From NCBI RefSeq assembly GCF_037969725.1, contig NZ_CP150203.1:1814001-1878000 (forward strand): 64,000 nucleotides of DNA, given 5' to 3'. The translations under genes were made by a program, and so were the position numbers. Source of the DNA: Paenibacillus sp. FSL W8-0426 (GTDB lineage: Bacteria; Bacillota; Bacilli; Paenibacillales; Paenibacillaceae). This document shows, in pieces, positions 1 to 64,000 of this stretch. A model generated the notes under the pieces. The model saw only the letters and a program-made list of their open reading frames with translations. It ran no database searches and had not been told where the DNA came from. Position 1 is the stretch's first letter. Each line of letters starts with the position of its first letter.

Positions 1-1494
1 AAGGTTGGCGTGTGCATCGCGACTTCCGGGCCGGGGGCGACGAACCTGGTTACAGGCATTGCCACGGCTTATATGGATTCCGTACCGCTCGTCGTTATTA
101 CGGGGAATGTCGTTTCCAGCTTGATTGGTTCGGATGCATTCCAGGAAGCAGACATTACCGGCATCACGATGCCGATCACGAAACACAGCTATCTGGTCAA
201 AGATGTCGAGGATCTGCCGCGTATCATTCACGAAGCATTCCACATCGCGAACACAGGACGCAAAGGCCCGGTGCTTATCGACATTCCGAAAGATGTTTCG
301 GCCAATAAAACGTTGTTCGAGCCACTGACAGGTCCGGTTACGCTGAGAGGATACAATCCAACGACGGTACCGAACAAGCTGCAGATCGATCGTCTGGCCC
401 AAGCGATTCAGGAAGCGGAACGTCCAATGATCATCGCTGGCGGCGGTGTCGTTTACTCGGGCGGACATGAAGCGCTGTTGGAATTCGTGGAAAAAACGGG
501 CATTCCGATTACGACAACATTGCTTGGACTCGGCGCTTTCCCAAGCGGTCATGAACTGTGGACGGGAATGCCGGGCATGCACGGAACGTACACGTCCAAC
601 CAAGCCATCCAGCAAGCCGATTTGCTGATCAACATCGGGGCACGCTTTGATGACCGGGTAACGGGCAAGCTTGACGGCTTCGCACCGCTTGCAAAAATCG
701 TGCATATCGACATCGACCCGGCAGAGATCGGTAAAAACGTTGCCACTGACATTCCGATCGTAGGAGATTGCAAAACGGTTTTGGAATTGGTCAACAAGGA
801 AGTGCAGCGTGCAGAACGTGCGGATGCCTGGAGAGATCAGATCAAGCAGTGGAAACAGGAAAAACCTTACCGTTACAACGATTCGAACGAAGTGCTGAAA
901 CCGCAATGGGTTATTGAAATGCTGAATGAAACGACCAAAGGCGAAGCCATTGTAACAACGGACGTCGGTCAGCATCAAATGTGGGCGGCCCAGTATTACA
1001 AATTCAACCAACCACGTTCATGGGTAACTTCAGGTGGTTTGGGAACGATGGGCTTTGGATTCCCGTCGGCGATCGGCGCGCAGATGGCAAACCCTGACAG
1101 GCTGGTTATTTCCATCAATGGCGACGGCGGCATGCAAATGTGTTCCCAAGAGCTTGCAATTTGCGCGATCAACAACATACCGGTCAAAATCGTCATCATC
1201 AACAACCAGGTGCTCGGTATGGTTCGTCAGTGGCAGGAGCTCATTTACGACAACCGCTACAGCCACATCGATCTGGCAGGAAGCCCGGATTTCGTAAAAT
1301 TGGCTGAGGCTTACGGCGTTAAAGGCCTTCGTGCAACCAACAAAGAAGAAGCGCAGCGTGCTTGGCAAGAAGCCTTGGACACAGACGGTCCGGTCGTTGT
1401 AGAATTTGTTGTAAGCAAAGAAGAAAATGTGTATCCGATGGTTCCGCAAGGAGCAACGATCAATCAAATGCTGATGGGAGATGCTGAGGAATGA
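1..1494 (+). CDS. ilvB: Acetolactate synthase large subunit, 5'-truncated by window edge
   Basis: Thiamine-diphosphate enzyme that condenses two pyruvates to acetolactate, or pyruvate with 2-oxobutyrate, the first common step of valine, leucine and isoleucine synthesis. The reading frame is open from base 1, so about the first 60-70 residues lie outside the window. Visible are the N-terminal PYR-domain segment ATSGPGATNLVTG, the central FAD/transhydrogenase-like domain, and the C-terminal ThDP/Mg motif GDGGMQM followed by INN. The last codons overlap ilvN by ATGA, so the catalytic and regulatory subunits are translationally coupled. The adjacent ilvN marks it as the anabolic enzyme rather than a catabolic AlsS. 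Any promoter or T-box lies upstream of the window. Confidence 0.97.
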   Translation, partial: KVGVCIATSGPGATNLVTGIATAYMDSVPLVVITGNVVSSLIGSDAFQEADITGITMPITKHSYLVKDVEDLPRIIHEAFHIANTGRKGPVLIDIPKDVSANKTLFEPLTGPVTLRGYNPTTVPNKLQIDRLAQAIQEAERPMIIAGGGVVYSGGHEALLEFVEKTGIPITTTLLGLGAFPSGHELWTGMPGMHGTYTSNQAIQQADLLINIGARFDDRVTGKLDGFAPLAKIVHIDIDPAEIGKNVATDIPIVGDCKTVLELVNKEVQRAERADAWRDQIKQWKQEKPYRYNDSNEVLKPQWVIEMLNETTKGEAIVTTDVGQHQMWAAQYYKFNQPRSWVTSGGLGTMGFGFPSAIGAQMANPDRLVISINGDGGMQMCSQELAICAINNIPVKIVIINNQVLGMVRQWQELIYDNRYSHIDLAGSPDFVKLAEAYGVKGLRATNKEEAQRAWQEALDTDGPVVVEFVVSKEENVYPMVPQGATINQMLMGDAEE

Positions 1495-1973
1495 TAAGAC
1501 ATACGATATCGATTTTGGTCAACGATCAGCCTGGTGTCCTGCAGCGTGTTTCTGGATTGTTCGGTCGGCGCGGTTTCAATATTGAAAGCATTACAGTAGG
1601 TCAATCGGAAGAGCCGGGATTGTCCCGGATGGTCATTGTGACGGTCGGCGATGACAAAACGATCGAGCAAATCGAGAAACAACTGTACAAAATTATTGAT
1701 GTCATCAAAGTTGTAGACTTTAGCATCAAGCCAATGGTTGCCCGCGAGCTCGCTTTGATCAAAGTGAAGTCCGAACCGGCGGAACGTCCGGAAATTATGG
1801 GCGTCGTAGAAACGTTCCGCGCAGCGGTCGTGGATATCGGTCCAAACAGCCTGATGGTTCAAGTGGTTGGGGATACCGACAAAATCGATGCGATGATCGA
1901 GCTGCTCAAGCCTTATGGCATTCGCGAATTGTCCAGAACCGGCGTAACGGCCCTTGTTCGGGGAAATGCATAA
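1491..1973 (+). CDS. ilvN: Acetolactate synthase small (regulatory) subunit
   Basis: Regulatory subunit that binds the IlvB catalytic subunit and, in the family, confers valine feedback control. The 160-residue length is normal. An N-terminal ACT domain is visible (HTISILVNDQPGVLQRVSG and RRGFNIESITVG, about residues 3-75), followed by the ALS_ss_C-type domain (about 85-158, ending ELSRTGVTALVRG). The ATG overlaps the ilvB stop as ATGA, the usual coupled arrangement. A 258-base spacer containing a structured element separates it from ilvC. Confidence 0.97.
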   Translation: MIRHTISILVNDQPGVLQRVSGLFGRRGFNIESITVGQSEEPGLSRMVIVTVGDDKTIEQIEKQLYKIIDVIKVVDFSIKPMVARELALIKVKSEPAERPEIMGVVETFRAAVVDIGPNSLMVQVVGDTDKIDAMIELLKPYGIRELSRTGVTALVRGNA

Positions 1974-2096
1974 AGCGCATCGAGCAATGAGGATTCCTCC
2001 TCACCCGCGAATGTAAACGAATAAGTTAACCAATGGATTGATACAAGCTAACATTTTAGTGATGTAACGCTTGAAAAGAGAGATACATCCCCGCTT

Positions 2097-2193
2097 TAAT
2101 GGGCGGGTGTCTGAATGGATCGGAGCATGTAAACCCCATGCATCACGGTTTCGCCGGCTATGGTCCACGGTCCCTTGAGACACCCGCTCATTA
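2097..2193 (+). ncRNA. Structured RNA element between ilvN and ilvC
   Basis: A long stem pairs 2097-2112 with 2178-2193 (16 bp, one G-U). Past a small internal loop, GGATCG (2117-2122) pairs with CGGTCC (2168-2173). Inside are a GCATG/CATGC hairpin (2125-2129 with 2137-2141) and a weaker CGG/CCG hairpin (2146-2148 with 2154-2156), giving a closed multibranch fold. No T-box sequence and no terminal U tract follow; the ilvC ribosome binding site AAAGGAGG lies about 25 bases downstream. It could be an mRNA processing or stability element for ilvC, or a cis-regulatory RNA. The function is not known from the sequence. Confidence 0.6.
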
Positions 2194-2228
2194 TTGAAGG
2201 GTTCTTTACAAAATAAAGGAGGACTTAA

Positions 2229-3224
<996 letters not shown>

Positions 3225-3265
3225 GTCCTGTTTTCATTTGATCTTAATCTTACAGCTTCAACGGA

Positions 3266-3300
3266 AAATAGCGGCCATGCTTATGCGTGGGCCGCTATTT
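3266..3300. terminator. Hairpin terminator after ilvC
   Basis: AAATAGCGGCC (3266-3276) pairs perfectly with GGCCGCTATTT (3290-3300) around a 13-base loop. It lies 42 bases after the ilvC stop in a convergent gap. The U-rich side is within the stem (ATTTC), so efficiency is uncertain. Confidence 0.6.
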
Positions 3301-3363
3301 CTGATACGAGAAAGGTACCGTAAGGAGAGAAGATGCCATTACGTCCTCTGTCGACCAGCACAA

Positions 3364-3410
3364 AAATAAAGTCTGACCCGGCTTTTTTGCATAAGGGTCA
3401 GACTTTATTT
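3364..3410. terminator. Second, A/T-flanked 16-bp inverted repeat; bidirectional terminator
   Basis: A perfect 16-bp inverted repeat: the arm 3364-3379 (AAATAAAGTCTGACCC) pairs with 3395-3410, loop 15 bases. A and T runs on the outer sides make it suitable for terminating both ilvC from the left and the opposing aldo-keto reductase from the right. The GGGTCAGAC core also resembles palindromic dispersed repeats, but no second copy was found in this window. Confidence 0.65.
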
Positions 3411-3469
3411 GCGTTAATTGCGTTATATGATAAATGCTATTGCCTAAATCTGTTCATGCACAGCAGACG

Positions 3470-4450
3470 TTACCAAGCATAAGCGTTTGGTGCGTGTCCA
3501 CCAGGCCCTGGGAAAATCTCGTCCAGGCGCTTGAGCACTTCCGCATCGAGCGTAACCTCAAGGCATTTGAGCGCCGTTTCGAATTGCTCCAAGGTACGTG
3601 GGCCGATAATCGGTGCGGTAACCGCCGGGTTGGCGGCAACCCAGGCCAGGGCGACGGTATCCTGCGGTTCGCCAAGCTCGCGGCACAGGGCGGCGAATTG
3701 TTCCAGCTGCTGCTGCTGACGGTCGATGCGTTCGGCAATGCCGCTGCTGCGTGAGCCTTCCAGCTTCTGGAGCGCGTTGCGTCCGAGCAATCCGCCATCC
3801 AGCGGGCTCCACGGAATGACGCCAAGCCCGAGCTCTTTGGCGGCAGGCAGCACTTCCAGTTCCGGCAAACGGCAATTTAGGCTGTATTTGTGCTGTTCGG
3901 ACACCAGGCCGAGAAAATGGCGGTTTTTGGCTTCGCTCTGGGCAATGGCAATCTGCCAAGCGGCGAAGTTGCTGGAACCGACGTAACCGATTTTTCCTTG
4001 ATGGACGGCATTCTCGAACGCTCCCCACAGCTCGTCCCAAGTAACGGCAGGGTCCACATGATGCATCTGGTACAGTTCGATATGATCCGTTTGCAAACGG
4101 CGGAGGGAGCCTTCCAGATGGCGCCTGATTTTATATGCAGAGAGACCGCTTTCATTGTTGGGACCATCGGTGTCGTCGTGCATGGAGCCGTATACCTTGG
4201 TGGCAAGCACGACTTTTTCCCGGCGGTTGCCGCCTTGTTTGAACCAGCGCCCGATGATTTCCTCCGTTAGCCCGGAGTTTTCTCCCCAACCGTAAATGTT
4301 GGCCGTGTCGAAGAAGTTGATTCCGGCGTCCAATGCCGCATCCATGATGCGGAAAGCTTCCTTTTCATCCGTAGCGGGTCCAAAGTTCATCGTGCCGAGA
4401 CAGATCCGGCTTACCTTGAGTCCTGATTTTCCCAAGTACGTGTACTGCAT
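3470..4450 (-). CDS. Aldo/keto reductase
   Basis: NAD(P)H-dependent reductase of the AKR superfamily; substrate unknown. The 326-residue TIM barrel shows the catalytic tetrad context: Asp and Tyr in FFDTANIYGWGENS, Lys in VVLATKVYG and His in YQMHHVDP. The C-terminal cofactor region APIIGPRTLEQFE is present. The start is placed at the internal ATG (MQYTYLGKSGLKVS) because GGAGG lies 10 bases upstream; a longer reading frame to 4498 has no such site. It lies on the opposite strand between ilvC and leuB, with its own promoter and a palindromic operator, so it is a separate unit. Confidence 0.9.
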   Translation of the reverse strand: MQYTYLGKSGLKVSRICLGTMNFGPATDEKEAFRIMDAALDAGINFFDTANIYGWGENSGLTEEIIGRWFKQGGNRREKVVLATKVYGSMHDDTDGPNNESGLSAYKIRRHLEGSLRRLQTDHIELYQMHHVDPAVTWDELWGAFENAVHQGKIGYVGSSNFAAWQIAIAQSEAKNRHFLGLVSEQHKYSLNCRLPELEVLPAAKELGLGVIPWSPLDGGLLGRNALQKLEGSRSSGIAERIDRQQQQLEQFAALCRELGEPQDTVALAWVAANPAVTAPIIGPRTLEQFETALKCLEVTLDAEVLKRLDEIFPGPGGHAPNAYAW

Positions 4451-4478
4451 GATTACAATCCCTCCTGTACTAACCTGA

Positions 4479-4526
4479 AATGGAATTACCGTTTCCATTG
4501 TAACCCATACGGAAGGGGACGAACAA
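4479..4526 (-). promoter_or_regulatory. Promoter with palindromic operator for the aldo/keto reductase
   Basis: On the minus strand, TTGTTC (4521-4526) and TACAAT (4497-4502) are spaced by 18 bases. Directly downstream, overlapping the end of the -10 and the expected start point, is the inverted repeat AATGGAA-N7-TTCCATT (4479-4499). This is a typical repressor-site position. The regulator is not identified. Confidence 0.5.
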
Positions 4527-4550
4527 CGACGCTCACTCTCTTATAGGCAA

Positions 4551-4571
4551 AATCTATTAAAGTCATAGATT
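4551..4571. promoter_or_regulatory. Palindrome AATCTAT-N7-ATAGATT upstream of leuB
   Basis: A perfect 7+7 inverted repeat with a 7-base spacer. The CTAT-N7-ATAG core has the spacing of LysR-type (T-N11-A) binding sites. It lies 100 bases before the leuB start, between the divergent aldo/keto reductase and leuB, so it could control either gene. No LysR-family gene is in the window. Confidence 0.4.
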
Positions 4572-4670
4572 GTATATCTTGGTCAAATGGACGTGTAATA
4601 TGATAAAAAGGAGAGAGTTGATTCAACGATACGTTTGAAATGAATGAAACGATGTAAGGAGAGGACAACC

Positions 4671-5756
4671 ATGGCAGATGTAAAAAAGATTGCAGTTATC
4701 GCGGGTGACGGAATCGGACCCGAAGTTGTGGCCGAGGCGGAAAAAGTATTGAAACGCACCGAGGAAGTATTTGGTTACCGTTTTGAAACAGAGCATGCTC
4801 TGTTCGGCGGAATCGCCATCGATGAGAAAGGAACCCCGCTTCCTGAAGAAACGCTGGCTGTATGTAAAAGTGCTGACGCGGTTCTGCTTGGTGCCGTTGG
4901 CGGTCCGAAATGGGATAATAACAGCAAGGAGCTTCGCCCGGAAACCGGTTTGCTCGGCATTCGCAAAGAGCTTGGCTTGTTCTCGAACCTGCGTCCGGCG
5001 GTCGTGTTCGATTGCCTGAAGGATGCTTCCACGCTTAAACCTGAAGTGTTGGAAGGAACGGACCTGATGGTCGTACGGGAACTGACGGGCGGGATTTACT
5101 TCGGGGAGAAGTTCAGACGCGAAAGCGATCAAGGTCAAGAGGCCGTGGATACATGTGCTTATAATGTTACGGAAGTGGAAAGGATCGTCCGCCAGGCATT
5201 CGAAATCGCGCAAGGACGCCGCAAAAAGCTGGCTTCCGTAGACAAAGCGAACGTGCTCGAAACCTCCCGCCTCTGGCGCGAAGTCGTTAACCGCGTGGCT
5301 CCGGACTATCCGGACGTTGAACTGGAGCATGTATTGGTCGACAACTGCGCGATGCAATTGCTGCGCCGCCCGGCCAGCTTTGACGTGATCGTTACGGAAA
5401 ACATGTTCGGCGACATCCTTAGCGATGAAGCAGCGATGCTGACCGGTTCGATCGGCATGCTCGCCTCCGCGTCGCTGGGTGAAGGCAGCTTTGGCCTTTA
5501 TGAGCCGGTGCACGGCTCCGCTCCGGATATCGCCGGCCAAGGCTTGGCGAATCCGATCGCTACCATTCTTTCGCTCGCCCTGATGTTCCGTACAACGTTC
5601 GGTTATGCGGAAGGCGCCGATGCCATCGAAGCGGCCGTATCCGAAGTGCTGAATGCCGGACACCGCACGAGTGATATCGCCGTGGACAAGAGTACGGCGA
5701 TCAGCACCACCGAGATGGGCGACCTGATCGTTGCAGCGATCAAAAAACAAGCTTAA
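4671..5756 (+). CDS. leuB: 3-isopropylmalate dehydrogenase
   Basis: NAD-dependent oxidative decarboxylation of 3-isopropylmalate to 2-oxoisocaproate in leucine synthesis. The 361-residue length is normal. Seen are the N-terminal [20 protein letters not shown], the substrate Arg/Lys region [21 protein letters not shown], the metal Asp motif [17 protein letters not shown] (as [14 protein letters not shown]), and [12 protein letters not shown] with [17 protein letters not shown] near the cofactor. The ATG at 4671 follows GGAGAGGACAACC. leuA, leuC and leuD are not adjacent, so the leucine genes are split in this genome. Confidence 0.97.
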
Positions 5757-5771
5757 TATGTATTGACCGTT

Positions 5772-5820
5772 CAAGCAGCCTTTTGCTTTCCGACAGGATC
5801 GTAGAGGGCTGCTTGTTTTC
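5772..5820 (+). terminator. Rho-independent terminator of leuB
   Basis: CAAGCAGCC (5772-5780) pairs with GGCTGCTTG (5807-5815), followed by TTTTC. It lies 15 bases beyond the leuB stop. Confidence 0.8.
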
Positions 5821-5856
5821 ACGATTGCTGCACAGAATGTCAATAAATTTTCTTAT

Positions 5857-5871
5857 TTATAATAATTATAA
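5857..5871. promoter_or_regulatory. PerR box
   Basis: The 15 bases TTATAATAATTATAA match the Bacillus PerR consensus TTATAATNATTATAA at every defined position. It lies upstream of a peroxiredoxin gene, so peroxide-inducible derepression is the expected control. A TATAAT at 5884-5889 would place the box over the -35 of a promoter starting there. Confidence 0.85.
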
Positions 5872-5890
5872 AAAAATAACGTTTATAATC

Positions 5891-5919
5891 TTGACTTTGA
5901 TAAGTCCGAATGATAACAT
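5891..5919 (+). promoter_or_regulatory. SigA-type promoter for the peroxiredoxin
   Basis: TTGACT (5891-5896) and TAACAT (5914-5919) with a 17-base spacer. The PerR box lies 20 bases upstream of this -35. A second possible -10, TATAAT at 5884-5889, would be overlapped more directly by the box. Confidence 0.6.
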
Positions 5920-6039
5920 TTTAAATGTACTCGTTATGCGGTACACAACATCATTCATCGCAGGACAAGCGACATAGCGCGTCCTGATCTAAGCACTCCG
6001 CAAGGAGGCTTACATAATCCCAAAGGAGGAATTTTAGTT

Positions 6040-6579
6040 ATGGCAGAACGTTTGGTTGGCAGACCAGCACCTGATTTTGCAATGGAGACAGTAACAGGAG
6101 ACGGACAAGAATTTGGTTCCGTTAAACTGTCCGATTACCGCGGTAAATGGCTCGTATTTTTCTTTTATCCTTTGGATTTCACATTCGTGTGTCCTACTGA
6201 AATCACTGCTTTGAGCGATGCTTACGAGCAATTCAAAGCTTTGGATACCGAAATTCTCGGCGTGAGCGTTGACTCCGTGCACAGCCACAAAGCATGGATC
6301 AACACGCCTAAAGACAGCAACGGTTTGGGCCAACTGAACTTCCCGCTGGCTTCCGATATCACGAAACAAGTTGCTAAAGATTACGGCGTTCTGATCGAAG
6401 AAGAAGGCGTTGCATTGCGCGGGCTGTTCATCATCGATCCAGAAGGCGAATTGAAATACCAAGTGGTGAACCACAATGACGTAGGCCGCAGCGTTGAAGA
6501 AACGTTGCGCGTACTGCAAGCATTGCAATCCGGCGGATTGTGTGCAATGAACTGGAAACCAGGCGACAAAAACCTGTAA
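6040..6579 (+). CDS. 2-Cys peroxiredoxin (AhpC/YkuU type)
   Basis: Thiol peroxidase that reduces H2O2 and organic peroxides in the cytosol. The 179-residue length fits the Prx1/AhpC class. The peroxidatic Cys51 is in [11 protein letters not shown], the resolving Cys about 168 in [10 protein letters not shown]. The N-terminus ([12 protein letters not shown]) resembles B. subtilis YkuU. The ATG follows AAAGGAGG. There is no ahpF beside it, so electrons probably come from thioredoxin rather than a dedicated partner (inference). Transcribed alone between its PerR-boxed promoter and a strong terminator. Confidence 0.93.
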
Positions 6580-6607
6580 GCCGAATCAACTTGAACAATA
6601 CAAGTTC

Positions 6608-6641
6608 AAGCCCTCACCCCGTAAGGGATGAGGGCTTTTTG
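6608..6641 (+). terminator. Rho-independent terminator of the peroxiredoxin gene
   Basis: AAGCCCTCA (6608-6616) pairs with TGAGGGCTT (6629-6637), followed directly by a T tract. Confidence 0.85.
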
Positions 6642-6671
6642 CACCCTTTTTGTGAAAATTGCCCATGATTG

Positions 6672-6923
6672 TTGTTTAATAGAAGATAAATACGTGTTAT
6701 TAATGTAAAATATAAATGTTAGGTATTTGGGGCTTCAAAAGAGGAATCGCTCCATGTAGAGTCGAATAGGGTATGAAAACCAGAATCATGTTGAACCATT
6801 GCTGAACATACTATTTTATAAATGTTGAATACGGATGAAACCATCCCCGGACGGAAGAGCCAGAGATACCCTGAAGGTCAATATCGGTTAATTTTCGGCA
6901 CGTTAGAAGGAGGATGAACAAGA
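6672..6923 (+). promoter_or_regulatory. Promoter and 220-base structured leader of the zinc-ribbon gene
   Basis: TTGTTT (6672-6677) and TGTTAT (6695-6700) with a 17-base spacer are a weak promoter candidate. The stretch that follows has no gene. It contains AGGGTAT (6768-6774), complementary to ATACCCT (6866-6872), enclosing a GGATG-AAAC-CATCC hairpin (6833-6846) and an AACAT/ATGTT hairpin. The fold suggests a cis-regulatory leader but matches no riboswitch family I know. Confidence 0.35.
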
Positions 6924-7340
6924 ATGAGTTACTGCTGTGGGGCAAGTATGGTGGGAACAAAGGGCACACTGAAGCACTACCGAACCCAGGTTCATAATGT
7001 TCCCCTGCTGTTTTGCCCGGTATGCCACCGGGTCGAGGTGCATTACAAAGTGGAAAACGAATATGAGATTTTGGCTGAATACGCGCATGGAGACGGTGCT
7101 TCCGAAATCGACTTTCAAGACTACGTCACCGAGGACGAAGACGCCATCTTCGAAAACTGCATCAGCAGGGAGAGCGAGGATGCGCTTGTCATTGTACAGC
7201 GCCAAATCGACATGTCGCTTGATTTGCTGCGGCTTGCCAAGGAAATGAAGGATGAGAAGTGGGAAAGCGAGCTGAAACGACGCCTTGCCGTTATGAGCCA
7301 GCGCAGATTGAAGATTCAGCATAACAAAAGCGGACTCTAG
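6924..7340 (+). CDS. Conserved hypothetical protein with N-terminal zinc ribbon
   Basis: Function unknown. The 138-residue protein starts MSYCCGASMVGTKG and has a second cysteine pair in LFCPVCHRVEVHY (about residues 30-42), together making a likely four-Cys zinc ribbon. This is followed by an acidic middle (YVTEDEDAIFENC) and a C-terminal basic helical part (MKDEKWESELKRRLAVMSQRRLK). There is no membrane segment, so it is cytosolic. The ATG follows AGAAGGAGG. It stands alone after an unusually long structured leader. A regulatory or adaptor role is possible but cannot be shown. Confidence 0.75.
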   Translation: MSYCCGASMVGTKGTLKHYRTQVHNVPLLFCPVCHRVEVHYKVENEYEILAEYAHGDGASEIDFQDYVTEDEDAIFENCISRESEDALVIVQRQIDMSLDLLRLAKEMKDEKWESELKRRLAVMSQRRLKIQHNKSGL

Positions 7341-7376
7341 GTGATGCCTTTATCCGCTGAATAGATGTTTTTTTCT

Positions 7377-7418
7377 GAAGCGAAGCGGATTCGCAGTTTG
7401 CGGATTGGCTTCGCTTTC
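7377..7418 (+). terminator. Hairpin terminator after the zinc-ribbon gene
   Basis: AAGCGAAGC (7378-7386) pairs with GCTTCGCTT (7408-7416); the tail is short (TTTC). Moderate terminator. Confidence 0.55.
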
Positions 7419-7495
7419 ATGCATTCATTTTGAATACAGCCGTCCGCCGATTCGAGTTTTTTCTTAAAATAATTTCCATTCGACACTTTCTCCGA

Positions 7496-7525
7496 TTGAC
7501 TCTCTTCCATAAACTTGTCTATGAT
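7496..7525 (+). promoter_or_regulatory. SigA-type promoter for the histidine kinase
   Basis: TTGACT (7496-7501) and TATGAT (7520-7525), 18-base spacer. The resulting 5' untranslated region is about 270 bases long. Confidence 0.6.
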
Positions 7526-7629
7526 AAAAACAGACTTGCGAAAGTGGCGGAGCAAAAATTGGTTTGTTTTTTGGAATAGGATAAGCTTAGAATGGAACCT
7601 TCATCTTATTTTTCGGGATCGTTTACTGG

Positions 7630-7740
7630 TTACCGGGAATGCAGAGCAGCCTGAGTTCCGGACATGCAATCCATATTTCGGCTAAGCTCCCTTAATGAAA
7701 GGGCACCGGTAATGAACAACAAAAATCGGCCCTTCCTGTT
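7630..7740 (+). ncRNA. Leader with mutually exclusive hairpins before the histidine kinase
   Basis: TTACCGG (7630-7636) pairs with CCGGTAA (7706-7712), closing a domain that contains the hairpin CCCTT-aatga-AAGGG (7689-7703). The same AAGGGC (7699-7704) can instead pair with GCCCTT (7729-7734), which is followed by a T-rich stretch. The two folds exclude each other, as in attenuators. No known family is recognised; the ligand or signal is unknown. Confidence 0.4.
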
Positions 7741-7802
7741 TCTGTGATGATATGATGTCCGAATGGCAAGTTTATCATTTACGTGAAAAGGAGGAACCTG
7801 AC

Positions 7803-8909
7803 ATGATTAGTGAATTTCAGGAAACAGTGATTCAACCAACAAACGGGCTTCCTAACGTGCATCTGGATAATAATAAGTATGAGAATGTGCTGGAGCATCT
7901 GGATAGCGGGATCATGTTGTTTGACAGCAACGGTGTTCTGACATTCATTAATGTTCAGATGGCGAAACTGTTGGAGCTGCCCAGAAGTTTGTTGAGTGGC
8001 TGCACCCTGATGGAAATGCTGCATCATCCGCAAATGAGCCGATACAAAAAAAAGAAGATCCTGCGTATTTATCGGGAGACTATCTTTCACCGTAAGCGCT
8101 ATCATGAGCTTATTGATGAGTATGGAAGGCATTGGCTGGTTACCGTAACCTATGGCGACCAGATGGATGGAGATTTTTTATTCAGCGTTAAGGACGTGTC
8201 CGACTATAAACAAATCGAACAAACCGCTTATCAAAATGACAAGCTTGCGATGCTGGGACGTATTTCGGCTTCGATCGCCCATGAGATCCGCAATCCGCTA
8301 ACGGCCATCCGCGGCTTCATTCAGCTGCTCCGTCCCCATCTGCTGCAGCTCGGCAAGGATGAATATGCCCGAATCATACTGACCGAGATCGATAGGGCGA
8401 ATGATATCATTTATGAATTTCTGAACTCTTCGAAGCCTTCGGCACCTCAGAAGACCATTATGTCCGTGGATTCCCTTCTGAAAGAAGTGGTATTGCTCAC
8501 AGAGAGCGAAGGTTTAATGAAGGGATGCGAGATCACGCTGGATGTGGCGACTGATGCGTCGATGAATGTGTCCATTGATGTCAAGCAAATTAAGCAGGTT
8601 ATTCTGAATATGGTAAAAAACGCGATGGATGCCATCGAAGATGTAGGGGAGGAACATGCGGGGCTCATTCGCATTTCCACGGCCATAGAAAACCGATACG
8701 TTAAAATCTCCATCGCCGATAACGGACAGGGCATGGACCATAACACGCTTGTTCGCTTGTTTGATCCGTTCTTTACGACTAAAGAAAGCGGAACCGGACT
8801 TGGACTGTCGGTCAGTTACCGAATCATCAAAAACCATGGAGGCACGATTGCAGTGGAAAGCCAAAAGGGCGAGGGGACCCTTTTTATCATCAAGCTGCCA
8901 CTGGTGTAA
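7803..8909 (+). CDS. Cytosolic PAS-domain sensor histidine kinase
   Basis: Two-component kinase of 368 residues with no membrane segment. A PAS domain spans about residues 25-135 (LEHLDSGIMLFDSNGVLTFIN). HisKA carries the phospho-acceptor His in SIAHEIRNPLTAIRGF. The HATPase domain shows the N box (LNMVKNAMDAI), G1 (DNGQGM) and G2 (GTGLGLSVSY). The start at 7803 is chosen because AGGAGG lies 7 bases upstream; an in-frame ATG at 7752 has no ribosome site. There is no response regulator next to it. Orphan soluble PAS kinases of this type commonly feed the sporulation phosphorelay, so a sporulation kinase role is plausible but inferred. Confidence 0.9.
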   Translation: MISEFQETVIQPTNGLPNVHLDNNKYENVLEHLDSGIMLFDSNGVLTFINVQMAKLLELPRSLLSGCTLMEMLHHPQMSRYKKKKILRIYRETIFHRKRYHELIDEYGRHWLVTVTYGDQMDGDFLFSVKDVSDYKQIEQTAYQNDKLAMLGRISASIAHEIRNPLTAIRGFIQLLRPHLLQLGKDEYARIILTEIDRANDIIYEFLNSSKPSAPQKTIMSVDSLLKEVVLLTESEGLMKGCEITLDVATDASMNVSIDVKQIKQVILNMVKNAMDAIEDVGEEHAGLIRISTAIENRYVKISIADNGQGMDHNTLVRLFDPFFTTKESGTGLGLSVSYRIIKNHGGTIAVESQKGEGTLFIIKLPLV

Positions 8910-8917
8910 CCCATGCC

Positions 8918-8963
8918 AAACAACAGGAGTCCGGCGAATTTGGCGGATGCCTGTTGTTTTTTT
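8918..8963 (+). terminator. Rho-independent terminator of the histidine kinase
   Basis: AAACAACAGG (8918-8927) pairs with CCTGTTGTTT (8950-8959), with a T7 tail. Confidence 0.85.
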
Positions 8964-9041
8964 ATTGGATGAAATGAGTTATCGTTATAAGGAATACGTT
9001 TACATAAATAGCGTTTTTGGAGAAAGGAAGGTAGGTGCGTC

Positions 9042-10010
9042 TTGGATATTCGGGAAATGGAACAGTTGAAAAATCATGTGTTGGAGCATGTCGGGCAAGT
9101 GATTGTAGGCAAAGATTTTACGGTGGAGCTGGTGTTGACGGCGATGGTTGCGTCAGGGCATGTGCTGCTTGAGGATGTGCCCGGCACGGGGAAAACGATG
9201 CTGGCCAAATCGATCGCTGCTTCGGTGGATTGCTCCTTTCAGCGCATTCAGTTTACGCCGGATTTGTTGCCATCCGATCTGACGGGCATTCACTTTTTCA
9301 ATCAAAAGCAAGGGGATTTCGAATTCCGGAAAGGCCCTTTGTTCGCGAATTTCGTCCTTGCCGATGAAATCAACCGAGCCACACCGCGTACCCAGTCCAG
9401 TCTGCTGGAATGCATGGAGGAGGGCCAAATCAGCATTGACGGCATAACCAAACGGCTTGAAAAGCCGTTTGTCGTAATCGCGACCCAAAATCCAGTCGAC
9501 AATCAAGGAACGTTCCCGTTGCCTGAGGCGCAGATGGACCGTTTCATGATGAAAATCCGTATGGGATATCCCAGTTTGGATGAAAGCATCGAGATTTTGA
9601 GACGTACCGTGGCGGGGAGATCTGCAGCTGCCTTAACCGCAATCGTCACGAGGGAGCGGTTACTGCAGGCTCAAGAAGCATATCGTTCCGTGCGAATCGA
9701 GGAAGATCTGCTGCGATACATTACCCATTTGGCGGAAGAGACCCGCAGCCATCCCGAACTGTCTCTCGGAGTCAGCCCCCGTGGAGCACAGGCGCTGCTA
9801 AAAGCTAGCCAGGCTTGGGCAGCGCTGCATGGCAGGGATTATGTGCTTCCTGATGATATCAAGCTGCTGGCCAAGCCCGTGCTGGCCCACAGATTGGTGC
9901 TGCGGAACAGAGTGCGCCAACAGGAAGGCATGGCGGAACGCATCGTTGACGATCTGCTTGGCCGAATCGACGTACCTACTGAAAATGCCGCTCTAGGCAG
10001 TGGGCGATAA
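9042..10010 (+). CDS. MoxR-family AAA+ ATPase
   Basis: Chaperone-like ATPase. The 322-residue protein shows Walker A (EDVPGTGKTMLAK), Walker B (FVLADEINRA), sensor 1 (VIATQNPVDNQGTFPLPEAQ) and the C-terminal lid domain (SPRGAQALLKASQAWA). Starts at TTG after GAAAGGAAGG. First gene of a three-gene operon with DUF58 and DUF4129 proteins, overlapping or touching end to end. In other bacteria such clusters act on von Willebrand-like DUF58 proteins and membrane partners at the envelope; the actual substrate here is unknown. Confidence 0.93.
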   Translation: MDIREMEQLKNHVLEHVGQVIVGKDFTVELVLTAMVASGHVLLEDVPGTGKTMLAKSIAASVDCSFQRIQFTPDLLPSDLTGIHFFNQKQGDFEFRKGPLFANFVLADEINRATPRTQSSLLECMEEGQISIDGITKRLEKPFVVIATQNPVDNQGTFPLPEAQMDRFMMKIRMGYPSLDESIEILRRTVAGRSAAALTAIVTRERLLQAQEAYRSVRIEEDLLRYITHLAEETRSHPELSLGVSPRGAQALLKASQAWAALHGRDYVLPDDIKLLAKPVLAHRLVLRNRVRQQEGMAERIVDDLLGRIDVPTENAALGSGR

Positions 10011-10011
10011 G

Positions 10012-11127
10012 ATGGCACTGCTATGGCTAATCGTTGTTGGAGGGGTTGTCATCGGACTGCATGGTCTGGTGTTTGGGCGCCCGGCTCTGCGAAGGATGAC
10101 ATATGCCAGGGAATTCAGCAAAAGGCGTTGTTATGCCGGGGAACAGGTTGAAATGATTGAAACGATCGCTAACGAGAAGCGTTTCTCGGTTCCTTGGCTC
10201 CGATTGGAGGCCATGATGCCAGGCTCGTTTATATTTCGAAGCGGCTCGGGTGTGGATATTAGCCAGGGAGACATCTATCAGAACCATAAAAGCATATTTA
10301 CGTTAAAACCATTTACCCGCATTACCCGGAGGCATCCTTTTACATGCGCCCGTCGCGGGATTTACACCATGAATACGGTCACGATGACGGGAGGAGACTT
10401 GTTTGGGTTATGGAGTTTCTCCAAACCGCTGCCCGTGGAACTCTCTATGGTGGTATATCCTGCTTTGGTCGCTGAAGAGGATATGCCGGCCATATATCAG
10501 ATCTGGCAAGGCGAGGTGGAGGTCTCGCGCTGGATCGTGGAGGACCCGTTCCTTATTTTGGGGGTGAGGCCATATGGCCCGACGGATCCGATGAATCGGA
10601 TTCATTGGAAGGCAAGCGCGCGAACCGGCGAGCTGCAAGTGTACAAACAGGGATGGTCGGCTGATCCGCAGTCATGGATTATCGTGAACGTTCAGGAATC
10701 GGCAGAAATGTGGAGCGTGGTGACCCGCCCGGACGTGATCGAACGCGCGCTAAGTTATGCGGCCACGGTTGCAGGAGATGCTGTCCGCAGGGGGCTTCCT
10801 GTCGGTTTCGCGCACAACGGCTATCGGGCCAAAGGGGGGCAGGATCCGCTGCGCATTGAACCGGACTATGGAACGCCGCACCTGGAACTGCTGCTGGAGG
10901 CCATGGCTGAGGTAGAGCTCAAATGCATGACCCCGATGGAACAGTTTCTGCGGACCGAAGCAGAATATGGTGAACTTGCCGAGCAGGCGTACAGCTATCT
11001 CCTGATCACATCCTATGTTTCCGAAGCGATGGAGCGGGAGATTGCACGTTTGCAGGAACAGGGACACAAGGTGACTATTCTTCCTGTCGTCGAGGTACAG
11101 ACTGACAGCAGGGCGGTGAGTGCGTGA
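10012..11127 (+). CDS. DUF58 domain protein
   Basis: Partner of the MoxR ATPase. About 371 residues: one or two N-terminal hydrophobic helices (ALLWLIVVGGVVIGLHGLVF), a beta-rich middle with charged loops, and the DUF58 signature GVRPYGPTDPMNRIHWKASARTGELQVYKQ (about residues 180-210, quoted only in key parts: YGPTDPMNRIHWKASA). A GTG at 10000 inside the moxR end is an alternative start giving four more residues; the ATG at 10012 lies just after the moxR stop. The 3' end overlaps the next gene by 4 bases. Confidence 0.88.
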   Translation: MALLWLIVVGGVVIGLHGLVFGRPALRRMTYAREFSKRRCYAGEQVEMIETIANEKRFSVPWLRLEAMMPGSFIFRSGSGVDISQGDIYQNHKSIFTLKPFTRITRRHPFTCARRGIYTMNTVTMTGGDLFGLWSFSKPLPVELSMVVYPALVAEEDMPAIYQIWQGEVEVSRWIVEDPFLILGVRPYGPTDPMNRIHWKASARTGELQVYKQGWSADPQSWIIVNVQESAEMWSVVTRPDVIERALSYAATVAGDAVRRGLPVGFAHNGYRAKGGQDPLRIEPDYGTPHLELLLEAMAEVELKCMTPMEQFLRTEAEYGELAEQAYSYLLITSYVSEAMEREIARLQEQGHKVTILPVVEVQTDSRAVSA

Positions 11128-12440
11128 CAAAGGTTGAATTTTTTTCCGACGATCGTTGGTTCTGGCGTTCATTGTGGGCAGTATGGCTGCAAGGCATTTA
11201 TATGTACCCGCTGCTTGTTGTCACCGGGCTATACTCAGGCACGCGTCTGCCTTTCATTCTCTTGATGGTTCATGGCGGGGCAGGACTGCTGGGCGTAATC
11301 GTAGGGAGAAGATATATGGGGACACGGAGAAAGGCATGGTTGCGCTTGGGCGCGTCATTCGTCATGGGCATGTTGGCCATGGTTGTTGCCTTGCCATTCT
11401 CATTACCCTTGTTGGATCTGGTTTCAGTGGCGGTATGGGGAACATTCGCCGCATATATGGGATTGACTCCCGAGCCTGAACTGAGATCCACGTTGAGCTG
11501 GAGGCTGCAAATGTTTGGCGTCGCTGGAGCAATTGTGGCAAGTGCCGTCTCCAGTCTGGAACCTTTCCGTGTTTTGCAGCCGTATAACAACACGCTCTAT
11601 GTATCGGGGGGGATCAGCTTTGTTGCCTGGTTGCTTGGCATTTATTTCGCCCAACTGGACCGGGCCATGCTGAACGACGGCAATCGGAGAATGGTGCTGA
11701 AGGAATTTGTCAGGGCCAATCATGTCCGTTTGCTTGTCCTGTTGGTCGTGATTGGCGCCATTGGAGCTTTTCCAAGCTTGGCCGCCTGGCTGGTTCCGCT
11801 GCGAGACCGTTTGCTGTCTTGGATCCGATCGCTATTGGGTTCGTCTTCTTCCTCTGAACCGCCTCCGCCTCCTTCCGTTGCCAATGAGCCGTTGATGTTT
11901 CCTGGTGAAGCCGAGGGTTCGCCGGGAGAGCCGTCCATGCTGTGGAATATTCTCGGTTGGGCAGTCTTGGGACTCGTCGCAGTGGTCATCGTCTGGCTGG
12001 TTGTGCGCTTGGGCAAAAGAGTGTTCATCAAATGGGTTGAGCGTTTTAAACGTTGGCTGGAACCTGCCGAATCCAAGAAAGAGCCGATTACCGCTTATAT
12101 GGATGTCAGCGAATCGCTGCAAGTGCCTGCGAAGAAACGAAAACCATGGTTTCGGAAAAAGGATTCGCTGCCGTCGGAAGATGCTGAACGTGTGCGTTAT
12201 TATTACGGGCGCTGGATCAGAAATGCCAAGCGGTTGGGTGTGCGCTTACCGGATTCCTCAACCCCTTTGGAGGCGGCTGAGGTCATCGGTCGTGAGCGGG
12301 GCACCCATAAACGGGAGGAAAGCAGGCTGACCGAGGTTTTGCCGCATGCTTATAATGAAGTGCGATATGGAAATAAAGTTCCGGACCATGAGGCGCTGAA
12401 GGAAATCGACCGGATCTGGAAGTCCGAAAGAGCAAAATAA
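11124..12440 (+). CDS. Multi-pass membrane protein with C-terminal DUF4129-like domain
   Basis: Third gene of the moxR operon, starting at GTG in a GTGA overlap. The 438-residue protein has about five N-terminal transmembrane helices (residues 15-225), a Ser/Pro-rich external linker (SSSSEPPPPPS), another hydrophobic helix (WAVLGLVAVVIVWLVVRL, about 277-294) and a cytosolic C-terminal domain with YYYGRWIRNAKRLGVRL and AYNEVRYG typical of DUF4129. The family usually has a transglutaminase core between the helices; here that space holds only the short linker, so no Cys-His-Asp protease-like triad is present. Function unknown. Confidence 0.8.
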   Translation: MTKVEFFSDDRWFWRSLWAVWLQGIYMYPLLVVTGLYSGTRLPFILLMVHGGAGLLGVIVGRRYMGTRRKAWLRLGASFVMGMLAMVVALPFSLPLLDLVSVAVWGTFAAYMGLTPEPELRSTLSWRLQMFGVAGAIVASAVSSLEPFRVLQPYNNTLYVSGGISFVAWLLGIYFAQLDRAMLNDGNRRMVLKEFVRANHVRLLVLLVVIGAIGAFPSLAAWLVPLRDRLLSWIRSLLGSSSSSEPPPPPSVANEPLMFPGEAEGSPGEPSMLWNILGWAVLGLVAVVIVWLVVRLGKRVFIKWVERFKRWLEPAESKKEPITAYMDVSESLQVPAKKRKPWFRKKDSLPSEDAERVRYYYGRWIRNAKRLGVRLPDSSTPLEAAEVIGRERGTHKREESRLTEVLPHAYNEVRYGNKVPDHEALKEIDRIWKSERAK

Positions 12441-12521
12441 ACCCGTAATCCCTTTACTTTTCTTGTGTCGTTCAAGTATCATGAGAGGAATACACAAGAT
12501 GGTGAGAAAAGGAGCAAATAA

Positions 12522-13478
12522 ATGAAGACAAATCATAGCAAAATTGTGGATTGTACGATCCGTGACGGCGGATTGGTCAATAACTGGGACTTTAGCGTGG
12601 ATTTCGTTCAGCGGTTGTATGCCGGATTGAACGAAGCCGGCGTTGATTATATGGAAATTGGCTACAAAAATTCTCCCAAACTGCTCAAAGGCGCAGAAAA
12701 CGCGGGTCCATGGCGTTTCCTGAACGATGATTTCCTGCGCAAAGTCATCCCGAACAAAGGCAACACAAAGCTGTCTGCTCTGGTTGATGTCGGCCGCGTG
12801 GACGAGAGCGACATTTTGCCCCGCAGCGAAAGCATGCTGGATTTGATTCGCGTGGCATGCTACAGCAAAGATGTGGACAAGGCGCTTGATCTGGTACAAA
12901 CGTTCCATGATCGCGGATATGAGACAACGCTGAACATCATGGCATTGTCCAACGTGATGGAAAATGAATTGTTGGAATCGTTTGAACTGATCAAAGAAAG
13001 CTCGGTGGATGTAGTCTACATCGTGGATTCCTACGGCAGCTTGGATCACAATGACATGAAATACCTGGTGGAGAAATTCAAAACGCATCTGCCGAACAAA
13101 CGTCTGGGCGTGCATACGCACAACAACATGCAGCTTGCCTTCTCCAACACGCTGGTGGCTGCCGAGCTCGGCGTAGAACTGCTCGACGCCTCCGTCTACG
13201 GCATGGGGCGTGCAGCGGGCAACTGCCCGACCGAATTGCTCGTTGCGCATCTGAAAGGGACCAAGTACAACTTGCGTCCGGTGCTTGGCGTACTGGAGGA
13301 ATTGATGGTTCCGCTCCGTGAAAAAGAAGAGTGGGGTTACATCTTGCCTTATATGATCACTGGAACGTTGGATGAGCACCCTCGTTCGGCCATGGCGCTT
13401 CGTTCGTCCGAGAACAAGGATAAGGTTGTCGATTTCTATGACAAGCTTACAACGCCAGAAGTGAATTTTGACAAATAA
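12522..13478 (+). CDS. DRE-TIM metallolyase-family aldolase
   Basis: HMGL-like TIM-barrel aldolase of 318 residues; reaction unknown. The N-terminal metal-binding motif is VDCTIRDGGLVNNW (DxxxRDGG in place of DRDG). The second metal site is LGVHTHNNMQLAF (HxH). GMGRAAGNCPTELL follows, the usual G-G-A-GN-E segment of 4-hydroxy-2-oxovalerate aldolase relatives. It lacks the C-terminal regulatory LeuA dimer domain, so it is not isopropylmalate synthase. The ATG follows AAAAGGAGC. Monocistronic between the moxR operon and a strong terminator, with no catabolic partners nearby. Confidence 0.82.
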   Translation: MKTNHSKIVDCTIRDGGLVNNWDFSVDFVQRLYAGLNEAGVDYMEIGYKNSPKLLKGAENAGPWRFLNDDFLRKVIPNKGNTKLSALVDVGRVDESDILPRSESMLDLIRVACYSKDVDKALDLVQTFHDRGYETTLNIMALSNVMENELLESFELIKESSVDVVYIVDSYGSLDHNDMKYLVEKFKTHLPNKRLGVHTHNNMQLAFSNTLVAAELGVELLDASVYGMGRAAGNCPTELLVAHLKGTKYNLRPVLGVLEELMVPLREKEEWGYILPYMITGTLDEHPRSAMALRSSENKDKVVDFYDKLTTPEVNFDK

Positions 13479-13508
13479 AATAGGTCCATTTGCTGTTGTA
13501 GAATTTGA

Positions 13509-13543
13509 AAACACGAACTTCCTCAGGGGGTTCGTGTTTTTTT
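13509..13543 (+). terminator. Rho-independent terminator of the aldolase gene
   Basis: AAACACGAAC (13509-13518) pairs with GTTCGTGTTT (13530-13539), with a T tail. Confidence 0.88.
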
Positions 13544-13609
13544 AGTTCTTATTTCCTTGGTTTTTAATATTTATATGAATAATTGTTCCTATAGGCTCAT
13601 TTTTTTTAG

Positions 13610-13638
13610 TTCACGTCCGCAAAATAAAATGTTATTAT
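13610..13638 (+). promoter_or_regulatory. Probable promoter of the GGDEF-EAL gene
   Basis: TTCACG (13610-13615) and TATTAT (13633-13638), 17-base spacer. The remaining 170 bases before the start codon show no recognisable riboswitch. Confidence 0.4.
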
Positions 13639-13812
13639 GTACCAGATAGCATGTTAAACATGGGAATTGAACGTTAGCAGAAGAGAAATTGTCGAATGAT
13701 GTAGAAAATTACGGTCATTCTTTCCGCGATGATCTCACTAACGGAGATTCCGACGAATGTTAGGGTTCAGCTTATTTCAGGATAGGTAATCCAGGGAAGG
13801 ACAAAACAAGGC

Positions 13813-15930
13813 ATGAAGGCTAATCTACAGGATCAGAGAATGGTAGGCTGGGTCGCCATTGGCGGTCTGATATGTTTCATCGCAGCTCAATGGTTTCGTT
13901 CCTCCGAAAGCTCTGATCTGATCGTATCGGCATATCCGGTTCTTATGTTATTGGGAGGGTTTGCAGCAGCTGCGGCGTGTATCGGCATATATAATCAGAG
14001 CTGGCTGTTCCAGACCCAGAAGCTGACCTTACGCCGAATTTCGTTAACGACATTGTTTTTGCTGATCGGACTGTTTGAACTTGTTCACATTGTGTCGTTT
14101 GCAGAGGGAATTCCGAACGGAGCGATGCTGGAATCGGAATTTTCGCTCAGAATGATGACATGGGGATCGCTGTTATGCGCATTGGGTTTGTTACTGATTT
14201 ATGCGATGGGAGACAAGGAAGTTGCGTCTCCGCGCAAAATTTTGCTTTTTGGCGGAACGTTGGTGACTTTTGTCGCCTTGTATACGTTGGGCATTCAGGA
14301 GTGGAACGGGTTCCCTAAGCTGATGCAAGGCAGCGTCCTTAGCCCAACGTTTATGCAAATCCATTTTGCGATTGGATTGCTGTACGGCGTTGCGGCCATT
14401 ATTTTGTTCGTTAAATGGAAACAAAATCAAGAAGCTGAACTAGCCTCCCTTTTGTGCGGGGTCATGTTTTTTTTCTATGCGGAATGTTATTACGTTGCTG
14501 CAGTACGTTTTGATGATCTGAACTTGTGGTTTGGTCTGGTCAGCAATTGCCTCGGTTACTTTCTGATTCAAAAAGGACTTTATGTGTCCGTTGTGGATAC
14601 GCCATTTCTCAAACAGCAGGTCGCCGAAGCCAAGATGAATTATATCGCTCATCATGACGATGTAACCGGGCTGCCGAACAGGCGTCGCCTGACGCAGCGT
14701 TTGAGAAGCATGATGGACGAAGCGGTGGAGAAAGAGCAGCTTGTCGGGGTTTTGGTATTGAATATTAATCGTTTCAAAAACATTAACGATTCGCTTGGGC
14801 AGAAGGCGGCCAATGACGTTTTGCGCCAAGTAGGGCAATTGCTGAAAAACTCGGCTCTTCCCGACGAAGAAGTATTCGGGTTGGGGCGGGATGAGTTTGT
14901 CGTGACCATAACCGGATTTCCGGAAGCCGAAACGGCATTAAGGCGGGCGAGAACGGTCATGCAATTGTTCGAGAAACCTGTTCAAGTGGACGGAAACGAA
15001 TACCATTTGACGCTTGGCGCAGGACTCGCCCTGTACCCTCATGACGGCGATTCGCCCGAAGAGATCATTCAAAATGCGGATACCGCGCTTCATTATGCGA
15101 AGGAGCAGGGCATAGAGCTGAACCGCTATGCCCATTCGATGCAGATGAAAGCGCTGGAACGGATGCAGCTCGAGAATGACCTGCGCAAGGCGCTTGATCG
15201 GGGGCAATTTTATCTGGTGTATCAACCTCAGGTTAATTTGGCGAGCGGCCTGATCGTAGGCATGGAGGCATTGGTACGATGGCAGCATCCGGAGAGAGGC
15301 TCGGTATCGCCAGCGGATTTTATTCCATTGGCCGAAGAGAGCGGGTTGATCGTTCCCCTTGGAGAATGGGTGCTCAGGGAGGCGTGCAAACAGAACAAGC
15401 TCTGGCAGGAGGCCGGTTATCGCAAGTTATGCGTATCGGTGAATTTGTCCATGAGGCAATTCAGGCACTCACATCTGTTGGACAATATCCGCAGCATTTT
15501 GGAGGAAACGGGACTTGATCCGGCATGGCTGGAATTGGAGATCACGGAAAGCATGACGTTTGATAAAGACCGTGCTTTTGAACAACTGCGCAATATTAAA
15601 GAGATCGGTGTTCACATCAGCATCGATGACTTCGGAACGGGCTATAGCTCCTTGCACTATCTAAAGGATCTGCCAATTGACCGGCTCAAAATCGACCGTT
15701 CTTTCGTCAACGAGGTGATGGTGGATCGCAACAATGCGGCAATTGTTTCGACCATTACTTCCATGGCCCATCACCTGCAGTTGAAAGTGACGGCGGAGGG
15801 CGTGGAAAATGAGGAGCAGCTGTCCTTTTTGCGTGACCAGCATTGCCATGAAGCACAGGGTTATTTTTTCAGCAAGCCGATCGAGGCTGCCGATTTCGAA
15901 CATTTGTTTTTGCGCGATGCGGCAGGATAA
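13813..15930 (+). CDS. Membrane-bound GGDEF-EAL protein, probable c-di-GMP phosphodiesterase
   Basis: 705 residues. About seven N-terminal transmembrane helices (residues 10-255) form a sensor resembling MASE-type domains. The GGDEF domain (about 275-440) has the degenerate active-site motif GLGRDEF instead of GGDEF, so cyclase activity is doubtful. The EAL domain (about 450-700) keeps GMEALVRWQHP, ELEITES, DDFGTGYSSL, LKIDRSFV and TAEGVEN, all expected catalytic positions. The likely net activity is hydrolysis of c-di-GMP, with the GGDEF part perhaps binding GTP as an allosteric site (inference). The ATG follows GGGAAGGAC. Followed by a terminator. Confidence 0.92.
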   Translation: MKANLQDQRMVGWVAIGGLICFIAAQWFRSSESSDLIVSAYPVLMLLGGFAAAAACIGIYNQSWLFQTQKLTLRRISLTTLFLLIGLFELVHIVSFAEGIPNGAMLESEFSLRMMTWGSLLCALGLLLIYAMGDKEVASPRKILLFGGTLVTFVALYTLGIQEWNGFPKLMQGSVLSPTFMQIHFAIGLLYGVAAIILFVKWKQNQEAELASLLCGVMFFFYAECYYVAAVRFDDLNLWFGLVSNCLGYFLIQKGLYVSVVDTPFLKQQVAEAKMNYIAHHDDVTGLPNRRRLTQRLRSMMDEAVEKEQLVGVLVLNINRFKNINDSLGQKAANDVLRQVGQLLKNSALPDEEVFGLGRDEFVVTITGFPEAETALRRARTVMQLFEKPVQVDGNEYHLTLGAGLALYPHDGDSPEEIIQNADTALHYAKEQGIELNRYAHSMQMKALERMQLENDLRKALDRGQFYLVYQPQVNLASGLIVGMEALVRWQHPERGSVSPADFIPLAEESGLIVPLGEWVLREACKQNKLWQEAGYRKLCVSVNLSMRQFRHSHLLDNIRSILEETGLDPAWLELEITESMTFDKDRAFEQLRNIKEIGVHISIDDFGTGYSSLHYLKDLPIDRLKIDRSFVNEVMVDRNNAAIVSTITSMAHHLQLKVTAEGVENEEQLSFLRDQHCHEAQGYFFSKPIEAADFEHLFLRDAAG

Positions 15931-15932
15931 GC

Positions 15933-15968
15933 ATGGGGCAGCGGCGTGATGACGCTTCTGCCCATTTT
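15933..15968 (+). terminator. Terminator of the GGDEF-EAL gene
   Basis: GGGCAG (15936-15941) pairs with CTGCCC (15958-15963), with an inner GCGT-gatg-ACGC helix, followed by ATTTT. Confidence 0.6.
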
Positions 15969-16001
15969 GGCATGATCGACCATTCATCGAGCTAAAAACC
16001 G

Positions 16002-16030
16002 TTGCACGGGAAAGGTGGACATGATATATT
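16002..16030 (+). promoter_or_regulatory. tRNA operon promoter
   Basis: TTGCAC (16002-16007) and TATATT (16025-16030), 17-base spacer, 33 bases before tRNA-Pro. Confidence 0.65.
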
Positions 16031-16062
16031 GAATTATGTAAAAACGATGTTAAGCGCGTTGT

Positions 16063-16136
16063 CGGGACGTAGCTCAGCTTGGTAGAGCACCTGGTTTGGG
16101 ACCAGGGGGTCGCATGTTCAAATCGTGTCGTCCCGA
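16063..16136 (+). tRNA. tRNA-Pro (anticodon TGG)
   Basis: The acceptor arms CGGGACG and CGTCCCG pair fully. The anticodon stem CCTGG/CCAGG holds the loop TTTGGGA with anticodon TGG. T loop GTTCAAATC is standard. 74 bases without an encoded CCA. Cotranscribed with the tRNA-Gly 10 bases downstream. Confidence 0.97.
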
Positions 16137-16146
16137 TCTTTTTCAT

Positions 16147-16217
16147 GCGGGTGTAGTTCAATGGTAGAACTCCAGCCTTCCAAGCTGGTAGCGTGGGTTC
16201 GATTCCCATCACCCGCT
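16147..16217 (+). tRNA. tRNA-Gly (anticodon TCC)
   Basis: Acceptor arms GCGGGTG and CACCCGC; anticodon stem CCAGC/GCTGG with loop CTTCCAA, anticodon TCC; T loop GGTTCGATTCC. 71 bases without an encoded CCA. A strong terminator follows 22 bases later. Confidence 0.97.
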
Positions 16218-16239
16218 TTATGATGAGGCAGCACTCCAG

Positions 16240-16263
16240 CCCTTGCGACAGCAAGGGTTTTTT
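16240..16263 (+). terminator. Terminator of the tRNA operon
   Basis: CCCTTGC-gaca-GCAAGGG followed by T6. Confidence 0.92.
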
Positions 16264-16318
16264 CGTGGTTTCACGAGATGGAGGGGGAGGGGCTTAAGAA
16301 GCTTCGCGGGAATGGGCT

Positions 16319-16346
16319 TTGCTTTTGGAGGAGTTTCTGATACAAT
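16319..16346 (+). promoter_or_regulatory. Promoter of the ABC-F leader
   Basis: TTGCTT (16319-16324) and TACAAT (16341-16346), 16-base spacer, leaving a leader of about 340 bases before the ABC-F start codon. Confidence 0.55.
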
Positions 16347-16407
16347 GGCGGAGTAACGATACTACGCATGAATGAGAGGTAACCATACGTCCCATGAAGT
16401 AAGACAC

Positions 16408-16473
16408 ATGAAATCGAACCTTATGAACTGCACAGTGTTATTGACGCAGTCAGTCGCAGCGGCTGAGCAATGA
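16408..16473 (+). CDS. Possible 21-residue leader peptide (uORF) of the ABC-F gene
   Basis: ATG at 16408 opens a 21-codon frame (MKSNLMNCTVLLTQS then VAAAEQ, stop at 16471) in the leader. The ribosome site is weak (GAAGTAAG). Its distal codons overlap GCAGCGGC (16456-16463), which can pair with GCCGGCTGC (16634-16642) in the downstream terminator's left arm with one bulged base. That is the geometry needed for ribosome-controlled attenuation. Translation is not shown by sequence alone. Confidence 0.35.
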   Translation: MKSNLMNCTVLLTQSVAAAEQ

Positions 16474-16630
16474 GGGATTCGTGTGTCCAATTCGGCATTT
16501 GGGATCAGATATGGGAGTACAGTGTGCATATGCATGTTTGTACGCAGCACCCTGTTTTTAGGGTTGCTCTGTTCATGTCTTGGCGTATCCATATGTCCGT
16601 TTGAGATTTCATGTATTTTCGAATTGCCAG

Positions 16631-16658
16631 ACCGCCGGCTGCTGCCGGTGGTTTTTTT
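16631..16658 (+). terminator. Attenuator-type terminator in the ABC-F leader
   Basis: ACCGCCGGC (16631-16639) pairs with GCCGGTGGT (16644-16652), one G-U pair, followed by a T7 run, 35 bases before the ABC-F start. Placed after the gene's own promoter, it should stop transcription unless disrupted. Leaders of antibiotic-resistance ABC-F genes in Firmicutes often work this way. Confidence 0.7.
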
Positions 16659-16693
16659 GCTTTTTAATTCGAATTCAGGAAGGATGAGAGCTC

Positions 16694-18571
16694 ATGACGA
16701 CATTGGTACGCCTGCATGAAGTATCGAAGGATTGGAACGGGATGGAGTTGTTTTCAGGGTTGAGCCTGGAAATCAATGAAGGAGAACGGCTGGCGATTCT
16801 AGGCCGAAATGGATGCGGCAAAACGACGCTGCTGCGGATGATTCTTGGTGAAGAAGACGGCGGGGGGCGTATTGAACGGCACCTTCCCCAGCGGGAATGG
16901 AGTTATATGAGGCAGCGCTCCAGCATTGCTCCCGGGACGCTTGTACTGGATGCGGTGCGGCAGGAAAGCGGGGCGCTTCATGAAGTGAAATGTAAGCTGG
17001 AACGTTTGGAACAACGCATGAGCAGCGGGGAAGGAGATAATGAGCAGCTGCTTGCCGACTATGCTGCGGCGTTGGAGCATTACGAGCGGTTGAACGGGTA
17101 CATGTGGGAGACCGACGTGGAAAAAACATTGGGCAAGTTGGGGTTGACTCAGGAACACTGGAATCGGACATATGATTCCCTGAGCGGCGGGCAAAAAACT
17201 AAAGCGCGTCTAGCCGGCCTGCTGGTCAGCCGTCCCCGGTTCCTCATCCTGGACGAACCGACGAACCATCTGGATGAGGAGAGCATGCGCTGGCTGGAAG
17301 AATGGCTGGTTTCCTATGAAGGGACGCTGCTGTTTGTATCGCATGACCGGACGTTCATCGATCAGGTCGCCACGAGTGTCGTTGAGTTTACGAATAAAGA
17401 ACTTACGAAATATAAAGGCGGATATTCGGATTACAAAACGTACAAGGAGCAGGAGCTGCGCAAGCAAGAAACGCTTTATCGCAACCAGGAACTGGAGCGA
17501 AAGGCATTGCAGGAGGCGATCCGCAATTATCAGCAGTGGTTCCATAAGGCGCACAACTCGGCAACCGATGTTGAGGTGAAGATTACCCAAAGCTTTTACA
17601 AAGCGAAAGCCAACAAAAACATATCCCGTTACCATGCCAAGCAGAAACAGTTGGATCGTTTGGAACGAGATCGGGTGGAAAAGCCGCGCGAGGCGCCCAA
17701 GCTGAACATGGAATTGCAAGTGAATACGCTTCACGCCCGGCAATTGCTTGCGATGGAAGGGGTCGATTTTGCCTATCCGGGCGGGCCGCCGCTGTTCAGC
17801 GATTTACGGTTTGCCGTGGAACGCGGCGACCGGTTGGCCGTGCGCGGGCCGAATGGTACGGGTAAAACAACACTGCTCAAACTGCTGATCGGCGAACTGG
17901 ATCCGGTGCAGGGCCATGTAGCGCGCCATCCGCAATTGAAGATCGGTTATTTTTCGCAGGAGCTGGAAGGATTGCCCGAGGATGTTACGCTGCTGGACAG
18001 TCTGCTGACCCTGCCGTCCATGACGCAAAGCGCAGCGCGCACGCTTCTGGGATGTTTCCTGTTCTCGCGGGATGATGTGTTCAAGCGAATCGGAGATCTG
18101 AGTATGGGAGAGAAATGCCGGGCGGCGTTCCTGCGGTTGTACTTTGGCGGGGCCAATCTGCTCGTTCTGGATGAACCGACCAATTATTTGGACATCGATA
18201 CGCAGGAAGTCATGGAGGATGTGCTGAAACGGGCTTCCGGCGCGTTGGTTCTTGTCTCCCATGACCGAATGTTGACGAAGGCGCTTGCCAATCGGCTGCT
18301 TGATCTGGAGCCGGGAGGCAAGGTACGCCGATTTGAAGGAAGCGTGGAGGAATTGGAGGAATCGTTGAAGCTGCGGGATAGCGCGTTGACCATTCGGGAT
18401 GCCGACGACGAAAGACTGCGACTTGAACTGCGGTTATCCGAGCTGCTGTCGCCGTCCCTTCAGCCTGGAAAGGGAACGGTTGCCGATCCGGAACAGGAGG
18501 CCGGGCGTGCGGCGGAGACAGCCGAGATTCGGGAAATTCAATTCCGGCTCAAACAGTTGCAAAAGGGCTAA
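16694..18571 (+). CDS. ABC-F family ATP-binding protein, probable ribosome-protection factor
   Basis: Soluble twin-ATPase of 625 residues acting at the ribosome. First ABC: Walker A GRNGCGKTTLL, signature LSGGQKTKARL, Walker B FLILDEPTNHLDEES. A charged helical linker of about 80 residues follows (KQEQELRKQ to DRVEKPRE). Second ABC: GPNGTGKTTLLKLL, signature LSMGEKCRAAFLRL, Walker B LLVLDEPTNYLD. A long C-terminal extension ends the protein. No membrane segments. Length and the attenuator leader resemble antibiotic-resistance ABC-F proteins of the Vml/Msr/Lsa kind more than housekeeping EttA-like members, but the drug class cannot be assigned. The promoter for pheS lies in its last codons. 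Confidence 0.88.
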   Translation: MTTLVRLHEVSKDWNGMELFSGLSLEINEGERLAILGRNGCGKTTLLRMILGEEDGGGRIERHLPQREWSYMRQRSSIAPGTLVLDAVRQESGALHEVKCKLERLEQRMSSGEGDNEQLLADYAAALEHYERLNGYMWETDVEKTLGKLGLTQEHWNRTYDSLSGGQKTKARLAGLLVSRPRFLILDEPTNHLDEESMRWLEEWLVSYEGTLLFVSHDRTFIDQVATSVVEFTNKELTKYKGGYSDYKTYKEQELRKQETLYRNQELERKALQEAIRNYQQWFHKAHNSATDVEVKITQSFYKAKANKNISRYHAKQKQLDRLERDRVEKPREAPKLNMELQVNTLHARQLLAMEGVDFAYPGGPPLFSDLRFAVERGDRLAVRGPNGTGKTTLLKLLIGELDPVQGHVARHPQLKIGYFSQELEGLPEDVTLLDSLLTLPSMTQSAARTLLGCFLFSRDDVFKRIGDLSMGEKCRAAFLRLYFGGANLLVLDEPTNYLDIDTQEVMEDVLKRASGALVLVSHDRMLTKALANRLLDLEPGGKVRRFEGSVEELEESLKLRDSALTIRDADDERLRLELRLSELLSPSLQPGKGTVADPEQEAGRAAETAEIREIQFRLKQLQKG

Positions 18572-18585
18572 CTTTTGCTTATAAT
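18557..18585 (+). promoter_or_regulatory. Promoter of the pheST T-box operon
   Basis: TTGCAA (18557-18562) and TATAAT (18580-18585), 17-base spacer, straddling the end of the ABC-F gene. Confidence 0.75.
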
Positions 18586-18591
18586 TATGAA

Positions 18592-18917
18592 CATTCAACG
18601 CTTGAGTTAACCTAAACCAACTTATGCAAACGTGATGATGGAGATAAGTAAGCAGTGCCTCTGGACAGGGAGGAAGCGCCGCGGATTGAGAGCGTTTCTG
18701 TAGAAAAGGGCTGTCGAAATTCACTCCGGAGCGGTTCCTTGAACATGGCTGCGTTCATTGCTGCCATCAGTAGGGGCAAACGGCTAACGGTCGTTATTCC
18801 GTTTAGAGTGAGACATACGGGCTGCGCGGTAAGCGGCGTGGCAGAACCGGATGTCTAACAAGGGTGGTACCACGGTCTTTTCGTCCCTTTATGGGGAGAA
18901 AAGGCCTTTTTTGTTGC
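18592..18917 (+). ncRNA. T-box leader of pheST
   Basis: Transcriptional riboswitch that senses uncharged tRNA-Phe. The T-box sequence AAGGGTGGTACCACGG is at 18860-18875, and its TGGT bulge would pair with the tRNA acceptor end. The candidate specifier codon is TTC at 18720-18722, followed by a purine, consistent with Phe. The terminator GGTCTTTTC..CCC/GGG..GAAAAGGCC with a T6 tail ends near 18917. The antiterminator would use the T-box strand against the left arm of the terminator. Confidence 0.93.
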
Positions 18918-18945
18918 AATAAAACCACATGAGGGGGCTGTTCAC

Positions 18946-19980
18946 ATGAAAGAACGTTTGGAGGCATTAAAGATCGAAGCGCTGGATCAATTGTCCAGTG
19001 TTAACGATCCGCAGACGCTTGGTGATCTGCGCGTAAAGTATTTGGGTAAAAAGGGCGCGTTGACCGAGATTTTGCGCGGTATGGGCGCGCTGAGCGCGGA
19101 GGAGCGCCCGGTCATCGGCCAAGTGGCCAACGACGTTCGCGGCGCCATCGAAGCCGTGATCGAGAGCAAACAGGAGCAGTTCACGAAAGAAGAGACCGCA
19201 AAACGTCTCCAATCCGAAACGATCGACGTTACATTGCCTGGCCGCCGTGGGCGTCAAGGGGGATTGCACCCGCTAACCAAGGTGGTGCAGGAAATCGAAG
19301 ATATTTTCATCGGTATGGGTTACCGCGTAGCGGAAGGTCCGGAAGTCGAAACCGATTATTTCAACTTCGAGGCATTGAATCTGCCTAAAAACCACCCGGC
19401 CCGCGACATGCAGGATTCGTTCTATGTCACTGAAGAACTGCTGATGCGTACCCATACTTCTCCGGTTCAGGTTCGCTCCATGCAAGCGATGCAGGGTGAA
19501 GTGCCGCTGAAGGTCATCTGCCCAGGCAAAGTGTACCGTCGCGATGATGACGATGCAACGCACTCGTTCCAGTTCAACCAGATTGAAGGCATCGTGATCG
19601 GCGAAAACATTCGCATGAGCGATCTGAAAGGCACATTGCTGCAATTCGTACGCGAAATGTTCGGGCCTCATACGGAGATTCGCCTTCGTCCAAGCTTCTT
19701 CCCGTTCACCGAGCCAAGCGCTGAAGTGGATGTCACTTGCGTGCAATGCGGAGGCAGCGGCTGCCGGATGTGTAAACAAACAGGCTGGCTTGAAATTCTC
19801 GGTTGCGGCATGGTTCATCCTAAAGTGCTTGAAATGGGCGGTTACGACCCGGAAAAATACAGCGGTTTTGCCTTCGGCATGGGCGTTGAGCGTATTGCCA
19901 TTCTGAAGTACGGCATCGACGATATTCGTCATTTCTACAACAGCGACCTGGCATTCCTTAAGCAGTTCGGGCGGTTGTAA
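18946..19980 (+). CDS. pheS: Phenylalanine-tRNA ligase alpha subunit
   Basis: Catalytic alpha chain of the alpha2-beta2 PheRS that charges tRNA-Phe. 344 residues: N-terminal coiled-coil tRNA-binding arm (1-90), then the class II core with motif 1 around [19 protein letters not shown], motif 2 [21 protein letters not shown] (key residues R, D, H, F) and motif 3 [19 protein letters not shown] CxxCxxxxCxxC-like segment ([19 protein letters not shown]) is as in other bacterial PheS. The ATG follows GAGGGGG. Controlled by the upstream T-box and cotranscribed with pheT. Confidence 0.98.
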
Positions 19981-20078
19981 GCGATAGAACCATACATTCT
20001 TCTGCGCGTGTCAGCATGATTTGGCATGATCGCGCCCAGGATCGAAACATCAAATATAGATTAAGGAAGTGAACGTGC

Positions 20079-22532
20079 ATGCGAGTATCGACGGATTGGC
20101 TGTCTGATTATATTTCCCTGGAAGGCGTGGCGCCACAGGAGCTGGCGGAGAAAATCACCCGTTCCGGCATCGAGATTGACGTGGTGGAGAACCGCAACCA
20201 AGGCGTGAACAAGGTTGTTGTAGGTTATGTGAAAAGCAAGGAAAAACATCCGGATGCCGACAAACTGAACGTTTGCATCGTGGATGCTGGGCAGGAAGAG
20301 GATTTGCAGATCGTCTGCGGCGCGAAAAACGTGGATGCAGGCCAAAAAATCGCGGTTGCCCTTGTGGGTGCCAAATTGCCTGGCGGGCTGGACATCAAAA
20401 AAGCCAAGCTGCGCGGCGTTGTATCCATGGGCATGATCTGTTCGGCGAAAGAATTGGGTATGAACGACAAATTGCTGCCGAAGGAACAACAGGAAGGCAT
20501 TCTGGTGCTGCCTGAAAATACCGAAATCGGAACGCCGATTGCCCAGGTTCTCGGTCTGGACGATCATGTCCTGGAACTGGACCTGACGCCGAACCGTTCG
20601 GATTGCCTCAGCATGCTGGGTGCGGCTTACGAAGTCGGTGCCATCCTGGGACGCGACGTGAAGCTGCCTGATCCGCAGCAGCATCTGGTGGAGATTTCGG
20701 ATGCGGCGGCAAACCACATTTCGGTGCAAATTTCGGCTGCGGAGCAGTGTGCTCACTATGCAGCTCGTTATGTTACGGGCATCAAATTGGGAGCGTCCCC
20801 CCTCTGGATGCAAAATCGCCTGATGGCAGCGGGCATTCGCCCGATCAACAACGTCGTCGACGTAACCAACTATGTCATGCTGGAATACGGTCAGCCGCTG
20901 CACGCATTTGATGCGGATAAATTGGAAAAAGGGCACATTGATGTGCGTATGGCGCAGGAAGGCGAAACCATCGTGACGCTGGATGGCCAAGAGCGCAAAC
21001 TGGAGCCGCATATGCTCTTGATTACGGATGGCGTGAAACCTGTGGCGATCGCCGGGGTCATGGGCGGCGAGAATTCCGAGGTTGCGGAAGGCACTGTCAA
21101 TCTGTTGCTTGAATCTGCCAAGTTCGATGGCGGAACTGTACGGAAAACGTCGCGCCAACTGGGGCTGCGTTCCGAAGCGAGCCTGCGTTTTGAGAAGGAA
21201 GTGGATCCTGGAGCAGTCATTGCTGCATTGAATCGGGCTGCGGAATTGATCCAACGTTATGCGGGCGGCGAAGTTCATCAGGGGATCGTTCAGGCAGGAA
21301 CGGAATCCGCAGAGAAACGCGTCGTGAAATTGTCGCTGGACAAACTCAACCGTTATCTTGGAACAGATCTGTCGCTGCTTGAGGTTAAAACGATCTTCGC
21401 CCGTCTGCACTTCGCCTGCGGCGATGCCGAACAAGGCATCCTGGACGTGGAAGTTCCGACGCGCAGAGGGGATATCACACTGGATGTGGACTTGTTCGAA
21501 GAAGTAGCACGCCTGTACGGGTACGACAACATTCCGACTACGCCGATCGAAGGGCCTACGACGCCTGGGGCATACACGCGCGCTCAAGCAATGCGCCGCA
21601 CGATCCGCGGTTTGCTTGCAAACAGCGGCTGGCAGGAAATGATCAGCTACTCCTTCGTACATCCGGATAAGGCATCCTTGTTCCCGTCCCTGACGGCAGG
21701 CAGCAAAACGGTAAAATTGGCCATGCCGATGAGCGAAGACCGCAGCGTGCTCCGTACAAGCGTACTTCCGCAAATGCTGGATGCCGCGGTGTATAACATG
21801 AATCGGAAACAGGACTCCCTGGCGGTATTCGAAGTGGGCAGCGTGTTCTTCACGGAAGAGGAGCAGTTGACCAAACAACCGCATGAAATTCCGGTTTTGA
21901 GCATGCTGCTTACGGGCCATCGTGCTCCTCAACAATGGAATGCCGGTGCGGAAAAAGTCGATTTCTTCGATTTGAAGGGGGCTTTGGAGGAACTGTTTGC
22001 TTATCTGGGTCTGGAGAGCCGTATTCGTTTCGTGGCCAACCAGCCGGAAGGATACCATCCGGGACGTTCCGCATCCGTATATTTGAGCGATCTGCATGGC
22101 GGCGAGGATAAGCTGATCGGAACGATGGGCCAATTGCATCCGGAACTGCAATTGCAGTATGATCTTAATGATGTGTATTTGGCAGAGATCGGTCTTGAAG
22201 CGATTTACAGCGATGCGGATGCGGATATCCGTTACCGCGAGCTTCCGCGTTTCCCTGCGGTTGAACGGGATATTGCGGTCGTTGTCGGCAAAGACGTCGA
22301 AGCGGGAGCCATGCTCCATGCCATTCGTGAAGCAGCTGGGGAATTGATGCAAACCGTACAGGTATTCGATGTGTTCACCGGAAGCAAATTGGGAGACGAC
22401 AAGAAGAGCGTAGCAATGGCTCTCGTGTACCGTCATCGCGAGCGCACGCTGACCGATGAGGAAATTACCGAGGTTCATTCCCGCGTCGTTTCGCGCCTGG
22501 AAGAACAGTTCGGCGCGGAGCTGCGCAAATAG
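20079..22532 (+). CDS. pheT: Phenylalanine-tRNA ligase beta subunit
   Basis: Beta chain of PheRS, 817 residues, full length. Domains: EMAP/OB-type tRNA-binding domain (about 40-155, KEKHPDADKLNVCIVDAG), B3/B4 editing domain (about 210-390, with LEYGQPLHAFDADKL), B5 domain (about 405-480), catalytic-like core and the C-terminal ferredoxin-fold anticodon-binding domain (FPAVERDIAVVVGKDVEAGAM). It starts with ATG after AAGGAAGTG about 100 bases after pheS, so the two are probably one transcript. Confidence 0.98.
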   Translation: MRVSTDWLSDYISLEGVAPQELAEKITRSGIEIDVVENRNQGVNKVVVGYVKSKEKHPDADKLNVCIVDAGQEEDLQIVCGAKNVDAGQKIAVALVGAKLPGGLDIKKAKLRGVVSMGMICSAKELGMNDKLLPKEQQEGILVLPENTEIGTPIAQVLGLDDHVLELDLTPNRSDCLSMLGAAYEVGAILGRDVKLPDPQQHLVEISDAAANHISVQISAAEQCAHYAARYVTGIKLGASPLWMQNRLMAAGIRPINNVVDVTNYVMLEYGQPLHAFDADKLEKGHIDVRMAQEGETIVTLDGQERKLEPHMLLITDGVKPVAIAGVMGGENSEVAEGTVNLLLESAKFDGGTVRKTSRQLGLRSEASLRFEKEVDPGAVIAALNRAAELIQRYAGGEVHQGIVQAGTESAEKRVVKLSLDKLNRYLGTDLSLLEVKTIFARLHFACGDAEQGILDVEVPTRRGDITLDVDLFEEVARLYGYDNIPTTPIEGPTTPGAYTRAQAMRRTIRGLLANSGWQEMISYSFVHPDKASLFPSLTAGSKTVKLAMPMSEDRSVLRTSVLPQMLDAAVYNMNRKQDSLAVFEVGSVFFTEEEQLTKQPHEIPVLSMLLTGHRAPQQWNAGAEKVDFFDLKGALEELFAYLGLESRIRFVANQPEGYHPGRSASVYLSDLHGGEDKLIGTMGQLHPELQLQYDLNDVYLAEIGLEAIYSDADADIRYRELPRFPAVERDIAVVVGKDVEAGAMLHAIREAAGELMQTVQVFDVFTGSKLGDDKKSVAMALVYRHRERTLTDEEITEVHSRVVSRLEEQFGAELRK

Positions 22533-22801
22533 GGACGAAGCATCTTCTCACTGAGTTAACAAACGAAGCCGTGCTGCCCAAGCGCCATGAAGACCGGACA
22601 GAGGGGGCTTTCGGTTCAGCCTCGCCTCTCACCTTCGGCTGAATGGATTGCAAATAAGCTGATTGTGGCCGCTAAAATAAGATGGATTTGCAAGGAAGAC
22701 GGAACGTGCTTTAAATGAAGTCCCTCTTGAAATATCAGGAAGCCGATTCCTTGGCGCTTTTACTTTCTGATATTATGAAAAAGAATTAGCAGGAATTGCT
22801 T

Positions 22802-22850
22802 AAAGTCACATCGAATCCTTAGCATTAGAGGATTGATGTGACTTTTTTTT
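22802..22850 (+). terminator. Strong terminator between pheT and zapA
   Basis: AAAGTCACATC pairs with GATGTGACTTT, extended past one bulged G by AATCCT/AGGATT; a T8 tail follows. It lies just 30 bases before the zapA ribosome binding site. A possible promoter, TTCCTT-N18-TATTAT at about 22748-22777, precedes it, so it might attenuate zapA as well as end pheST. The rest of 22533-22800 shows only an ATATCAG/CTGATAT inverted repeat. Confidence 0.85.
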
Positions 22851-22896
22851 GCTGACAGCCAAGAATCAACATACAGACTTGAAGGAGGGCACAACT

Positions 22897-25800
22897 GTGA
22901 CTACACCTGATCGTACTCGCGTCACCGTAGAGATATACGGGACTTCTTATAAATTGGTCGGCAGCAGTGCCGAATACATGAAACAAGTGGCCAGCTTGGT
23001 GGATGAACGAATGAATACCATCTCCAAAAACCACTCCCGCTTGGACACGCCGCGCATCGCGGTCCTCGCGGCTGTACATATGGCCGAGCAGTCGCTCCAG
23101 GCTCAGGAGATCCGGAATGAGCTGAAGATGTTGACCGGCGAACGGACGGAATTGAGAAACGAGCTTAATCGCTTGAACGCGATTCAGAGTGAACACCGCA
23201 AGGAACTGGAACAGCGTGATCAGGCCATTGCGGAAGCCATCAAACAAAAGCAGGAAGCCGAGCAGGCCCAAGCCAAAATGGCGGCGGACAACAAGGCGGA
23301 GATTGCACGATTGAATGCGATGTTGGAGCAGGAAAGGACCCGGTTTGCTGAACGCGAGAAATCGATGCAGGCCCAGCATGCTGCCCAACTTAAGCAAGAG
23401 GCCGAGAAGCAGCAGGCAAGGTTGAGGGAAGCAGAAGCGAAAGCAGCCAATCAGCTAAAAGAAGCGCAAGCTCAAGCAGCGGCGCAGCAAAAGGAAATGC
23501 AGAGCCGTGCTGCCGCAGAACTTCAACAGGCTCAAGCGAAGGCGGCGGAGCAGCTGAAGGCAGCGAAGGAGCAGCAGGCGCAGGCGGAAGCACGTCTGAA
23601 AGAAGCGGAAGCTCGCGCAGCGTCGGAGCGCCAGCAGCTTGAAGCGAAAACGGCGGAGCAGCTGAAGGCAGCGAAGGAGCAGCAGGCGCAGGTGGAAGCG
23701 CGCCTGAAAGAAGCGGAAGCTCGCGCAGCTGCGGAGCGCCAGCAGCTTGAAGCGAAAGCGGCGGAGCAGCTGAAGGCAGCGAAGGAGCAGCAGGCGCAGG
23801 CGGAAGCACGCCTGAAAGAAGCGGAAGCTCGCGCAGCGTCGGAGCGCCAGCAGCTTGAAGCGAAAGCGGCGGAGCAGCTGAAGGCAGCGAAGGAGCAGCA
23901 GGCGCAGGCGGAAGCGCGCCTGAAAGAAGCGGAAGCTCGCGCAGCCGCGGAACGCCAGCAGCTTGAAGCGAAGGCGGCGGAGCAGCTGAAGGCAGCGAAG
24001 GAGCAGCAGGCGCAGGCGGAAGCGCGCCTGAAAGAAGCGGAAGCTCGCGCAGCCGCGGAACGCCAGCAGCTTGAAGCGAAGGCGGCGGAGCAGCTGAAGG
24101 CAGCGAAAGAACAAGCAGAGGCTGCTATACTAGCCGAACTGGAGCAGGCCGAAGCAGAGCTGAACAAGGTGCAGTCGGAAGCGGCCAAACAGGTCGAAGA
24201 GCTGCAAGCCACCATGGAACGGCGTTTGCAGCAGGCTGAAGAAGAGAAGGCCCGACAAATTGGTGAGCTCAAGGAGAAGGCCGATAAAGAACGTGCAATC
24301 ATTCAGCTTGAAGCAGAACAAAATCTTCAGAACGAAATCGGTCGGGTTACGGTTGAATTCCGTGAAGCCAAGGAGCAGTCGGAACTCGAATGGATGGAAA
24401 AAGAGGTTGCCTTTGAGGCGAAGCTGGAGGCTGAAGCGAAACAAAAGAATGAACTGGCGGCAGCAGCGGCTGCCTTGGAAAAAGAACAAAGCAAGTTAAA
24501 ACAGCAGTTGGAAGAGGAGAGACAGGAGGCAGAGGAGCTGCTGCGCGACGTCGAAGCTCAGCTTGGCGCCGTTCGTGAGCAGCTTGCGAGCACGCAGCAG
24601 CTGGTCACGGAGCAGGAAGAGAAAATTGCGCAGGAACTGGAACAGCTTCAGTTGTTGCAGGAAGAAAAGGCCGCGCGCATTCAGGAGAAAGAAATCCAAA
24701 CGCGGCGAATCGCCGAACTGGAGCAGCAGCTGAACGAGCTGAAGCAAGATAGCGCGCGCCTGCAGGAAAAATTGCGTACAGCCGAAGCGGAAACAAGCCA
24801 ATCCCGGGAAGCCGAACAGCAATGGAAGCAGCAGTATAATGAAGTCGTCGAGCGGGAATCTGCCTTGTCCGCGCAGCTTCGCAAAGCACAGGATCATCAG
24901 GCGCGGCTGGATGACGAGGTTCTGCGCTTGCAGGCAGCGGCATCGAGATCCGAGGAAGAGCAGCGCGGTCTGCAAAAGGTGCTGGAACAGGCTCATGCAG
25001 CCGTGCGTACGCTTCAGAACGAAATCGGCATGCTGACCAAGAGCGAGCAATCGTGGAAAGAGCTTGCCGAGCAGCGGCTTGCGGAGATCGGCGAATTGGA
25101 AACGCAAGTCCTGGAGGCCGTGGAACAGAACGAAACGCTTGAAGCCGGGGTGCAGTCCCTTCACGATGAATTGTCCGTCATCAAGGAAGAGGCGGATTCC
25201 TTCCGTAAAGAGGCCAACCGTTACAAGCAGGATTTTGCCCGCATCAATGATGAACATCAGCGACTCGCAGCAGAGCTGCACGACGTAACGGACGAACTGC
25301 ATTCGCTGCAGGAAAGCTACAAGCAAATTCGCAGCGATTACGACGATGCATTGCAGCGCGAAGAGATCGGCGCGAGGGAATTGGAAAGACTGCAAGCCGA
25401 GAATCGCTCCATCAAGCAGTCGCTTGTAGAAGCAAACGATCAGGTAAAGATGCTGTCCGAACAAGTGGGCGAACAAGCAGCACAAATTTCGCAGACGGAA
25501 GAAGAAGCATTGGAGTGGCAAATCAAATACGAAGATTTGACGGCCAAACATGCCGAGCTTTCCGCACGGGTCGAACAACTGACTGCGCGTGAAGAGCAAA
25601 TGCAGCAGAAGCTTGACGAGGCTTCAAGGAACGACCAGGTTTGGCAGCGACGTGCAGACGAATGGGCGGTGCAGGAGCAGGCTTGGCAAGAACGTTGGAC
25701 TGCGCTGGAGAACGAATTGAACATGTGGCAGCAGGAAAGTGCGGTCAGCGTCGAAAAGGTAGAACAGCTGGAGAAAGAATGCAAGCAGCTGGAGCAGCTG

Positions 25801-26037
25801 CATGCAGGTGCGGTTGAAGAAAAGCAATCGATGGAAACGGAACTTCACGATATCGGCGAACGATTCGAGCTCGCAGCCAATCAATTGCGTCTGCTGCAGG
25901 TGGAGCGCGAAATAGAGCGTGAGAAAGCCGAGCAATTGAACACCGAATATCGGCAGCTGCAGGACGAGTATGCGAAACTCCAAACCGAATACAACGAGTG
26001 GATCGAACTCATCGAGCAGGACCAAAGTCAGCAATAA
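22897..26037 (+). CDS. zapA: ZapA-domain protein fused to a giant coiled-coil
   Basis: The first 90 residues are a ZapA domain, which binds FtsZ and stabilises the division ring (VTVEIYGTSYKLVGS, YMKQVASLVDERM, RIAVLAAVHMAEQ). In most bacteria ZapA ends there; here the chain continues to 1046 residues, almost all alpha-helical, rich in Glu, Gln, Ala, Lys and Arg, with no predicted globular or membrane segment. Five 36-residue tandem repeats lie at about residues 215-395. The GTG start at 22897 follows GGAGGGCACAACT; an upstream ATG in frame at 22849 lies over the terminator. Position after pheST and before mutS2 matches zapA in Bacillus. The frame is open and codon use even, so it is not a sequencing artefact joining two genes. 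Confidence 0.85.
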   Translation: MTTPDRTRVTVEIYGTSYKLVGSSAEYMKQVASLVDERMNTISKNHSRLDTPRIAVLAAVHMAEQSLQAQEIRNELKMLTGERTELRNELNRLNAIQSEHRKELEQRDQAIAEAIKQKQEAEQAQAKMAADNKAEIARLNAMLEQERTRFAEREKSMQAQHAAQLKQEAEKQQARLREAEAKAANQLKEAQAQAAAQQKEMQSRAAAELQQAQAKAAEQLKAAKEQQAQAEARLKEAEARAASERQQLEAKTAEQLKAAKEQQAQVEARLKEAEARAAAERQQLEAKAAEQLKAAKEQQAQAEARLKEAEARAASERQQLEAKAAEQLKAAKEQQAQAEARLKEAEARAAAERQQLEAKAAEQLKAAKEQQAQAEARLKEAEARAAAERQQLEAKAAEQLKAAKEQAEAAILAELEQAEAELNKVQSEAAKQVEELQATMERRLQQAEEEKARQIGELKEKADKERAIIQLEAEQNLQNEIGRVTVEFREAKEQSELEWMEKEVAFEAKLEAEAKQKNELAAAAAALEKEQSKLKQQLEEERQEAEELLRDVEAQLGAVREQLASTQQLVTEQEEKIAQELEQLQLLQEEKAARIQEKEIQTRRIAELEQQLNELKQDSARLQEKLRTAEAETSQSREAEQQWKQQYNEVVERESALSAQLRKAQDHQARLDDEVLRLQAAASRSEEEQRGLQKVLEQAHAAVRTLQNEIGMLTKSEQSWKELAEQRLAEIGELETQVLEAVEQNETLEAGVQSLHDELSVIKEEADSFRKEANRYKQDFARINDEHQRLAAELHDVTDELHSLQESYKQIRSDYDDALQREEIGARELERLQAENRSIKQSLVEANDQVKMLSEQVGEQAAQISQTEEEALEWQIKYEDLTAKHAELSARVEQLTAREEQMQQKLDEASRNDQVWQRRADEWAVQEQAWQERWTALENELNMWQQESAVSVEKVEQLEKECKQLEQLHAGAVEEKQSMETELHDIGERFELAANQLRLLQVEREIEREKAEQLNTEYRQLQDEYAKLQTEYNEWIELIEQDQSQQ
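23539..24120 (+). repeat. 108-bp in-frame tandem repeats in the zapA fusion
   Basis: Units at 23539-23646, 23647-23754, 23755-23862, 23863-23970 and 23971-24078 plus a partial sixth. Each encodes a 36-residue unit beginning KAAEQLKAAKEQQAQ and ending RQQLEA. Differences between units are few (Ala/Thr, Ala/Val, Ser/Ala and silent changes), pointing to recent duplication and likely copy-number variation between strains. 36 residues equal ten turns of a straight alpha helix. Confidence 0.95.
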
Positions 26038-26096
26038 CAGATACGGATATAACATTCAGGGTATGATCACTTGTGCGATCTGTTATAATACAAGAA

Positions 26097-26124
26097 GAGC
26101 TCCCGTCTAGTTGCGGGGGCTCCT
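26097..26124. terminator. Terminator between convergent zapA and CuA lipoprotein genes
   Basis: GAGCTCCCG (26097-26105) pairs with CGGGGGCTC (26114-26122), one G-U pair, with short T-containing flanks on both sides. Confidence 0.55.
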
Positions 26125-26143
26125 TGTGATTGAACGTTTATGT

Positions 26144-26521
26144 TTATTCCTCAACGATGATTTTGGAGATCATTCTGCTGTGACCGCTTCCGCACCATAC
26201 GGAGCAGGACACCTGAAATTCTCCGGCCTTATCGGGAGTAATCACTTTTGTGTTTTTCTGGGAATCGAGCGACAGGTTTAGCTCTGGCACGAGAATGCCA
26301 TGGTTTCCTTGCACATTCTCATACACGATTTTGACCGGGACGCCTTTTTTGATACGGTATTCCGGCTGATCGAATTCATAATTGCTCGCTTTGATGACAA
26401 GCTCTTCGCTTGCGGTCACGTTCGCTTCGGACTCGGCGCTGTCGCTGGAGCCTGTCCCGCCACAGGCGGTGAGCATGAGTGCCAGCATGCAGATCGCTAG
26501 CCATGCGATTCCTTTTTTCAT
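26144..26521 (-). CDS. Cupredoxin lipoprotein with CuA-type ligands
   Basis: Exported copper protein of 125 residues. The signal peptide ends in a lipobox (MLALMLTACGG), so it should be lipid-anchored on the outer face of the membrane. The mature domain has the cytochrome c oxidase subunit II fold, with NHGI supplying the first His and CSVWCGSGHSRM supplying Cys-x3-Cys-x3-His-x2-Met, the full CuA set. It lacks the transmembrane helices of a real oxidase subunit. It may be an electron carrier or a copper-handling protein. Of two adjacent ATGs the second is better spaced from AAAGGAGG. Confidence 0.85.
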   Translation of the reverse strand: MKKGIAWLAICMLALMLTACGGTGSSDSAESEANVTASEELVIKASNYEFDQPEYRIKKGVPVKIVYENVQGNHGILVPELNLSLDSQKNTKVITPDKAGEFQVSCSVWCGSGHSRMISKIIVEE

Positions 26522-26746
26522 CATGTGCCTCCTTTAGCCTGTTGAAATAGATGGAATTTGAATGATTTCCTCAAATCATCATACCTCATTCCATGAGAAC
26601 ATGACCATGCCGGCTTTGTCATCTTTTTGAAAAATGCAAAGCGCAAAAACCTCTTCAGGCGGAAAGCCTTCGGAGGTTTATTGGACAAGCCTTTTCAGTT
26701 GTCGAGACGTGAATCAAAGTCCCTCGAGATTAGACCGATATTTCGG

Positions 26747-27112
26747 TTACGAATTGTTTTTGGAACTTCGACCGGCTTCAAACGGCGTGGATACCGGGAT
26801 AAAGAGGTCGATGATGCCGATCACCAGAGCCGCCAGAATGGCTCCGAGCAAAGTGACTCTTACATGATCGACCACATACTGGCCAAGCCAGATGACCAGG
26901 GCACTGACGATGAAACCTACGATGCCTCGGCCAAACGGAGTAACCCGTTTGCCAAATACGCCTTCAATGATCCAACCAAGCAAGGCGATGACCAAGGCCA
27001 GCATCAATGCGCTCCAGAATCCGCCAACGGCAAATCCCGGCACAATCCAGCTGACTACCATCAACACGATCGCGGCAATGACGAATCGTACGACATGTCC
27101 CAGGAAATTCAT
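26747..27112 (-). CDS. YvlD-like phage-holin-superfamily membrane protein
   Basis: 121 residues with four hydrophobic helices (VVRFVIAAIVLMVVSWIVPG, ALMLALVIALLGWIIEGVFG, IVGFIVSALVIWLG, AILAALVIGIIDLFIPV). The family is named for phage holin IV but is chromosomal and widespread in Firmicutes; its role is unclear, often tied to envelope stress. The start is placed at the ATG preceded by AAAAGGAGGTAAACCGT; a longer frame has no site. Monocistronic. Confidence 0.75.
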   Translation of the reverse strand: MNFLGHVVRFVIAAIVLMVVSWIVPGFAVGGFWSALMLALVIALLGWIIEGVFGKRVTPFGRGIVGFIVSALVIWLGQYVVDHVRVTLLGAILAALVIGIIDLFIPVSTPFEAGRSSKNNS

Positions 27113-27306
27113 ACGGTTTACCTCCTTTTCATCAGATCGGATATGCATGGGACATCCAGTTCACAATGTTAATGTAGATGTTGCAATATCCTGACACCCG
27201 TAGTTTGTGGCGGAATGCTGCAACTTATGTGTGGAAGGATTCGTTAAATAGCGCAGCTACGATTCATTCGTTATAATACAGATATAGCTTGGAAGGAGTT
27301 GTACAC

Positions 27307-29673
27307 TTGGACACGAAAATTTTGCACACATTAGAATACCGGAAAATTTTAAATACATTGCAGGGCTTTGCCCAAACCTCCATGGGGAAACGCAAAGCCG
27401 AACAGTTGGAGCCGGTGAGTGAGCTGGAGGAAGTAAAACGGCTGCTTCAACAAACCGATGAGGCAGCGACCTACGATCGCCTGAAAGGAATGCCTTCTTT
27501 TGGCGGTATCGTGGATATCACGGCATCCGTTAAACGTGCGGAAATCGGCGGTACCCTCAATCCGCATGAATTGCTGGGCATTTCCAATACAACCCTAGCG
27601 GCCCGCAGGCTGAAACGGCAAATTGCGGCTCTGCATGAGGATGAGCCATTGGAAACACTGGTTTTTATCAGCGACCAGCTCTCGGAGCAAAAAGCGTTGG
27701 AGGATTCCATTCGCAGCTGCATCGATGACAGTGCCGAAGTCGCCGACACGGCGAGCGTGACGCTGGCTCAGATTCGTCGGGAACTGCGGGGCGGGGAAGC
27801 GCGCATCAGGGAGAAGCTGGATTCGATGATCCGTTCCTCTACGGTGTCGAAGATGCTTCAGGATCAGTTGATTACGATTCGGGGCGACCGCTTCGTGATC
27901 CCGGTCAAAGCGGAGTATCGCTCTTACTTTGGCGGGATCGTGCATGACCAATCGGGTTCGGGGGCAACCCTTTTTATCGAGCCGGAATCCATCGTAGCCA
28001 TGAACAACAAGCTGCGGGAGACGCGAATTCGCGAGGAACGGGAAATAGAAGTCATTCTGCAAAAATTGACGGCGTTAGTCAGCGAGCAGGCCGAATGGCT
28101 GTTGTACGATGTCGATTTGCTCGGTTCGCTCGACTTCATATTTGCCAAGGCGCGCTTGGCGCGTGAATTAAAGGCAACGCTTCCGCGCATGAATGACCGC
28201 GGGTTCATCAAGTTGAAAAAAGGCCGGCATCCGCTCATTGCCATCGAAAATGTAGTGCCTACCGACGTTGAACTCGGAAACGATTATACGTCGATCATCG
28301 TCACAGGACCGAATACGGGCGGTAAGACGGTTACCCTCAAAACGATCGGATTGTTGAGCCTGATGGCCATGTCCGGATTGTTCGTTCCCGCTGAAGATGG
28401 CAGCCAGCTCTGCGTATTCGATGCCATTTATGCGGATATCGGCGACGAACAAAGCATTGAGCAAAATCTCAGTACGTTTTCCAGCCATATGACCAACATT
28501 ATTCGGATTTTGAAAAACATGACCCCGAAAAGCCTGATCCTGCTTGATGAGCTTGGTGCGGGAACCGACCCGGCCGAAGGCTCGGCTTTGGCTATATCCA
28601 TTCTGGAACACATGCATAGCTCCGGCTGTCGCATGGTTGCGACGACGCACTATAGCGAATTGAAGGCCTATGCGTATGAGCGGAAAGGCGTGATCAATGC
28701 AAGCATGGAGTTTGACGTAAACACGTTAAGCCCAACCTATCGTCTGCTTGTTGGTGTGCCGGGCCGCAGTAACGCGTTTGCCATTGCGGAGCGTCTGGGA
28801 CTGCCCGGCCACATTCTCGACTATGCACGCGGCGAAGTGAAAGAAGAGGATCAGCGGGTTGAGCATATGATCGCTTCTTTGGAAGAGAACAGACTTACCG
28901 CCGAGCAGGAGCGCGAACGCGCCGAGCAGCTGCGTCAGGACATGGAGAAGCTGCGCAGCCGTTACCAGTCCGATCTGGAAAAACTGGAGCAGCAGCGTGA
29001 TCGTCGAATTGAGAAAGCCGAGGAAGAAGCGAGAAGCATTATCGACAAAGCCAGAGCGGATGCGGAAAAAATCATTGCCGATTTGCGTCAGTTGGCCATG
29101 GAAGAGGGAGCTTCCGTCAAAGAACACAAACTTATCGCGGCACGCAAACAGCTGGATGAGGCAGAGCCCGAAAAACGCAAAAAAGCGGTCAAACGCACAG
29201 GCTCCGTTCCGAAGACCCGTGCGATCGGCCCGGGGGATGAAGTTCTTGTGTACAGCCTGAACCAAAAAGGGCATGTGGTTGAACTGGCGGGAAGCAAGGA
29301 AGCCTTCGTGCAGCTCGGCATTATGAAAATGAAGGTCTCTTTGGACGATCTGGAATTGCAGCAGTCCGCTCCGGCGGTGAAGCCTAAGCAGAAACCGGTA
29401 ACGGGCGTGAAGCGCACGCGCGATGACAATGTCCGCAGCGAGTTGGATCTGCGTGGGGCCAATTTGGAAGAGGCGTTAATGGAAACGGACCGTTTCATTG
29501 ATGAAGCCTTTCTGGCTAACTTAGGCCAAATTTACATTATTCATGGTAAAGGGACCGGTATTTTGCGTTCGGGTATTCAAGAATATCTGCGCAAGCATAG
29601 ACATATTAAAAGCTACCGGTTAGGCAATTACGGAGAAGGCGGTAATGGTGTGACCGTAGCAGAGTTGGAATAA
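27307..29673 (+). CDS. mutS2: Endonuclease MutS2
   Basis: MutS paralogue without the mismatch-recognition domain, acting on recombination intermediates and, in Bacillus, on collided ribosomes. 788 residues: core/lever helices (1-280), ATPase with GPNTGGKTVTLKTIG, DELGAGTDPAEGSALA and ATTHYSELK, a long coiled coil (510-640) and a C-terminal Smr nuclease domain (LDLRGANLEEAL, IIHGKGTGILR). The TTG start at 27307 follows GGAAGGAGTTGTACAC. Head of an operon that probably includes the next small genes. Confidence 0.96.
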   Translation: MDTKILHTLEYRKILNTLQGFAQTSMGKRKAEQLEPVSELEEVKRLLQQTDEAATYDRLKGMPSFGGIVDITASVKRAEIGGTLNPHELLGISNTTLAARRLKRQIAALHEDEPLETLVFISDQLSEQKALEDSIRSCIDDSAEVADTASVTLAQIRRELRGGEARIREKLDSMIRSSTVSKMLQDQLITIRGDRFVIPVKAEYRSYFGGIVHDQSGSGATLFIEPESIVAMNNKLRETRIREEREIEVILQKLTALVSEQAEWLLYDVDLLGSLDFIFAKARLARELKATLPRMNDRGFIKLKKGRHPLIAIENVVPTDVELGNDYTSIIVTGPNTGGKTVTLKTIGLLSLMAMSGLFVPAEDGSQLCVFDAIYADIGDEQSIEQNLSTFSSHMTNIIRILKNMTPKSLILLDELGAGTDPAEGSALAISILEHMHSSGCRMVATTHYSELKAYAYERKGVINASMEFDVNTLSPTYRLLVGVPGRSNAFAIAERLGLPGHILDYARGEVKEEDQRVEHMIASLEENRLTAEQERERAEQLRQDMEKLRSRYQSDLEKLEQQRDRRIEKAEEEARSIIDKARADAEKIIADLRQLAMEEGASVKEHKLIAARKQLDEAEPEKRKKAVKRTGSVPKTRAIGPGDEVLVYSLNQKGHVVELAGSKEAFVQLGIMKMKVSLDDLELQQSAPAVKPKQKPVTGVKRTRDDNVRSELDLRGANLEEALMETDRFIDEAFLANLGQIYIIHGKGTGILRSGIQEYLRKHRHIKSYRLGNYGEGGNGVTVAELE

Positions 29674-29744
29674 CAGGGCGTAATCAAGCATGTTCCGCTG
29701 GATCGGTTGCGTTTGACAGCAGGAACGGGGAAGGAGAGCGATGA

Positions 29745-30164
29745 GTGAAGGGGACGATTGACCAGCTGCTGTCCCATCCGCTAGGGATGGTTCTCGGTTT
29801 TTTCTCGGTTGCGATTATGGAGTTGCTTGTTTTTCTGGCTTGTTTCGAGTTGGTCACGAAATACAAATGCTGGGATGAAATCAGAAAGGGCAACGTGGCG
29901 GTAGCTATGGCTACGGGTGGCAAAATTTTTGGCATTTGCAATGTGCTTCGTTTCTGCATCCAGGCCAAATCTTCCGTGTATGAAGCGATGATCTGGTCGT
30001 TTGTAGGTTTTATTTTGCTGCTGATCGCCTATTTTCTATTTGAGTTTTTGACGCCGGTCTTCTCCATTGACAAAGAGATCGCGGCGGATAATCGGGCCGT
30101 TGGATTGATTTCCATGATTATTTCGGTCGCGCTGTCTTTTGTCATCGGCGCAAGCATCATGTAA
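29745..30164 (+). CDS. DUF350 membrane protein
   Basis: 139 residues, four transmembrane helices (about 14-34, 50-66, 79-98, 118-138), matching the DUF350 family of small inner-membrane proteins of unknown role. Starts at GTG after AAGGAGAGCGATGA. It lies 71 bases after mutS2 and 11 bases before a 26-codon gene, so likely the same transcript. Confidence 0.8.
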   Translation: MKGTIDQLLSHPLGMVLGFFSVAIMELLVFLACFELVTKYKCWDEIRKGNVAVAMATGGKIFGICNVLRFCIQAKSSVYEAMIWSFVGFILLLIAYFLFEFLTPVFSIDKEIAADNRAVGLISMIISVALSFVIGASIM

Positions 30165-30175
30165 GGAGGCCTTGC

Positions 30176-30256
30176 ATGAAAATTTTAATACGTATTTTGT
30201 TTGCGGCATCGATTGTATTTTTTGCCATCGGTGTGATCTACGTCATGAACACGTGA
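30176..30256 (+). CDS. 26-residue single-pass membrane peptide
   Basis: ATG at 30176 follows a strong AAGGAGG with 6-base spacing. The product starts MKILIRILFAASIVFFAIG and ends VIYVMNT: a basic N-terminus and one transmembrane helix. It sits 11 bases after the DUF350 gene and is probably cotranslated with it. Function unknown; it may be a small partner of the DUF350 protein. Confidence 0.7.
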   Translation: MKILIRILFAASIVFFAIGVIYVMNT

Positions 30257-30290
30257 AATGATGTTTGAATAAAGAAAGGTTGATCAGGTT

Positions 30291-30851
30291 ATGGAAAAAA
30301 CAATATGCCCTTGGTGCCAAACCGAAATCGTATGGGATGAGGAACTTGGGCCAGAGGAAGAGTGCCCTTATTGTCATAATGAACTGAACGGGTATCGCAC
30401 ACTCAACATCACGCTGGGTGACGAGGAAGGTGCCGAGAGTGTTTATGACGAAGAGAACGAAGTGGAGGATGACGATCAGACAGCCGATCTGACTGCACTT
30501 TGGGGAGAAGAGGTTGAACTGAAGATGCCTGAACTGCGCACGTTAACGAAGTATGCGGACGAAGGCCATGATTTGCTTCAATATGAAGAAGGTGTGGAGA
30601 AGCAGCTCGACGTGCAGGAGGAGGTACCGGAGTGCCCTCACTGCCGGGAATTTATGGTGCTGACCGGCACACAAACCACGACTGCAGAACATTTTGCCTC
30701 TGTTCACAACCATGCATCGGGTTCCGGTCTCCTGATGCCAATGCCATTTACGGTTCAGATGTATGTCTGTTCAGGTTGTTTCCAGGTTCAGTATAGTCTT
30801 GCTGAAGAAGATCGGATGCGTCTGATTCAAAACCTGAGTGCTCGTAAATAG
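30291..30851 (+). CDS. Zinc-ribbon hypothetical protein
   Basis: 186 residues, function unknown. An N-terminal zinc ribbon (CPWCQTEIVWDEELG then CPYCHNELNGY) is followed by a strongly acidic segment (about 45-75). A second cysteine pair (CPHCREFMVLTG) lies at about residue 115, and YVCSGCFQVQYSL at about 165 makes a second zinc knuckle. Cytosolic. Start is the ATG at 30291 with a modest AAAGG site. Follows the DUF350 gene cluster. Confidence 0.8.
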   Translation: MEKTICPWCQTEIVWDEELGPEEECPYCHNELNGYRTLNITLGDEEGAESVYDEENEVEDDDQTADLTALWGEEVELKMPELRTLTKYADEGHDLLQYEEGVEKQLDVQEEVPECPHCREFMVLTGTQTTTAEHFASVHNHASGSGLLMPMPFTVQMYVCSGCFQVQYSLAEEDRMRLIQNLSARK

Positions 30852-30981
30852 CAGCAAACGCGTAATTCACTGAAAATCGTATAGACTTCCAGAGGTTTCA
30901 TCATGTTTTTCTTCACCTTGGGGCAGGTTAACGTTATGACTGCCTGCTACCTATATTTCAGGTGGATGAAGGAGGAAGCAG

Positions 30982-32199
30982 ATGAAGGTTACTCTGGGCC
31001 GACAATCCATTCTGCTGCTTGGCGTGAATGGATTGTTTGCGTTAGCCGGGGCTTTGTCCGGAACATTTCTGAATGTCTACTTGTGGAAAAGCCGGCCCGA
31101 TTACAGCATGCTGGGATGGTTCACCGTGAGTCAACAGCTTACTCTTGGCGCAACATTCTGGCTTGCCGGAAAATGGGTCAAGGAACATGACAAAATGATC
31201 GCTTTGCGTCTGGGCACCGGGTTATCGGGCTTGTTCTACATGCTTGTCCTGTGGGCGGGGCCAAAGGCGGTGGATTGGATCTGGCCGCTGGGCATCCTGC
31301 TCGGCTGTTCATTGGGGTTGTTCTGGCTTGCCTTTAACGTTGTATATTTTGAGGTGACTGATCGTGAAAACCGGGATTTGTTCAACGGATGGGTGGGGCT
31401 GCTGGGCTCCGTGACGGGCATCGTTGGTCCTTGGTTCTCCGGTTTGATCATCTCACGGATGGCTGACAATTCCGGGTACCGGCTCATATTTACAGTATCG
31501 CTTGTCATCTATGTCATTGCCGTCGTGTGCAGCTTTTTCCTGAAAAAAAGAAAGGTCAGCGGTACATACTGTTGGACGGAACCGCTGAAGCAGTTATCCC
31601 GTAAGGGCAGCCCCTGGAGACCAATTGGCGTGGGGTTGATCGCTCAGGGGGTGCGAGAGGGTGTTTTTGCATTCTTGATCGCACTGCTCGTATATGTCGC
31701 CACCCAACAGGAGTATAAGCTTGGGCAATTCTCATTGATCACTTCATCCGTCGCGCTGGTGAGCTACTGGGCCGCAGGAAAATGGTTCAAACCTCGTTAC
31801 AGGTCTATGGGGATGCTGTCCGGAGCGATATTGTTGTTCTTGGTTCTTCTGCCTCTATTATGGAAGGTTGGTTACGGCACCTTGCTGTTCATGGGAATCG
31901 GTTCGGCCATCGGCATGCCGCTGTACATGCTGCCGATGATTTCGGCAGGTTTCGATCTGATGGGGACAAGTGACGAAAACGTGGAGAAAAGAGTGGAACT
32001 TGTCGTATTGAGAGAGCTATGCCTCATGACCGGAAGACTGTTGGGGTTGGCATCGTTTTTGGTCATCGTTCAGAGTCAGCCATCGTTGCAAGAGATGGTA
32101 TGGTTGATCGTAGGCCTGGGTGCATTTCCGCTTGTGGGATGGATTGCCATCCGCAGTTTGCTTAGCACGCATGATCCGAGGGCACCTCAGCGAAAATAA
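30982..32199 (+). CDS. Major facilitator superfamily transporter
   Basis: 405 residues with twelve hydrophobic helices. Seen are the first helix (LLGVNGLFALAGALSGTFLNVYLW), a central basic loop (KKRKVSG) and later helices such as VGLIAQGVREGVFAFLIALL. Substrate unknown; relatives are unnamed Firmicute permeases. The ATG follows AAGGAGGAAGCAG. Ends at a bidirectional terminator. Confidence 0.85.
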   Translation: MKVTLGRQSILLLGVNGLFALAGALSGTFLNVYLWKSRPDYSMLGWFTVSQQLTLGATFWLAGKWVKEHDKMIALRLGTGLSGLFYMLVLWAGPKAVDWIWPLGILLGCSLGLFWLAFNVVYFEVTDRENRDLFNGWVGLLGSVTGIVGPWFSGLIISRMADNSGYRLIFTVSLVIYVIAVVCSFFLKKRKVSGTYCWTEPLKQLSRKGSPWRPIGVGLIAQGVREGVFAFLIALLVYVATQQEYKLGQFSLITSSVALVSYWAAGKWFKPRYRSMGMLSGAILLFLVLLPLLWKVGYGTLLFMGIGSAIGMPLYMLPMISAGFDLMGTSDENVEKRVELVVLRELCLMTGRLLGLASFLVIVQSQPSLQEMVWLIVGLGAFPLVGWIAIRSLLSTHDPRAPQRK

Positions 32200-32205
32200 A
32201 AGAAT

Positions 32206-32255
32206 AACAGGGTACTTGCGCCGAGTTCAGTTCTCGGGCAAGTACCCTGTTTTAG
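32206..32255. terminator. Bidirectional terminator between MFS and FAD-oxidoreductase genes
   Basis: AACAGGGTACTTGC (32206-32219) pairs perfectly with GCAAGTACCCTGTT (32238-32251), followed by TT on the plus side and A/T on the other. Confidence 0.85.
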
Positions 32256-32268
32256 TTTGCTCCATGGC

Positions 32269-33498
32269 TTATTTCCATGATGCGGGAGAGGGTTTGTTGG
32301 TTCGTGTAAGTGAAAAGAGCTCCATATCTCCGTTTGGAGTACCCGTAACGGCGTCTGCCAGTATGGAGGCTGCAATCATGCTGTATACCGTCCCATTCCC
32401 TCCGTAACCCTCAAGAAAATAGGAATGAGGGAATTCCGGATGGGGGCCGATTAATGGCAGCCCGTCATGGGTATTGCCGAATACGGCCCCCCATGTGAAA
32501 TCGACTTCCAGGTCTGGCAGAGGGAAGTACGCACGAACCTTCTTCAAGAGTTGTTCGCCGCAATGCTTGGCTCGGTGTTCTCTCTGATCCTTGCGCGGCA
32601 AATCTTCATCCATCCCGCCAGCCACGATTCTTCCGTCCATCGTTGTCCGCATGTATGTGTATGGAAGCGCGGATTCCCAAATGAGATAGCGGTCATACCA
32701 ACTGCTGAGATCCGGCAAAGGTTTGGTTACAATGACATAGGAAGTCTGGAGATAGGCCGTTTGATCCTTCTTGATGGACTGGGTTTCGTATCCTGTCGCA
32801 AAAATCACTTTGCGAGCATGAATCCGTCCACCCGGCGTATGGCACAACACGCCGTCTTTGAGGAAATCGCAATGGATCATGGCCGTTTTTTCGAAGATCC
32901 GGACCCCTTTTTTCGCAGCGGAATGAAACAAACCGTGTACGAAACGAAACGGATTCACCTCGGCATCGCCTCGGGTTAAAAGAGCAGCTGGTTTGCTAAT
33001 CGAGAGGTGCTTGTTAATAAGGCCGGCATCCCAAAACGCTGCGTCGAAACCGTATCGCTGCAAAGTCCGGGCCTCTTTCTCCAGTATGTGAATGTCTTCT
33101 TGACTGCTGGCAAAGCGAAGACTATTTCTTGGGATGAAACAAGGATCCGTATCCAGCGTACCCGCGAGTCGTTCGAGCTGCGCCATGGCATCCCGGCAAA
33201 GTTCGTAAAACCGGACGCCGGTATATTCGCCGAATGTATGGATGCAAGAGGTCAACGTTTTGTCATTTGTGTTTTGCAGCAGACCGGCACTGGCCAAACT
33301 GCTGCCGTGAGCAATGTTTCTTTTTTCAATGACGACCGTATCCACCCCCTGATCGGCAAGCAGCCGTGATGCTAATGCGCCTCCCATGCCGCCACCGATG
33401 ATGAGGCAATCGCATGTAAGATCCGTTTGCAGCACAGGGTATGTTGGCGCATCGGTCATCGTGGAAGGCCAGAAGGGCGTACCATATACAAGTTCCAA
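32269..33498 (-). CDS. FAD-dependent amine/amino-acid oxidoreductase (DAO family)
   Basis: Flavoprotein of about 410 residues. The dinucleotide-binding motif DCLIIGGGMGGALASRLL is near the N-terminus with VVIEKRNIAHGSSLASAG after it, and the C-terminal FAD motif is GLPLIGPHPEFP with YGGNGTVYSM. The DadA/glycine-oxidase fold fits; substrate unknown. The TTG at 33498 is chosen because AAAAGGAG lies 9 bases upstream (MELVYGTPFWPST); longer frames to 33630 lack a site. Divergent from the spore-coat-like pair. Confidence 0.82.
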   Translation of the reverse strand: MELVYGTPFWPSTMTDAPTYPVLQTDLTCDCLIIGGGMGGALASRLLADQGVDTVVIEKRNIAHGSSLASAGLLQNTNDKTLTSCIHTFGEYTGVRFYELCRDAMAQLERLAGTLDTDPCFIPRNSLRFASSQEDIHILEKEARTLQRYGFDAAFWDAGLINKHLSISKPAALLTRGDAEVNPFRFVHGLFHSAAKKGVRIFEKTAMIHCDFLKDGVLCHTPGGRIHARKVIFATGYETQSIKKDQTAYLQTSYVIVTKPLPDLSSWYDRYLIWESALPYTYMRTTMDGRIVAGGMDEDLPRKDQREHRAKHCGEQLLKKVRAYFPLPDLEVDFTWGAVFGNTHDGLPLIGPHPEFPHSYFLEGYGGNGTVYSMIAASILADAVTGTPNGDMELFSLTRTNKPSPASWK

Positions 33499-33595
33499 GA
33501 GGGGCAACTCCTTTTCGGTAAGGGATTCTGTATACTTTCGGAAGACAAGGTAAAAATAATCCCGCATGCACTTCAGGTTAAGGAGGATCATTCCT

Positions 33596-33829
33596 ATGCA
33601 ACATGCGCAAATCCAGGCACTCAGTCCCAAAGAGCTGAATTACATCGCGGACTCCATTTCCAATGAGGAACTGTTGATCAAGCAGTGTGCGGCAACGGCC
33701 TCAACCACGCAAATTGCACAAATCCAGCAAGCTTTGAACCAGTACGTTCGCTCCCATGAACAGCATTTGAACACGCTGACTGCCGCGCTGCATCAGCATC
33801 AGTCCATTGCTCCTACGCAACCCCAGTAA
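33596..33829 (+). CDS. Small helical protein, spore-coat-like
   Basis: 77 residues, two amphipathic helices (LSPKELNYIADSISNEELLIKQ and QIQQALNQYVRSHEQHLNTL) and a Gln/His-rich tail. The ATG follows AAGGAGGATCATTCCT. Its helical pattern resembles the N-terminal part of CotF-family coat proteins, and the next gene is a clearer CotF-like protein 35 bases on. Role in the spore is inferred from that. Confidence 0.65.
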   Translation: MQHAQIQALSPKELNYIADSISNEELLIKQCAATASTTQIAQIQQALNQYVRSHEQHLNTLTAALHQHQSIAPTQPQ

Positions 33830-33864
33830 GGCCCAAAATCAAAAACGCTGAAGGAGGAAGCCCT

Positions 33865-34260
33865 GTGTATTCTCAATCTTTGTCATCCGGGGGAAGTTTT
33901 ATGCAGGAACAAGACCTGCTCAGTTCGATTCTCGCAAACCTGAGACGCACGGCGCGCGAGTATACGACCGCCACAACGGAAGCGGCTTGTCCGGCGGTTC
34001 GCCAAATGTTTATGGATTTGACGAACGATACGCTCAGGCTGCAGGGCGAGCTGTTCAATCTGATGCAGCAAAACAATATGTATTCCGCTTCGTCGAAGGC
34101 GCTCCGCCAGGACATAGACAAGCAAATCCAGTCTGCCCATCAGGCGCAGCAGAAATGCCAGCAGTTCGTGCAGGAGAAAAGCACGCAATCTGCCACGTAC
34201 AACCATGCACCCAACGTTCCGCAGCATCCGGCAAATTACGGCAATCCCTATTACGTGTAA
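33865..34260 (+). CDS. Spore coat protein, CotF family
   Basis: 131 residues. The core EQDLLSSILANLRRTAREYTTATTEAAC and VRQMFMDLTNDTLRLQGELFNLMQQNNMY matches the CotF/Coat_F four-helix pattern, with a Gln-rich C-terminus ending in Tyr. Starts at GTG after AAGGAGGAAGCCCT. Probably transcribed with the preceding gene in the mother cell (family knowledge). Followed by a terminator. Confidence 0.82.
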   Translation: MYSQSLSSGGSFMQEQDLLSSILANLRRTAREYTTATTEAACPAVRQMFMDLTNDTLRLQGELFNLMQQNNMYSASSKALRQDIDKQIQSAHQAQQKCQQFVQEKSTQSATYNHAPNVPQHPANYGNPYYV

Positions 34261-34303
34261 TTTCCCGGAATGAGTTTTGAATCCGAAAAAAGCAGAGCAT
34301 ACC

Positions 34304-34336
34304 ACCGCTTGCCCGAATTCCGAGCAGGCGGTTTTT
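34304..34336 (+). terminator. Terminator of the coat-protein pair
   Basis: ACCGCTTGC (34304-34312) pairs with GCAGGCGGT (34324-34332), one G-U pair, followed by T5. Confidence 0.78.
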
Positions 34337-34416
34337 GTGTTTGCACAGACGTTAAATTCATGTAATATTAGTATTAATTCATTTTCAGGAACCTGATAAG
34401 TGCTGGAGGGAAAGGC

Positions 34417-34917
34417 ATGAAGGATTTGAACGATTTGCAATTGAAAGTTCTCGATCTGTTGAAGGAAGATGCTAGAAGAACTCCTGCATTGTTGTCGACA
34501 CTGCTCGGCGAACCGGAGGAACATATCAAAAAGGCTGTCGAGGAACTGGAGCAAGAACACGTCATCGTGAAGTACGCCACGGTCGTAAACTGGAGCAAAG
34601 TGCACGACGAGAAGGTCACGGCGTTGATCGAAGTGCAAATTACGCCTGAACGGGGGCGCGGTTTTGAAGGGATTGCGGAGCGGATCTATCTGTATCCTCA
34701 GGTCAAATCCGTTTACTTGATGTCTGGCGCGTATGACCTGCTCGTCGAAGTCGAGGGCGGCAACCTGCGCGAGGTAGCCAATTTTGTGTCGGAGAAGCTG
34801 TCTCCCATCGATTCGGTCCTTTCGACCAAAACCAACTTTATTCTCAAAAAATACAAGCAGGACGGGATTATTTTCGAGGACCATCAAGAAGATAACCGTC
34901 TCATGATCTCGCCGTAA
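34417..34917 (+). CDS. alaR: Lrp/AsnC-family transcription regulator
   Basis: 166 residues: N-terminal winged helix-turn-helix (LNDLQLKVLDLLKEDARRTPALLSTLLG) and C-terminal RAM/ACT-like effector domain (VTALIEVQITPERGRGFEGIAERI, VYLMSGAYDLLVEVEG). It lies 13 bases before an alaT-type aminotransferase, as B. subtilis alaR (yugG) lies before alaT (yugH), so control of alanine synthesis is the likely job. ATG after GGAGGGAAAGGC. Confidence 0.85.
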   Translation: MKDLNDLQLKVLDLLKEDARRTPALLSTLLGEPEEHIKKAVEELEQEHVIVKYATVVNWSKVHDEKVTALIEVQITPERGRGFEGIAERIYLYPQVKSVYLMSGAYDLLVEVEGGNLREVANFVSEKLSPIDSVLSTKTNFILKKYKQDGIIFEDHQEDNRLMISP

Positions 34918-34930
34918 AGGAAGATGTGTC

Positions 34931-36139
34931 ATGATATTGAATGAACAGACAACAGGAAGCACCAAAACCATGAATTCATATTTGTCGCCACTGGTTCAGC
35001 AAATTCCTCCTTCCGGCATCCGCAAGTTTTTCGACTTGGTCGGAGACAACAAGGATATCATTACGCTAGGGGTCGGCGAGCCGGATTTCATCACGCCGTG
35101 GCATATGCGCGAAGCGTGCGTGTATTCGTTGGAACGCGGCATGACCAGCTACACCTCCAATGCGGGCATGCCCCAGCTGAGGGAGGCGCTCAGCGAGTAT
35201 TTGGATACTCAATTCCATACGAAATATGATCCAAAAAACGAAATCATCGTAACGGTCGGCGGCAGTGAAGCCATTGACTTGGCCTTGCGCGCGCTCATCG
35301 TGCCAGGAGACGAAATTTTGATCCCGGAGCCGTCGTATGTAGCGTATTCTCCCATTGCTTCCATAGGCGGCGGCGTGCCGGTCGGCATCGAAACGTATGC
35401 GAAGGACCAGTTCAAACTTACGGCAGAAGCGCTTGAGGCCAAGATCACGCCTAAATCCAAGGTCGTCATTCTCTGTTATCCAAGCAATCCGACGGGAGCG
35501 ATCATGACGCATGAGGATTGGCTGCCGATCGCTGAGGTAATCAAAAAGCATGATTTGATCGTCATCGCGGATGAAATTTATGCCGAGCTGACGTACAACC
35601 AAAAACATGTCAGTTTTGCAGCCGTCCCCGACATGAAGGATCGCACGATTCTGGTCAGCGGTTTTTCCAAAGCATTTGCCATGACGGGCTGGAGAATCGG
35701 GTACATGTGCGGGCATCCCGAGTTGATCTCGGCGATGCTGAAGATTCATCAATATACGGTGATGTGTGCGCCGGCCATGGGTCAGGTAGCTGCTTTGGAG
35801 GCATTAAGGAACGGAATGGCCGAAAAAGACCGGATGGTGGAATCGTATAACCAGCGGAGACGATTGATCGTGCAAGGATTCAGAGACATCGGTCTCGATT
35901 GTCACGAGCCTCAGGGCGCGTTCTATGCGTTCCCGAGCATTCAAAAGACGGGGCTCAGCTCGGACGTATTTGCCGAACGCCTATTGACGGAGAACAAGGT
36001 AGCCGCCGTGCCAGGAAACGTATTTGGGCCTCAAGGTGAAGGCTTCTTGCGGTGTTCCTATGCGACATCTGTCGCGCAGTTGAATGAGGCATTGGATCGG
36101 ATTGGGAATTTTGTCCATAAAGTGTTGAAAGAGGGATAA
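34931..36139 (+). CDS. alaT: PLP-dependent class I aminotransferase (alanine transaminase type)
   Basis: 402 residues, fold type I. The PLP Lys is in SGFSKAFAMTGWRIGY, the cofactor Asp in IADEIYAELTY, substrate Arg near the C-terminus in GEGFLRCSYA. Starts with ATG after AAAGGAAGATGTGTC. Operon with alaR. By comparison with Bacillus it probably makes alanine from pyruvate and glutamate; other transaminations cannot be ruled out. Confidence 0.85.
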   Translation: MILNEQTTGSTKTMNSYLSPLVQQIPPSGIRKFFDLVGDNKDIITLGVGEPDFITPWHMREACVYSLERGMTSYTSNAGMPQLREALSEYLDTQFHTKYDPKNEIIVTVGGSEAIDLALRALIVPGDEILIPEPSYVAYSPIASIGGGVPVGIETYAKDQFKLTAEALEAKITPKSKVVILCYPSNPTGAIMTHEDWLPIAEVIKKHDLIVIADEIYAELTYNQKHVSFAAVPDMKDRTILVSGFSKAFAMTGWRIGYMCGHPELISAMLKIHQYTVMCAPAMGQVAALEALRNGMAEKDRMVESYNQRRRLIVQGFRDIGLDCHEPQGAFYAFPSIQKTGLSSDVFAERLLTENKVAAVPGNVFGPQGEGFLRCSYATSVAQLNEALDRIGNFVHKVLKEG

Positions 36140-36215
36140 CAGATTGTAGCAAAAGCTGTTGATGTTACATTTCGGATATACGGAAAAAATAACTTTCTTT
36201 TACAAGATTTTATGA

Positions 36216-36260
36216 TATAATTTCATTTTGAAATAAGTTTTCATAAAATTGAAATGAAAT
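36216..36260 (+). promoter_or_regulatory. Promoter and start-site inverted repeat of the Spo0E-like gene
   Basis: -10 TATAAT at 36216-36221 with weak -35 TTTCTT 16 bases upstream. Overlapping it and extending downstream is the inverted repeat ATTTCATTT (36220-36228) / AAATGAAAT (36252-36260), suited to a repressor site or a 5' hairpin. Confidence 0.45.
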
Positions 36261-36281
36261 CCATTCCAAGGAGGGTTAGCT

Positions 36282-36551
36282 TTGTTCTGTGTTGAATATG
36301 ATTTACCGACGAATCGTGGACATTATTTGGCAGAAGGCGATCATGGCGACCGATGGTCGGTGAACCCTGAGCACGCATCTTTGCATAACGTTTCCTTGGA
36401 AGAAGAGATCCATATGTTGCGATGCAAAATGGAACAGTTATTTTTGGAGGAGAAATCCTTCACTTCGGATATCGTTATTGAAATCAGCAGCTTGCTCGAT
36501 CTGAAAATCAACGAATATTACATGAAGCAGAAACCGACAAAAGGCAAATAA
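36282..36551 (+). CDS. Spo0E-like aspartyl-phosphate phosphatase
   Basis: 89 residues. The C-terminal helical hairpin carries the family pattern: EEEIHMLRCKMEQLFLEEK, then IVIEISSLLDLKINEYY, where the usual SxxLD motif reads SSLLD. Such proteins dephosphorylate Spo0A~P and so restrain sporulation. The N-terminal 30 residues are not in the family core. Starts at TTG after AAGGAGGGTTAGCT. Single gene with its own promoter and terminator. Confidence 0.82.
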   Translation: MFCVEYDLPTNRGHYLAEGDHGDRWSVNPEHASLHNVSLEEEIHMLRCKMEQLFLEEKSFTSDIVIEISSLLDLKINEYYMKQKPTKGK

Positions 36552-36590
36552 TTTTGTCCTTGAGCGAAAACGTTACCTGTAAGGAAATGA

Positions 36591-36614
36591 GACCCCCATC
36601 CGGGGTCTTTTTTG
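36591..36614 (+). terminator. Terminator of the Spo0E-like gene
   Basis: AGACCCC (36591-36597) pairs with GGGGTCT (36603-36609), followed by T5. Confidence 0.85.
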
Positions 36615-36747
36615 ATGATCGTTGAGAAAAGACAAATGATACAAAATGGTCTTGTAAAAGGCATAAGAGGCCTGGACGGGCACGCTGTTTTTGCGAGTGG
36701 GATAATTGTGATATATTTGTAGTTAGGAGAATAGAGGGGGAATGGGG

Positions 36748-37299
36748 ATGAAAAGGTTTTGGGGAATGCTGTTCATCGTTTCGATCGTTTTGATGCTGTC
36801 CGGATGTGGCGGCAAGGATGGTTTTACCATTTTCATCATTGATAATCAAGGTAATCCGTCGGTCATTTCCGAACAGCTGCAAACCAATTTGCAGCAAAAA
36901 CTGGGTGAAGAACCGAAGGTTGAAGTCATTACTAGCGCGATGTACGACGTGCAAAAAATTTTGGTCGAGTATGCGGCCGGTGGACATGACATTTTCATCT
37001 TGCCCGAGGCAGACATGAAACAATATGGAAAAAGCGGGTCCAATGTTCCGCTGGAAGATACGTTTGATGCCGAGAAATACAAACGGGGCGTGTTTGACGG
37101 AGGCGTCCTGGTTGAGCAGGGCGAGGGAGACAACGGTTCCGACATCAAAACAGAATCTCATCTCTACGGTATTCCGCTGGAGGAGATGCAAATGTTCAAG
37201 GACGTGAAATATGCGGCCAGCAATTTGTTTGCCACGATTCCGGTGTCCGCTTCCAATGTGGATGAGGCCAAAAAAGTTTTGAAGGCGTTGACAGAATAA
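36748..37299 (+). CDS. Lipoprotein of unknown function
   Basis: 183 residues. Signal peptide with lipobox (IVLMLSGCGGKDG), so a lipid-anchored surface protein. The mature part has an alpha/beta pattern (FTIFIIDNQG, KVEVITSAMYD, HDIFILPEADM) that looks like a periplasmic-binding fold half, but no family is certain. The ATG at 36748 is better spaced from GAGGGGG than the ATG at 36742. It lies 42 bases before the cobU-like gene. Confidence 0.75.
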   Translation: MKRFWGMLFIVSIVLMLSGCGGKDGFTIFIIDNQGNPSVISEQLQTNLQQKLGEEPKVEVITSAMYDVQKILVEYAAGGHDIFILPEADMKQYGKSGSNVPLEDTFDAEKYKRGVFDGGVLVEQGEGDNGSDIKTESHLYGIPLEEMQMFKDVKYAASNLFATIPVSASNVDEAKKVLKALTE

Positions 37300-37341
37300 G
37301 AGAGCTTCCATTCAAACACATCGACAGAGGAGGAGAGCGGA

Positions 37342-37875
37342 TTGCTGATAACGGTCACAGGCGGCGTCGGCAGCGGCAAAACCCGGTTTGCCCTCGACTA
37401 TGCAGCCCGGATTAGCCGGGAAGGGATCTATTTGTCCACAGGCGACCATGATCCAGTGAATCCGGAGCTGCCGTCCGCTCATTACCGGGCCATATCGGCA
37501 GTGAAAGGGCCCCAATTGGCCCAGGTTATTGATCAGATCAACCGGGAATCGAATCTTTATTTGGCGGATCAGCGCATTCTTATTGTGGATAGCCTAACCG
37601 CATGGATGGCGGCGAGCTTCGACGTCTGTGACAATCTGAACGAACAGAGGAACGATACCCAGAAATTGCTTGGCGCATTGCTTTCGTACCAGGGCAAACT
37701 GCTCGTCATTACGAACGAAATGCATGCATCGCTGCAACCTTCCGAGAAAGAGCGAGTTTTCGCAGCTCGCATGGCGTCCGTGAACCGGATGCTTCAATCT
37801 CACTCGGATCGGATGTTTATGCTCGTTTCAGGGCTGGCCATTGATTTGAAATCACATGCGCTGCGATATGAATAA
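37342..37875 (+). CDS. CobU-like nucleotide-binding protein
   Basis: 177 residues resembling adenosylcobinamide kinase/guanylyltransferase CobU: P-loop GGVGSGKTRFALDYA, then LIVDSLTAWMAASF, VITNEMHASLQPSE and LMLVSGLAIDLKS in family order. The segment carrying the guanylate-acceptor His is not well kept (PSAHYRAIS), so full CobU activity is doubtful. Other cob genes are not beside it; the adenosyltransferase pduO lies 0.9 kb away. TTG start after GGAGGAGAGCGGA. Confidence 0.65.
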   Translation: MLITVTGGVGSGKTRFALDYAARISREGIYLSTGDHDPVNPELPSAHYRAISAVKGPQLAQVIDQINRESNLYLADQRILIVDSLTAWMAASFDVCDNLNEQRNDTQKLLGALLSYQGKLLVITNEMHASLQPSEKERVFAARMASVNRMLQSHSDRMFMLVSGLAIDLKSHALRYE

Positions 37876-37893
37876 ATGTTGAACCCATGTAAT

Positions 37894-37931
37894 AAGCCTC
37901 GGCCATTCCACTTAGGGAGGGACCGAGGCTT
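37894..37931. terminator. Terminator between the cobU-like and dedA genes
   Basis: AAGCCTCGG (37894-37902) pairs with CCGAGGCTT (37923-37931), T/A flanks on both sides; convergent genes. Confidence 0.78.
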
Positions 37932-37967
37932 TACTCATGTATATCCGTATCTATTTAAGCGAGTTTG

Positions 37968-38579
37968 TTACTTGCGGGATTTGATCCGTTTGATCCACCA
38001 GATGACAAAAATAATGGCGGCAATCGCAACAATGACATAAACAACCAGTGAATAGACATCCATGAACTCCAAAATGCTCTCCCACGATGCGCCAAGCGCG
38101 GCGCCGACCGAAACAAGGATGATGTTCCAGACCAGTGTGCCAATCGTTGTAAAGAGAATAAACAGGCCAAATTTCATGTTGGACATGCCTGCCGGAATGG
38201 AAATCAGGCTGCGAACCAGCGGCACCATGCGGCAGAACAATACCGTCCATATCCCATACTTGTCGAACCAAGCATCGACGCGGTGGATATCTTCCTTCTT
38301 GATGCGCAGGATATGGCCCCATCGATCCACGATTTTTTCCAGGCGTTCAACGTCGATCAGCAGCCCGATGCCGTACAGGATGATGGCACCAAGCACCGAA
38401 CCGATCGTTGCCGCGATAATAACGCCGGGAAGGGTGAGGCCGGTATAGGTGGTCATAAATCCGCCAAAAGGCAAAATAATTTCCGAAGGAATGGGCGGGA
38501 ACACGTTCTCCAGGGCAATGATCAACGCAATGCCGATGTATCCGTATTGTTCCATGAAATCGGTGATCCAGTTTTGCAT
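37968..38579 (-). CDS. DedA-family membrane protein
   Basis: 203 residues with four to five hydrophobic stretches and the VTT/SNARE-associated core: ALENVFPPIPSEIILPFGGF, a Gly-rich helix (GVIIAATIGSVLGAIILYGIG), then RMVPLVRSLISIPAGMSNM, the conserved R-x-P-x-x-R motif. Some relatives flip undecaprenyl phosphate or phosphatidylethanolamine; the substrate here is unassigned. The ATG follows GAGGAGACGATT; a longer frame has no site. Confidence 0.88.
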   Translation of the reverse strand: MQNWITDFMEQYGYIGIALIIALENVFPPIPSEIILPFGGFMTTYTGLTLPGVIIAATIGSVLGAIILYGIGLLIDVERLEKIVDRWGHILRIKKEDIHRVDAWFDKYGIWTVLFCRMVPLVRSLISIPAGMSNMKFGLFILFTTIGTLVWNIILVSVGAALGASWESILEFMDVYSLVVYVIVAIAAIIFVIWWIKRIKSRK

Positions 38580-38804
38580 AATCGTCTCCTCTACTATAAA
38601 ATGACATAGATTTGGCGCGCATTCGCAGAACATACCAATTGTGGTATACGTATAGGGCCTGAGGTTGGTTTCTGAAAATTTGCATTTCCGTCACACCCGC
38701 AGGTCAAGTATACTGGTAAAGTTGAGGACAAGAAGAATGTAGTCGATCTTACCCATGCTCATGGGAACGCTGACGTTAAAGATTTAGCCAATGGAGGGAT
38801 CAAG

Positions 38805-39395
38805 ATGGGCATATATACAAGAACCGGTGATGAAGGGCAGACTTCGGTGATCGGAGGACGAGTGGTCAAGGACGACGATCGGGTGGAGGCTTATGGCACG
38901 ATTGATGAGTTGAACTGTTTTGTCGGTCAGGCCATCAGCCTTATCGATGATGCAAAGGGCTCGTTCGAAGACCTGAAAGAACAGCTGTCGGAGATTCAAC
39001 AGGAGCTGTTTGATTGCGGCTCCGATCTGGCGTTTGTCAACATTACGGAAAATCGGTATAAAGTAAAAGACGACAAGGTTGCGCGGCTGGAGCAATGGAT
39101 TGATCTGTTCGATACCGAAAATCCGAAAGTGGAGCGGTTCATCATTCCTGGGGGCACCCTGCTGTCTTCTGCGCTTCACGTATGCCGTACCGTGTGCCGT
39201 CGTGCCGAACGCCGGGCAGTCACGCTAGGGCAGCATACCGACATCAATCCGTCTGTGCGTCGTTACTTGAACAGGCTGTCGGACTATTTCTTTGTGGTTG
39301 CCCGGACAGCCAATGCAAGACAGCAGGTACAGGATGTTGAATACGTTCGCAGCAAAAAGGTTTTCCGCCGCAAAGAGGCAAAGAGTGAGGAATGA
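38805..39395 (+). CDS. pduO: Corrinoid adenosyltransferase, PduO type
   Basis: Transfers the adenosyl group of ATP to cob(I)alamin. 196 residues; the N-terminal ATP loop IYTRTGDEGQTSVIGG, ERFIIPGGT, and the helix with RTVCRRAERRAV and LNRLSDYFFVVAR are all present. The ATG follows GGAGGGATCAAG. It ends 25 bases before the pseudouridine synthase gene and likely shares its transcript. With the CobU-like gene it suggests use or salvage of corrinoids. Confidence 0.93.
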   Translation: MGIYTRTGDEGQTSVIGGRVVKDDDRVEAYGTIDELNCFVGQAISLIDDAKGSFEDLKEQLSEIQQELFDCGSDLAFVNITENRYKVKDDKVARLEQWIDLFDTENPKVERFIIPGGTLLSSALHVCRTVCRRAERRAVTLGQHTDINPSVRRYLNRLSDYFFVVARTANARQQVQDVEYVRSKKVFRRKEAKSEE

Positions 39396-39420
39396 ACGGC
39401 AAAGGAATGAAAAGGAACCA

Positions 39421-40410
39421 ATGAACGGTTATTACACACCAATCACATACACGGTATCCGAGCAGGAGGAAGGTTGGCTGCTGAAGACGGTACTTCAGCG
39501 ACGCCTTCACGTATCGCGCAAACTTCTGTCACGACTGAAGCTGACAGAGCACGGCATTATGTTGAATGGAGAGCGAGTGTATATCAGCGTCAAGGTGGCT
39601 GCAGGAGATCTCGTCGAAATTCGGATGGAGCAGGAGGAGTCGGATGATATTCTTCCCGAAGAACTGCCTTTTTCCATTTTATATGAGGATGAGCACCTGC
39701 TGATCGTAAACAAGGATGCAGGCATCATCGTACATCCTACGCATGGTCACTATACGGGAACGTTGGCGAACGGCGTCGTGCATTATTGGAAAGCCAAAGG
39801 CGAACGTGTCCGTTTTCGTCCGGTGCATCGGCTGGATCAGGAAACGTCGGGCGTGCTGGCCATTGCCAAAAATCCGTATGTGCATCAGCATGTGTCGGAA
39901 CAGATGATAGCAGGCACGGTAGACAAGCGTTATATCGCTTTTGTGCACGGCAGCCCTACCCCAGAAGAAGGGACGATCGACGGTCCGATCGACCGCGACC
40001 CCGAGGAGCCGCATCGCCGGATCGTCACGTCGGACGGTTACCCTGCCCGTACGCTCTATAAGACATTAGCGAAATGGGATGGAGGAACGGCGAGCGAAGT
40101 GAGCCTTAAGCTGGAAAGCGGCAGGACGCATCAGATTCGCGTGCATATGACGTCGATCCACTGCCCGCTGATCGGGGACAGCATGTACCAAACATTGCCG
40201 GACGCGGGCATTGACGCCCGAACGGTGGCCTTGCGAGCTGAGCGGGACGGTTGGATCGATCGGCAGGCTTTGCATGCATGCGAGCTGTCGTTCGAGCATC
40301 CGATTTTGCGTAAGCGAATGACGTTCCATGCCCCGCTTCCTGCAGACTTGCAGGATCTGAAGCAGCGCTTGCAGCAAGAGAACGAGAATACGGAGGAACA
40401 GGAATCATGA
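39421..40410 (+). CDS. RluA-family pseudouridine synthase
   Basis: 329 residues. An N-terminal S4-like RNA-binding part (LLKTVLQRRLHVSRKLLSRLKL) precedes the catalytic domain with the nucleophilic Asp in VHRLDQETSGVL, plus LESGRTHQIRVHM and PLIGDSMY. It modifies U in rRNA or tRNA; which site is unknown. The ATG follows AAAAGGAACCA. Overlaps the next gene as ATGA. Confidence 0.92.
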   Translation: MNGYYTPITYTVSEQEEGWLLKTVLQRRLHVSRKLLSRLKLTEHGIMLNGERVYISVKVAAGDLVEIRMEQEESDDILPEELPFSILYEDEHLLIVNKDAGIIVHPTHGHYTGTLANGVVHYWKAKGERVRFRPVHRLDQETSGVLAIAKNPYVHQHVSEQMIAGTVDKRYIAFVHGSPTPEEGTIDGPIDRDPEEPHRRIVTSDGYPARTLYKTLAKWDGGTASEVSLKLESGRTHQIRVHMTSIHCPLIGDSMYQTLPDAGIDARTVALRAERDGWIDRQALHACELSFEHPILRKRMTFHAPLPADLQDLKQRLQQENENTEEQES

Positions 40411-40766
40411 GCCGATTGAAAGTTTATCAATATGCCAAATGCGGCACCTGCCGCAAAGCGGTCAAATGGCTGGAAGGCAAGGGGCACGAGTTGGCATTGG
40501 TGCCGATCTTTGACGCCCCTCCTTCCGAGGCGGAACTGAAACAATTCATCGAGCTGAGCGGGCTTGAAGTGAAGAAGTTTTTCAACACCAGCGGTGAGGT
40601 CTACAAGGAGCAGCAGCTCAAAGACAAGCTTCCGGGCATGTCGACGGACGAGCAAATTCGTTTGCTTGCATCGAATGGCCGCCTTATCAAACGTCCCATC
40701 GTCACGGACGGAACAAAGGTCACTGTTGGATTCAAGGAAGAGACGTTCGAGCAGGTATGGAGTTAG
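40407..40766 (+). CDS. Spx/ArsC-family protein (YusI-like)
   Basis: 119 residues with a thioredoxin-like ArsC fold. The redox motif CGTC is at residues 11-14 (YAKCGTCRKAVKWL). The rest (PSEAELKQFIELSGL, FNTSGEVYKEQQLKDKL) matches YusI/Spx relatives. The RNA polymerase-binding features of true Spx cannot be confirmed. ATGA overlap with the pseudouridine synthase gene. Confidence 0.87.
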   Translation: MSRLKVYQYAKCGTCRKAVKWLEGKGHELALVPIFDAPPSEAELKQFIELSGLEVKKFFNTSGEVYKEQQLKDKLPGMSTDEQIRLLASNGRLIKRPIVTDGTKVTVGFKEETFEQVWS

Positions 40767-40777
40767 GTTTGAAGCAT

Positions 40778-40828
40778 GCCCTGATCGACAAGACGTTTCC
40801 GGTATCGTCCAAAAAACAGGGCTTTTTT
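40778..40828 (+). terminator. Terminator after the Spx-like gene
   Basis: GCCCTG (40778-40783) pairs with CAGGGC (40817-40822), T6 tail. Confidence 0.75.
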
Positions 40829-40917
40829 GGCTGGCCGCCGCTTGGCGGAACTATGCTATAATGTTAGAATTATAGCGGTCATTTTTTGATATAGAAGACA
40901 GGAGAGATTAATTCGAA

Positions 40918-41811
40918 GTGAATCAACGTAATGAACCTACTTTGTTGCTGGTAGACGGTATGGCAGTGTTGTTCAGGGCGTTCTATGCGACATCTGCGAG
41001 CGGATATATCAGACGTACAAAGGCAGGATTGCCGACCAACGCGGTGTACGGGTTTATCCGTTACTTCTGGGATGCGGTCCAGACTTTTGGGCCAAGCCAT
41101 GTCATCTGCTGCTGGGATATGGGAGGCAAGACGTTTCGCGGTGAGGAATATGCGGCATACAAGGGGAACCGGGCGGAAGCGCCGGATGATCTGATTCCCC
41201 AATTTTCGCTGATTCGTGAGGTCATGGACAGTCTTGGCGTTCCGAATATCGGGGCTCAAGGCTTTGAAGCCGACGATTGTATCGGTACCCTCGCCAAATA
41301 CTACACCGAGCAGAACAACATGAACGTCATGGTGTTGACCGGGGATCATGACATGCTGCAGCTGATCAATGACCGGACAAGCGTGATCATCATGAAAAAG
41401 GGACACGGCAATTACATGGTATACACTCCCGATTCCTTGATGGAAGAGAAGCAGCTTGCCCCGCGTCAGATCATTGACATGAAGGGTCTTATGGGCGATG
41501 CCAGCGACAATTATCCGGGCGTTCGCGGCATTGGCGAGAAGACGGCGCTCAAACTGGTGCAGGAGTACGGCTCCATTGAGGGAATTTTGGATAATTTGGA
41601 TCAATTGACGCCTTCGGTCCGGAAAAAGATCGAGAACGATCTGGACATGCTTCATTTATCCCGCAGATTGGCAGAGATTCATTGTGAAGTACCCGTAGCT
41701 TGCGCATTGGATGTATGCGAGTTCCAACTTGACCCGGATGCGGTCATGGACAAATTCGAGCAACTTGAGATGAAGAGCCTCGGCTCTTGGATGGGAGTGG
41801 CGACAGGTTGA
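40918..41811 (+). CDS. 5'-3' exonuclease (Pol I-type flap nuclease)
   Basis: Stand-alone 297-residue protein like the N-terminal domain of DNA polymerase I. Metal-binding Asp residues are in LLVDGMAVLFRAF, CCWDMGG, FEADDCIGTLA and TGDHDMLQL. The helix-three-turn and H3TH region is DMKGLMGDASDNYPGVRGIGEKTAL. It should process RNA primers or flaps. Starts at GTG with GGAGAG 11 bases upstream. Followed by the glycosidase gene after 5 bases. Confidence 0.9.
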   Translation: MNQRNEPTLLLVDGMAVLFRAFYATSASGYIRRTKAGLPTNAVYGFIRYFWDAVQTFGPSHVICCWDMGGKTFRGEEYAAYKGNRAEAPDDLIPQFSLIREVMDSLGVPNIGAQGFEADDCIGTLAKYYTEQNNMNVMVLTGDHDMLQLINDRTSVIIMKKGHGNYMVYTPDSLMEEKQLAPRQIIDMKGLMGDASDNYPGVRGIGEKTALKLVQEYGSIEGILDNLDQLTPSVRKKIENDLDMLHLSRRLAEIHCEVPVACALDVCEFQLDPDAVMDKFEQLEMKSLGSWMGVATG

Positions 41812-41816
41812 GCAGC

Positions 41817-42923
41817 ATGAACACGCGAGGAATCGGCAAAAAGTGGTGGACCGGGGCAATGGCCCTGATCCTGGCTTTGCCGGTATTATTGTCAGGAGCC
41901 GTGGGCGCTCCCGAAACAGCAGAAGCCAAAGCGGCAATCAGCACCAAAGTACAAAAAGTGAAAACGGCAGGACGCACCTTTACGGTGCAAACGGTCAGCA
42001 TTCCGAAAGGAACGCCGGTGACGGTGGGACTTGCCAAAAAACAAGTGGGACAGACAGCTACGCTGCCATCGATCGTAAAGGCTTACGGTGCGCAAGCCGC
42101 GATTAACGGAGCTTTCTTCGAGGCCTATAACGGGGCGCCGGACCCATACGGCATGTTGATTGCCAATAGCAAAGTGATACATATCGGAAGATACGGAACA
42201 AGCATCGGTTTCAAAGCGGACGGCACGGCGATCATGGATTCATTGCAGGTGAGCCTGACGGGCAAGGTTACCGGCAAAGACGGCAAGCCGCGCAGCTGGT
42301 ACGCTACCTTTGTCAACCGCACGCCTGCGGCAGATGCCAACATCAGCATGCTGTATACGCCGGAACGAGGCGGCAAGGTCGGATTCAAAGGCGGGATCGC
42401 CGTGGTGATCGAAAAGGGGATCGTGACCAAGAAATTAACAAACAATAACGTCTCCATTCCGAAGAACGGGTCGGTTCTGGTCTTTACAGGCACGCTGAAG
42501 TCCATGGCAGACCGTTTTGATGTGGGCTCTGCCGTAGAGATGAACTATAAATACACGAATGCCTCAGGCAAGGAGATTCCTTGGGAAGATGTTGTGACAG
42601 CGGTAGGAGCCGGTCCACGTTTGGTAAAAGACGGGAAAGTGGCGGTGAATCCGGTGAGCGAGGGCTTTAAGGATACCAAGATTCTGAACGCTTCAGGCGC
42701 TCGAAGCGGAATCGCCATCATGGCGGACGGCTCCGTAATGCTGGCTACCGTTCCGGGAGCCACGATCAAGGAGTGGGCTGCCGTCATGCAGAAGCTTGGA
42801 GCCAAACAAGCGATGAACCTGGATGGCGGAGCCTCTTCAGGCCTTTATGCCGGCGGCAAGATGCTGACTTCCCCCGGGCGGTTGCTTAGCAATACCCTTG
42901 TATTCGGCGGTTCGGTGAAATAA
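41817..42923 (+). CDS. Exported phosphodiester glycosidase-domain (NAGPA) protein
   Basis: 368 residues. A signal peptide precedes AKA (MALILALPVLLSGAVGAPETAEA). The NAGPA domain shows AINGAFFEAYNGAPDPYG, AGPRLVKDG and NLDGGASSGLYAGG. Such proteins act on sugar-phosphodiester bonds in the cell wall or outside; the substrate here is unknown. The ATG at 41817 lies just after the exonuclease stop; an earlier in-frame ATG lies inside that gene. Confidence 0.88.
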   Translation: MNTRGIGKKWWTGAMALILALPVLLSGAVGAPETAEAKAAISTKVQKVKTAGRTFTVQTVSIPKGTPVTVGLAKKQVGQTATLPSIVKAYGAQAAINGAFFEAYNGAPDPYGMLIANSKVIHIGRYGTSIGFKADGTAIMDSLQVSLTGKVTGKDGKPRSWYATFVNRTPAADANISMLYTPERGGKVGFKGGIAVVIEKGIVTKKLTNNNVSIPKNGSVLVFTGTLKSMADRFDVGSAVEMNYKYTNASGKEIPWEDVVTAVGAGPRLVKDGKVAVNPVSEGFKDTKILNASGARSGIAIMADGSVMLATVPGATIKEWAAVMQKLGAKQAMNLDGGASSGLYAGGKMLTSPGRLLSNTLVFGGSVK

Positions 42924-42947
42924 AACGGAGAAGCATAGGAGGTTGTC

Positions 42948-43643
42948 ATGATGAAGATGACGCATCATCCGAAGTCAGATCAGGCTGGCCCAGCCGTGCT
43001 TGCGGTCAACGTTGGGCAGCCCCGGCCATTGCCTGGCCAGAAGCGGGAAGTTTTGAGCGGCATCGTGAAAACGCCCGTGTCGACACAGGTATTCCTGTCG
43101 TTCACCGGTTTGGCCGGGGATGGCCAGGCCGACCTGGTGCACCATGGCGGACCGGACAAGGCGCTCTGCGTTTATGACTACAGCCGTTACCCGGCTTTGG
43201 AGCAGCTGATGGATCGCAGGCTTGACTGGGGGGCATTTGGTGAAAATCTGACGGTGACGGGCTGTCCGGAAGAAGTGATTCGGATTGGCGACGTGTTTGA
43301 ACTCGGTGAAGCCGTCGTACAGGTCAGCCAACCGAGGCAGCCATGTTTCAAATTGGGCGCCAGGTATGATTACAAAGAGCTTCCGGTCTATTTTCAGGAA
43401 AGCGGGCATACCGGATTTTATTTTCGCGTACTCCGTGAAGGTGAAATCGGCCCTGGCTCGGCGTTTAGACGTGTGACCACGGATGAAACATCGATGACCG
43501 TAATGGAAGCCAACCGGATCATGCATCAAGGAAAGCAGGATGCTGCTGCGATGCGTTCGCTTTTGACTATTTCCGCATTGTCGGATAGTTGGAGAGAAAC
43601 ATTGCTCCAAAGGCTGGACAAGCTGGACAAGGAAAACAACTGA
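42948..43643 (+). CDS. MOSC-domain protein (YiiM-like)
   Basis: 231 residues. The MOSC core shows LAGDGQADLVHHGGPDKALCVYD, GAFGENLTV and the Cys in VSQPRQPCFKLG. MOSC proteins handle molybdenum-cofactor sulfur and, as YiiM, reduce N-hydroxylated bases. The ATG follows AGGAGGTTGTC. Probably cotranscribed with the neighbours. Confidence 0.88.
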   Translation: MMKMTHHPKSDQAGPAVLAVNVGQPRPLPGQKREVLSGIVKTPVSTQVFLSFTGLAGDGQADLVHHGGPDKALCVYDYSRYPALEQLMDRRLDWGAFGENLTVTGCPEEVIRIGDVFELGEAVVQVSQPRQPCFKLGARYDYKELPVYFQESGHTGFYFRVLREGEIGPGSAFRRVTTDETSMTVMEANRIMHQGKQDAAAMRSLLTISALSDSWRETLLQRLDKLDKENN

Positions 43644-43668
43644 TGATCTGAATGGGAGCGTGACTGAA

Positions 43669-44547
43669 TTGACGATTTTAGGTGCAATTGAAGCAGGTGG
43701 TACCAAATTTGTGTGTGGAATTGGGACAGAGCAAGGCGAGGTGCTTGAACGGGTAAGTTTTCCGACGACAACGCCGGAAGAGACGATGGCTCAAGTCATC
43801 GCTTTCTTTGAAGGCAAAGATATCGCGGCGCTTGGGGTAGGATCCTTTGGACCCATCGATCCGATCGAAGGAAGTCCGACCTATGGCTACATTACGACAA
43901 CGCCAAAACCGCATTGGGGGCAATACAACCTGATCGGCAAACTGAAAGAGCATTTCGACGTGCCAATGACGTTTGATACGGACGTTAACGGGGCAGCATT
44001 GGGTGAAGCTACTTGGGGGGCTGCTCAAGGGTTGGACAGCTGCTTGTATATCACCGTGGGGACAGGCATCGGAGCAGGTGCGGTCGTCGGGGGGAAAATG
44101 GTTCACGGTTTATCCCACCCGGAGATGGGACATATCGTGGTGCGCCGTCATCCAGAAGATGCGTATGAAGGCTTCTGCCCTTATCACGGCGATTGCCTGG
44201 AAGGGTTGGCAGCAGGTCCGGCGATCAACAAACGTTGGGAGCAACCGGCTTATGAACTGTCGCCGGACCATAAGGCGTGGGAGCTCGAAGCCCATTATCT
44301 GGCACAGGCATTGATGAACTTTGTGCTGATCCTCTCCCCGCAAAAGATCGTCATGGGTGGCGGGGTCATGAAGCAAGAGCATCTCTTCCCGATGATTCAG
44401 GGCAAATTGCAGGAGCTTCTGGCTGGATACGTCCAGCATCCTATGATTCAATCCGAAATCGATCAGTATATCGTTCCGCCTGGACTGGGCGATAACGCAG
44501 GCTTGTGCGGTTCGCTTGCGCTTGCGAAATTAGCATTGGAAAAATAG
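43669..44547 (+). CDS. ROK-family fructokinase/sugar kinase
   Basis: 292 residues. The phosphate loop is AIEAGGTKFVCGIG, the catalytic Asp in FDTDVNGAALGEA, and the ROK zinc site in HPEMGHIVVRRHP and GFCPYHGDCLEGLAAGPAI. These features match Bacillus fructokinase-type ROK proteins, phosphorylating fructose or mannose with ATP. TTG at 43669 has a better-placed GGGAG than the GTG at 43660; the exact start is unsure. No sugar transporter is adjacent. Confidence 0.87.
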   Translation: MTILGAIEAGGTKFVCGIGTEQGEVLERVSFPTTTPEETMAQVIAFFEGKDIAALGVGSFGPIDPIEGSPTYGYITTTPKPHWGQYNLIGKLKEHFDVPMTFDTDVNGAALGEATWGAAQGLDSCLYITVGTGIGAGAVVGGKMVHGLSHPEMGHIVVRRHPEDAYEGFCPYHGDCLEGLAAGPAINKRWEQPAYELSPDHKAWELEAHYLAQALMNFVLILSPQKIVMGGGVMKQEHLFPMIQGKLQELLAGYVQHPMIQSEIDQYIVPPGLGDNAGLCGSLALAKLALEK

Positions 44548-44599
44548 GTTTGTTCTATTTGCAATATAGAAATAATGCCTCTTTTTACCTTCGAAACGG

Positions 44600-44627
44600 T
44601 TGACGAATTTTTCCAATATGGTATGAT
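44600..44627 (+). promoter_or_regulatory. Promoter upstream of a short terminated leader
   Basis: TTGACG (44600-44605) and TATGAT (44622-44627), 16-base spacer. A terminator begins only about 25 bases beyond the expected start point. Confidence 0.65.
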
Positions 44628-44657
44628 ATGAACAACAGCATAGCACGGTTGATGAGG

Positions 44658-44698
44658 AAGCACCTCTCTTGCATTACATTGCAGGAGGGGTGCTTTTT
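44658..44698 (+). terminator. Terminator in the leader of the HRDC gene
   Basis: AAGCACCTCTC (44658-44668) pairs with GAGGGGTGCTT (44685-44695), one G-U pair, then T5. Since the promoter is just upstream, this is either an attenuator or the end of a ~60-base RNA. It could also stop read-through from the ROK kinase gene. Confidence 0.75.
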
Positions 44699-44775
44699 GT
44701 GCTGCCCATCAGCATGATGGCCTGGCATGGTGTCTGGTTGGCTGTGCTCTGCTACAACATAAGGAGGAGTCCAAG

Positions 44776-45777
44776 ATGGAAATTATTTTCATGAACAGAT
44801 TAACCAGAATGTTCGAGCAGGAAGAGCAGCCTGCCCAGTTGTGGATCGGTGAAGAAGAGGGAAGCTGGCAGTTGGTGTGGAGCCGTTATGAAGCAGGGGA
44901 TCGCGAGGATATGGTCTGGTACGAGGGGGATTCATGGGACGAATTGCTGCATGTTTACCGCCATCAGTTGGCTACGCGCATGGGTGAAGGGTATCGACCG
45001 CTGCTGCAAGGCTTGTTTCATGACAGCGACGAGTTGAAAGATCGCGGTTATGGCGGACAGCGTCTGCAATGTTACAGCGAATTGCACAGCAATGAGGTGT
45101 TGTATGAGGATCTTTGCGCCTGGCGCAGGCAACGAGCCGCTTCGGACCGCAAAGCCCCGTATTTTATCGCGACGAATCGCTTGCTCCGCATGATTAGCGC
45201 ATATGTTCCTCAAACGTTGGAGGAGTTGATGCAGCTTCCTGGCGTGGGCGAAAGCAAAGCGTCCGAATACGGCCAAGAGTGGCTCGAGCATACGCATGGC
45301 ATGCAGCGATCTCATGATTTTCCGCTCGATTGGGTATATGCCGCGCTCAAGGAAGAAGAATACGAGAGTTGGCTGTACAAACAGAAGGAGCATAAATACA
45401 AGCAGGAACTGGAAAAATTTACGACGCGCAAACAGGTGCTTGAAGGCATGAAAGAAGGACTTACTTTGGAAGAGATCGTCAATCGGTCCGGTTTGTCGCG
45501 CAGGGAACTGATTGAATGGCTTGAAATTTTGGATGACGAAGGATACGACACGGATTCCTTGCTGGATGCCGAACTGGCCGTGATGCCCGAGGAAGAACAG
45601 GAAGCAGTGTGGAATGCGTATGAAGTGCTTGGCGATTCGTTTCTTAAACCTGTGATGCAGAAAGTATATGGCCCGGACAGACCTAGCGGAACGAATTTGG
45701 AGCAAGTGTACGAGCGTTTGCGCATGATTCGCATTCGTTTTCGCCGCTCTGCAGAAACCGCGAAAAATGCAGGATAA
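44776..45777 (+). CDS. HRDC-domain protein
   Basis: 333 residues. The HRDC nucleic-acid-binding domain (about 105-180) reads CAWRRQRAAS, APYFIATNRLLRMISAYVPQTLEELMQLPGVG with key hydrophobics kept. The C-terminal part (TRKQVLEGMKEGLTLEEIVNRSGLSRRELIEWLE) is like the helix-turn-helix found at the C-terminus of some RecQ helicases. There is no helicase core. Possibly a nucleic-acid-binding adaptor. The ATG follows AAGGAGGAGTCCAAG. Confidence 0.83.
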   Translation: MEIIFMNRLTRMFEQEEQPAQLWIGEEEGSWQLVWSRYEAGDREDMVWYEGDSWDELLHVYRHQLATRMGEGYRPLLQGLFHDSDELKDRGYGGQRLQCYSELHSNEVLYEDLCAWRRQRAASDRKAPYFIATNRLLRMISAYVPQTLEELMQLPGVGESKASEYGQEWLEHTHGMQRSHDFPLDWVYAALKEEEYESWLYKQKEHKYKQELEKFTTRKQVLEGMKEGLTLEEIVNRSGLSRRELIEWLEILDDEGYDTDSLLDAELAVMPEEEQEAVWNAYEVLGDSFLKPVMQKVYGPDRPSGTNLEQVYERLRMIRIRFRRSAETAKNAG

Positions 45778-45818
45778 CACCGGGAGAACGGAAACGGGAG
45801 GGGTGTTGTGACGGAGGC

Positions 45819-45860
45819 AAAAAAAAGACGAGGCATACCCGAAACCAGGGCTGCCTCGTC
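45819..45860 (-). terminator. Terminator of corA
   Basis: GACGAGGCA (45827-45835) pairs with TGCCTCGTC (45852-45860). On the minus strand the stem is followed by T8 (the A run 45819-45826). Confidence 0.88.
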
Positions 45861-45886
45861 GACCGCTTGACAGTTGCATAGGTTGT

Positions 45887-46822
45887 TCAAATCCAGTCTT
45901 TTTTGCGGAAAATAAAGAACATGCTCAAACCTAAAGTAATCATGATGCCGATGACGACGAAATAACCATATTTCCAATCGAGCTCAGGCATGTTCGTGAA
46001 GTTCATGCCGTAAATTCCGGTAATGACCGTCAGCGGCATAAATACCGTCGTAATGGCGGTAAACACACGCATGATCTCATTCGCGCGGTTGGCGATGCTG
46101 GATTGATAGGCTTCGCGCAAGTTGCCCATCAGATCCCGGTACGTTTCGAATGTCTCCGATATTTTAACGGCGTTCTCGTAGATGTCGCTGAAATATTTCT
46201 GCAGCTGATCATCGATGAGACGCAAATCTTTTTTGTTCAGCGTATTGATGACCTCTTTCTGAGGTCCCAGCACTTTTTTCAACCATAAAATCTCACTGCG
46301 AAGCCCGATGATTTCGTTCAGGTGGGATTTTTTGGTGTGCATCAGAATGTCTTCCTCGAGCTTCTCGATGCGGGCCTCGATCCGATCGCCCACCGTGAAG
46401 TAATTGTCGACGATCAAGTCGATCAACAAGTACAAGAAACGGTCCGGCGTGTTGGCTTCCTGTTCCCATAAGATGGGCTTCAGTGTACGCAGCTCGCTGA
46501 CCTTTTGTTTGGTCACGCTTATAATGAAATGTCTGCCCAAAAACAGGTTGACAGCCCGCAAGAAGATTTCTTCATCATCGAATCGAATGCTGTTAATGAC
46601 GATAAAATAATGATTTTCGTAAATTTCGATTTTTGGACGCTGTTCGTCCTCGCTAAGGCAGTCCTCCACCGCCAGGTCATGGATCATGAACAGGGGCTGG
46701 AGCACCGCCAAATCGTCAACGTCTGCATCGATCCAGTAGAATCCCTCTGCTGGTGGCGTCAGCGTTTGTTCAATATCGTCCACCGGGATAAATACACCGT
46801 TGTTTACCAACCGGATTTTCAT
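45887..46822 (-). CDS. corA: CorA-family Mg2+/metal transporter
   Basis: 311 residues. The long cytosolic helical domain is followed by two C-terminal transmembrane helices; the pore motif GMN is in TGIYGMNFTNMPELDWKYG. It should take up Mg2+, or Co2+/Ni2+, as a homopentamer. The ATG is set at MKIRLVNNG after AAGGAGTGGATAACG; a further upstream ATG has none. It has a 250-base 5' untranslated region with a marked RNA fold. Confidence 0.93.
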   Translation of the reverse strand: MKIRLVNNGVFIPVDDIEQTLTPPAEGFYWIDADVDDLAVLQPLFMIHDLAVEDCLSEDEQRPKIEIYENHYFIVINSIRFDDEEIFLRAVNLFLGRHFIISVTKQKVSELRTLKPILWEQEANTPDRFLYLLIDLIVDNYFTVGDRIEARIEKLEEDILMHTKKSHLNEIIGLRSEILWLKKVLGPQKEVINTLNKKDLRLIDDQLQKYFSDIYENAVKISETFETYRDLMGNLREAYQSSIANRANEIMRVFTAITTVFMPLTVITGIYGMNFTNMPELDWKYGYFVVIGIMITLGLSMFFIFRKKDWI

Positions 46823-46893
46823 CGTTATCCACTCCTTCTGCACCCGCCACTATGGCGGATCACTCTTGAATTAGGGCGCAAAGGAACAGATCA

Positions 46894-46968
46894 GCCGGTC
46901 GGCAGCGGGGTCTGGAGATCAGACGGGATGACTTGGTATCCAAACGGAATAAACGTCCCGCTGCCGGC
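46894..46968 (-). ncRNA. Structured element in the corA 5' UTR
   Basis: Written on the plus strand, CGGCAGCGGG (46900-46909) pairs perfectly with CCCGCTGCCG (46957-46966). Inside are the hairpins GTCTG-gagat-CAGAC (46910-46924) and TTGG-tat-CCAA (46933-46943). It is transcribed on the minus strand before corA. An alternative CGGGA/TCCCG pairing overlaps the main stem. It does not match the M-box (ykoK) consensus I know. A metal-sensing leader is the natural guess. Confidence 0.5.
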
Positions 46969-47080
46969 ATGCTGATGTCAATTCACTATGCAGTTTGCTG
47001 GAACTCGTCTGCCAATCAGGCCTCGGGTCGCCATCCATTGAATATGTCACCTCTCACATAAGGGTATGCAACACTTGTCT

Positions 47081-47109
47081 AGTATACCGCTCGTACATGG
47101 TGCTTTCAA
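47081..47109 (-). promoter_or_regulatory. corA promoter
   Basis: On the minus strand, TTGAAA (47104-47109) and TATACT (47081-47086) with a 17-base spacer, giving a start near 47074 and a 5' UTR of about 250 bases. Confidence 0.7.
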
Positions 47110-47204
47110 GCGTAAAAATGTGTCGATTTTGGCGCCACACAGCAGTCTATGAATGTAGGGAACAAACGGTTCCGCTTCATAAAAACAGACCTGCAAACAT
47201 ATGC

Positions 47205-47233
47205 TTGACGAGTAGGCGTTATTGTTTTAAAGT
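47205..47233 (+). promoter_or_regulatory. Promoter of the met operon
   Basis: TTGACG (47205-47210) and TAAAGT (47228-47233), 17-base spacer, about 35 bases before the S-box. Confidence 0.6.
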
Positions 47234-47272
47234 ATACGTTAAACATGCTATCAACAATTGAATACGGCGAAA

Positions 47273-47455
47273 TCTTATCAAGAGTAGGTGGAGGGACTGG
47301 CCCGATGAAACCCGGCAACCGGCGGCATAACCGCACGGTGCTAATTCTTGCAGCGACTAAGTGCACATACATTGAGGCACTGTTGTTACTGAGAGATGAG
47401 AGAGGCGCATATCCGTTTTACATATGACCTTTCTCGGAGTCCGAGGAAGGTCTTT
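47273..47455 (+). ncRNA. SAM-I (S-box) riboswitch upstream of metA
   Basis: Canonical S-box landmarks: CTTATCAAGAG at 47274, GGTGGAGGGACTGGCCC, GATGAAACCCGGCAACC, GGTGCTAATTC, and closing GAGAGATGAGAG. P1 pairs TCTTATC (47273-47279) with GATGAGA (47395-47401). A terminator, GACCTTTCTCGG/CCGAGGAAGGTC (47426-47452) plus T-rich tail, follows. SAM binding should stop transcription of the methionine genes. Confidence 0.97.
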
Positions 47456-47658
47456 GTTATAATTATCGGAATGACTGGGCTTTGGGCATCCGATTGTTCT
47501 GGTATATGCACCGACTTCTCAGCACTGATTTTCGCTAAGCAATTTAAGGCTGTCCCGTAGACGACAAGGGCTGCATGTGGACATTGCGTCTGCGCTCGGA
47601 GACCAGCTCTTGGCAGCTAAGCCTGCATCTATCTATGCTTAAGGAGGAGTTACACACC

Positions 47659-48576
47659 ATGCCGATCAAAATACCAGATGCCTTGCCCGCAAAGGAAGTG
47701 CTTGCGGGAGAGAACATTTTCGTAATGGATGAATCGTCTGCTTACAAGCAGGATATTCGCCCATTGCGCATTGCTATTTTAAACCTGATGCCGACCAAAG
47801 AAACAACGGAAACCCAATTGCTCCGCCTTGTGGGGAATACGCCGATTCAGGTGGACATCGTGCTGGTGCATCCGAAATCCCATACCTCCAAAAACACGTC
47901 TCAGGAATATCTCAACCTGTTCTACAAAACGTTTGACGAGATTGAGCATCGCCGTTTCGACGGCATGATCATTACCGGCGCCCCAGTGGAACAGATGGAT
48001 TTCGAAGACGTGAACTATTGGAAGGAAATCCAGGAGATTTTCGAATGGACCAAAACCAACGTTACGTCGACCATGCATATATGTTGGGCTTCGCAGGCGG
48101 GTTTGTATCATCATTTTGACGTGCCGAAAATTCCGCTGGCCGAAAAATGCTTCGGCGTTTTCCCGCACACGGTGAACAAATCCCATGTTCCGCTCCTGCG
48201 CGGATTTGACGAAGTGTTCAACATCCCGCATTCCCGCCATACGGAAGTACGGCGCGAAGACATTTTGAAAAACGACAATCTCGAAATTTTGTCCGAGTCG
48301 GAGGAGGCAGGCGTGTTCCTGGTAGCCACCAAGGACGGCAAGCAAATTTTCGTGACAGGCCATGCCGAATACGATCCTCTTTCGCTGAAATGGGAATATG
48401 ATCGTGATGTGGCCAAAGGATTGAACATCGATCCGCCGAAACATTACTTCCCGAATGACGACCCTTCCCGTGTTCCTCCGGCAACCTGGCGGGCGCATGC
48501 AAACTTATTATTCTCTAATTGGCTCAATTACTATGTGTATCAGGAAACCCCTTACGATATTGGTCCGCAAATTTAA
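47659..48576 (+). CDS. metA: Homoserine O-acetyltransferase
   Basis: 305 residues, MetA family. The nucleophilic Cys142 lies in [14 protein letters not shown]; the catalytic Glu/His region is PHSRHTEVR and VTGHAEYDP. Residue 111 is Glu (TGAPVE), the residue tied in the family to acetyl-CoA use, against Gly in succinyl-CoA enzymes. The ATG at 47659 follows AAGGAGGAGTTACACACC. It is the first gene after the S-box and its product feeds MetI. Confidence 0.95.
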
Positions 48577-48600
48577 TTGTGATAACAGGAGGATGCAGCA

Positions 48601-49788
48601 ATGGAAGATAACAAGCTGAAAATTGAAAGTCGACTGGCCCAAATCGGGTCCGTCAATGAACCGGTCACGGGCGCGGTGAATTTTCCGATCTATCAATCAA
48701 CGGCGTTCCGCCATCCAAAGCTGGGGCAGAGCACCGGGTTCGATTATATCCGCACGACCAATCCGACCCGCAAAGTGTTGGAGGAAGCAGCAGCTGCATT
48801 GGAATCCGGCGATGCCGGGTTTGCGTGTAGTTCGGGCATGGCTGCCCTGCAAACGATCTTCTCCCTGTTCGGACAGGGGGATCACCTAATCGTGTCGCTG
48901 GACCTGTATGGCGGAACGTATCGCCTGCTGGAACGGATTTTATCCCGGTTCGGCGTAACAGCCAGCTATGTAGATACCACTGACCTCGCGGCGCTTGAAG
49001 AAGTGCGCAAACCGAATACAAAGGCGGTATTCATTGAAACACCGACAAACCCGCTGATGATGATCACAGATATAGAGGCCGTTAGTGCTTGGGCGAAAAG
49101 CCATGGTCTGTTGACCATCGTCGATAATACGCTCTTGACGCCGTTCTTCCAACGTCCGATTGAGCTTGGAGCCGACATCGTCATCCACAGCGCGACCAAA
49201 TATTTGGGCGGTCACAATGACGTGCTTGCCGGTCTGATCGTAACGAAAGGCGAGCAATTGTCTGCCGAAATGGCATTCCTGCATAACTCCATCGGTGCCG
49301 TGTTGTCCCCGAGCGATTCTTACCAGTTGATGAGAGGGATGAAAACGCTGGCTCTCCGCATGGAACGCCATGAGCACAACGCGTTGACGATTGCGAAGTA
49401 TTTGCTGGAGCATCCCGCAGTGGCCGAAGTGTTCCATCCCGGTCTGTCGGATCATCCAGGCCATGAGCTGCAAAACAAACAGTCCAGCGGTAACACGGGG
49501 ATTTTCTCCTTCAAGGTTAAGGATGCCCGTTATGTAGAGCCAGTCCTGCGCCATATCAAGCTGATCGCTTTTGCCGAAAGCCTGGGCGGGGTCGAATCGT
49601 TGATGACGTATCCTACCGTGCAGACACATGCCGACATCCCGCTTGAAATCCGCGACGCCGTCGGCGTGGATGACCGTTTGCTTCGCTTCTCGGTCGGCAT
49701 CGAGCATGTGGATGACCTGATTGCCGACCTGGGCGGTGCGCTTGAGGCAGCGCAGCGCGAAGTTGAAGGAGGGGAAAGCCATGAGTGA
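48601..49788 (+). CDS. metI: Cystathionine gamma-synthase / O-acetylhomoserine thiolyase
   Basis: PLP enzyme of 395 residues joining acetylhomoserine with cysteine (or sulfide). The PLP Lys is in VIHSATKYLGGHNDVLAG, CSSGMAALQTIFSLF lies near the phosphate site, and the substrate Arg near SLGGVESLMTYP. The ATG follows AACAGGAGGATGCAGCA. Overlaps metC by 8 bases. The MetI assignment over MetC rests on order and pairing, as in Bacillus metI-metC. Confidence 0.9.
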   Translation: MEDNKLKIESRLAQIGSVNEPVTGAVNFPIYQSTAFRHPKLGQSTGFDYIRTTNPTRKVLEEAAAALESGDAGFACSSGMAALQTIFSLFGQGDHLIVSLDLYGGTYRLLERILSRFGVTASYVDTTDLAALEEVRKPNTKAVFIETPTNPLMMITDIEAVSAWAKSHGLLTIVDNTLLTPFFQRPIELGADIVIHSATKYLGGHNDVLAGLIVTKGEQLSAEMAFLHNSIGAVLSPSDSYQLMRGMKTLALRMERHEHNALTIAKYLLEHPAVAEVFHPGLSDHPGHELQNKQSSGNTGIFSFKVKDARYVEPVLRHIKLIAFAESLGGVESLMTYPTVQTHADIPLEIRDAVGVDDRLLRFSVGIEHVDDLIADLGGALEAAQREVEGGESHE

Positions 49789-50959
49789 GCAGAATCATAA
49801 CGGGAACGAACAGGCAAGCCGGCTGAAATTCGATACCAAATTGCTCCATTTCGGCGATGAGGTGGACAAGGCCACCGGCGCATCCAGCGTGCCGATTTAT
49901 CAGGCTTCGACGTTCCATCATTTCGATATTCACAATCCGCCGCAGCATGACTACTCCCGTTCGGGCAACCCGACACGCCAGGCGCTGGAAGATTATATTG
50001 CGCTGCTGGAAGGCGGCGTACGAGGCTTTGCCTATTCATCGGGCATGGCGGCGATCTCCAGCGTGTTTATGATGTTTTCTGCCGGGGACCATGTCATCGT
50101 GACGGAAGACGTATACGGCGGCACTTACCGCCTGCTGACGTCCATTTTGAACCGGATGAACATTGAGACGACATTCGTGGACATGACGAACCTCGGCGAG
50201 GTGAAGGCGGCAATCAAGCCAAACACCAAAGCAGTATATATTGAAACACCGTCCAACCCGACGCTGAAAATTACCGACATCGGCGCGGTAGCTTCATGGG
50301 CTCAGGAAAACAACCTGATCAGCATTTTGGACAACACGTTTATGACACCTTATTACCAGCGCCCGATCGAGCTTGGCGTTGATATCGTGGTGCACAGTGC
50401 GACCAAGTTTCTGGGGGGACACAGTGACGTGCTGGCAGGTCTTGCCGTTGCGCGTACGGATTCGCTGGGACGTCAGTTGAAGCAGCTGCAAAACGGTCTG
50501 GGAACCGTTCTTGGCGTACAGGAATCGTGGCTGCTCATGCGTGGGATGAAAACGCTGGGCGCACGCATGGCGCACAGCGAACAGAGCACGGCCAAACTGG
50601 CCGCATGGCTCAGCGGACGCAGTGACATCGAGGCCGTCTTCTATCCAGGGCTGCAGGAGCATCCCGGCCGCGAAGTGCATGAGCGTCAATCGACCGGATA
50701 TGGAGCCGTTGTATCCTTTGACGTAGGGTCCGGTGAGCGTGCCAAAGCCGTATTGAACCGCGTGAAACTTCCAATTGTTGCCGTGAGTCTCGGAGCGGTC
50801 GAAAGCATCCTGTCCTATCCTGCGATGATGTCGCATGCCGCCATGCCTGCCGAAGTACGGCGTGATCGCGGCATTACGGACGGATTGCTCCGGTTCTCCG
50901 TCGGGCTTGAGGATATCGAAGACCTGATTACAGATCTGGATCAGGCATTACGGGGGTAA
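49781..50959 (+). CDS. metC: Cystathionine beta-lyase
   Basis: PLP enzyme of 392 residues, cleaving cystathionine to homocysteine. The PLP Lys is in VVHSATKFLGGHSDVLAG; AYSSGMAAISSVFMMF and SLGAVESILSYPAMMSHA match the Cys/Met metabolism family. The ATG lies within the metI end after GGAGGGGAAAGCC, so translation is coupled. Last enzyme gene of the S-box transcript. Confidence 0.92.
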   Translation: MSEQNHNGNEQASRLKFDTKLLHFGDEVDKATGASSVPIYQASTFHHFDIHNPPQHDYSRSGNPTRQALEDYIALLEGGVRGFAYSSGMAAISSVFMMFSAGDHVIVTEDVYGGTYRLLTSILNRMNIETTFVDMTNLGEVKAAIKPNTKAVYIETPSNPTLKITDIGAVASWAQENNLISILDNTFMTPYYQRPIELGVDIVVHSATKFLGGHSDVLAGLAVARTDSLGRQLKQLQNGLGTVLGVQESWLLMRGMKTLGARMAHSEQSTAKLAAWLSGRSDIEAVFYPGLQEHPGREVHERQSTGYGAVVSFDVGSGERAKAVLNRVKLPIVAVSLGAVESILSYPAMMSHAAMPAEVRRDRGITDGLLRFSVGLEDIEDLITDLDQALRG

Positions 50960-50964
50960 GTTTA

Positions 50965-51354
50965 TTGGGATTTATCGAGGCAGAGGATTATATCCAAGCA
51001 TTGGAGCGTTATATCGAAGCAACGAATACGCATGATTTCCAAAATGTTAGACAGCTGCTGCACCCCAATGCGGTTTATTGGTTCTCGGATAAAACGTGTA
51101 CATCGCCAGAAGAGATCCAGGCTTATTTTGAACATGCCTGGGATATGATCAAGGAAGAGGTCTACTCTGCAGCAGATGTCCAATGGATTGCCGTTGACGG
51201 GAATACGGCGACCTGCGTTTACCAATATAAATATGAAGGATATTTGCAGGGGAAATTGGTCAAGGGCAGTGGACGGGCAACCAATGTCTTCATTAAAGAT
51301 ACGGAACTAGGCTGGAAACTGATCCACGAACATTTAAGCAGCATTCCTGGGTAA
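50965..51354 (+). CDS. SnoaL/NTF2-like domain protein
   Basis: 129 residues with the cone-shaped alpha+beta fold: N-terminal helix YIQALERYIEATNTHDF, then VRQLLHPNAVYWF, AYFEHAWDMIKEEV and the strands TATCVYQYKYEGYL and WKLIHEHLS. Enzymatic role unknown. TTG at 50965 follows GGGGGT, 5 bases after metC, so it probably belongs to the met transcript. A strong terminator is 120 bases later. Confidence 0.78.
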   Translation: MGFIEAEDYIQALERYIEATNTHDFQNVRQLLHPNAVYWFSDKTCTSPEEIQAYFEHAWDMIKEEVYSAADVQWIAVDGNTATCVYQYKYEGYLQGKLVKGSGRATNVFIKDTELGWKLIHEHLSSIPG

Positions 51355-51473
51355 CGGAACCTCGGAATACGATGCTCTTTGGGGAAGTATTCCAACTGTT
51401 TCAGGCAATTTCAGGGCTCAAGCATCGCTGCCATTATCGCGTCTTTTGAATATTCATATTTTTACTTATTTTT

Positions 51474-51503
51474 AAAGCACCTTATTCATAAGGTGCTTTT
51501 TTT
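51474..51503 (+). terminator. Terminator of the met operon
   Basis: AAAGCACCTTA (51474-51484)-ttca-TAAGGTGCTTT (51489-51499), T-rich tail. A small inverted repeat GTAAC-ctgt-GTTAC (51509-51522) follows. Confidence 0.92.
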
Positions 51504-51574
51504 CACATGTAACCTGTGTTACGATAGATAGAGCATTAACGAACTGCGATGTTGCCACCAGAACTTGCCTATAT

Positions 51575-51700
51575 ATGAAACGCATTTTGCAATTGCATCC
51601 AATGATCGATATGCAGGTTGGCCTGCTGCAAAATGCCATTGAACAAGTCGGGACGGATCGTGATCATATTTCTCTTCATGAGGGAGGCTTTTCACAATGA
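51575..51700 (+). CDS. Possible 41-residue protein overlapping the mqnC start
   Basis: ATG at 51575 opens a 41-codon frame (begins MKRILQLHPMIDMQVGLLQ) that ends TGA at 51698-51700, overlapping the mqnC ATG as ATGA. Two amphipathic helices are likely. No good ribosome site lies in front of it, and the GAGGGAGG that serves mqnC is within its 3' end. The overlap and plain codon use make it worth listing, but it may be chance. Confidence 0.4.
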   Translation: MKRILQLHPMIDMQVGLLQNAIEQVGTDRDHISLHEGGFSQ

Positions 51701-52836
51701 GTACGGTAGACCGTATCCTAGATAAAGCCCTTCGGGGCGAACGTTTGGATCTGGAAGACACGATTCAGCTGTTTGAATCGAACGAGATCGACAAAATCGG
51801 GGCTGCTGCCAATGTTATCATGAAACGCATGCATCCCGAGCCTTACAGAACTTTCGTCATTGGGCGTAACGTCAACTACACCAACGTGTGCGACGTCTAC
51901 TGCCGTTTTTGTGCTTTCTATCGCCGGCCGGGTTCGGATGAAGGCTATGTGCTTCCGGATGAGGTGATTTTCCAGAAAATTCAGGAAACCGTTGACGTTA
52001 ACGGCACCGAAATTTTGATGCAGGGCGGCACCAACCCCAATCTGCCATTCAGCTATTACACCAATTTGCTCAAAGCGATCAAGGAGCGTTTCCCTGAAAT
52101 TACGATGCACTCCTTCTCGCCGGCTGAAATCCGCAAAATGGTCGAAGTGTCGGACGGCCTGACATTGGAAGAGGTTATGCGGGAGATTCATGCTGCCGGA
52201 CTGGATTCCTTGCCTGGCGGCGGAGCGGAAATCCTCGATGATCGGACTCGCCGCAAAATCAGCCGCCTGAAAGGTTCCTGGCGGGATTGGATGGACGTCA
52301 TGCAGACGGCTCACCGCATCGGCATGAACACAACCGCAACGATGGTGATCGGGTTGGGCGAAACGATGGAAGAGCGTGCGCTGCACTTGATGCGCGTCCG
52401 CGAAGCACAGGATGAATGCATCGCGAACAACTATGATTCCGAAGGTTTTCTGGCCTTTATTCCATGGACCTTCCAGCCGGATAACACAAATCTGAAGCTG
52501 GAACGCCAAACGCCGGAAGAGTACTTGAAAACGGTCGCGATCAGCCGCCTCGTGCTCGACAACATCAAAAATATCCAGTCCTCCTGGGTAACGATGGGAC
52601 CGGAAATCGGCAAAAAATCGCTGGAATTCGGATGTAACGATTTCGGCAGCACGATGATTGAAGAAAACGTCGTTTCTGCCGCAGGTGCGACATATAAGGT
52701 CAACATTGGCTCCATTTTGCAGCTGATTCGCGAATCCGGCTATATTCCGGCACAGCGTAATACCAAATATGAAATCCTGCGCATGTTCGACGAAGAACAG
52801 AATGCGGTAGAGCATGATTTCGTGATGCAAAACTAG
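51697..52836 (+). CDS. mqnC: Cyclic dehypoxanthinyl futalosine synthase (MqnC)
   Basis: Radical SAM enzyme of 379 residues that cyclises dehypoxanthine futalosine in the futalosine route to menaquinone. The 4Fe-4S motif CDVYCRFC is at about residues 65-72 (TNVCDVYCRFCAFYRRPG), with MQGGTNPNLPFSYY and PGGGAEILDDRTR following. The TQNPVD-like features of CofG/H are absent. ATG follows GAGGGAGGCTTTTCACA. Other mqn genes are not in the window. Confidence 0.92.
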   Translation: MSTVDRILDKALRGERLDLEDTIQLFESNEIDKIGAAANVIMKRMHPEPYRTFVIGRNVNYTNVCDVYCRFCAFYRRPGSDEGYVLPDEVIFQKIQETVDVNGTEILMQGGTNPNLPFSYYTNLLKAIKERFPEITMHSFSPAEIRKMVEVSDGLTLEEVMREIHAAGLDSLPGGGAEILDDRTRRKISRLKGSWRDWMDVMQTAHRIGMNTTATMVIGLGETMEERALHLMRVREAQDECIANNYDSEGFLAFIPWTFQPDNTNLKLERQTPEEYLKTVAISRLVLDNIKNIQSSWVTMGPEIGKKSLEFGCNDFGSTMIEENVVSAAGATYKVNIGSILQLIRESGYIPAQRNTKYEILRMFDEEQNAVEHDFVMQN

Positions 52837-52865
52837 GATGTAAACGTCATTATAATATCTTCCGG

Positions 52866-52903
52866 CCCGCCTTTTTCTCTTCAAGAGAAGGGGCGGGTTT
52901 TTT
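52866..52903 (+). terminator. Terminator of mqnC
   Basis: CCCGCC (52866-52871) pairs with GGCGGG (52892-52897), with an inner TCTCT/AGAGA helix and T6 tail. Confidence 0.9.
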
Positions 52904-53074
52904 CAGGATGATCATGACCTACAAAAAATATAATCGAACAAAGCTCAGAAAAAGATCAAAAAAGAGTACATATTGCACGTTGAACGCTATTTTATAATCA
53001 TTTTAAGCTGATAAAATGAAAGGGCATTCAGAACGGAAGAAGTATACATCATCATGAAAGGAGTGGGCTTCCTT

Positions 53075-54040
53075 ATGAAACAAAGAGTGTTGGGCAATAC
53101 AGGCCTGAAGGTGCCCGTGCTCAGTTTTGGTGCATCCTCCCTGGGTTCGGTATTTCGGGATATTGATCGCAGCGAAGGCATACGGACCGTGCATGCGGCG
53201 GTGGACGCAGGAATGAATTATATCGATGTTTCCCCTTATTATGGGTTGACCAAAGCGGAAACGGTGCTCGGCGAGGCGCTTAAGTCGCTCCCGCGCAGTT
53301 CGTATACGCTCTCTACCAAAGCAGGACGTTACGGTGAAAACGCATTTGATTTCTCCCGCCAACGCATATTGGACAGCGTGCAGGAAAGTTTGGCGCGGCT
53401 CCATACGGAGTATATCGATATCCTCTTTTTGCATGATATCGAATTCGTTCCGGCCGACATCATCATTGAGGAAGCGTTTCCGACGCTGTTGCAGCTGAAA
53501 GAACAAGGCATTATCCGATATGCGGGCATTTGCGGCTTGCCCCTGCAGCTGTTCGAATACATGCTGCCTCGGCTTGAGGTGGATGCCATCATCTCCTATT
53601 GCCATTATGCGCTGAACGACAATTCTTTATTGTCCTTACTGCCGCTTCTGGACAAAGAAGGCGTGGGCCTGGTCAACGCCTCTCCTCTTTCGATGGGATT
53701 GTTAAGCACGAGAGGAACGCCTGCTTGGCATCCTGCGGATGACGAGGTGAAGCAGGCATGTCTGGACGCAGCCCGCTTCTGCATGGAACAGGGGAGCGAT
53801 ATCGCCAAGCTGGCCGTTCAGTTTGCCACAGCCCACGAACGAATTCCGACCACGCTGGTGAGCAGTGCAAATGAGCGGAACATTCGCAACAACGTGGCCT
53901 GGATCGAGGAGCCTATGGATGAGGAATTGCTGAACGAGGTGCTCCGCATTTTGGCTCCGATCCATAATGTCACCTGGACGAGCGGACGGCCCGAATATAA
54001 CGAAAAAAGGCAGCAGACAGCCAAGGGGGAACCGAAATGA
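53075..54040 (+). CDS. Aldo/keto reductase (sugar dehydrogenase type)
   Basis: 321 residues. AKR catalytic context: YIDVSPYYGLTKAE (Asp, Tyr), YTLSTKAGRYG (Lys) and FLHDIEF (His). Overall it resembles the L-fucose/L-galactose dehydrogenase group. The ATG at 53075 follows AAAGGAGTGGGCTTCCTT; the earlier ATG at 53054 is inside the ribosome site. Overlaps the following dehydrogenase by ATGA, so the two likely act in one sugar pathway. Confidence 0.87.
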   Translation: MKQRVLGNTGLKVPVLSFGASSLGSVFRDIDRSEGIRTVHAAVDAGMNYIDVSPYYGLTKAETVLGEALKSLPRSSYTLSTKAGRYGENAFDFSRQRILDSVQESLARLHTEYIDILFLHDIEFVPADIIIEEAFPTLLQLKEQGIIRYAGICGLPLQLFEYMLPRLEVDAIISYCHYALNDNSLLSLLPLLDKEGVGLVNASPLSMGLLSTRGTPAWHPADDEVKQACLDAARFCMEQGSDIAKLAVQFATAHERIPTTLVSSANERNIRNNVAWIEEPMDEELLNEVLRILAPIHNVTWTSGRPEYNEKRQQTAKGEPK

Positions 54041-55050
54041 GAGCGATCGTATGCGAAGAGATTAACCGTCTGGCCCATCGGCATGTGGACGAGCCAGTCA
54101 TGGGTGATCAAGAAGCGCTGGTATCGATTCGCAGAATAGGCATTTGCGGCACCGATCTTCATGCGTATAAAGGAAATCAGCCTTTTTTTACTTACCCGCG
54201 TATTTTGGGGCATGAATTGGCAGGCGTAATTGATCAAATCGGAAACAATGAAGCCGGTTTGCAGCCGGGAGATCAGGTTAGCATCATTCCTTATCTTCAC
54301 TGCGGTCAATGCATCGCGTGCCGAAGAGGCAAAACCAACTGTTGTGTTTCCATGCAGGTGATGGGCGTGCATGTGGATGGCGGGATGCGCGAGCAAATTG
54401 CCGTTCCCGTGTCACACCTGGTCAAGGCAAACGGCCTGACCCTGGACGAAACGGCCATGATCGAACCACTCAGCATTGGCGCGCATGCAGTCAGAAGGTC
54501 GGCCATACAACCTGGAGATCAGGTCGTGGTCATCGGAGCCGGACCGATCGGTCTGGGCGTTATGGCATTTGCGAAGCAGGCAGGAGCGAGGGTCATTGCT
54601 GTCGACCGAAATGCGAACAGGCTGGAACTCGGCCGGACCTGGGCCGGGGCGGATGAACTTGTTATTGCAGCGGACGACGCAGCAGTCCGGATTGCCGATT
54701 TAACCTCAGGGGATTTTGCAACCCCCGTTTTTGACGCCACCGGAAACGTGCAATCGATGAATGAAGCGATTCGTTATGTTGCTCATGGTGGGCAATTGAT
54801 TTATGTAGGTTTGGTGAAGGCGGACATTGTTTTGCATGATCCCGAATTTCACAAACGCGAGATGGAAGTGCTGGGAAGCCGCAACGCCACGCGTGAGGAC
54901 TTTGAACGTGTGATGGCTGTATTGCGCGGGAAAACGTTGAATATGGACGGCTTCATTACCCACAGGGCACGCTTCGAGGAATTGCCTGATTTCATGAATC
55001 GGCTGCTGCTCCCTGAAACGCAGGCCGTAAAAGCCGTTGTTGAACTGTAA
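54037..55050 (+). CDS. Zinc-dependent alcohol dehydrogenase (MDR family)
   Basis: 337 residues. Catalytic zinc: Cys in IGICGTDLHAYKG and His in LGHELAG. Structural zinc: CGQCIACRRGKTNCC. Rossmann motif VVIGAGPIGLGVMAF. The family includes sorbitol, threonine and galactonate dehydrogenases; with the coupled AKR, a polyol or deoxysugar acid route is suggested (inference). ATGA overlap with the AKR gene. Confidence 0.9.
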   Translation: MRAIVCEEINRLAHRHVDEPVMGDQEALVSIRRIGICGTDLHAYKGNQPFFTYPRILGHELAGVIDQIGNNEAGLQPGDQVSIIPYLHCGQCIACRRGKTNCCVSMQVMGVHVDGGMREQIAVPVSHLVKANGLTLDETAMIEPLSIGAHAVRRSAIQPGDQVVVIGAGPIGLGVMAFAKQAGARVIAVDRNANRLELGRTWAGADELVIAADDAAVRIADLTSGDFATPVFDATGNVQSMNEAIRYVAHGGQLIYVGLVKADIVLHDPEFHKREMEVLGSRNATREDFERVMAVLRGKTLNMDGFITHRARFEELPDFMNRLLLPETQAVKAVVEL

Positions 55051-55157
55051 AGAAATGTGCCGACCGGGAATTTGGCGGACGTGTGCTGCGAAATAAATAT
55101 ATAAACAAACGGCAAAAAATATACACACGTTAACGAAGAGGCAGAACCAATCTGAAG

Positions 55158-55298
55158 AAGCGAAGCGTTCGCTTAAAAGCTTTCTGAAAGAAAGCTGCAT
55201 CGGAAGCATAGGCTTATCACCGGATTACTCCTTAGAAAAGGAGATTCAAAATAATCTGGGGATAACAGCGATCGGAAGATGGTACTGCACTCGTAGTG
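55158..55298. ncRNA. Multi-helix intergenic element, possibly a dispersed repeat
   Basis: Four helices in 140 bases: AAGCGAA-gcg-TTCGCTT (55158-55174); AGCTTTC-tgaaa-GAAAGCT (55178-55196); a compound stem joining GCTTATC (55212-55218) with GATA..AGC (55261-55269), CCGGATTA (55220-55227) with TAATCTGG (55252-55259), and CTCCTT-agaa-AAGGAG (55228-55243); and CACT-cgt-AGTG (55288-55298). ATCGGAAG occurs on both sides of the compound stem. No gene lies in 55051-55409. Direction and function unknown. Confidence 0.5.
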
Positions 55299-55336
55299 GC
55301 CTAGTGTGAATGATTAATGCAATTTCTATAACAACA

Positions 55337-55394
55337 AAAAACTCTCTCTGATCTGGTGCGGAAGCATGCCACACACAGATCAGAGAGAGTTTTT
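55337..55394. terminator. Bidirectional terminator between dehydrogenase and YitT-like genes
   Basis: A perfect 19-bp inverted repeat: 55337-55355 (AAAAACTCTCTCTGATCTG) with 55376-55394, loop 20 bases, A and T runs at the ends. Confidence 0.92.
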
Positions 55395-55409
55395 ATTTGA
55401 ATCCCCTGG

Positions 55410-56315
55410 TTATTTTTCAGGGTGGGTAACGATGCCGGCATGCGGATCGATATGCCGCACGACCGATTTGAGCCAGATCATTTCCAGAACGTGGATTTCA
55501 TAATAGAGCGTGCCGGGAATTTGCTGAATCCAGCCATCCGCGTTAGCGGGTTGCGTTGTGTCTGCAGCTGCAAACGGTATTCCAGGTTCACGACGCAGTC
55601 GTTTGCGCAGCGCGGCCTGCACCTGATCGCTTTTGGAGGTCAATATATACAACTTGCGCTTCGACGTAAATCCCCGAAAAGCAATATACACCATCTCGTA
55701 CGCAATCAGGTAGGCAATCACGGAATACATCGCTTGATCCCAGCCGAATACAACACCGGCTGCCGTCAGAATCAACAAGTTGATCAGCATAATTATTTTT
55801 TCAACCAGCATCCGCTTCCCGCTAAACAGGCGTTCCCGCGGACGGGAGGACGGATCACCGATTTCCAGCGTATCCAGCGTTCCGCCATACCTTACTACAA
55901 GTCCGATGCCTAGTCCAAGGCACAGACCGCCGAAGATGGCTGCAGCCAGAGGATGCTCTACCAGTGGCGGCATTGGATAAAGCACGAGGGCGCCGATCGA
56001 AAAGACAACCAGCCCGAGAACGCTGACCAATACGAACTTTTTTTGAACGATCCGATAGGACAGAAAAATAAAAGGTACATTAAACAAAAACAGGAACAAA
56101 CCGATTCGCATCTCTGTCCAGTGAGCGAATAGCGAGGACAGGCCCGTGATTCCGCCGATAATGATTTTGTTCGGATGTAAGAACAATTCAAGGCCCACGG
56201 AGGCCAGAATGCCGCCAACGACCACCAAAAGCAGGTTAAGCAGACGATGCGTAGGCTTCGTTCGGGTCTTGGCGGGCGATTGCGCCGGATTAGCCGAGAT
56301 CAGAGGTGCTTTCAT
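55410..56315 (-). CDS. YitT-family membrane protein
   Basis: 301 residues. Five to six hydrophobic helices (about 27-215), with GGILASVGLELFLHPNKIIIGGITGLS as the family opening, then a C-terminal cytosolic DUF2179 domain (KRKLYILTSKSDQVQAALRK). Role unknown across the family. The ATG follows AAAGGAGGATGACGC. Single gene, convergent with the dehydrogenase operon. Confidence 0.87.
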   Translation of the reverse strand: MKAPLISANPAQSPAKTRTKPTHRLLNLLLVVVGGILASVGLELFLHPNKIIIGGITGLSSLFAHWTEMRIGLFLFLFNVPFIFLSYRIVQKKFVLVSVLGLVVFSIGALVLYPMPPLVEHPLAAAIFGGLCLGLGIGLVVRYGGTLDTLEIGDPSSRPRERLFSGKRMLVEKIIMLINLLILTAAGVVFGWDQAMYSVIAYLIAYEMVYIAFRGFTSKRKLYILTSKSDQVQAALRKRLRREPGIPFAAADTTQPANADGWIQQIPGTLYYEIHVLEMIWLKSVVRHIDPHAGIVTHPEK

Positions 56316-56421
56316 GCGTCATCCTCCTTTGCGGCTGCGAGCCCTTCTCCCCGGGTGGGTTACAGAAAGAACGGCGAATGAGCCGCGATTGGTTTCAAGG
56401 GATTGCCTGGGTCAGAAGACA

Positions 56422-57660
56422 TCAGCCTTCTTCCTGAAGCACCTTGGTTTCTTCTTTCTTTTTACGAGGGTTCTTGAACTTGAATATTTTGTCCAGCAAT
56501 CGGAAGACGTGCTTGGATTCTTTGGTCAACAACGGCCCGAGTATAGCCAGAATCAGAACGTACAGTGCCGCGAAAGGCTGCAGAATCGGCAGTAGTCCGC
56601 CTGCTTTACCCATGTTGGCCATGATGATAGAAAACTCACCGCGTGAGACAATAGTCAGTCCGATATTGGCGGAAGCTTTCGGTGAAAGTCCGGCGCTTCG
56701 TCCTGCCAGCATGCCTGCCAGGAAGTTGCCGAATAAGGTAACGACGACCGCGATCAAGGCAAGCCATACCGCTTCCCCGCCCAAGGCCAACGGATCGATA
56801 GACAGACCGAAGCTGAAGAAAAAGATGGCGCCGAAGAAGTCGCGGAATGGCAGAATCAAGTGTTCAATGCGTTTCGCATGCTCCGTTTCCGCCAGTACCA
56901 GACCAACGAGCAAGGCACCGATGGCTTCCGCAACGTGAATGGTTTCGGAGAATCCGGCAACCAGGAACAATGCACCGAAAACGACAAGCGAGAATAGCTC
57001 GTTGGAACGGATTTTGAGAGCTTTGTTCAGCAATGGCGTCGCCTTGCGCCCCAGTATGATGACGATAAGCATGAAACCAAGTGCGACAAGAGCGGACAGG
57101 AGCACGCCTCCGATGGAAGACGAGTCGCTGAGCACCAGTCCGGACAGGATGGAAATATATACGGCGAGGAACACATCCTCGAACATAATAATGCCAAGAA
57201 TCATTTCCGTTTCCGGGTTTGCCGTCCGTTTAAGGTCAACCAGCACTTTGGCCACGATGGCACTGGAGGAGATGGTCGTGATTCCAGCGATAACGAGCGC
57301 TTCCGCTACCGGAAATTGCGCAGCAAAACCGAGTACCAAACCTAGCGTAAAGTTGATGGCGATATAGATCGAACCACCGACCGCGATGGAACGGCCGGAT
57401 TTGATCAACCTCCCGACCGAGAATTCCAATCCGAGATAGAAGAGCAGGAACAGAATCCCGATTCGTCCCATAAAGTCGATGAAGGGTTGGCTTTCGATAA
57501 AACGAAAATCCAAATGCCAGATTTTCATCGCATGGGGGCCGACGGCCATCCCGATCAAGATATAGAACGGAACGACCGAAAAGCGCAGTTTTGCCGAGAT
57601 CAGGCCCGCAGCCGCGATGAGCACAAGGGCCAAACCGATTTCAAATACCAAATGGTCCAT
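56422..57660 (-). CDS. khtU: K+/H+ antiporter subunit KhtU-like (CPA2 family)
   Basis: 412 residues, twelve to thirteen helices. CPA2 features include YLGLEFSVGRLIK, TISSSAIVAKVLVDL, the helix with EDVFLAVYIS, and GLTIVSRGEFSIIMANMG. No TrkA-N domain follows, as in KhtU, which works with a separate KhtT. The start is 4 bases after the khtT stop. It should extrude K+ in exchange for protons. Confidence 0.88.
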   Translation of the reverse strand: MDHLVFEIGLALVLIAAAGLISAKLRFSVVPFYILIGMAVGPHAMKIWHLDFRFIESQPFIDFMGRIGILFLLFYLGLEFSVGRLIKSGRSIAVGGSIYIAINFTLGLVLGFAAQFPVAEALVIAGITTISSSAIVAKVLVDLKRTANPETEMILGIIMFEDVFLAVYISILSGLVLSDSSSIGGVLLSALVALGFMLIVIILGRKATPLLNKALKIRSNELFSLVVFGALFLVAGFSETIHVAEAIGALLVGLVLAETEHAKRIEHLILPFRDFFGAIFFFSFGLSIDPLALGGEAVWLALIAVVVTLFGNFLAGMLAGRSAGLSPKASANIGLTIVSRGEFSIIMANMGKAGGLLPILQPFAALYVLILAILGPLLTKESKHVFRLLDKIFKFKNPRKKKEETKVLQEEG

Positions 57661-57664
57661 GCGG

Positions 57665-58159
57665 TCACCCCCTTCCGGTCAGAAGGAGAGACTTGAACAG
57701 CTTCTGCTGGTTGCGTTCGCCAACGGCAACAACCGTGGATTCTGCCGTGATCACGACCTCCGGACCGGGGCTGATATGTTTTTTGTGATTTTTCTCTACA
57801 ACGGCAATGACTGTTGCCCCGGAGTTCTGACGCACATCCAGTTCTCCGATGGATTTGCCGATGCAGCCAAAAGAGGATTCGATTTTATACCATTCGATGA
57901 TCAGGTCATCGAAAGTGACTTCAATGTTTTCGAGCTGCTTCGGTTTGTAGGTCAATCCGCCTACAATGGCGGCAATTTGTCTTGCTTCATGATCATCGAG
58001 CGTAATCATGGAGATGCTTTGATCAGGGTCGTCGTATTCGAAATGATACATTTCCCGTCTTCCGTCATCATGGATAATGACAACGATTTTGTCTCCGCTG
58101 CTCGTTTCAATCTGAAATTTTCGGCCGATTCCCGGCAAATCCGTTTCACGTACATCCAT
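57665..58159 (-). CDS. khtT: K+/H+ antiporter regulatory subunit KhtT-like (TrkA-C domain)
   Basis: 164 residues: N-terminal domain ([19 protein letters not shown], about 1-85) and C-terminal RCK-C/TrkA-C domain ([37 protein letters not shown], about 85-160). In Bacillus KhtT gates KhtU and its RCK-C domain binds c-di-AMP. A khtS gene is not present upstream. The ATG follows TTAAGGAGGCATTTAACGA; the ribosome site can pair with CCTT just upstream. Confidence 0.88.
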
Positions 58160-58172
58160 TCGTTAAATGCCT

Positions 58173-58301
58173 CCTTAATATTGAAGGCCGGTCGAAAGTC
58201 AGGCGATTACCCGAAAATCCGATGATAGTCCACCGAGGAACGGGGGATTGAGGACGTGAAAATACGCCATGCTCAGACAGGTAAACAGAGCCGTGACTTT
58301 C
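58173..58301 (-). ncRNA. Structured leader of khtTU
   Basis: In plus-strand letters, GAAAGTCA (58194-58201) pairs with TGACTTTC (58294-58301), then GGC (58202-58204) with GCC (58290-58292), and TTACC (58207-58211) with GGTAA (58280-58284): about 16 bp nested around a 68-base core. On the minus strand it ends 35 bases before the khtT ATG. A small hairpin CCTT/AAGG (58173-58176 with 58184-58187) covers the ribosome site. It does not fit the ydaO (c-di-AMP) consensus I know. A translational riboswitch is possible. Confidence 0.5.
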
Positions 58302-58493
58302 AACTACACAGCCTTTGTCGTAATTTGGGTGAGCAAGGTACAACAATTACAGCTCAAATAAGACGATGCTATCGAACAATCCAATCATTAACGTTTGCAT
58401 AATGGGTATTAAGTTATGCACAAGCGCACCGTCGTGCCAAGAGGGCAGAGGCGACTCTATGCAAGGCAGCCTAAAATACGGATTGCGTCACAA

Positions 58494-58895
58494 TTAGAGC
58501 GCATTCGCGTACTTTGGTGCAAAGGAAGGGGATGACACAAACAAACTCGTGAATTTGATGGGCAGCAGAAATAATCTGCGTTTAAACAGATAAATCAACG
58601 GTTTAAAGGGCAGACGGGGAGCGGGAATTCGCAGCAGCAACAATAAGTTGACCACAAGAAACACAGGCCTGCTATGCGTAACCGCCAGCAGCTTGGACAT
58701 GATTTGCGGATATTTGCGAATTAAAGGCTTTTGCTGGGACTCCGTAATTTGAAGCGCCGCCTCCTTGTTGGAGGTTGCATCCACAGACACACCTACAGCA
58801 GATTCCGACTGCATGGGAATAGGGAAGCACAAGCCCTGAAATACGCACAAAATAACGATCATGAGGCATCTCAGCAATTCCGAATATGTTCTCAT
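58494..58895 (-). CDS. Hypothetical protein with signal-like N-terminus
   Basis: 133 residues, not recognised. The N-terminus (LLRCLMIVILCVFQGLCFPIP) is a signal peptide or membrane helix. A second hydrophobic, basic segment (VFLVVNLLLLLRIPAPRLPF and LFKRRLFLLPIKFTSLFV) ends the protein. The ATG follows AAAAGGAGGGAAGCCAAG, which is the main reason to accept it. It is divergent from ytxC. Confidence 0.5.
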   Translation of the reverse strand: MRTYSELLRCLMIVILCVFQGLCFPIPMQSESAVGVSVDATSNKEAALQITESQQKPLIRKYPQIMSKLLAVTHSRPVFLVVNLLLLLRIPAPRLPFKPLIYLFKRRLFLLPIKFTSLFVSSPSFAPKYANAL

Positions 58896-59074
58896 CTTGG
58901 CTTCCCTCCTTTTCCGTGAAACATACTGTTATAAAAATAATAACACATTTTTGTCTTTTCTCCAAACCGGATTATCGATGTTGAGAAATCATGACACCCT
59001 TTCCATCAATCCGCTTCGTATATCCCTGTTGGCCTTGCCATATACTTTGAACAGGATGGAAAGGAGTGAGCGAC

Positions 59075-60019
59075 GTGGAATTGTTCAATGTATGGACAGA
59101 GGTGTCCGGAGCGGATGAGGCTGAACGTTTTTACCGGTGCGTCAAAGAGAAAACCAAAGGATTACATATAAGCAAAAGAGGTTTTCGGCTCACGTTCAAA
59201 CATAAGAACGGGAGAGCCGTCTGGGTATGCAGAGGCAATGAAAAGCATACCGATTTTCAGCAATGGCTGCCCAAAATCAGCGAAGTGCTGGCATTCGGCT
59301 TGGCGGATTTCATTATGGAAACCCAGGAACGATCCATCGCGGAACGCCTGATCTCCAAAGCCTGCTCGGTGATGGAACAAGACGAGATCGAAAAGGTTAA
59401 ACGGATTTTCATGCCGCTCCTTGATCAACATGTGATGGGGCAGCAGGGAATGAGGGAACGGAGACGAAATACATTGGCCGGCGGTTTGCGAAAGGATCTG
59501 GAGGAGGTCCATTTTTTTTCGCTGGAAGGCATCATCCGTTTCCGTATAAAGCAGTATAGACAGGAGCTTCAGGAGCTGGTGGAATACGCCATTGACGAGT
59601 TCTGGATGGATCGCCAGTACGAGGAGTTTATGGGGCTGCTTAAATACTTTGTATTTTTCCAGGAAGCGAAGGTGCCGCTGGTACATCTTGTGCACAAAGG
59701 CTCGCATGAGTTCCGCGTGTTCGATGCTTCGTTCAATCCGCTGCCTGTTCAAAAAGACGAGCAGGTTGTCGTCGAAATGCCGGGACTGGAGCTGGAAATG
59801 GACATTGAGGACATGATTGTCAGCACCTTGATCTCCATCTCTCCCGAAAAAGTGCTGCTGCACACACGCACCCCGGATCTCCCTATTATTTCAACGATCC
59901 GCAACATTTTTGAGGACAAGGTTCAGATCTGCCACCAGTGCCCCGAGTGCGAGGTGCTCCGGACGGGACTGATGACAGGTCTTGACGCAAGTGATCTTGG
60001 CAATTATAATAACTGTTGA
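59075..60019 (+). CDS. ytxC: YtxC-family protein (sporulation-associated)
   Basis: 314 residues, soluble, mixed alpha/beta. The middle LEEVHFFSLEGIIRFRIKQYRQELQELVEYAIDEF (key run FFSLEGIIRFR) and C-terminal CHQCPECEVLRTGL fit the YtxC family, found next to thrS in spore formers. Function unknown; grouped with sporulation proteins. GTG at 59075 follows AAGGAGTGAGCGAC; the GTG at 59066 lies inside the ribosome site. Confidence 0.85.
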   Translation: MELFNVWTEVSGADEAERFYRCVKEKTKGLHISKRGFRLTFKHKNGRAVWVCRGNEKHTDFQQWLPKISEVLAFGLADFIMETQERSIAERLISKACSVMEQDEIEKVKRIFMPLLDQHVMGQQGMRERRRNTLAGGLRKDLEEVHFFSLEGIIRFRIKQYRQELQELVEYAIDEFWMDRQYEEFMGLLKYFVFFQEAKVPLVHLVHKGSHEFRVFDASFNPLPVQKDEQVVVEMPGLELEMDIEDMIVSTLISISPEKVLLHTRTPDLPIISTIRNIFEDKVQICHQCPECEVLRTGLMTGLDASDLGNYNNC

Positions 60020-60021
60020 TT

Positions 60022-60063
60022 CATGAAGTCTTCACTTCATGGCCATACGATTCAATCTATAAT
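60022..60063 (+). promoter_or_regulatory. Promoter of the thrS T-box with overlapping palindrome
   Basis: -10 TATAAT (60058-60063) with -35 TTCATG (60036-60041), 16-base spacer. The inverted repeat CATGAAGT-cttc-ACTTCATG (60022-60041) covers the -35 and could be an operator or the weak end hairpin of ytxC. Confidence 0.5.
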
Positions 60064-60084
60064 AAAAGCGTTGACAAAGACATG

Positions 60085-60360
60085 AGCCATGCGCAAGGTT
60101 GGTGCAGAGAGGGGAAACAAGGCTGAAATTTCCTCCGAAAGCCACGTTTGGTTTACCCCTTTGTAGCTGCAGTTTTGAAAACGGCTAAGCCTGTGCATCC
60201 GACGACAGGCATTCGTCGCGAGTAAGGATTTGCCGGGTCATGCCCGTTATCGACATGCCAATGAGGGCTGCATGCCATAAGTTTTGTGAAAGGCAGCCGA
60301 ATTAGGGTGGAACCACGAGTAAGATCACACTCGTCCCTTGACCGGGACGGGTGTTTTTTG
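60085..60360 (+). ncRNA. T-box leader of thrS
   Basis: T-box sequence TTAGGGTGGAACCACG at 60303-60318, with the TGGA bulge for the tRNA acceptor end. The terminator CACTCGTCCC (60328-60337) / GGGACGGGTG (60344-60353) with T6 follows. ACC at 60155-60157 is a candidate Thr specifier, not proven. Senses uncharged tRNA-Thr to allow thrS expression. Confidence 0.92.
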
Positions 60361-60448
60361 CGTTTTTGCCGAAATGGCGGGAACCGCATAGATTTCAGTC
60401 CGTCTCCGTGAGGACACAGCTCTAACATTCATAGGAGGAATGAGACCA

Positions 60449-62386
60449 ATGACAGTAAACATTAAACTTCCGGACGGCTCCGTCCGCGAATATGCCGAAG
60501 GAAGCAACATTGAGGACGTAGCAGCTTCGATTAGCAGCGGATTGCGCAAAAATGCGGTAGCCGGCAAATTGGATGGCATCGTGGTAGACTTGTCCACACC
60601 GCTTCATGAAGGAGCTTTGGTCGAAATCGTGACCCAGGATACTCCCGAAGGACTTGAAGTGATGCGCCATAGTACCGCACACTTGCTCGCTCAAGCCGTT
60701 AAACGCTTGTACGGAAGCAAAGAGGTTCATCTCGGCGTGGGACCTGTTATCGAAGACGGATTTTATTACGACATGGATTTGGAACATCCGCTTAACCCGG
60801 AAGATTTGCAAAAGATCGAGAAGGAAATGGAACGCATTGTTGGCGAAAACCTGCCGATCGTTCGTAAAGAAGTTAGCCGCGAAGAAGCGATCCGCACCTT
60901 TGAAGAGGTGGGCGATCCGTACAAGCTGGAACTGATCCGTGACCTGCCCGAAGACAGCGTAATTACGATTTATGAGCAAGGAGAGTTCTTTGACCTTTGC
61001 CGTGGTCCGCACGTGCCTTCCACAGGCAAAATCAAAGTGTTTAAACTGATGAACGTTGCCGGGGCTTACTGGCGCGGAGACAGCAAAAACAAAATGCTGC
61101 AGCGCATCTACGGAACGGCTTTTGTGAAAAAGGCACAACTGGACGAGCACCTGCGCCTGCTGGAAGAAGCCCGCAAGCGGGATCACCGCAAGCTGGGCAA
61201 GGAACTGGAAATCTTCACCTTCTCCCAACTCGTGGGTCAAGGCTTGCCGATCTGGCTGCCGAACGGGGCGAAGCTTCGCCGTACACTGGAGCGTTACATC
61301 GTGGACCTGGAGGAAAGCCTGGGATACCAGCATGTCTACACACCGGTTCTGGGTAACGTGGAATTGTACAAAACGTCCGGTCACTGGGAGCATTATCAAG
61401 AGGACATGTTCCCGAAAATGGAAATGGATAACGAAGAGCTCGTGCTCCGCCCAATGAACTGTCCTCACCATATGATGGTGTACAAGTCCAGCATGCACAG
61501 CTATCGCGACCTTCCGATCCGCATTGCCGAACTGGGCATGATGCATCGTTACGAAATGTCCGGTGCACTGACAGGACTGCATCGCGTGCGTGCAATGACG
61601 CTGAACGATTCCCATATTTTCTGCCGTCCGGACCAGATCAAAGAAGAATTTGCACGCGTGATCGAACTGATTCAGACGGTTTATAAAGATTTCGGCATTG
61701 ACGAGTACCGTTTCCGTCTCTCGTACCGCGATCCGCAGGATACGGAAAAGTATTTCCAAAACGACGAAATGTGGGAAATGTCCCAGCGTATGCTGCGTGA
61801 AGTCGTAGAAGAGCTTAACCTGCCGTTCTATGAAGCCGAAGGCGAAGCGGCATTCTACGGTCCGAAGCTGGACGTTCAGATCAAAACCGCTCTGGGCAAG
61901 GAAGAAACGCTGTCCACTGTACAGCTCGATTTCCTTCTCCCTGAACGCTTCGAACTGGAATATGTCGGAGATGATGGACAGAAACACCGCCCAGTCGTTA
62001 TTCATCGCGGCGTAATCAGTACGATGGAACGTTTCACGGCATTCCTGCTGGAGAACTTTGCGGGCGCACTGCCGCTCTGGCTCTCTCCGGTACAGGCTAA
62101 AGTTATTCCGGTATCCACCCATTTCGACGACTATGCCCGCGAAGTGGAGGCCAAGCTGAAACGTGCAGGCATTTCCGCCGAAGCCGATCTTCGCAACGAA
62201 AAGCTGGGTTATAAAATTCGCGAAGCCCAATTGGAGAAACTTCCATATATGTTCGTTGTCGGAGAGAACGAGCGCAATGCCGAAGGTGTATCCGTGCGTA
62301 AACGGGGCGAAGGCGATTTAGGCATGAAGCCTTTGGATGAAATCGTGGCTCAATTGAAAGAAGAGATTGCTTCAAAACGGGTGTGA
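60449..62386 (+). CDS. thrS: Threonine-tRNA ligase
   Basis: 645 residues, full length. TGS domain (1-62), editing domain with [16 protein letters not shown] (HxxxH zinc-like motif) about 65-240, class II core with motif 2 around [28 protein letters not shown] (key: R, E, H, R) and motif 3 APLPLW-type [17 protein letters not shown], then the anticodon domain. Catalytic zinc ligands are the Cys in MNCPHH and downstream His residues. ATG at 60449 has good spacing from AGGAGG; the ATG at 60440 is too close. Confidence 0.97.
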
Positions 62387-62460
62387 CATTCTACACGTTC
62401 TACACTGAAATCTAAACTAACTCGGGAAAGGCGATCGATGATAAGCAGCCCGTGATTGGA

Positions 62461-62514
62461 AGATCCGTCATTCAGTATGCGGTTATGGCCGCGTGCTGGG
62501 TGCGGGTCTTTTTT
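62461..62514 (+). terminator. Terminator of thrS
   Basis: AGATCCG (62461-62467) pairs with CGGGTCT (62503-62509), one G-U pair, with inner GCGG/CCGC helix, then T5. Confidence 0.65.
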
Positions 62515-62600
62515 GATGGATATCGATTTTAGAGTTATTGGGATTGGTATAACAACAGGGCATTTTGGAAAACCTTTGCAGTAAGGGGGAGGTTATATCC

Positions 62601-63371
62601 ATGTCCATGTTCAAAACAAGTTCAATCCGAACAGTACCATTTCTGTTTATGTGCAGTGTCATCTTTGTTGTACTGATGTTTATAGAGGGAAGACAGGCGT
62701 TAGCTTACACGTTCGAAGAGGATAATGGCGAACGATTTGTCGAGCATATGAACCCTCCGCATCTCGTTTCTGCAGGCATAAGCAGCCATTATGCACAACG
62801 ACTCATCACCAATGACCATGCTCGGGTGACGACGATGGGAGTATTATCCTTGCTGTGGTCCTCGAATGTGAACGATTCCAATGCAGGGAAACTGGCCAAG
62901 AACGGCGATGAATCATCCATACCTGTGTTGGCTCCGCGATCCGAACAAATACTGGATACACATAAAGTAACGGCAACCGGTTATACGGCAGGCGTAGAAT
63001 CCACGGGCAAAGGACCCAAACATCCGCAGTACGGGATAACGTATTCGGGAGTAAAGGTGCGGCGGGACAAGGAAACAGTATCCACGATCGCTGCAGATCC
63101 GAAATTGTTCCCCATGGGCTCCATTCTATACATTCCTGGGTATGGCTACGGAATCGTTGCCGATACGGGTTCAGCCATCAAGGGCAACAAAATCGATCTT
63201 TATTTCCCGACCATCAAACAGGTATATAAGGAATGGGGCAAAAAAGACGTTGAAGTGCAGGTCATCAAACAAGGAAACGGAAAGTGTACCGAAAAAATGC
63301 TGGATGAGCTGACAAAAACAATCAATGTGTATCGAAGCATTCCGGATTCTTGGTTAGACAAGGCCATCTAG
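62601..63371 (+). CDS. Exported 3D-domain protein
   Basis: 256 residues. A membrane/signal helix ([17 protein letters not shown]) is followed by a linker and a C-terminal 3D domain (about 150-235): [32 protein letters not shown] and [19 protein letters not shown] carrying the three conserved Asp residues. Such domains resemble MltA-type lytic transglycosylases and are common in spore and resuscitation proteins. ATG after AAGGGGGAGGTTATATCC. Confidence 0.88.
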
Positions 63372-63486
63372 GGTGATTTGGACGATGAATAACGGCAAAG
63401 GACTCTACACATAATACTTCTGGGGACAAGAGCGTTTGTGCATATCGTGCTTGAATCCCAAATACTAAAAGTGAGGTGCATTCATC

Positions 63487-63609
63487 GTGCCAAAAAATTT
63501 CCAAACAGGTCAAACTCCTAACCAGAAGTTCAATGCAGAATTTGGTCAAGAAAACGTAAAAGGAAAAGTGCAAAAGGCTGCGCAAAACAAAGTGCAGGAA
63601 AACATTTAA
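63487..63609 (+). CDS. Gamma-type small acid-soluble spore protein-like
   Basis: 40 residues, rich in Gln, Asn and Lys, no Cys. The segment NQKFNAEFGQENVKGKVQK resembles the repeated unit of SspE (GTEFASETN...QQVKQQN), present here only once. Starts at GTG with GAGGTG 8 bases upstream. Gamma-type SASPs store amino acids for germination. Short, so the family call is moderate. Confidence 0.65.
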   Translation: MPKNFQTGQTPNQKFNAEFGQENVKGKVQKAAQNKVQENI

Positions 63610-63667
63610 CTCCGAGTTTGCCGTAGAAGACCAAGGCCTTAACGAAAAGTAATCAAGTAACGATCAA

Positions 63668-63700
63668 CGCCCTGGAGCTGATGTGCTCCAGGGTGTTGTT
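63668..63700 (+). terminator. Terminator of the SASP-like gene
   Basis: CGCCCTGGAGC (63668-63678) pairs with GCTCCAGGGTG (63685-63695), one G-U pair, then TTGTTTT. Confidence 0.85.
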
Positions 63701-63834
63701 TTATTTATTTTTTTACATAAATACCCATTCACATCGGTCTCGAGACGGAGTTGGGTTCCATCTGCCGCCGCTGTTCATGACTCCTTGTCTGCGTTAAACT
63801 GGTTACAGAATCAATGAAGAAGGAGAAATGAGCG

Positions 63835-64000
63835 ATGAAACATTCTATGCGGGACCGTTGGTGGATTGGCATACCGTTGATCGCGGTCGGTCTGGTCATT
63901 CTGCTCAAACAAATGGGTTACGATATTGACATCGGATACGTGTTTAGAACATACTGGCCGATATTTTTGATTTGGTGGGGATTCAAGGGCCTAACCGAAA
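63835..64000 (+). CDS. LiaF/LiaI-type membrane protein, 3'-truncated
   Basis: 55 residues visible; the frame runs off the right edge. Two helices (WWIGIPLIAVGLVILLKQMG and YWPIFLIWWGFKGL) follow the DUF5668 pattern seen at the start of LiaF/LiaI and related envelope-stress proteins. ATG after AAGGAGAAATGAGCG. Confidence 0.7.
   Translation, partial: MKHSMRDRWWIGIPLIAVGLVILLKQMGYDIDIGYVFRTYWPIFLIWWGFKGLTE

Follow-up and report, generated by a model that had tools for sequence, protein, structure and literature searches.

A ZapA division protein with a long coil between conserved ends in Paenibacillus and its relatives

ZapA is a well-studied cross-linker of FtsZ with a short stalk, and an ordinary ZapA has about 80-110 residues, a size that is customary rather than defining. 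In the accessible parts of PMC12216130 and PMC12754632, the ZapA heads are described as gripping the N-terminal tail of FtsZ and the subunit junction, the ZapA tetramer as being bundled by four C-terminal helices, and Phe4 is proposed as the Gram-positive counterpart of a key FtsZ residue. According to the accessible part of PMC7246612, the ZapA I83E dimer cannot complement. EzrA is characterized as spectrin-like in the available portion of PMC6126333.

The window, i.e. the whole stretch of 64,000 nucleotides from Paenibacillus sp. FSL W8-0426 analysed here, carries a zapA gene whose product of 1046 residues exceeds the size of ordinary ZapA. The gene, its parts and its neighbours are as follows.

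18946..19980, forward strand: pheS, upstream of zapA; tblastn match in 79 of 80 named loci.
20079..22532, forward strand: pheT; in 80 of 80 named loci tblastn placed a match 90-852 bases ahead of zapA.
22882..22888, forward strand: ribosome-binding site AAGGAGG, separated from the GTG by 8 bases, read in the sequence.
22897..26037, forward strand: long zapA gene, 1046 aa, GTG start; open frame and Pfam ZapA match over the cut-off.
22897..23091, forward strand: ZapA head, aa 1-65, beta-beta-alpha, after which the long helix begins; Pfam, alignment and predicted fold.
23092..25962, forward strand: helical spacer, aa 66-1022, variable in length between species and Pro-free over aa 76-1021.
23534..24107, forward strand: tandem array of a 108-bp (36-aa) unit, 5.3 copies by TRF; 4.3 copies in a sibling assembly.
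25840..25926, forward strand: sub-tip stretch ELHDIGERFELAANQLRLLQVEREIEREK, aa 982-1010; alignment.
25963..26019, forward strand: conserved tip DEYAKLQTEYNEWIELIEQ, aa 1023-1041; short Bacilli ZapA has a matching C-terminal end.
27289..29673, forward strand: mutS2, downstream of zapA; tblastn match in 70 of 80 named loci.

The zapA reading frame was uninterrupted from 22849 to 26037 on the forward strand, and translation from the GTG at 22897 gives the 1046 residues. The first-pass annotation had described one open frame between pheST upstream and mutS2 downstream, which was confirmed; the zapA gene of B. subtilis also lies near pheT and mutS2. A profile search of the whole genome returned this single ZapA match (59.1 bits). 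Two reverse-strand frames lie between zapA and mutS2: a weak cupredoxin-like one (26144-26524), below the Pfam cut-off, and a gene for a PF04020 (phage-holin superfamily IV) membrane protein (26747-27148), opposite which a forward-strand frame (26627-27172) looks spurious. A gene for a DUF350 membrane protein (29745-30164, forward strand) stands immediately 3' of mutS2; tblastn matched it in just 14 of the 80 named loci, a count in which contig ends and flank limits may hide more.

Pfam ZapA covered residues 9-94 (E 3.7e-10, 40.4 bits against a cut-off of 23.8), and the beta-beta-alpha head and long C-terminal helix of ZapA were present in the predicted fold. The NCBIfam equivalog NF010724 (PRK14126 ZapA) gave 55.9 bits, below its 80-bit threshold, TIGR02168 (SMC_prok_B) matched the coil region only (E 4.4e-13, 47.9 bits against a cut-off of 567), and EzrA (PF06160) was not among the Pfam matches of the protein at E 0.01. 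When the whole protein was used to search the protein collection, coil words overwhelmed the search (8000 candidates, 5 matches); the head alone gave 9 matches. No Pro occurs in the 946 residues from 76 to 1021. The full-length AF2 model (mean pLDDT 70.4, pTM 0.25) was helical with gaps at 217-241, 491-524, 683-690 and 844-857, and its confidence is too low to tell whether hairpins or kinks are present. The intact ZapA head and long helical sequence noted at first reading were confirmed, the helix being near-continuous over about 957 residues. The early estimate of a rod over 100 nm long when extended also held: as a coiled coil throughout, the 957-residue spacer would measure about 142 nm (at 0.1485 nm per residue).

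The hydrophobic periodicity of the coil was 3.60 in residues 213-405 and 3.50 in residues 521-1022. The former value fits the remark that 36 residues of the repeat block make ten turns. The rigid single helix proposed from the same arithmetic may apply to the 3.6 block at most, whereas the period of 3.5 in residues 521-1022 is that of a classical heptad coil. The dN/dS ratio of the head (aa 1-90) was 0-0.09 in 16 pairs with usable dS; for the coil, 16 values of 0-0.22 were obtained from the 8 pairs with usable dS of the 17 run.

The five near-identical 36-residue repeats announced in the first-pass annotation were found as described: the array showed 96% matches (TRF), its units 1-5 differed pairwise at 0-6 of 108 bases, and a sixth unit had diverged at 52-56 of 108 bases. 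An assembly error, which the annotation had considered as an objection, was rejected because a separate assembly classed with the same species (G010, probably Paenibacillus sp. JJ-223, locus L250) carries the array with 4.3 copies and encodes 1010 residues, i.e. one 36-residue unit fewer. Tandem arrays with a TRF score of 50 or more, built from many different units, were present in 68 of 116 genes. The proteins of Paenibacillus sp. DMB5, sp. PastM-3 and P. typhae, which are close in PheT (end branches of 0.004-0.007 changes per column), have 784, 833 and 1029 residues, the steps being equal to one and four 49-residue lengths; TRF counted 2.1 copies of the 49-residue unit in PastM-3 and 6.3 in P. 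typhae. In keeping with the suggestion that repeat number sets the length, length changed by in-frame units, of 36 residues within the species and of 49 and 4x49 residues between sister species. Other natural variants have 513 and 1251 residues. Binned ZapA lengths needed 11 changes on the PheT tree.

Indels were multiples of 7 or 11 residues in 44 of 57 events (12.6 expected) and in 32 of 45 (9.9 expected), in two sets that share species and are not independent, with events deduplicated by length and position only and large gaps dependent on the alignment. In the named set the first 80 residues were free of indels. In the same set 27 of 57 events kept phase at 3.6 residues per turn (null 28%), which is less marked than the 7/11 count since many of the events are 49-residue units of a 3.5 coil. 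The 7/11 sizes are not proof of selection, as slippage between repeats could favour them.

Long ZapA is the general form across Paenibacillaceae and part of the order, and is not peculiar to one genome. The first-pass annotation had allowed for close relatives with a normal short zapA; none was found among the 75 genomes of the genus, each of which (75/75) had one ZapA match, in open frames of 369-1066 codons. In the family a profile match was obtained in 293 of 295 genomes, or 294 when G144, profile-negative, is added by its 535-codon frame found with a protein query; G322, an 85%-complete genome, gave no ZapA match. All of the 150 family matches listed had 275-1616 codons. Named examples include P. 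polymyxa, P. amylolyticus, P. illinoisensis and Fontibacillus. The 41 genomes from ten other families of the order had frames of 129-1746 codons, and in several of these families ZapA is short. Outside the order 116 of 121 genomes of the class matched, with main matches in frames of 74-258 codons and one further partial match, below the cut-off, in a frame of 1456 codons. Elsewhere in the phylum matches were obtained in 118 of 135 genomes, in frames of 59-354 codons except for two of 666 (G502 and G618, another class) that are open upstream of the head and end normally at the C-terminus. Database entries name such proteins 'cell division protein ZapA', and searches of one open-licence collection of 5.39 million papers, judged by titles and abstract openings, brought up none on long ZapA.

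Smaller coil growth was observed in two genomes from other Bacilli orders, G363 (L246) and G395 (L247), with frames of 258 and 219 codons; the end of L246 resembles the short-ZapA tip again, and the coil of L247 is a run of RRERDEL-like heptads. The frame of L124 (G005), the shortest of the genus, ends at 358 residues, in mid-coil and without the tip, through an assembly error or a real truncation.

The first-pass annotation had regarded the protein as ZapA fused to a coil. This was not upheld, as the protein finishes in the same way as ordinary short ZapA of Bacilli: its last ~20 residues (EYxKLQxEYNEWIxLIE) correspond to the end of the latter, and short ZapAs of other orders end like ...ADEYFRLKEEYDELLKLIEK (L085), in register with ...DEYAKLQTEYNEWIELIEQ. 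Among 127 proteins 123-1740 residues long, a profile of short-ZapA ends, scanned without residues 1-74, matched best at the C-terminus in 123, the exceptions being L175, L207, L208 and L215. Uniform placing would put 4.2 of 127 best matches at the tip, and column-shuffled profiles averaged 11.7. Since one of 200 shuffles reached 109, the gap between the median best and second-best scores (19.7 and 2.3 bits) is better evidence than the counts. The tip of the window protein scored 27.1 bits, the C-terminal helix ending as in short Bacilli ZapA. The head-proximal region had a median of -15.8 and was outscored by the tip in 107 of 113 proteins (an anchor could not be recognised in the other 14 of the 127). 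A stretch of ancestral appearance is retained on the head side too in some short members, with head-proximal matches, for example, of 13.7 bits in L093 and of 9.7 bits in L092, in the latter over the score of its tip (2.5).

The motif [YFH][NDT][ED]W[ILVMF] occurred within 30 residues of the C-terminus in 115 of 121 extracted proteins and before the last 40 residues in none; five of the other six sequences are incomplete or ended early, and the one remaining, from family f42, is a protein of 123 residues. The tip was found in 79 of 80 named loci, the exception (L304) having N runs. The W and N of the tip hardly vary among 91 variants, and none of the 29 short ZapA tips of other orders has them at the corresponding positions; other Bacilli have mostly D/E in place of the N and L in place of the W. 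The sub-tip ELHDIGERFELAANQLRLLQVEREIEREK is kept within the genus and not across the other genera and families compared. In some members of family f46 of the order (L092, L102, L110 and L194) a Pro/Gly- or Ala-rich, probably flexible stretch lies between the coil and the tip, which is kept. Left out where due from the tip-profile, array, indel and periodicity sets were L124 (early end), L186, L191 and L193 (N runs), L224 (contig end) and L101 (open, extra loci); L304 was left out of the head-proximal/tip comparison and the named-set indels. The alignment used for conservation of head, spacer and sub-tip comprised 29 of 80 named loci and the window, and a further alignment 26 of 80 and the window.

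The match of the C-terminal ends argues for an internal expansion of the ZapA helix and led to the rejection of a C-terminal fusion. The coil thus lies within the C-terminal helix of ZapA itself, between two conserved ends, and may have arisen through either insertion or repeated internal duplications.

We propose, at a probability of about 45%, that long ZapA forms a parallel coiled-coil dimer whose displaced tip keeps its tetramerisation role, and that it cross-links FtsZ at long range. The head would bind FtsZ as in other ZapAs, which is suggested by its fold and conservation; the FtsZ of the window genome probably has Phe4 (its start being set by analogy). The two chains would run parallel in a coiled coil of ~140 nm, as a polar and mostly phase-keeping coil suggests. 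The mean local period was 3.60 in the first third of the coil and 3.54 in the last third, being lower in the latter in 93 of 107 related proteins, and the period profile correlated with its mirror image at -0.26 on average, positively in ~20% of the 107; a parallel dimer is favoured because the periodicity is polar and anti-mirrored. The last ~20 residues would be the old ZapA tetramerisation helix, once placed beside the head, and the tips of two dimers may pair antiparallel, tip to tip. The outcome would be the usual ZapA dumbbell with a long handle, in which the FtsZ-FtsZ reach follows the repeat copy number, and in an order without clear EzrA such a protein would do more of the work of Z-ring cohesion. 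A stronger form, in which parallel rods joined at their tips hold heads up to ~280 nm apart and the span of this bipolar FtsZ cross-linker is reset by copy number on the time scale of strains and species, is rather doubtful; if true, long ZapA would serve an entire bacterial family as a ruler of filament spacing or of ring width. Several points stand against the dumbbell. The N and W of the tip, compared with mostly D/E and L in other Bacilli, might point to a new partner; given the f46 stretch, the handle need not be rigid in all members; a tip-to-tip dumbbell could extend over ~280 nm, beyond the usual Z-ring width of ~100 nm; and 4 of 127 proteins lack the best profile match at the tip.

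The same W and N, near invariant among the variants and absent at their positions from the short tips of other orders, together with the retention of the tip even behind Pro/Gly-rich stretches, would suit a one-ended tether, with the head on FtsZ and the tip docked on another protein (a membrane anchor, a nucleoid or a wall-synthesis factor) ~140 nm away. The E. coli ZapA-ZapB-MatP link, as presented in the accessible part of PMC7246612, is a precedent. We regard the tether, the main rival of the dumbbell, as possible though somewhat unlikely: the tip is in register with the short-ZapA end, where the C-terminal helices build the ZapA bundle, it has no known partner, and the zapA tip is the only place in the genome with the exact YNEWI-coding pattern. 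The first-pass annotation had suggested a bridge from the FtsZ ring to nucleoid, membrane or wall, which is possible, FtsZ-FtsZ joining through the tip being at least as likely. Conserved ends at any length, and the topology of short ZapA, would follow from a full-length antiparallel bundle, in which two dimers overlap along the whole rod with heads ~140 nm apart and each tip lies beside the opposite head; in the Kp and Ec ZapA crystals the C-terminal tail fills the site of the FtsZ N-terminal tail, according to the accessible part of PMC12216130. The polar coil and its negative mirror correlation in 107 related proteins disfavour this bundle, which is highly improbable.

Neutral growth, by which slippage of codon repeats lengthened a tolerant helix to a length without function, would account for the arrays of many different units in 68 of 116 genes, for the length jumps between close species and for the grain of 7 or 11 residues in the repeats, which favours slips of that size. 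It is nevertheless quite improbable in view of the low dN/dS in the coil, the near absence of Pro, the lack of short ZapA in the 75 genus genomes and among the 150 family matches listed, and the kept tip, with only one of 75 genus frames (G005) clearly ending early. It is also conceivable, and in our opinion unlikely, that long ZapA is a cytosolic scaffold doing the job of the membrane-anchored EzrA of Bacillus. No EzrA match was found in the window genome at E 0.001 in a profile search; in the order 23 of 60 genomes had matches, 7 of them over the cut-off and the best at 71.9 bits, and in the class sample 53 of 131 genomes matched at E < 1e-100. In agreement with a replacement, the order has no clear EzrA, and loss of B. 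subtilis zapA blocks division when ezrA is absent, as stated in the accessible part of PMC6126333. A diverged EzrA is possible, however, G450 spanning positions 3-553 of 557 of the profile at 49.7 bits; other short-ZapA families, among them some of the same order, likewise lack EzrA or have a weak match to it, and G363 has both a grown coil (258 codons) and a full-length EzrA. For these last two reasons EzrA loss was rejected as a sufficient driver of coil growth, and EzrA absence is seen as background and not as a cause.

The protein resembles ZapA (PF05164; G. stearothermophilus 2mmv, P. aeruginosa 1w2e/1t3u, E. coli 4p1m, K. pneumoniae 9isj/9isk) in the sequence and fold of the head and short Bacilli ZapA in its C-terminal end, and differs from known ZapA in the ~957-residue coil between head and end, the length of which varies by repeat units. 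It is like EzrA (PF06160) as a long helical FtsZ partner in Bacilli, but has no EzrA match and starts with a ZapA head instead of a membrane anchor. The coils of SMC and Rad50 (TIGR02168 etc.) are alike in coiled-coil composition, whereas no ATPase head was seen in the window protein in the Pfam scan. Kinesin-5 and other bipolar filament cross-linkers are comparable in the way of working only, having two filament-binding ends, a long coil and a central assembly module as proposed here; long ZapA is unrelated to kinesin-5 and has no motor, and the likeness in topology is itself a proposal. The case is a family-wide remodelling of ZapA in which both ends are kept and the distance between them is free to vary. 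ZapA of Paenibacillaceae is several to about twenty times longer than the short-stalked cross-linker known from elsewhere, with natural length variants in sister strains, and such variants make the question of whether cross-linker length sets Z-ring structure directly testable.
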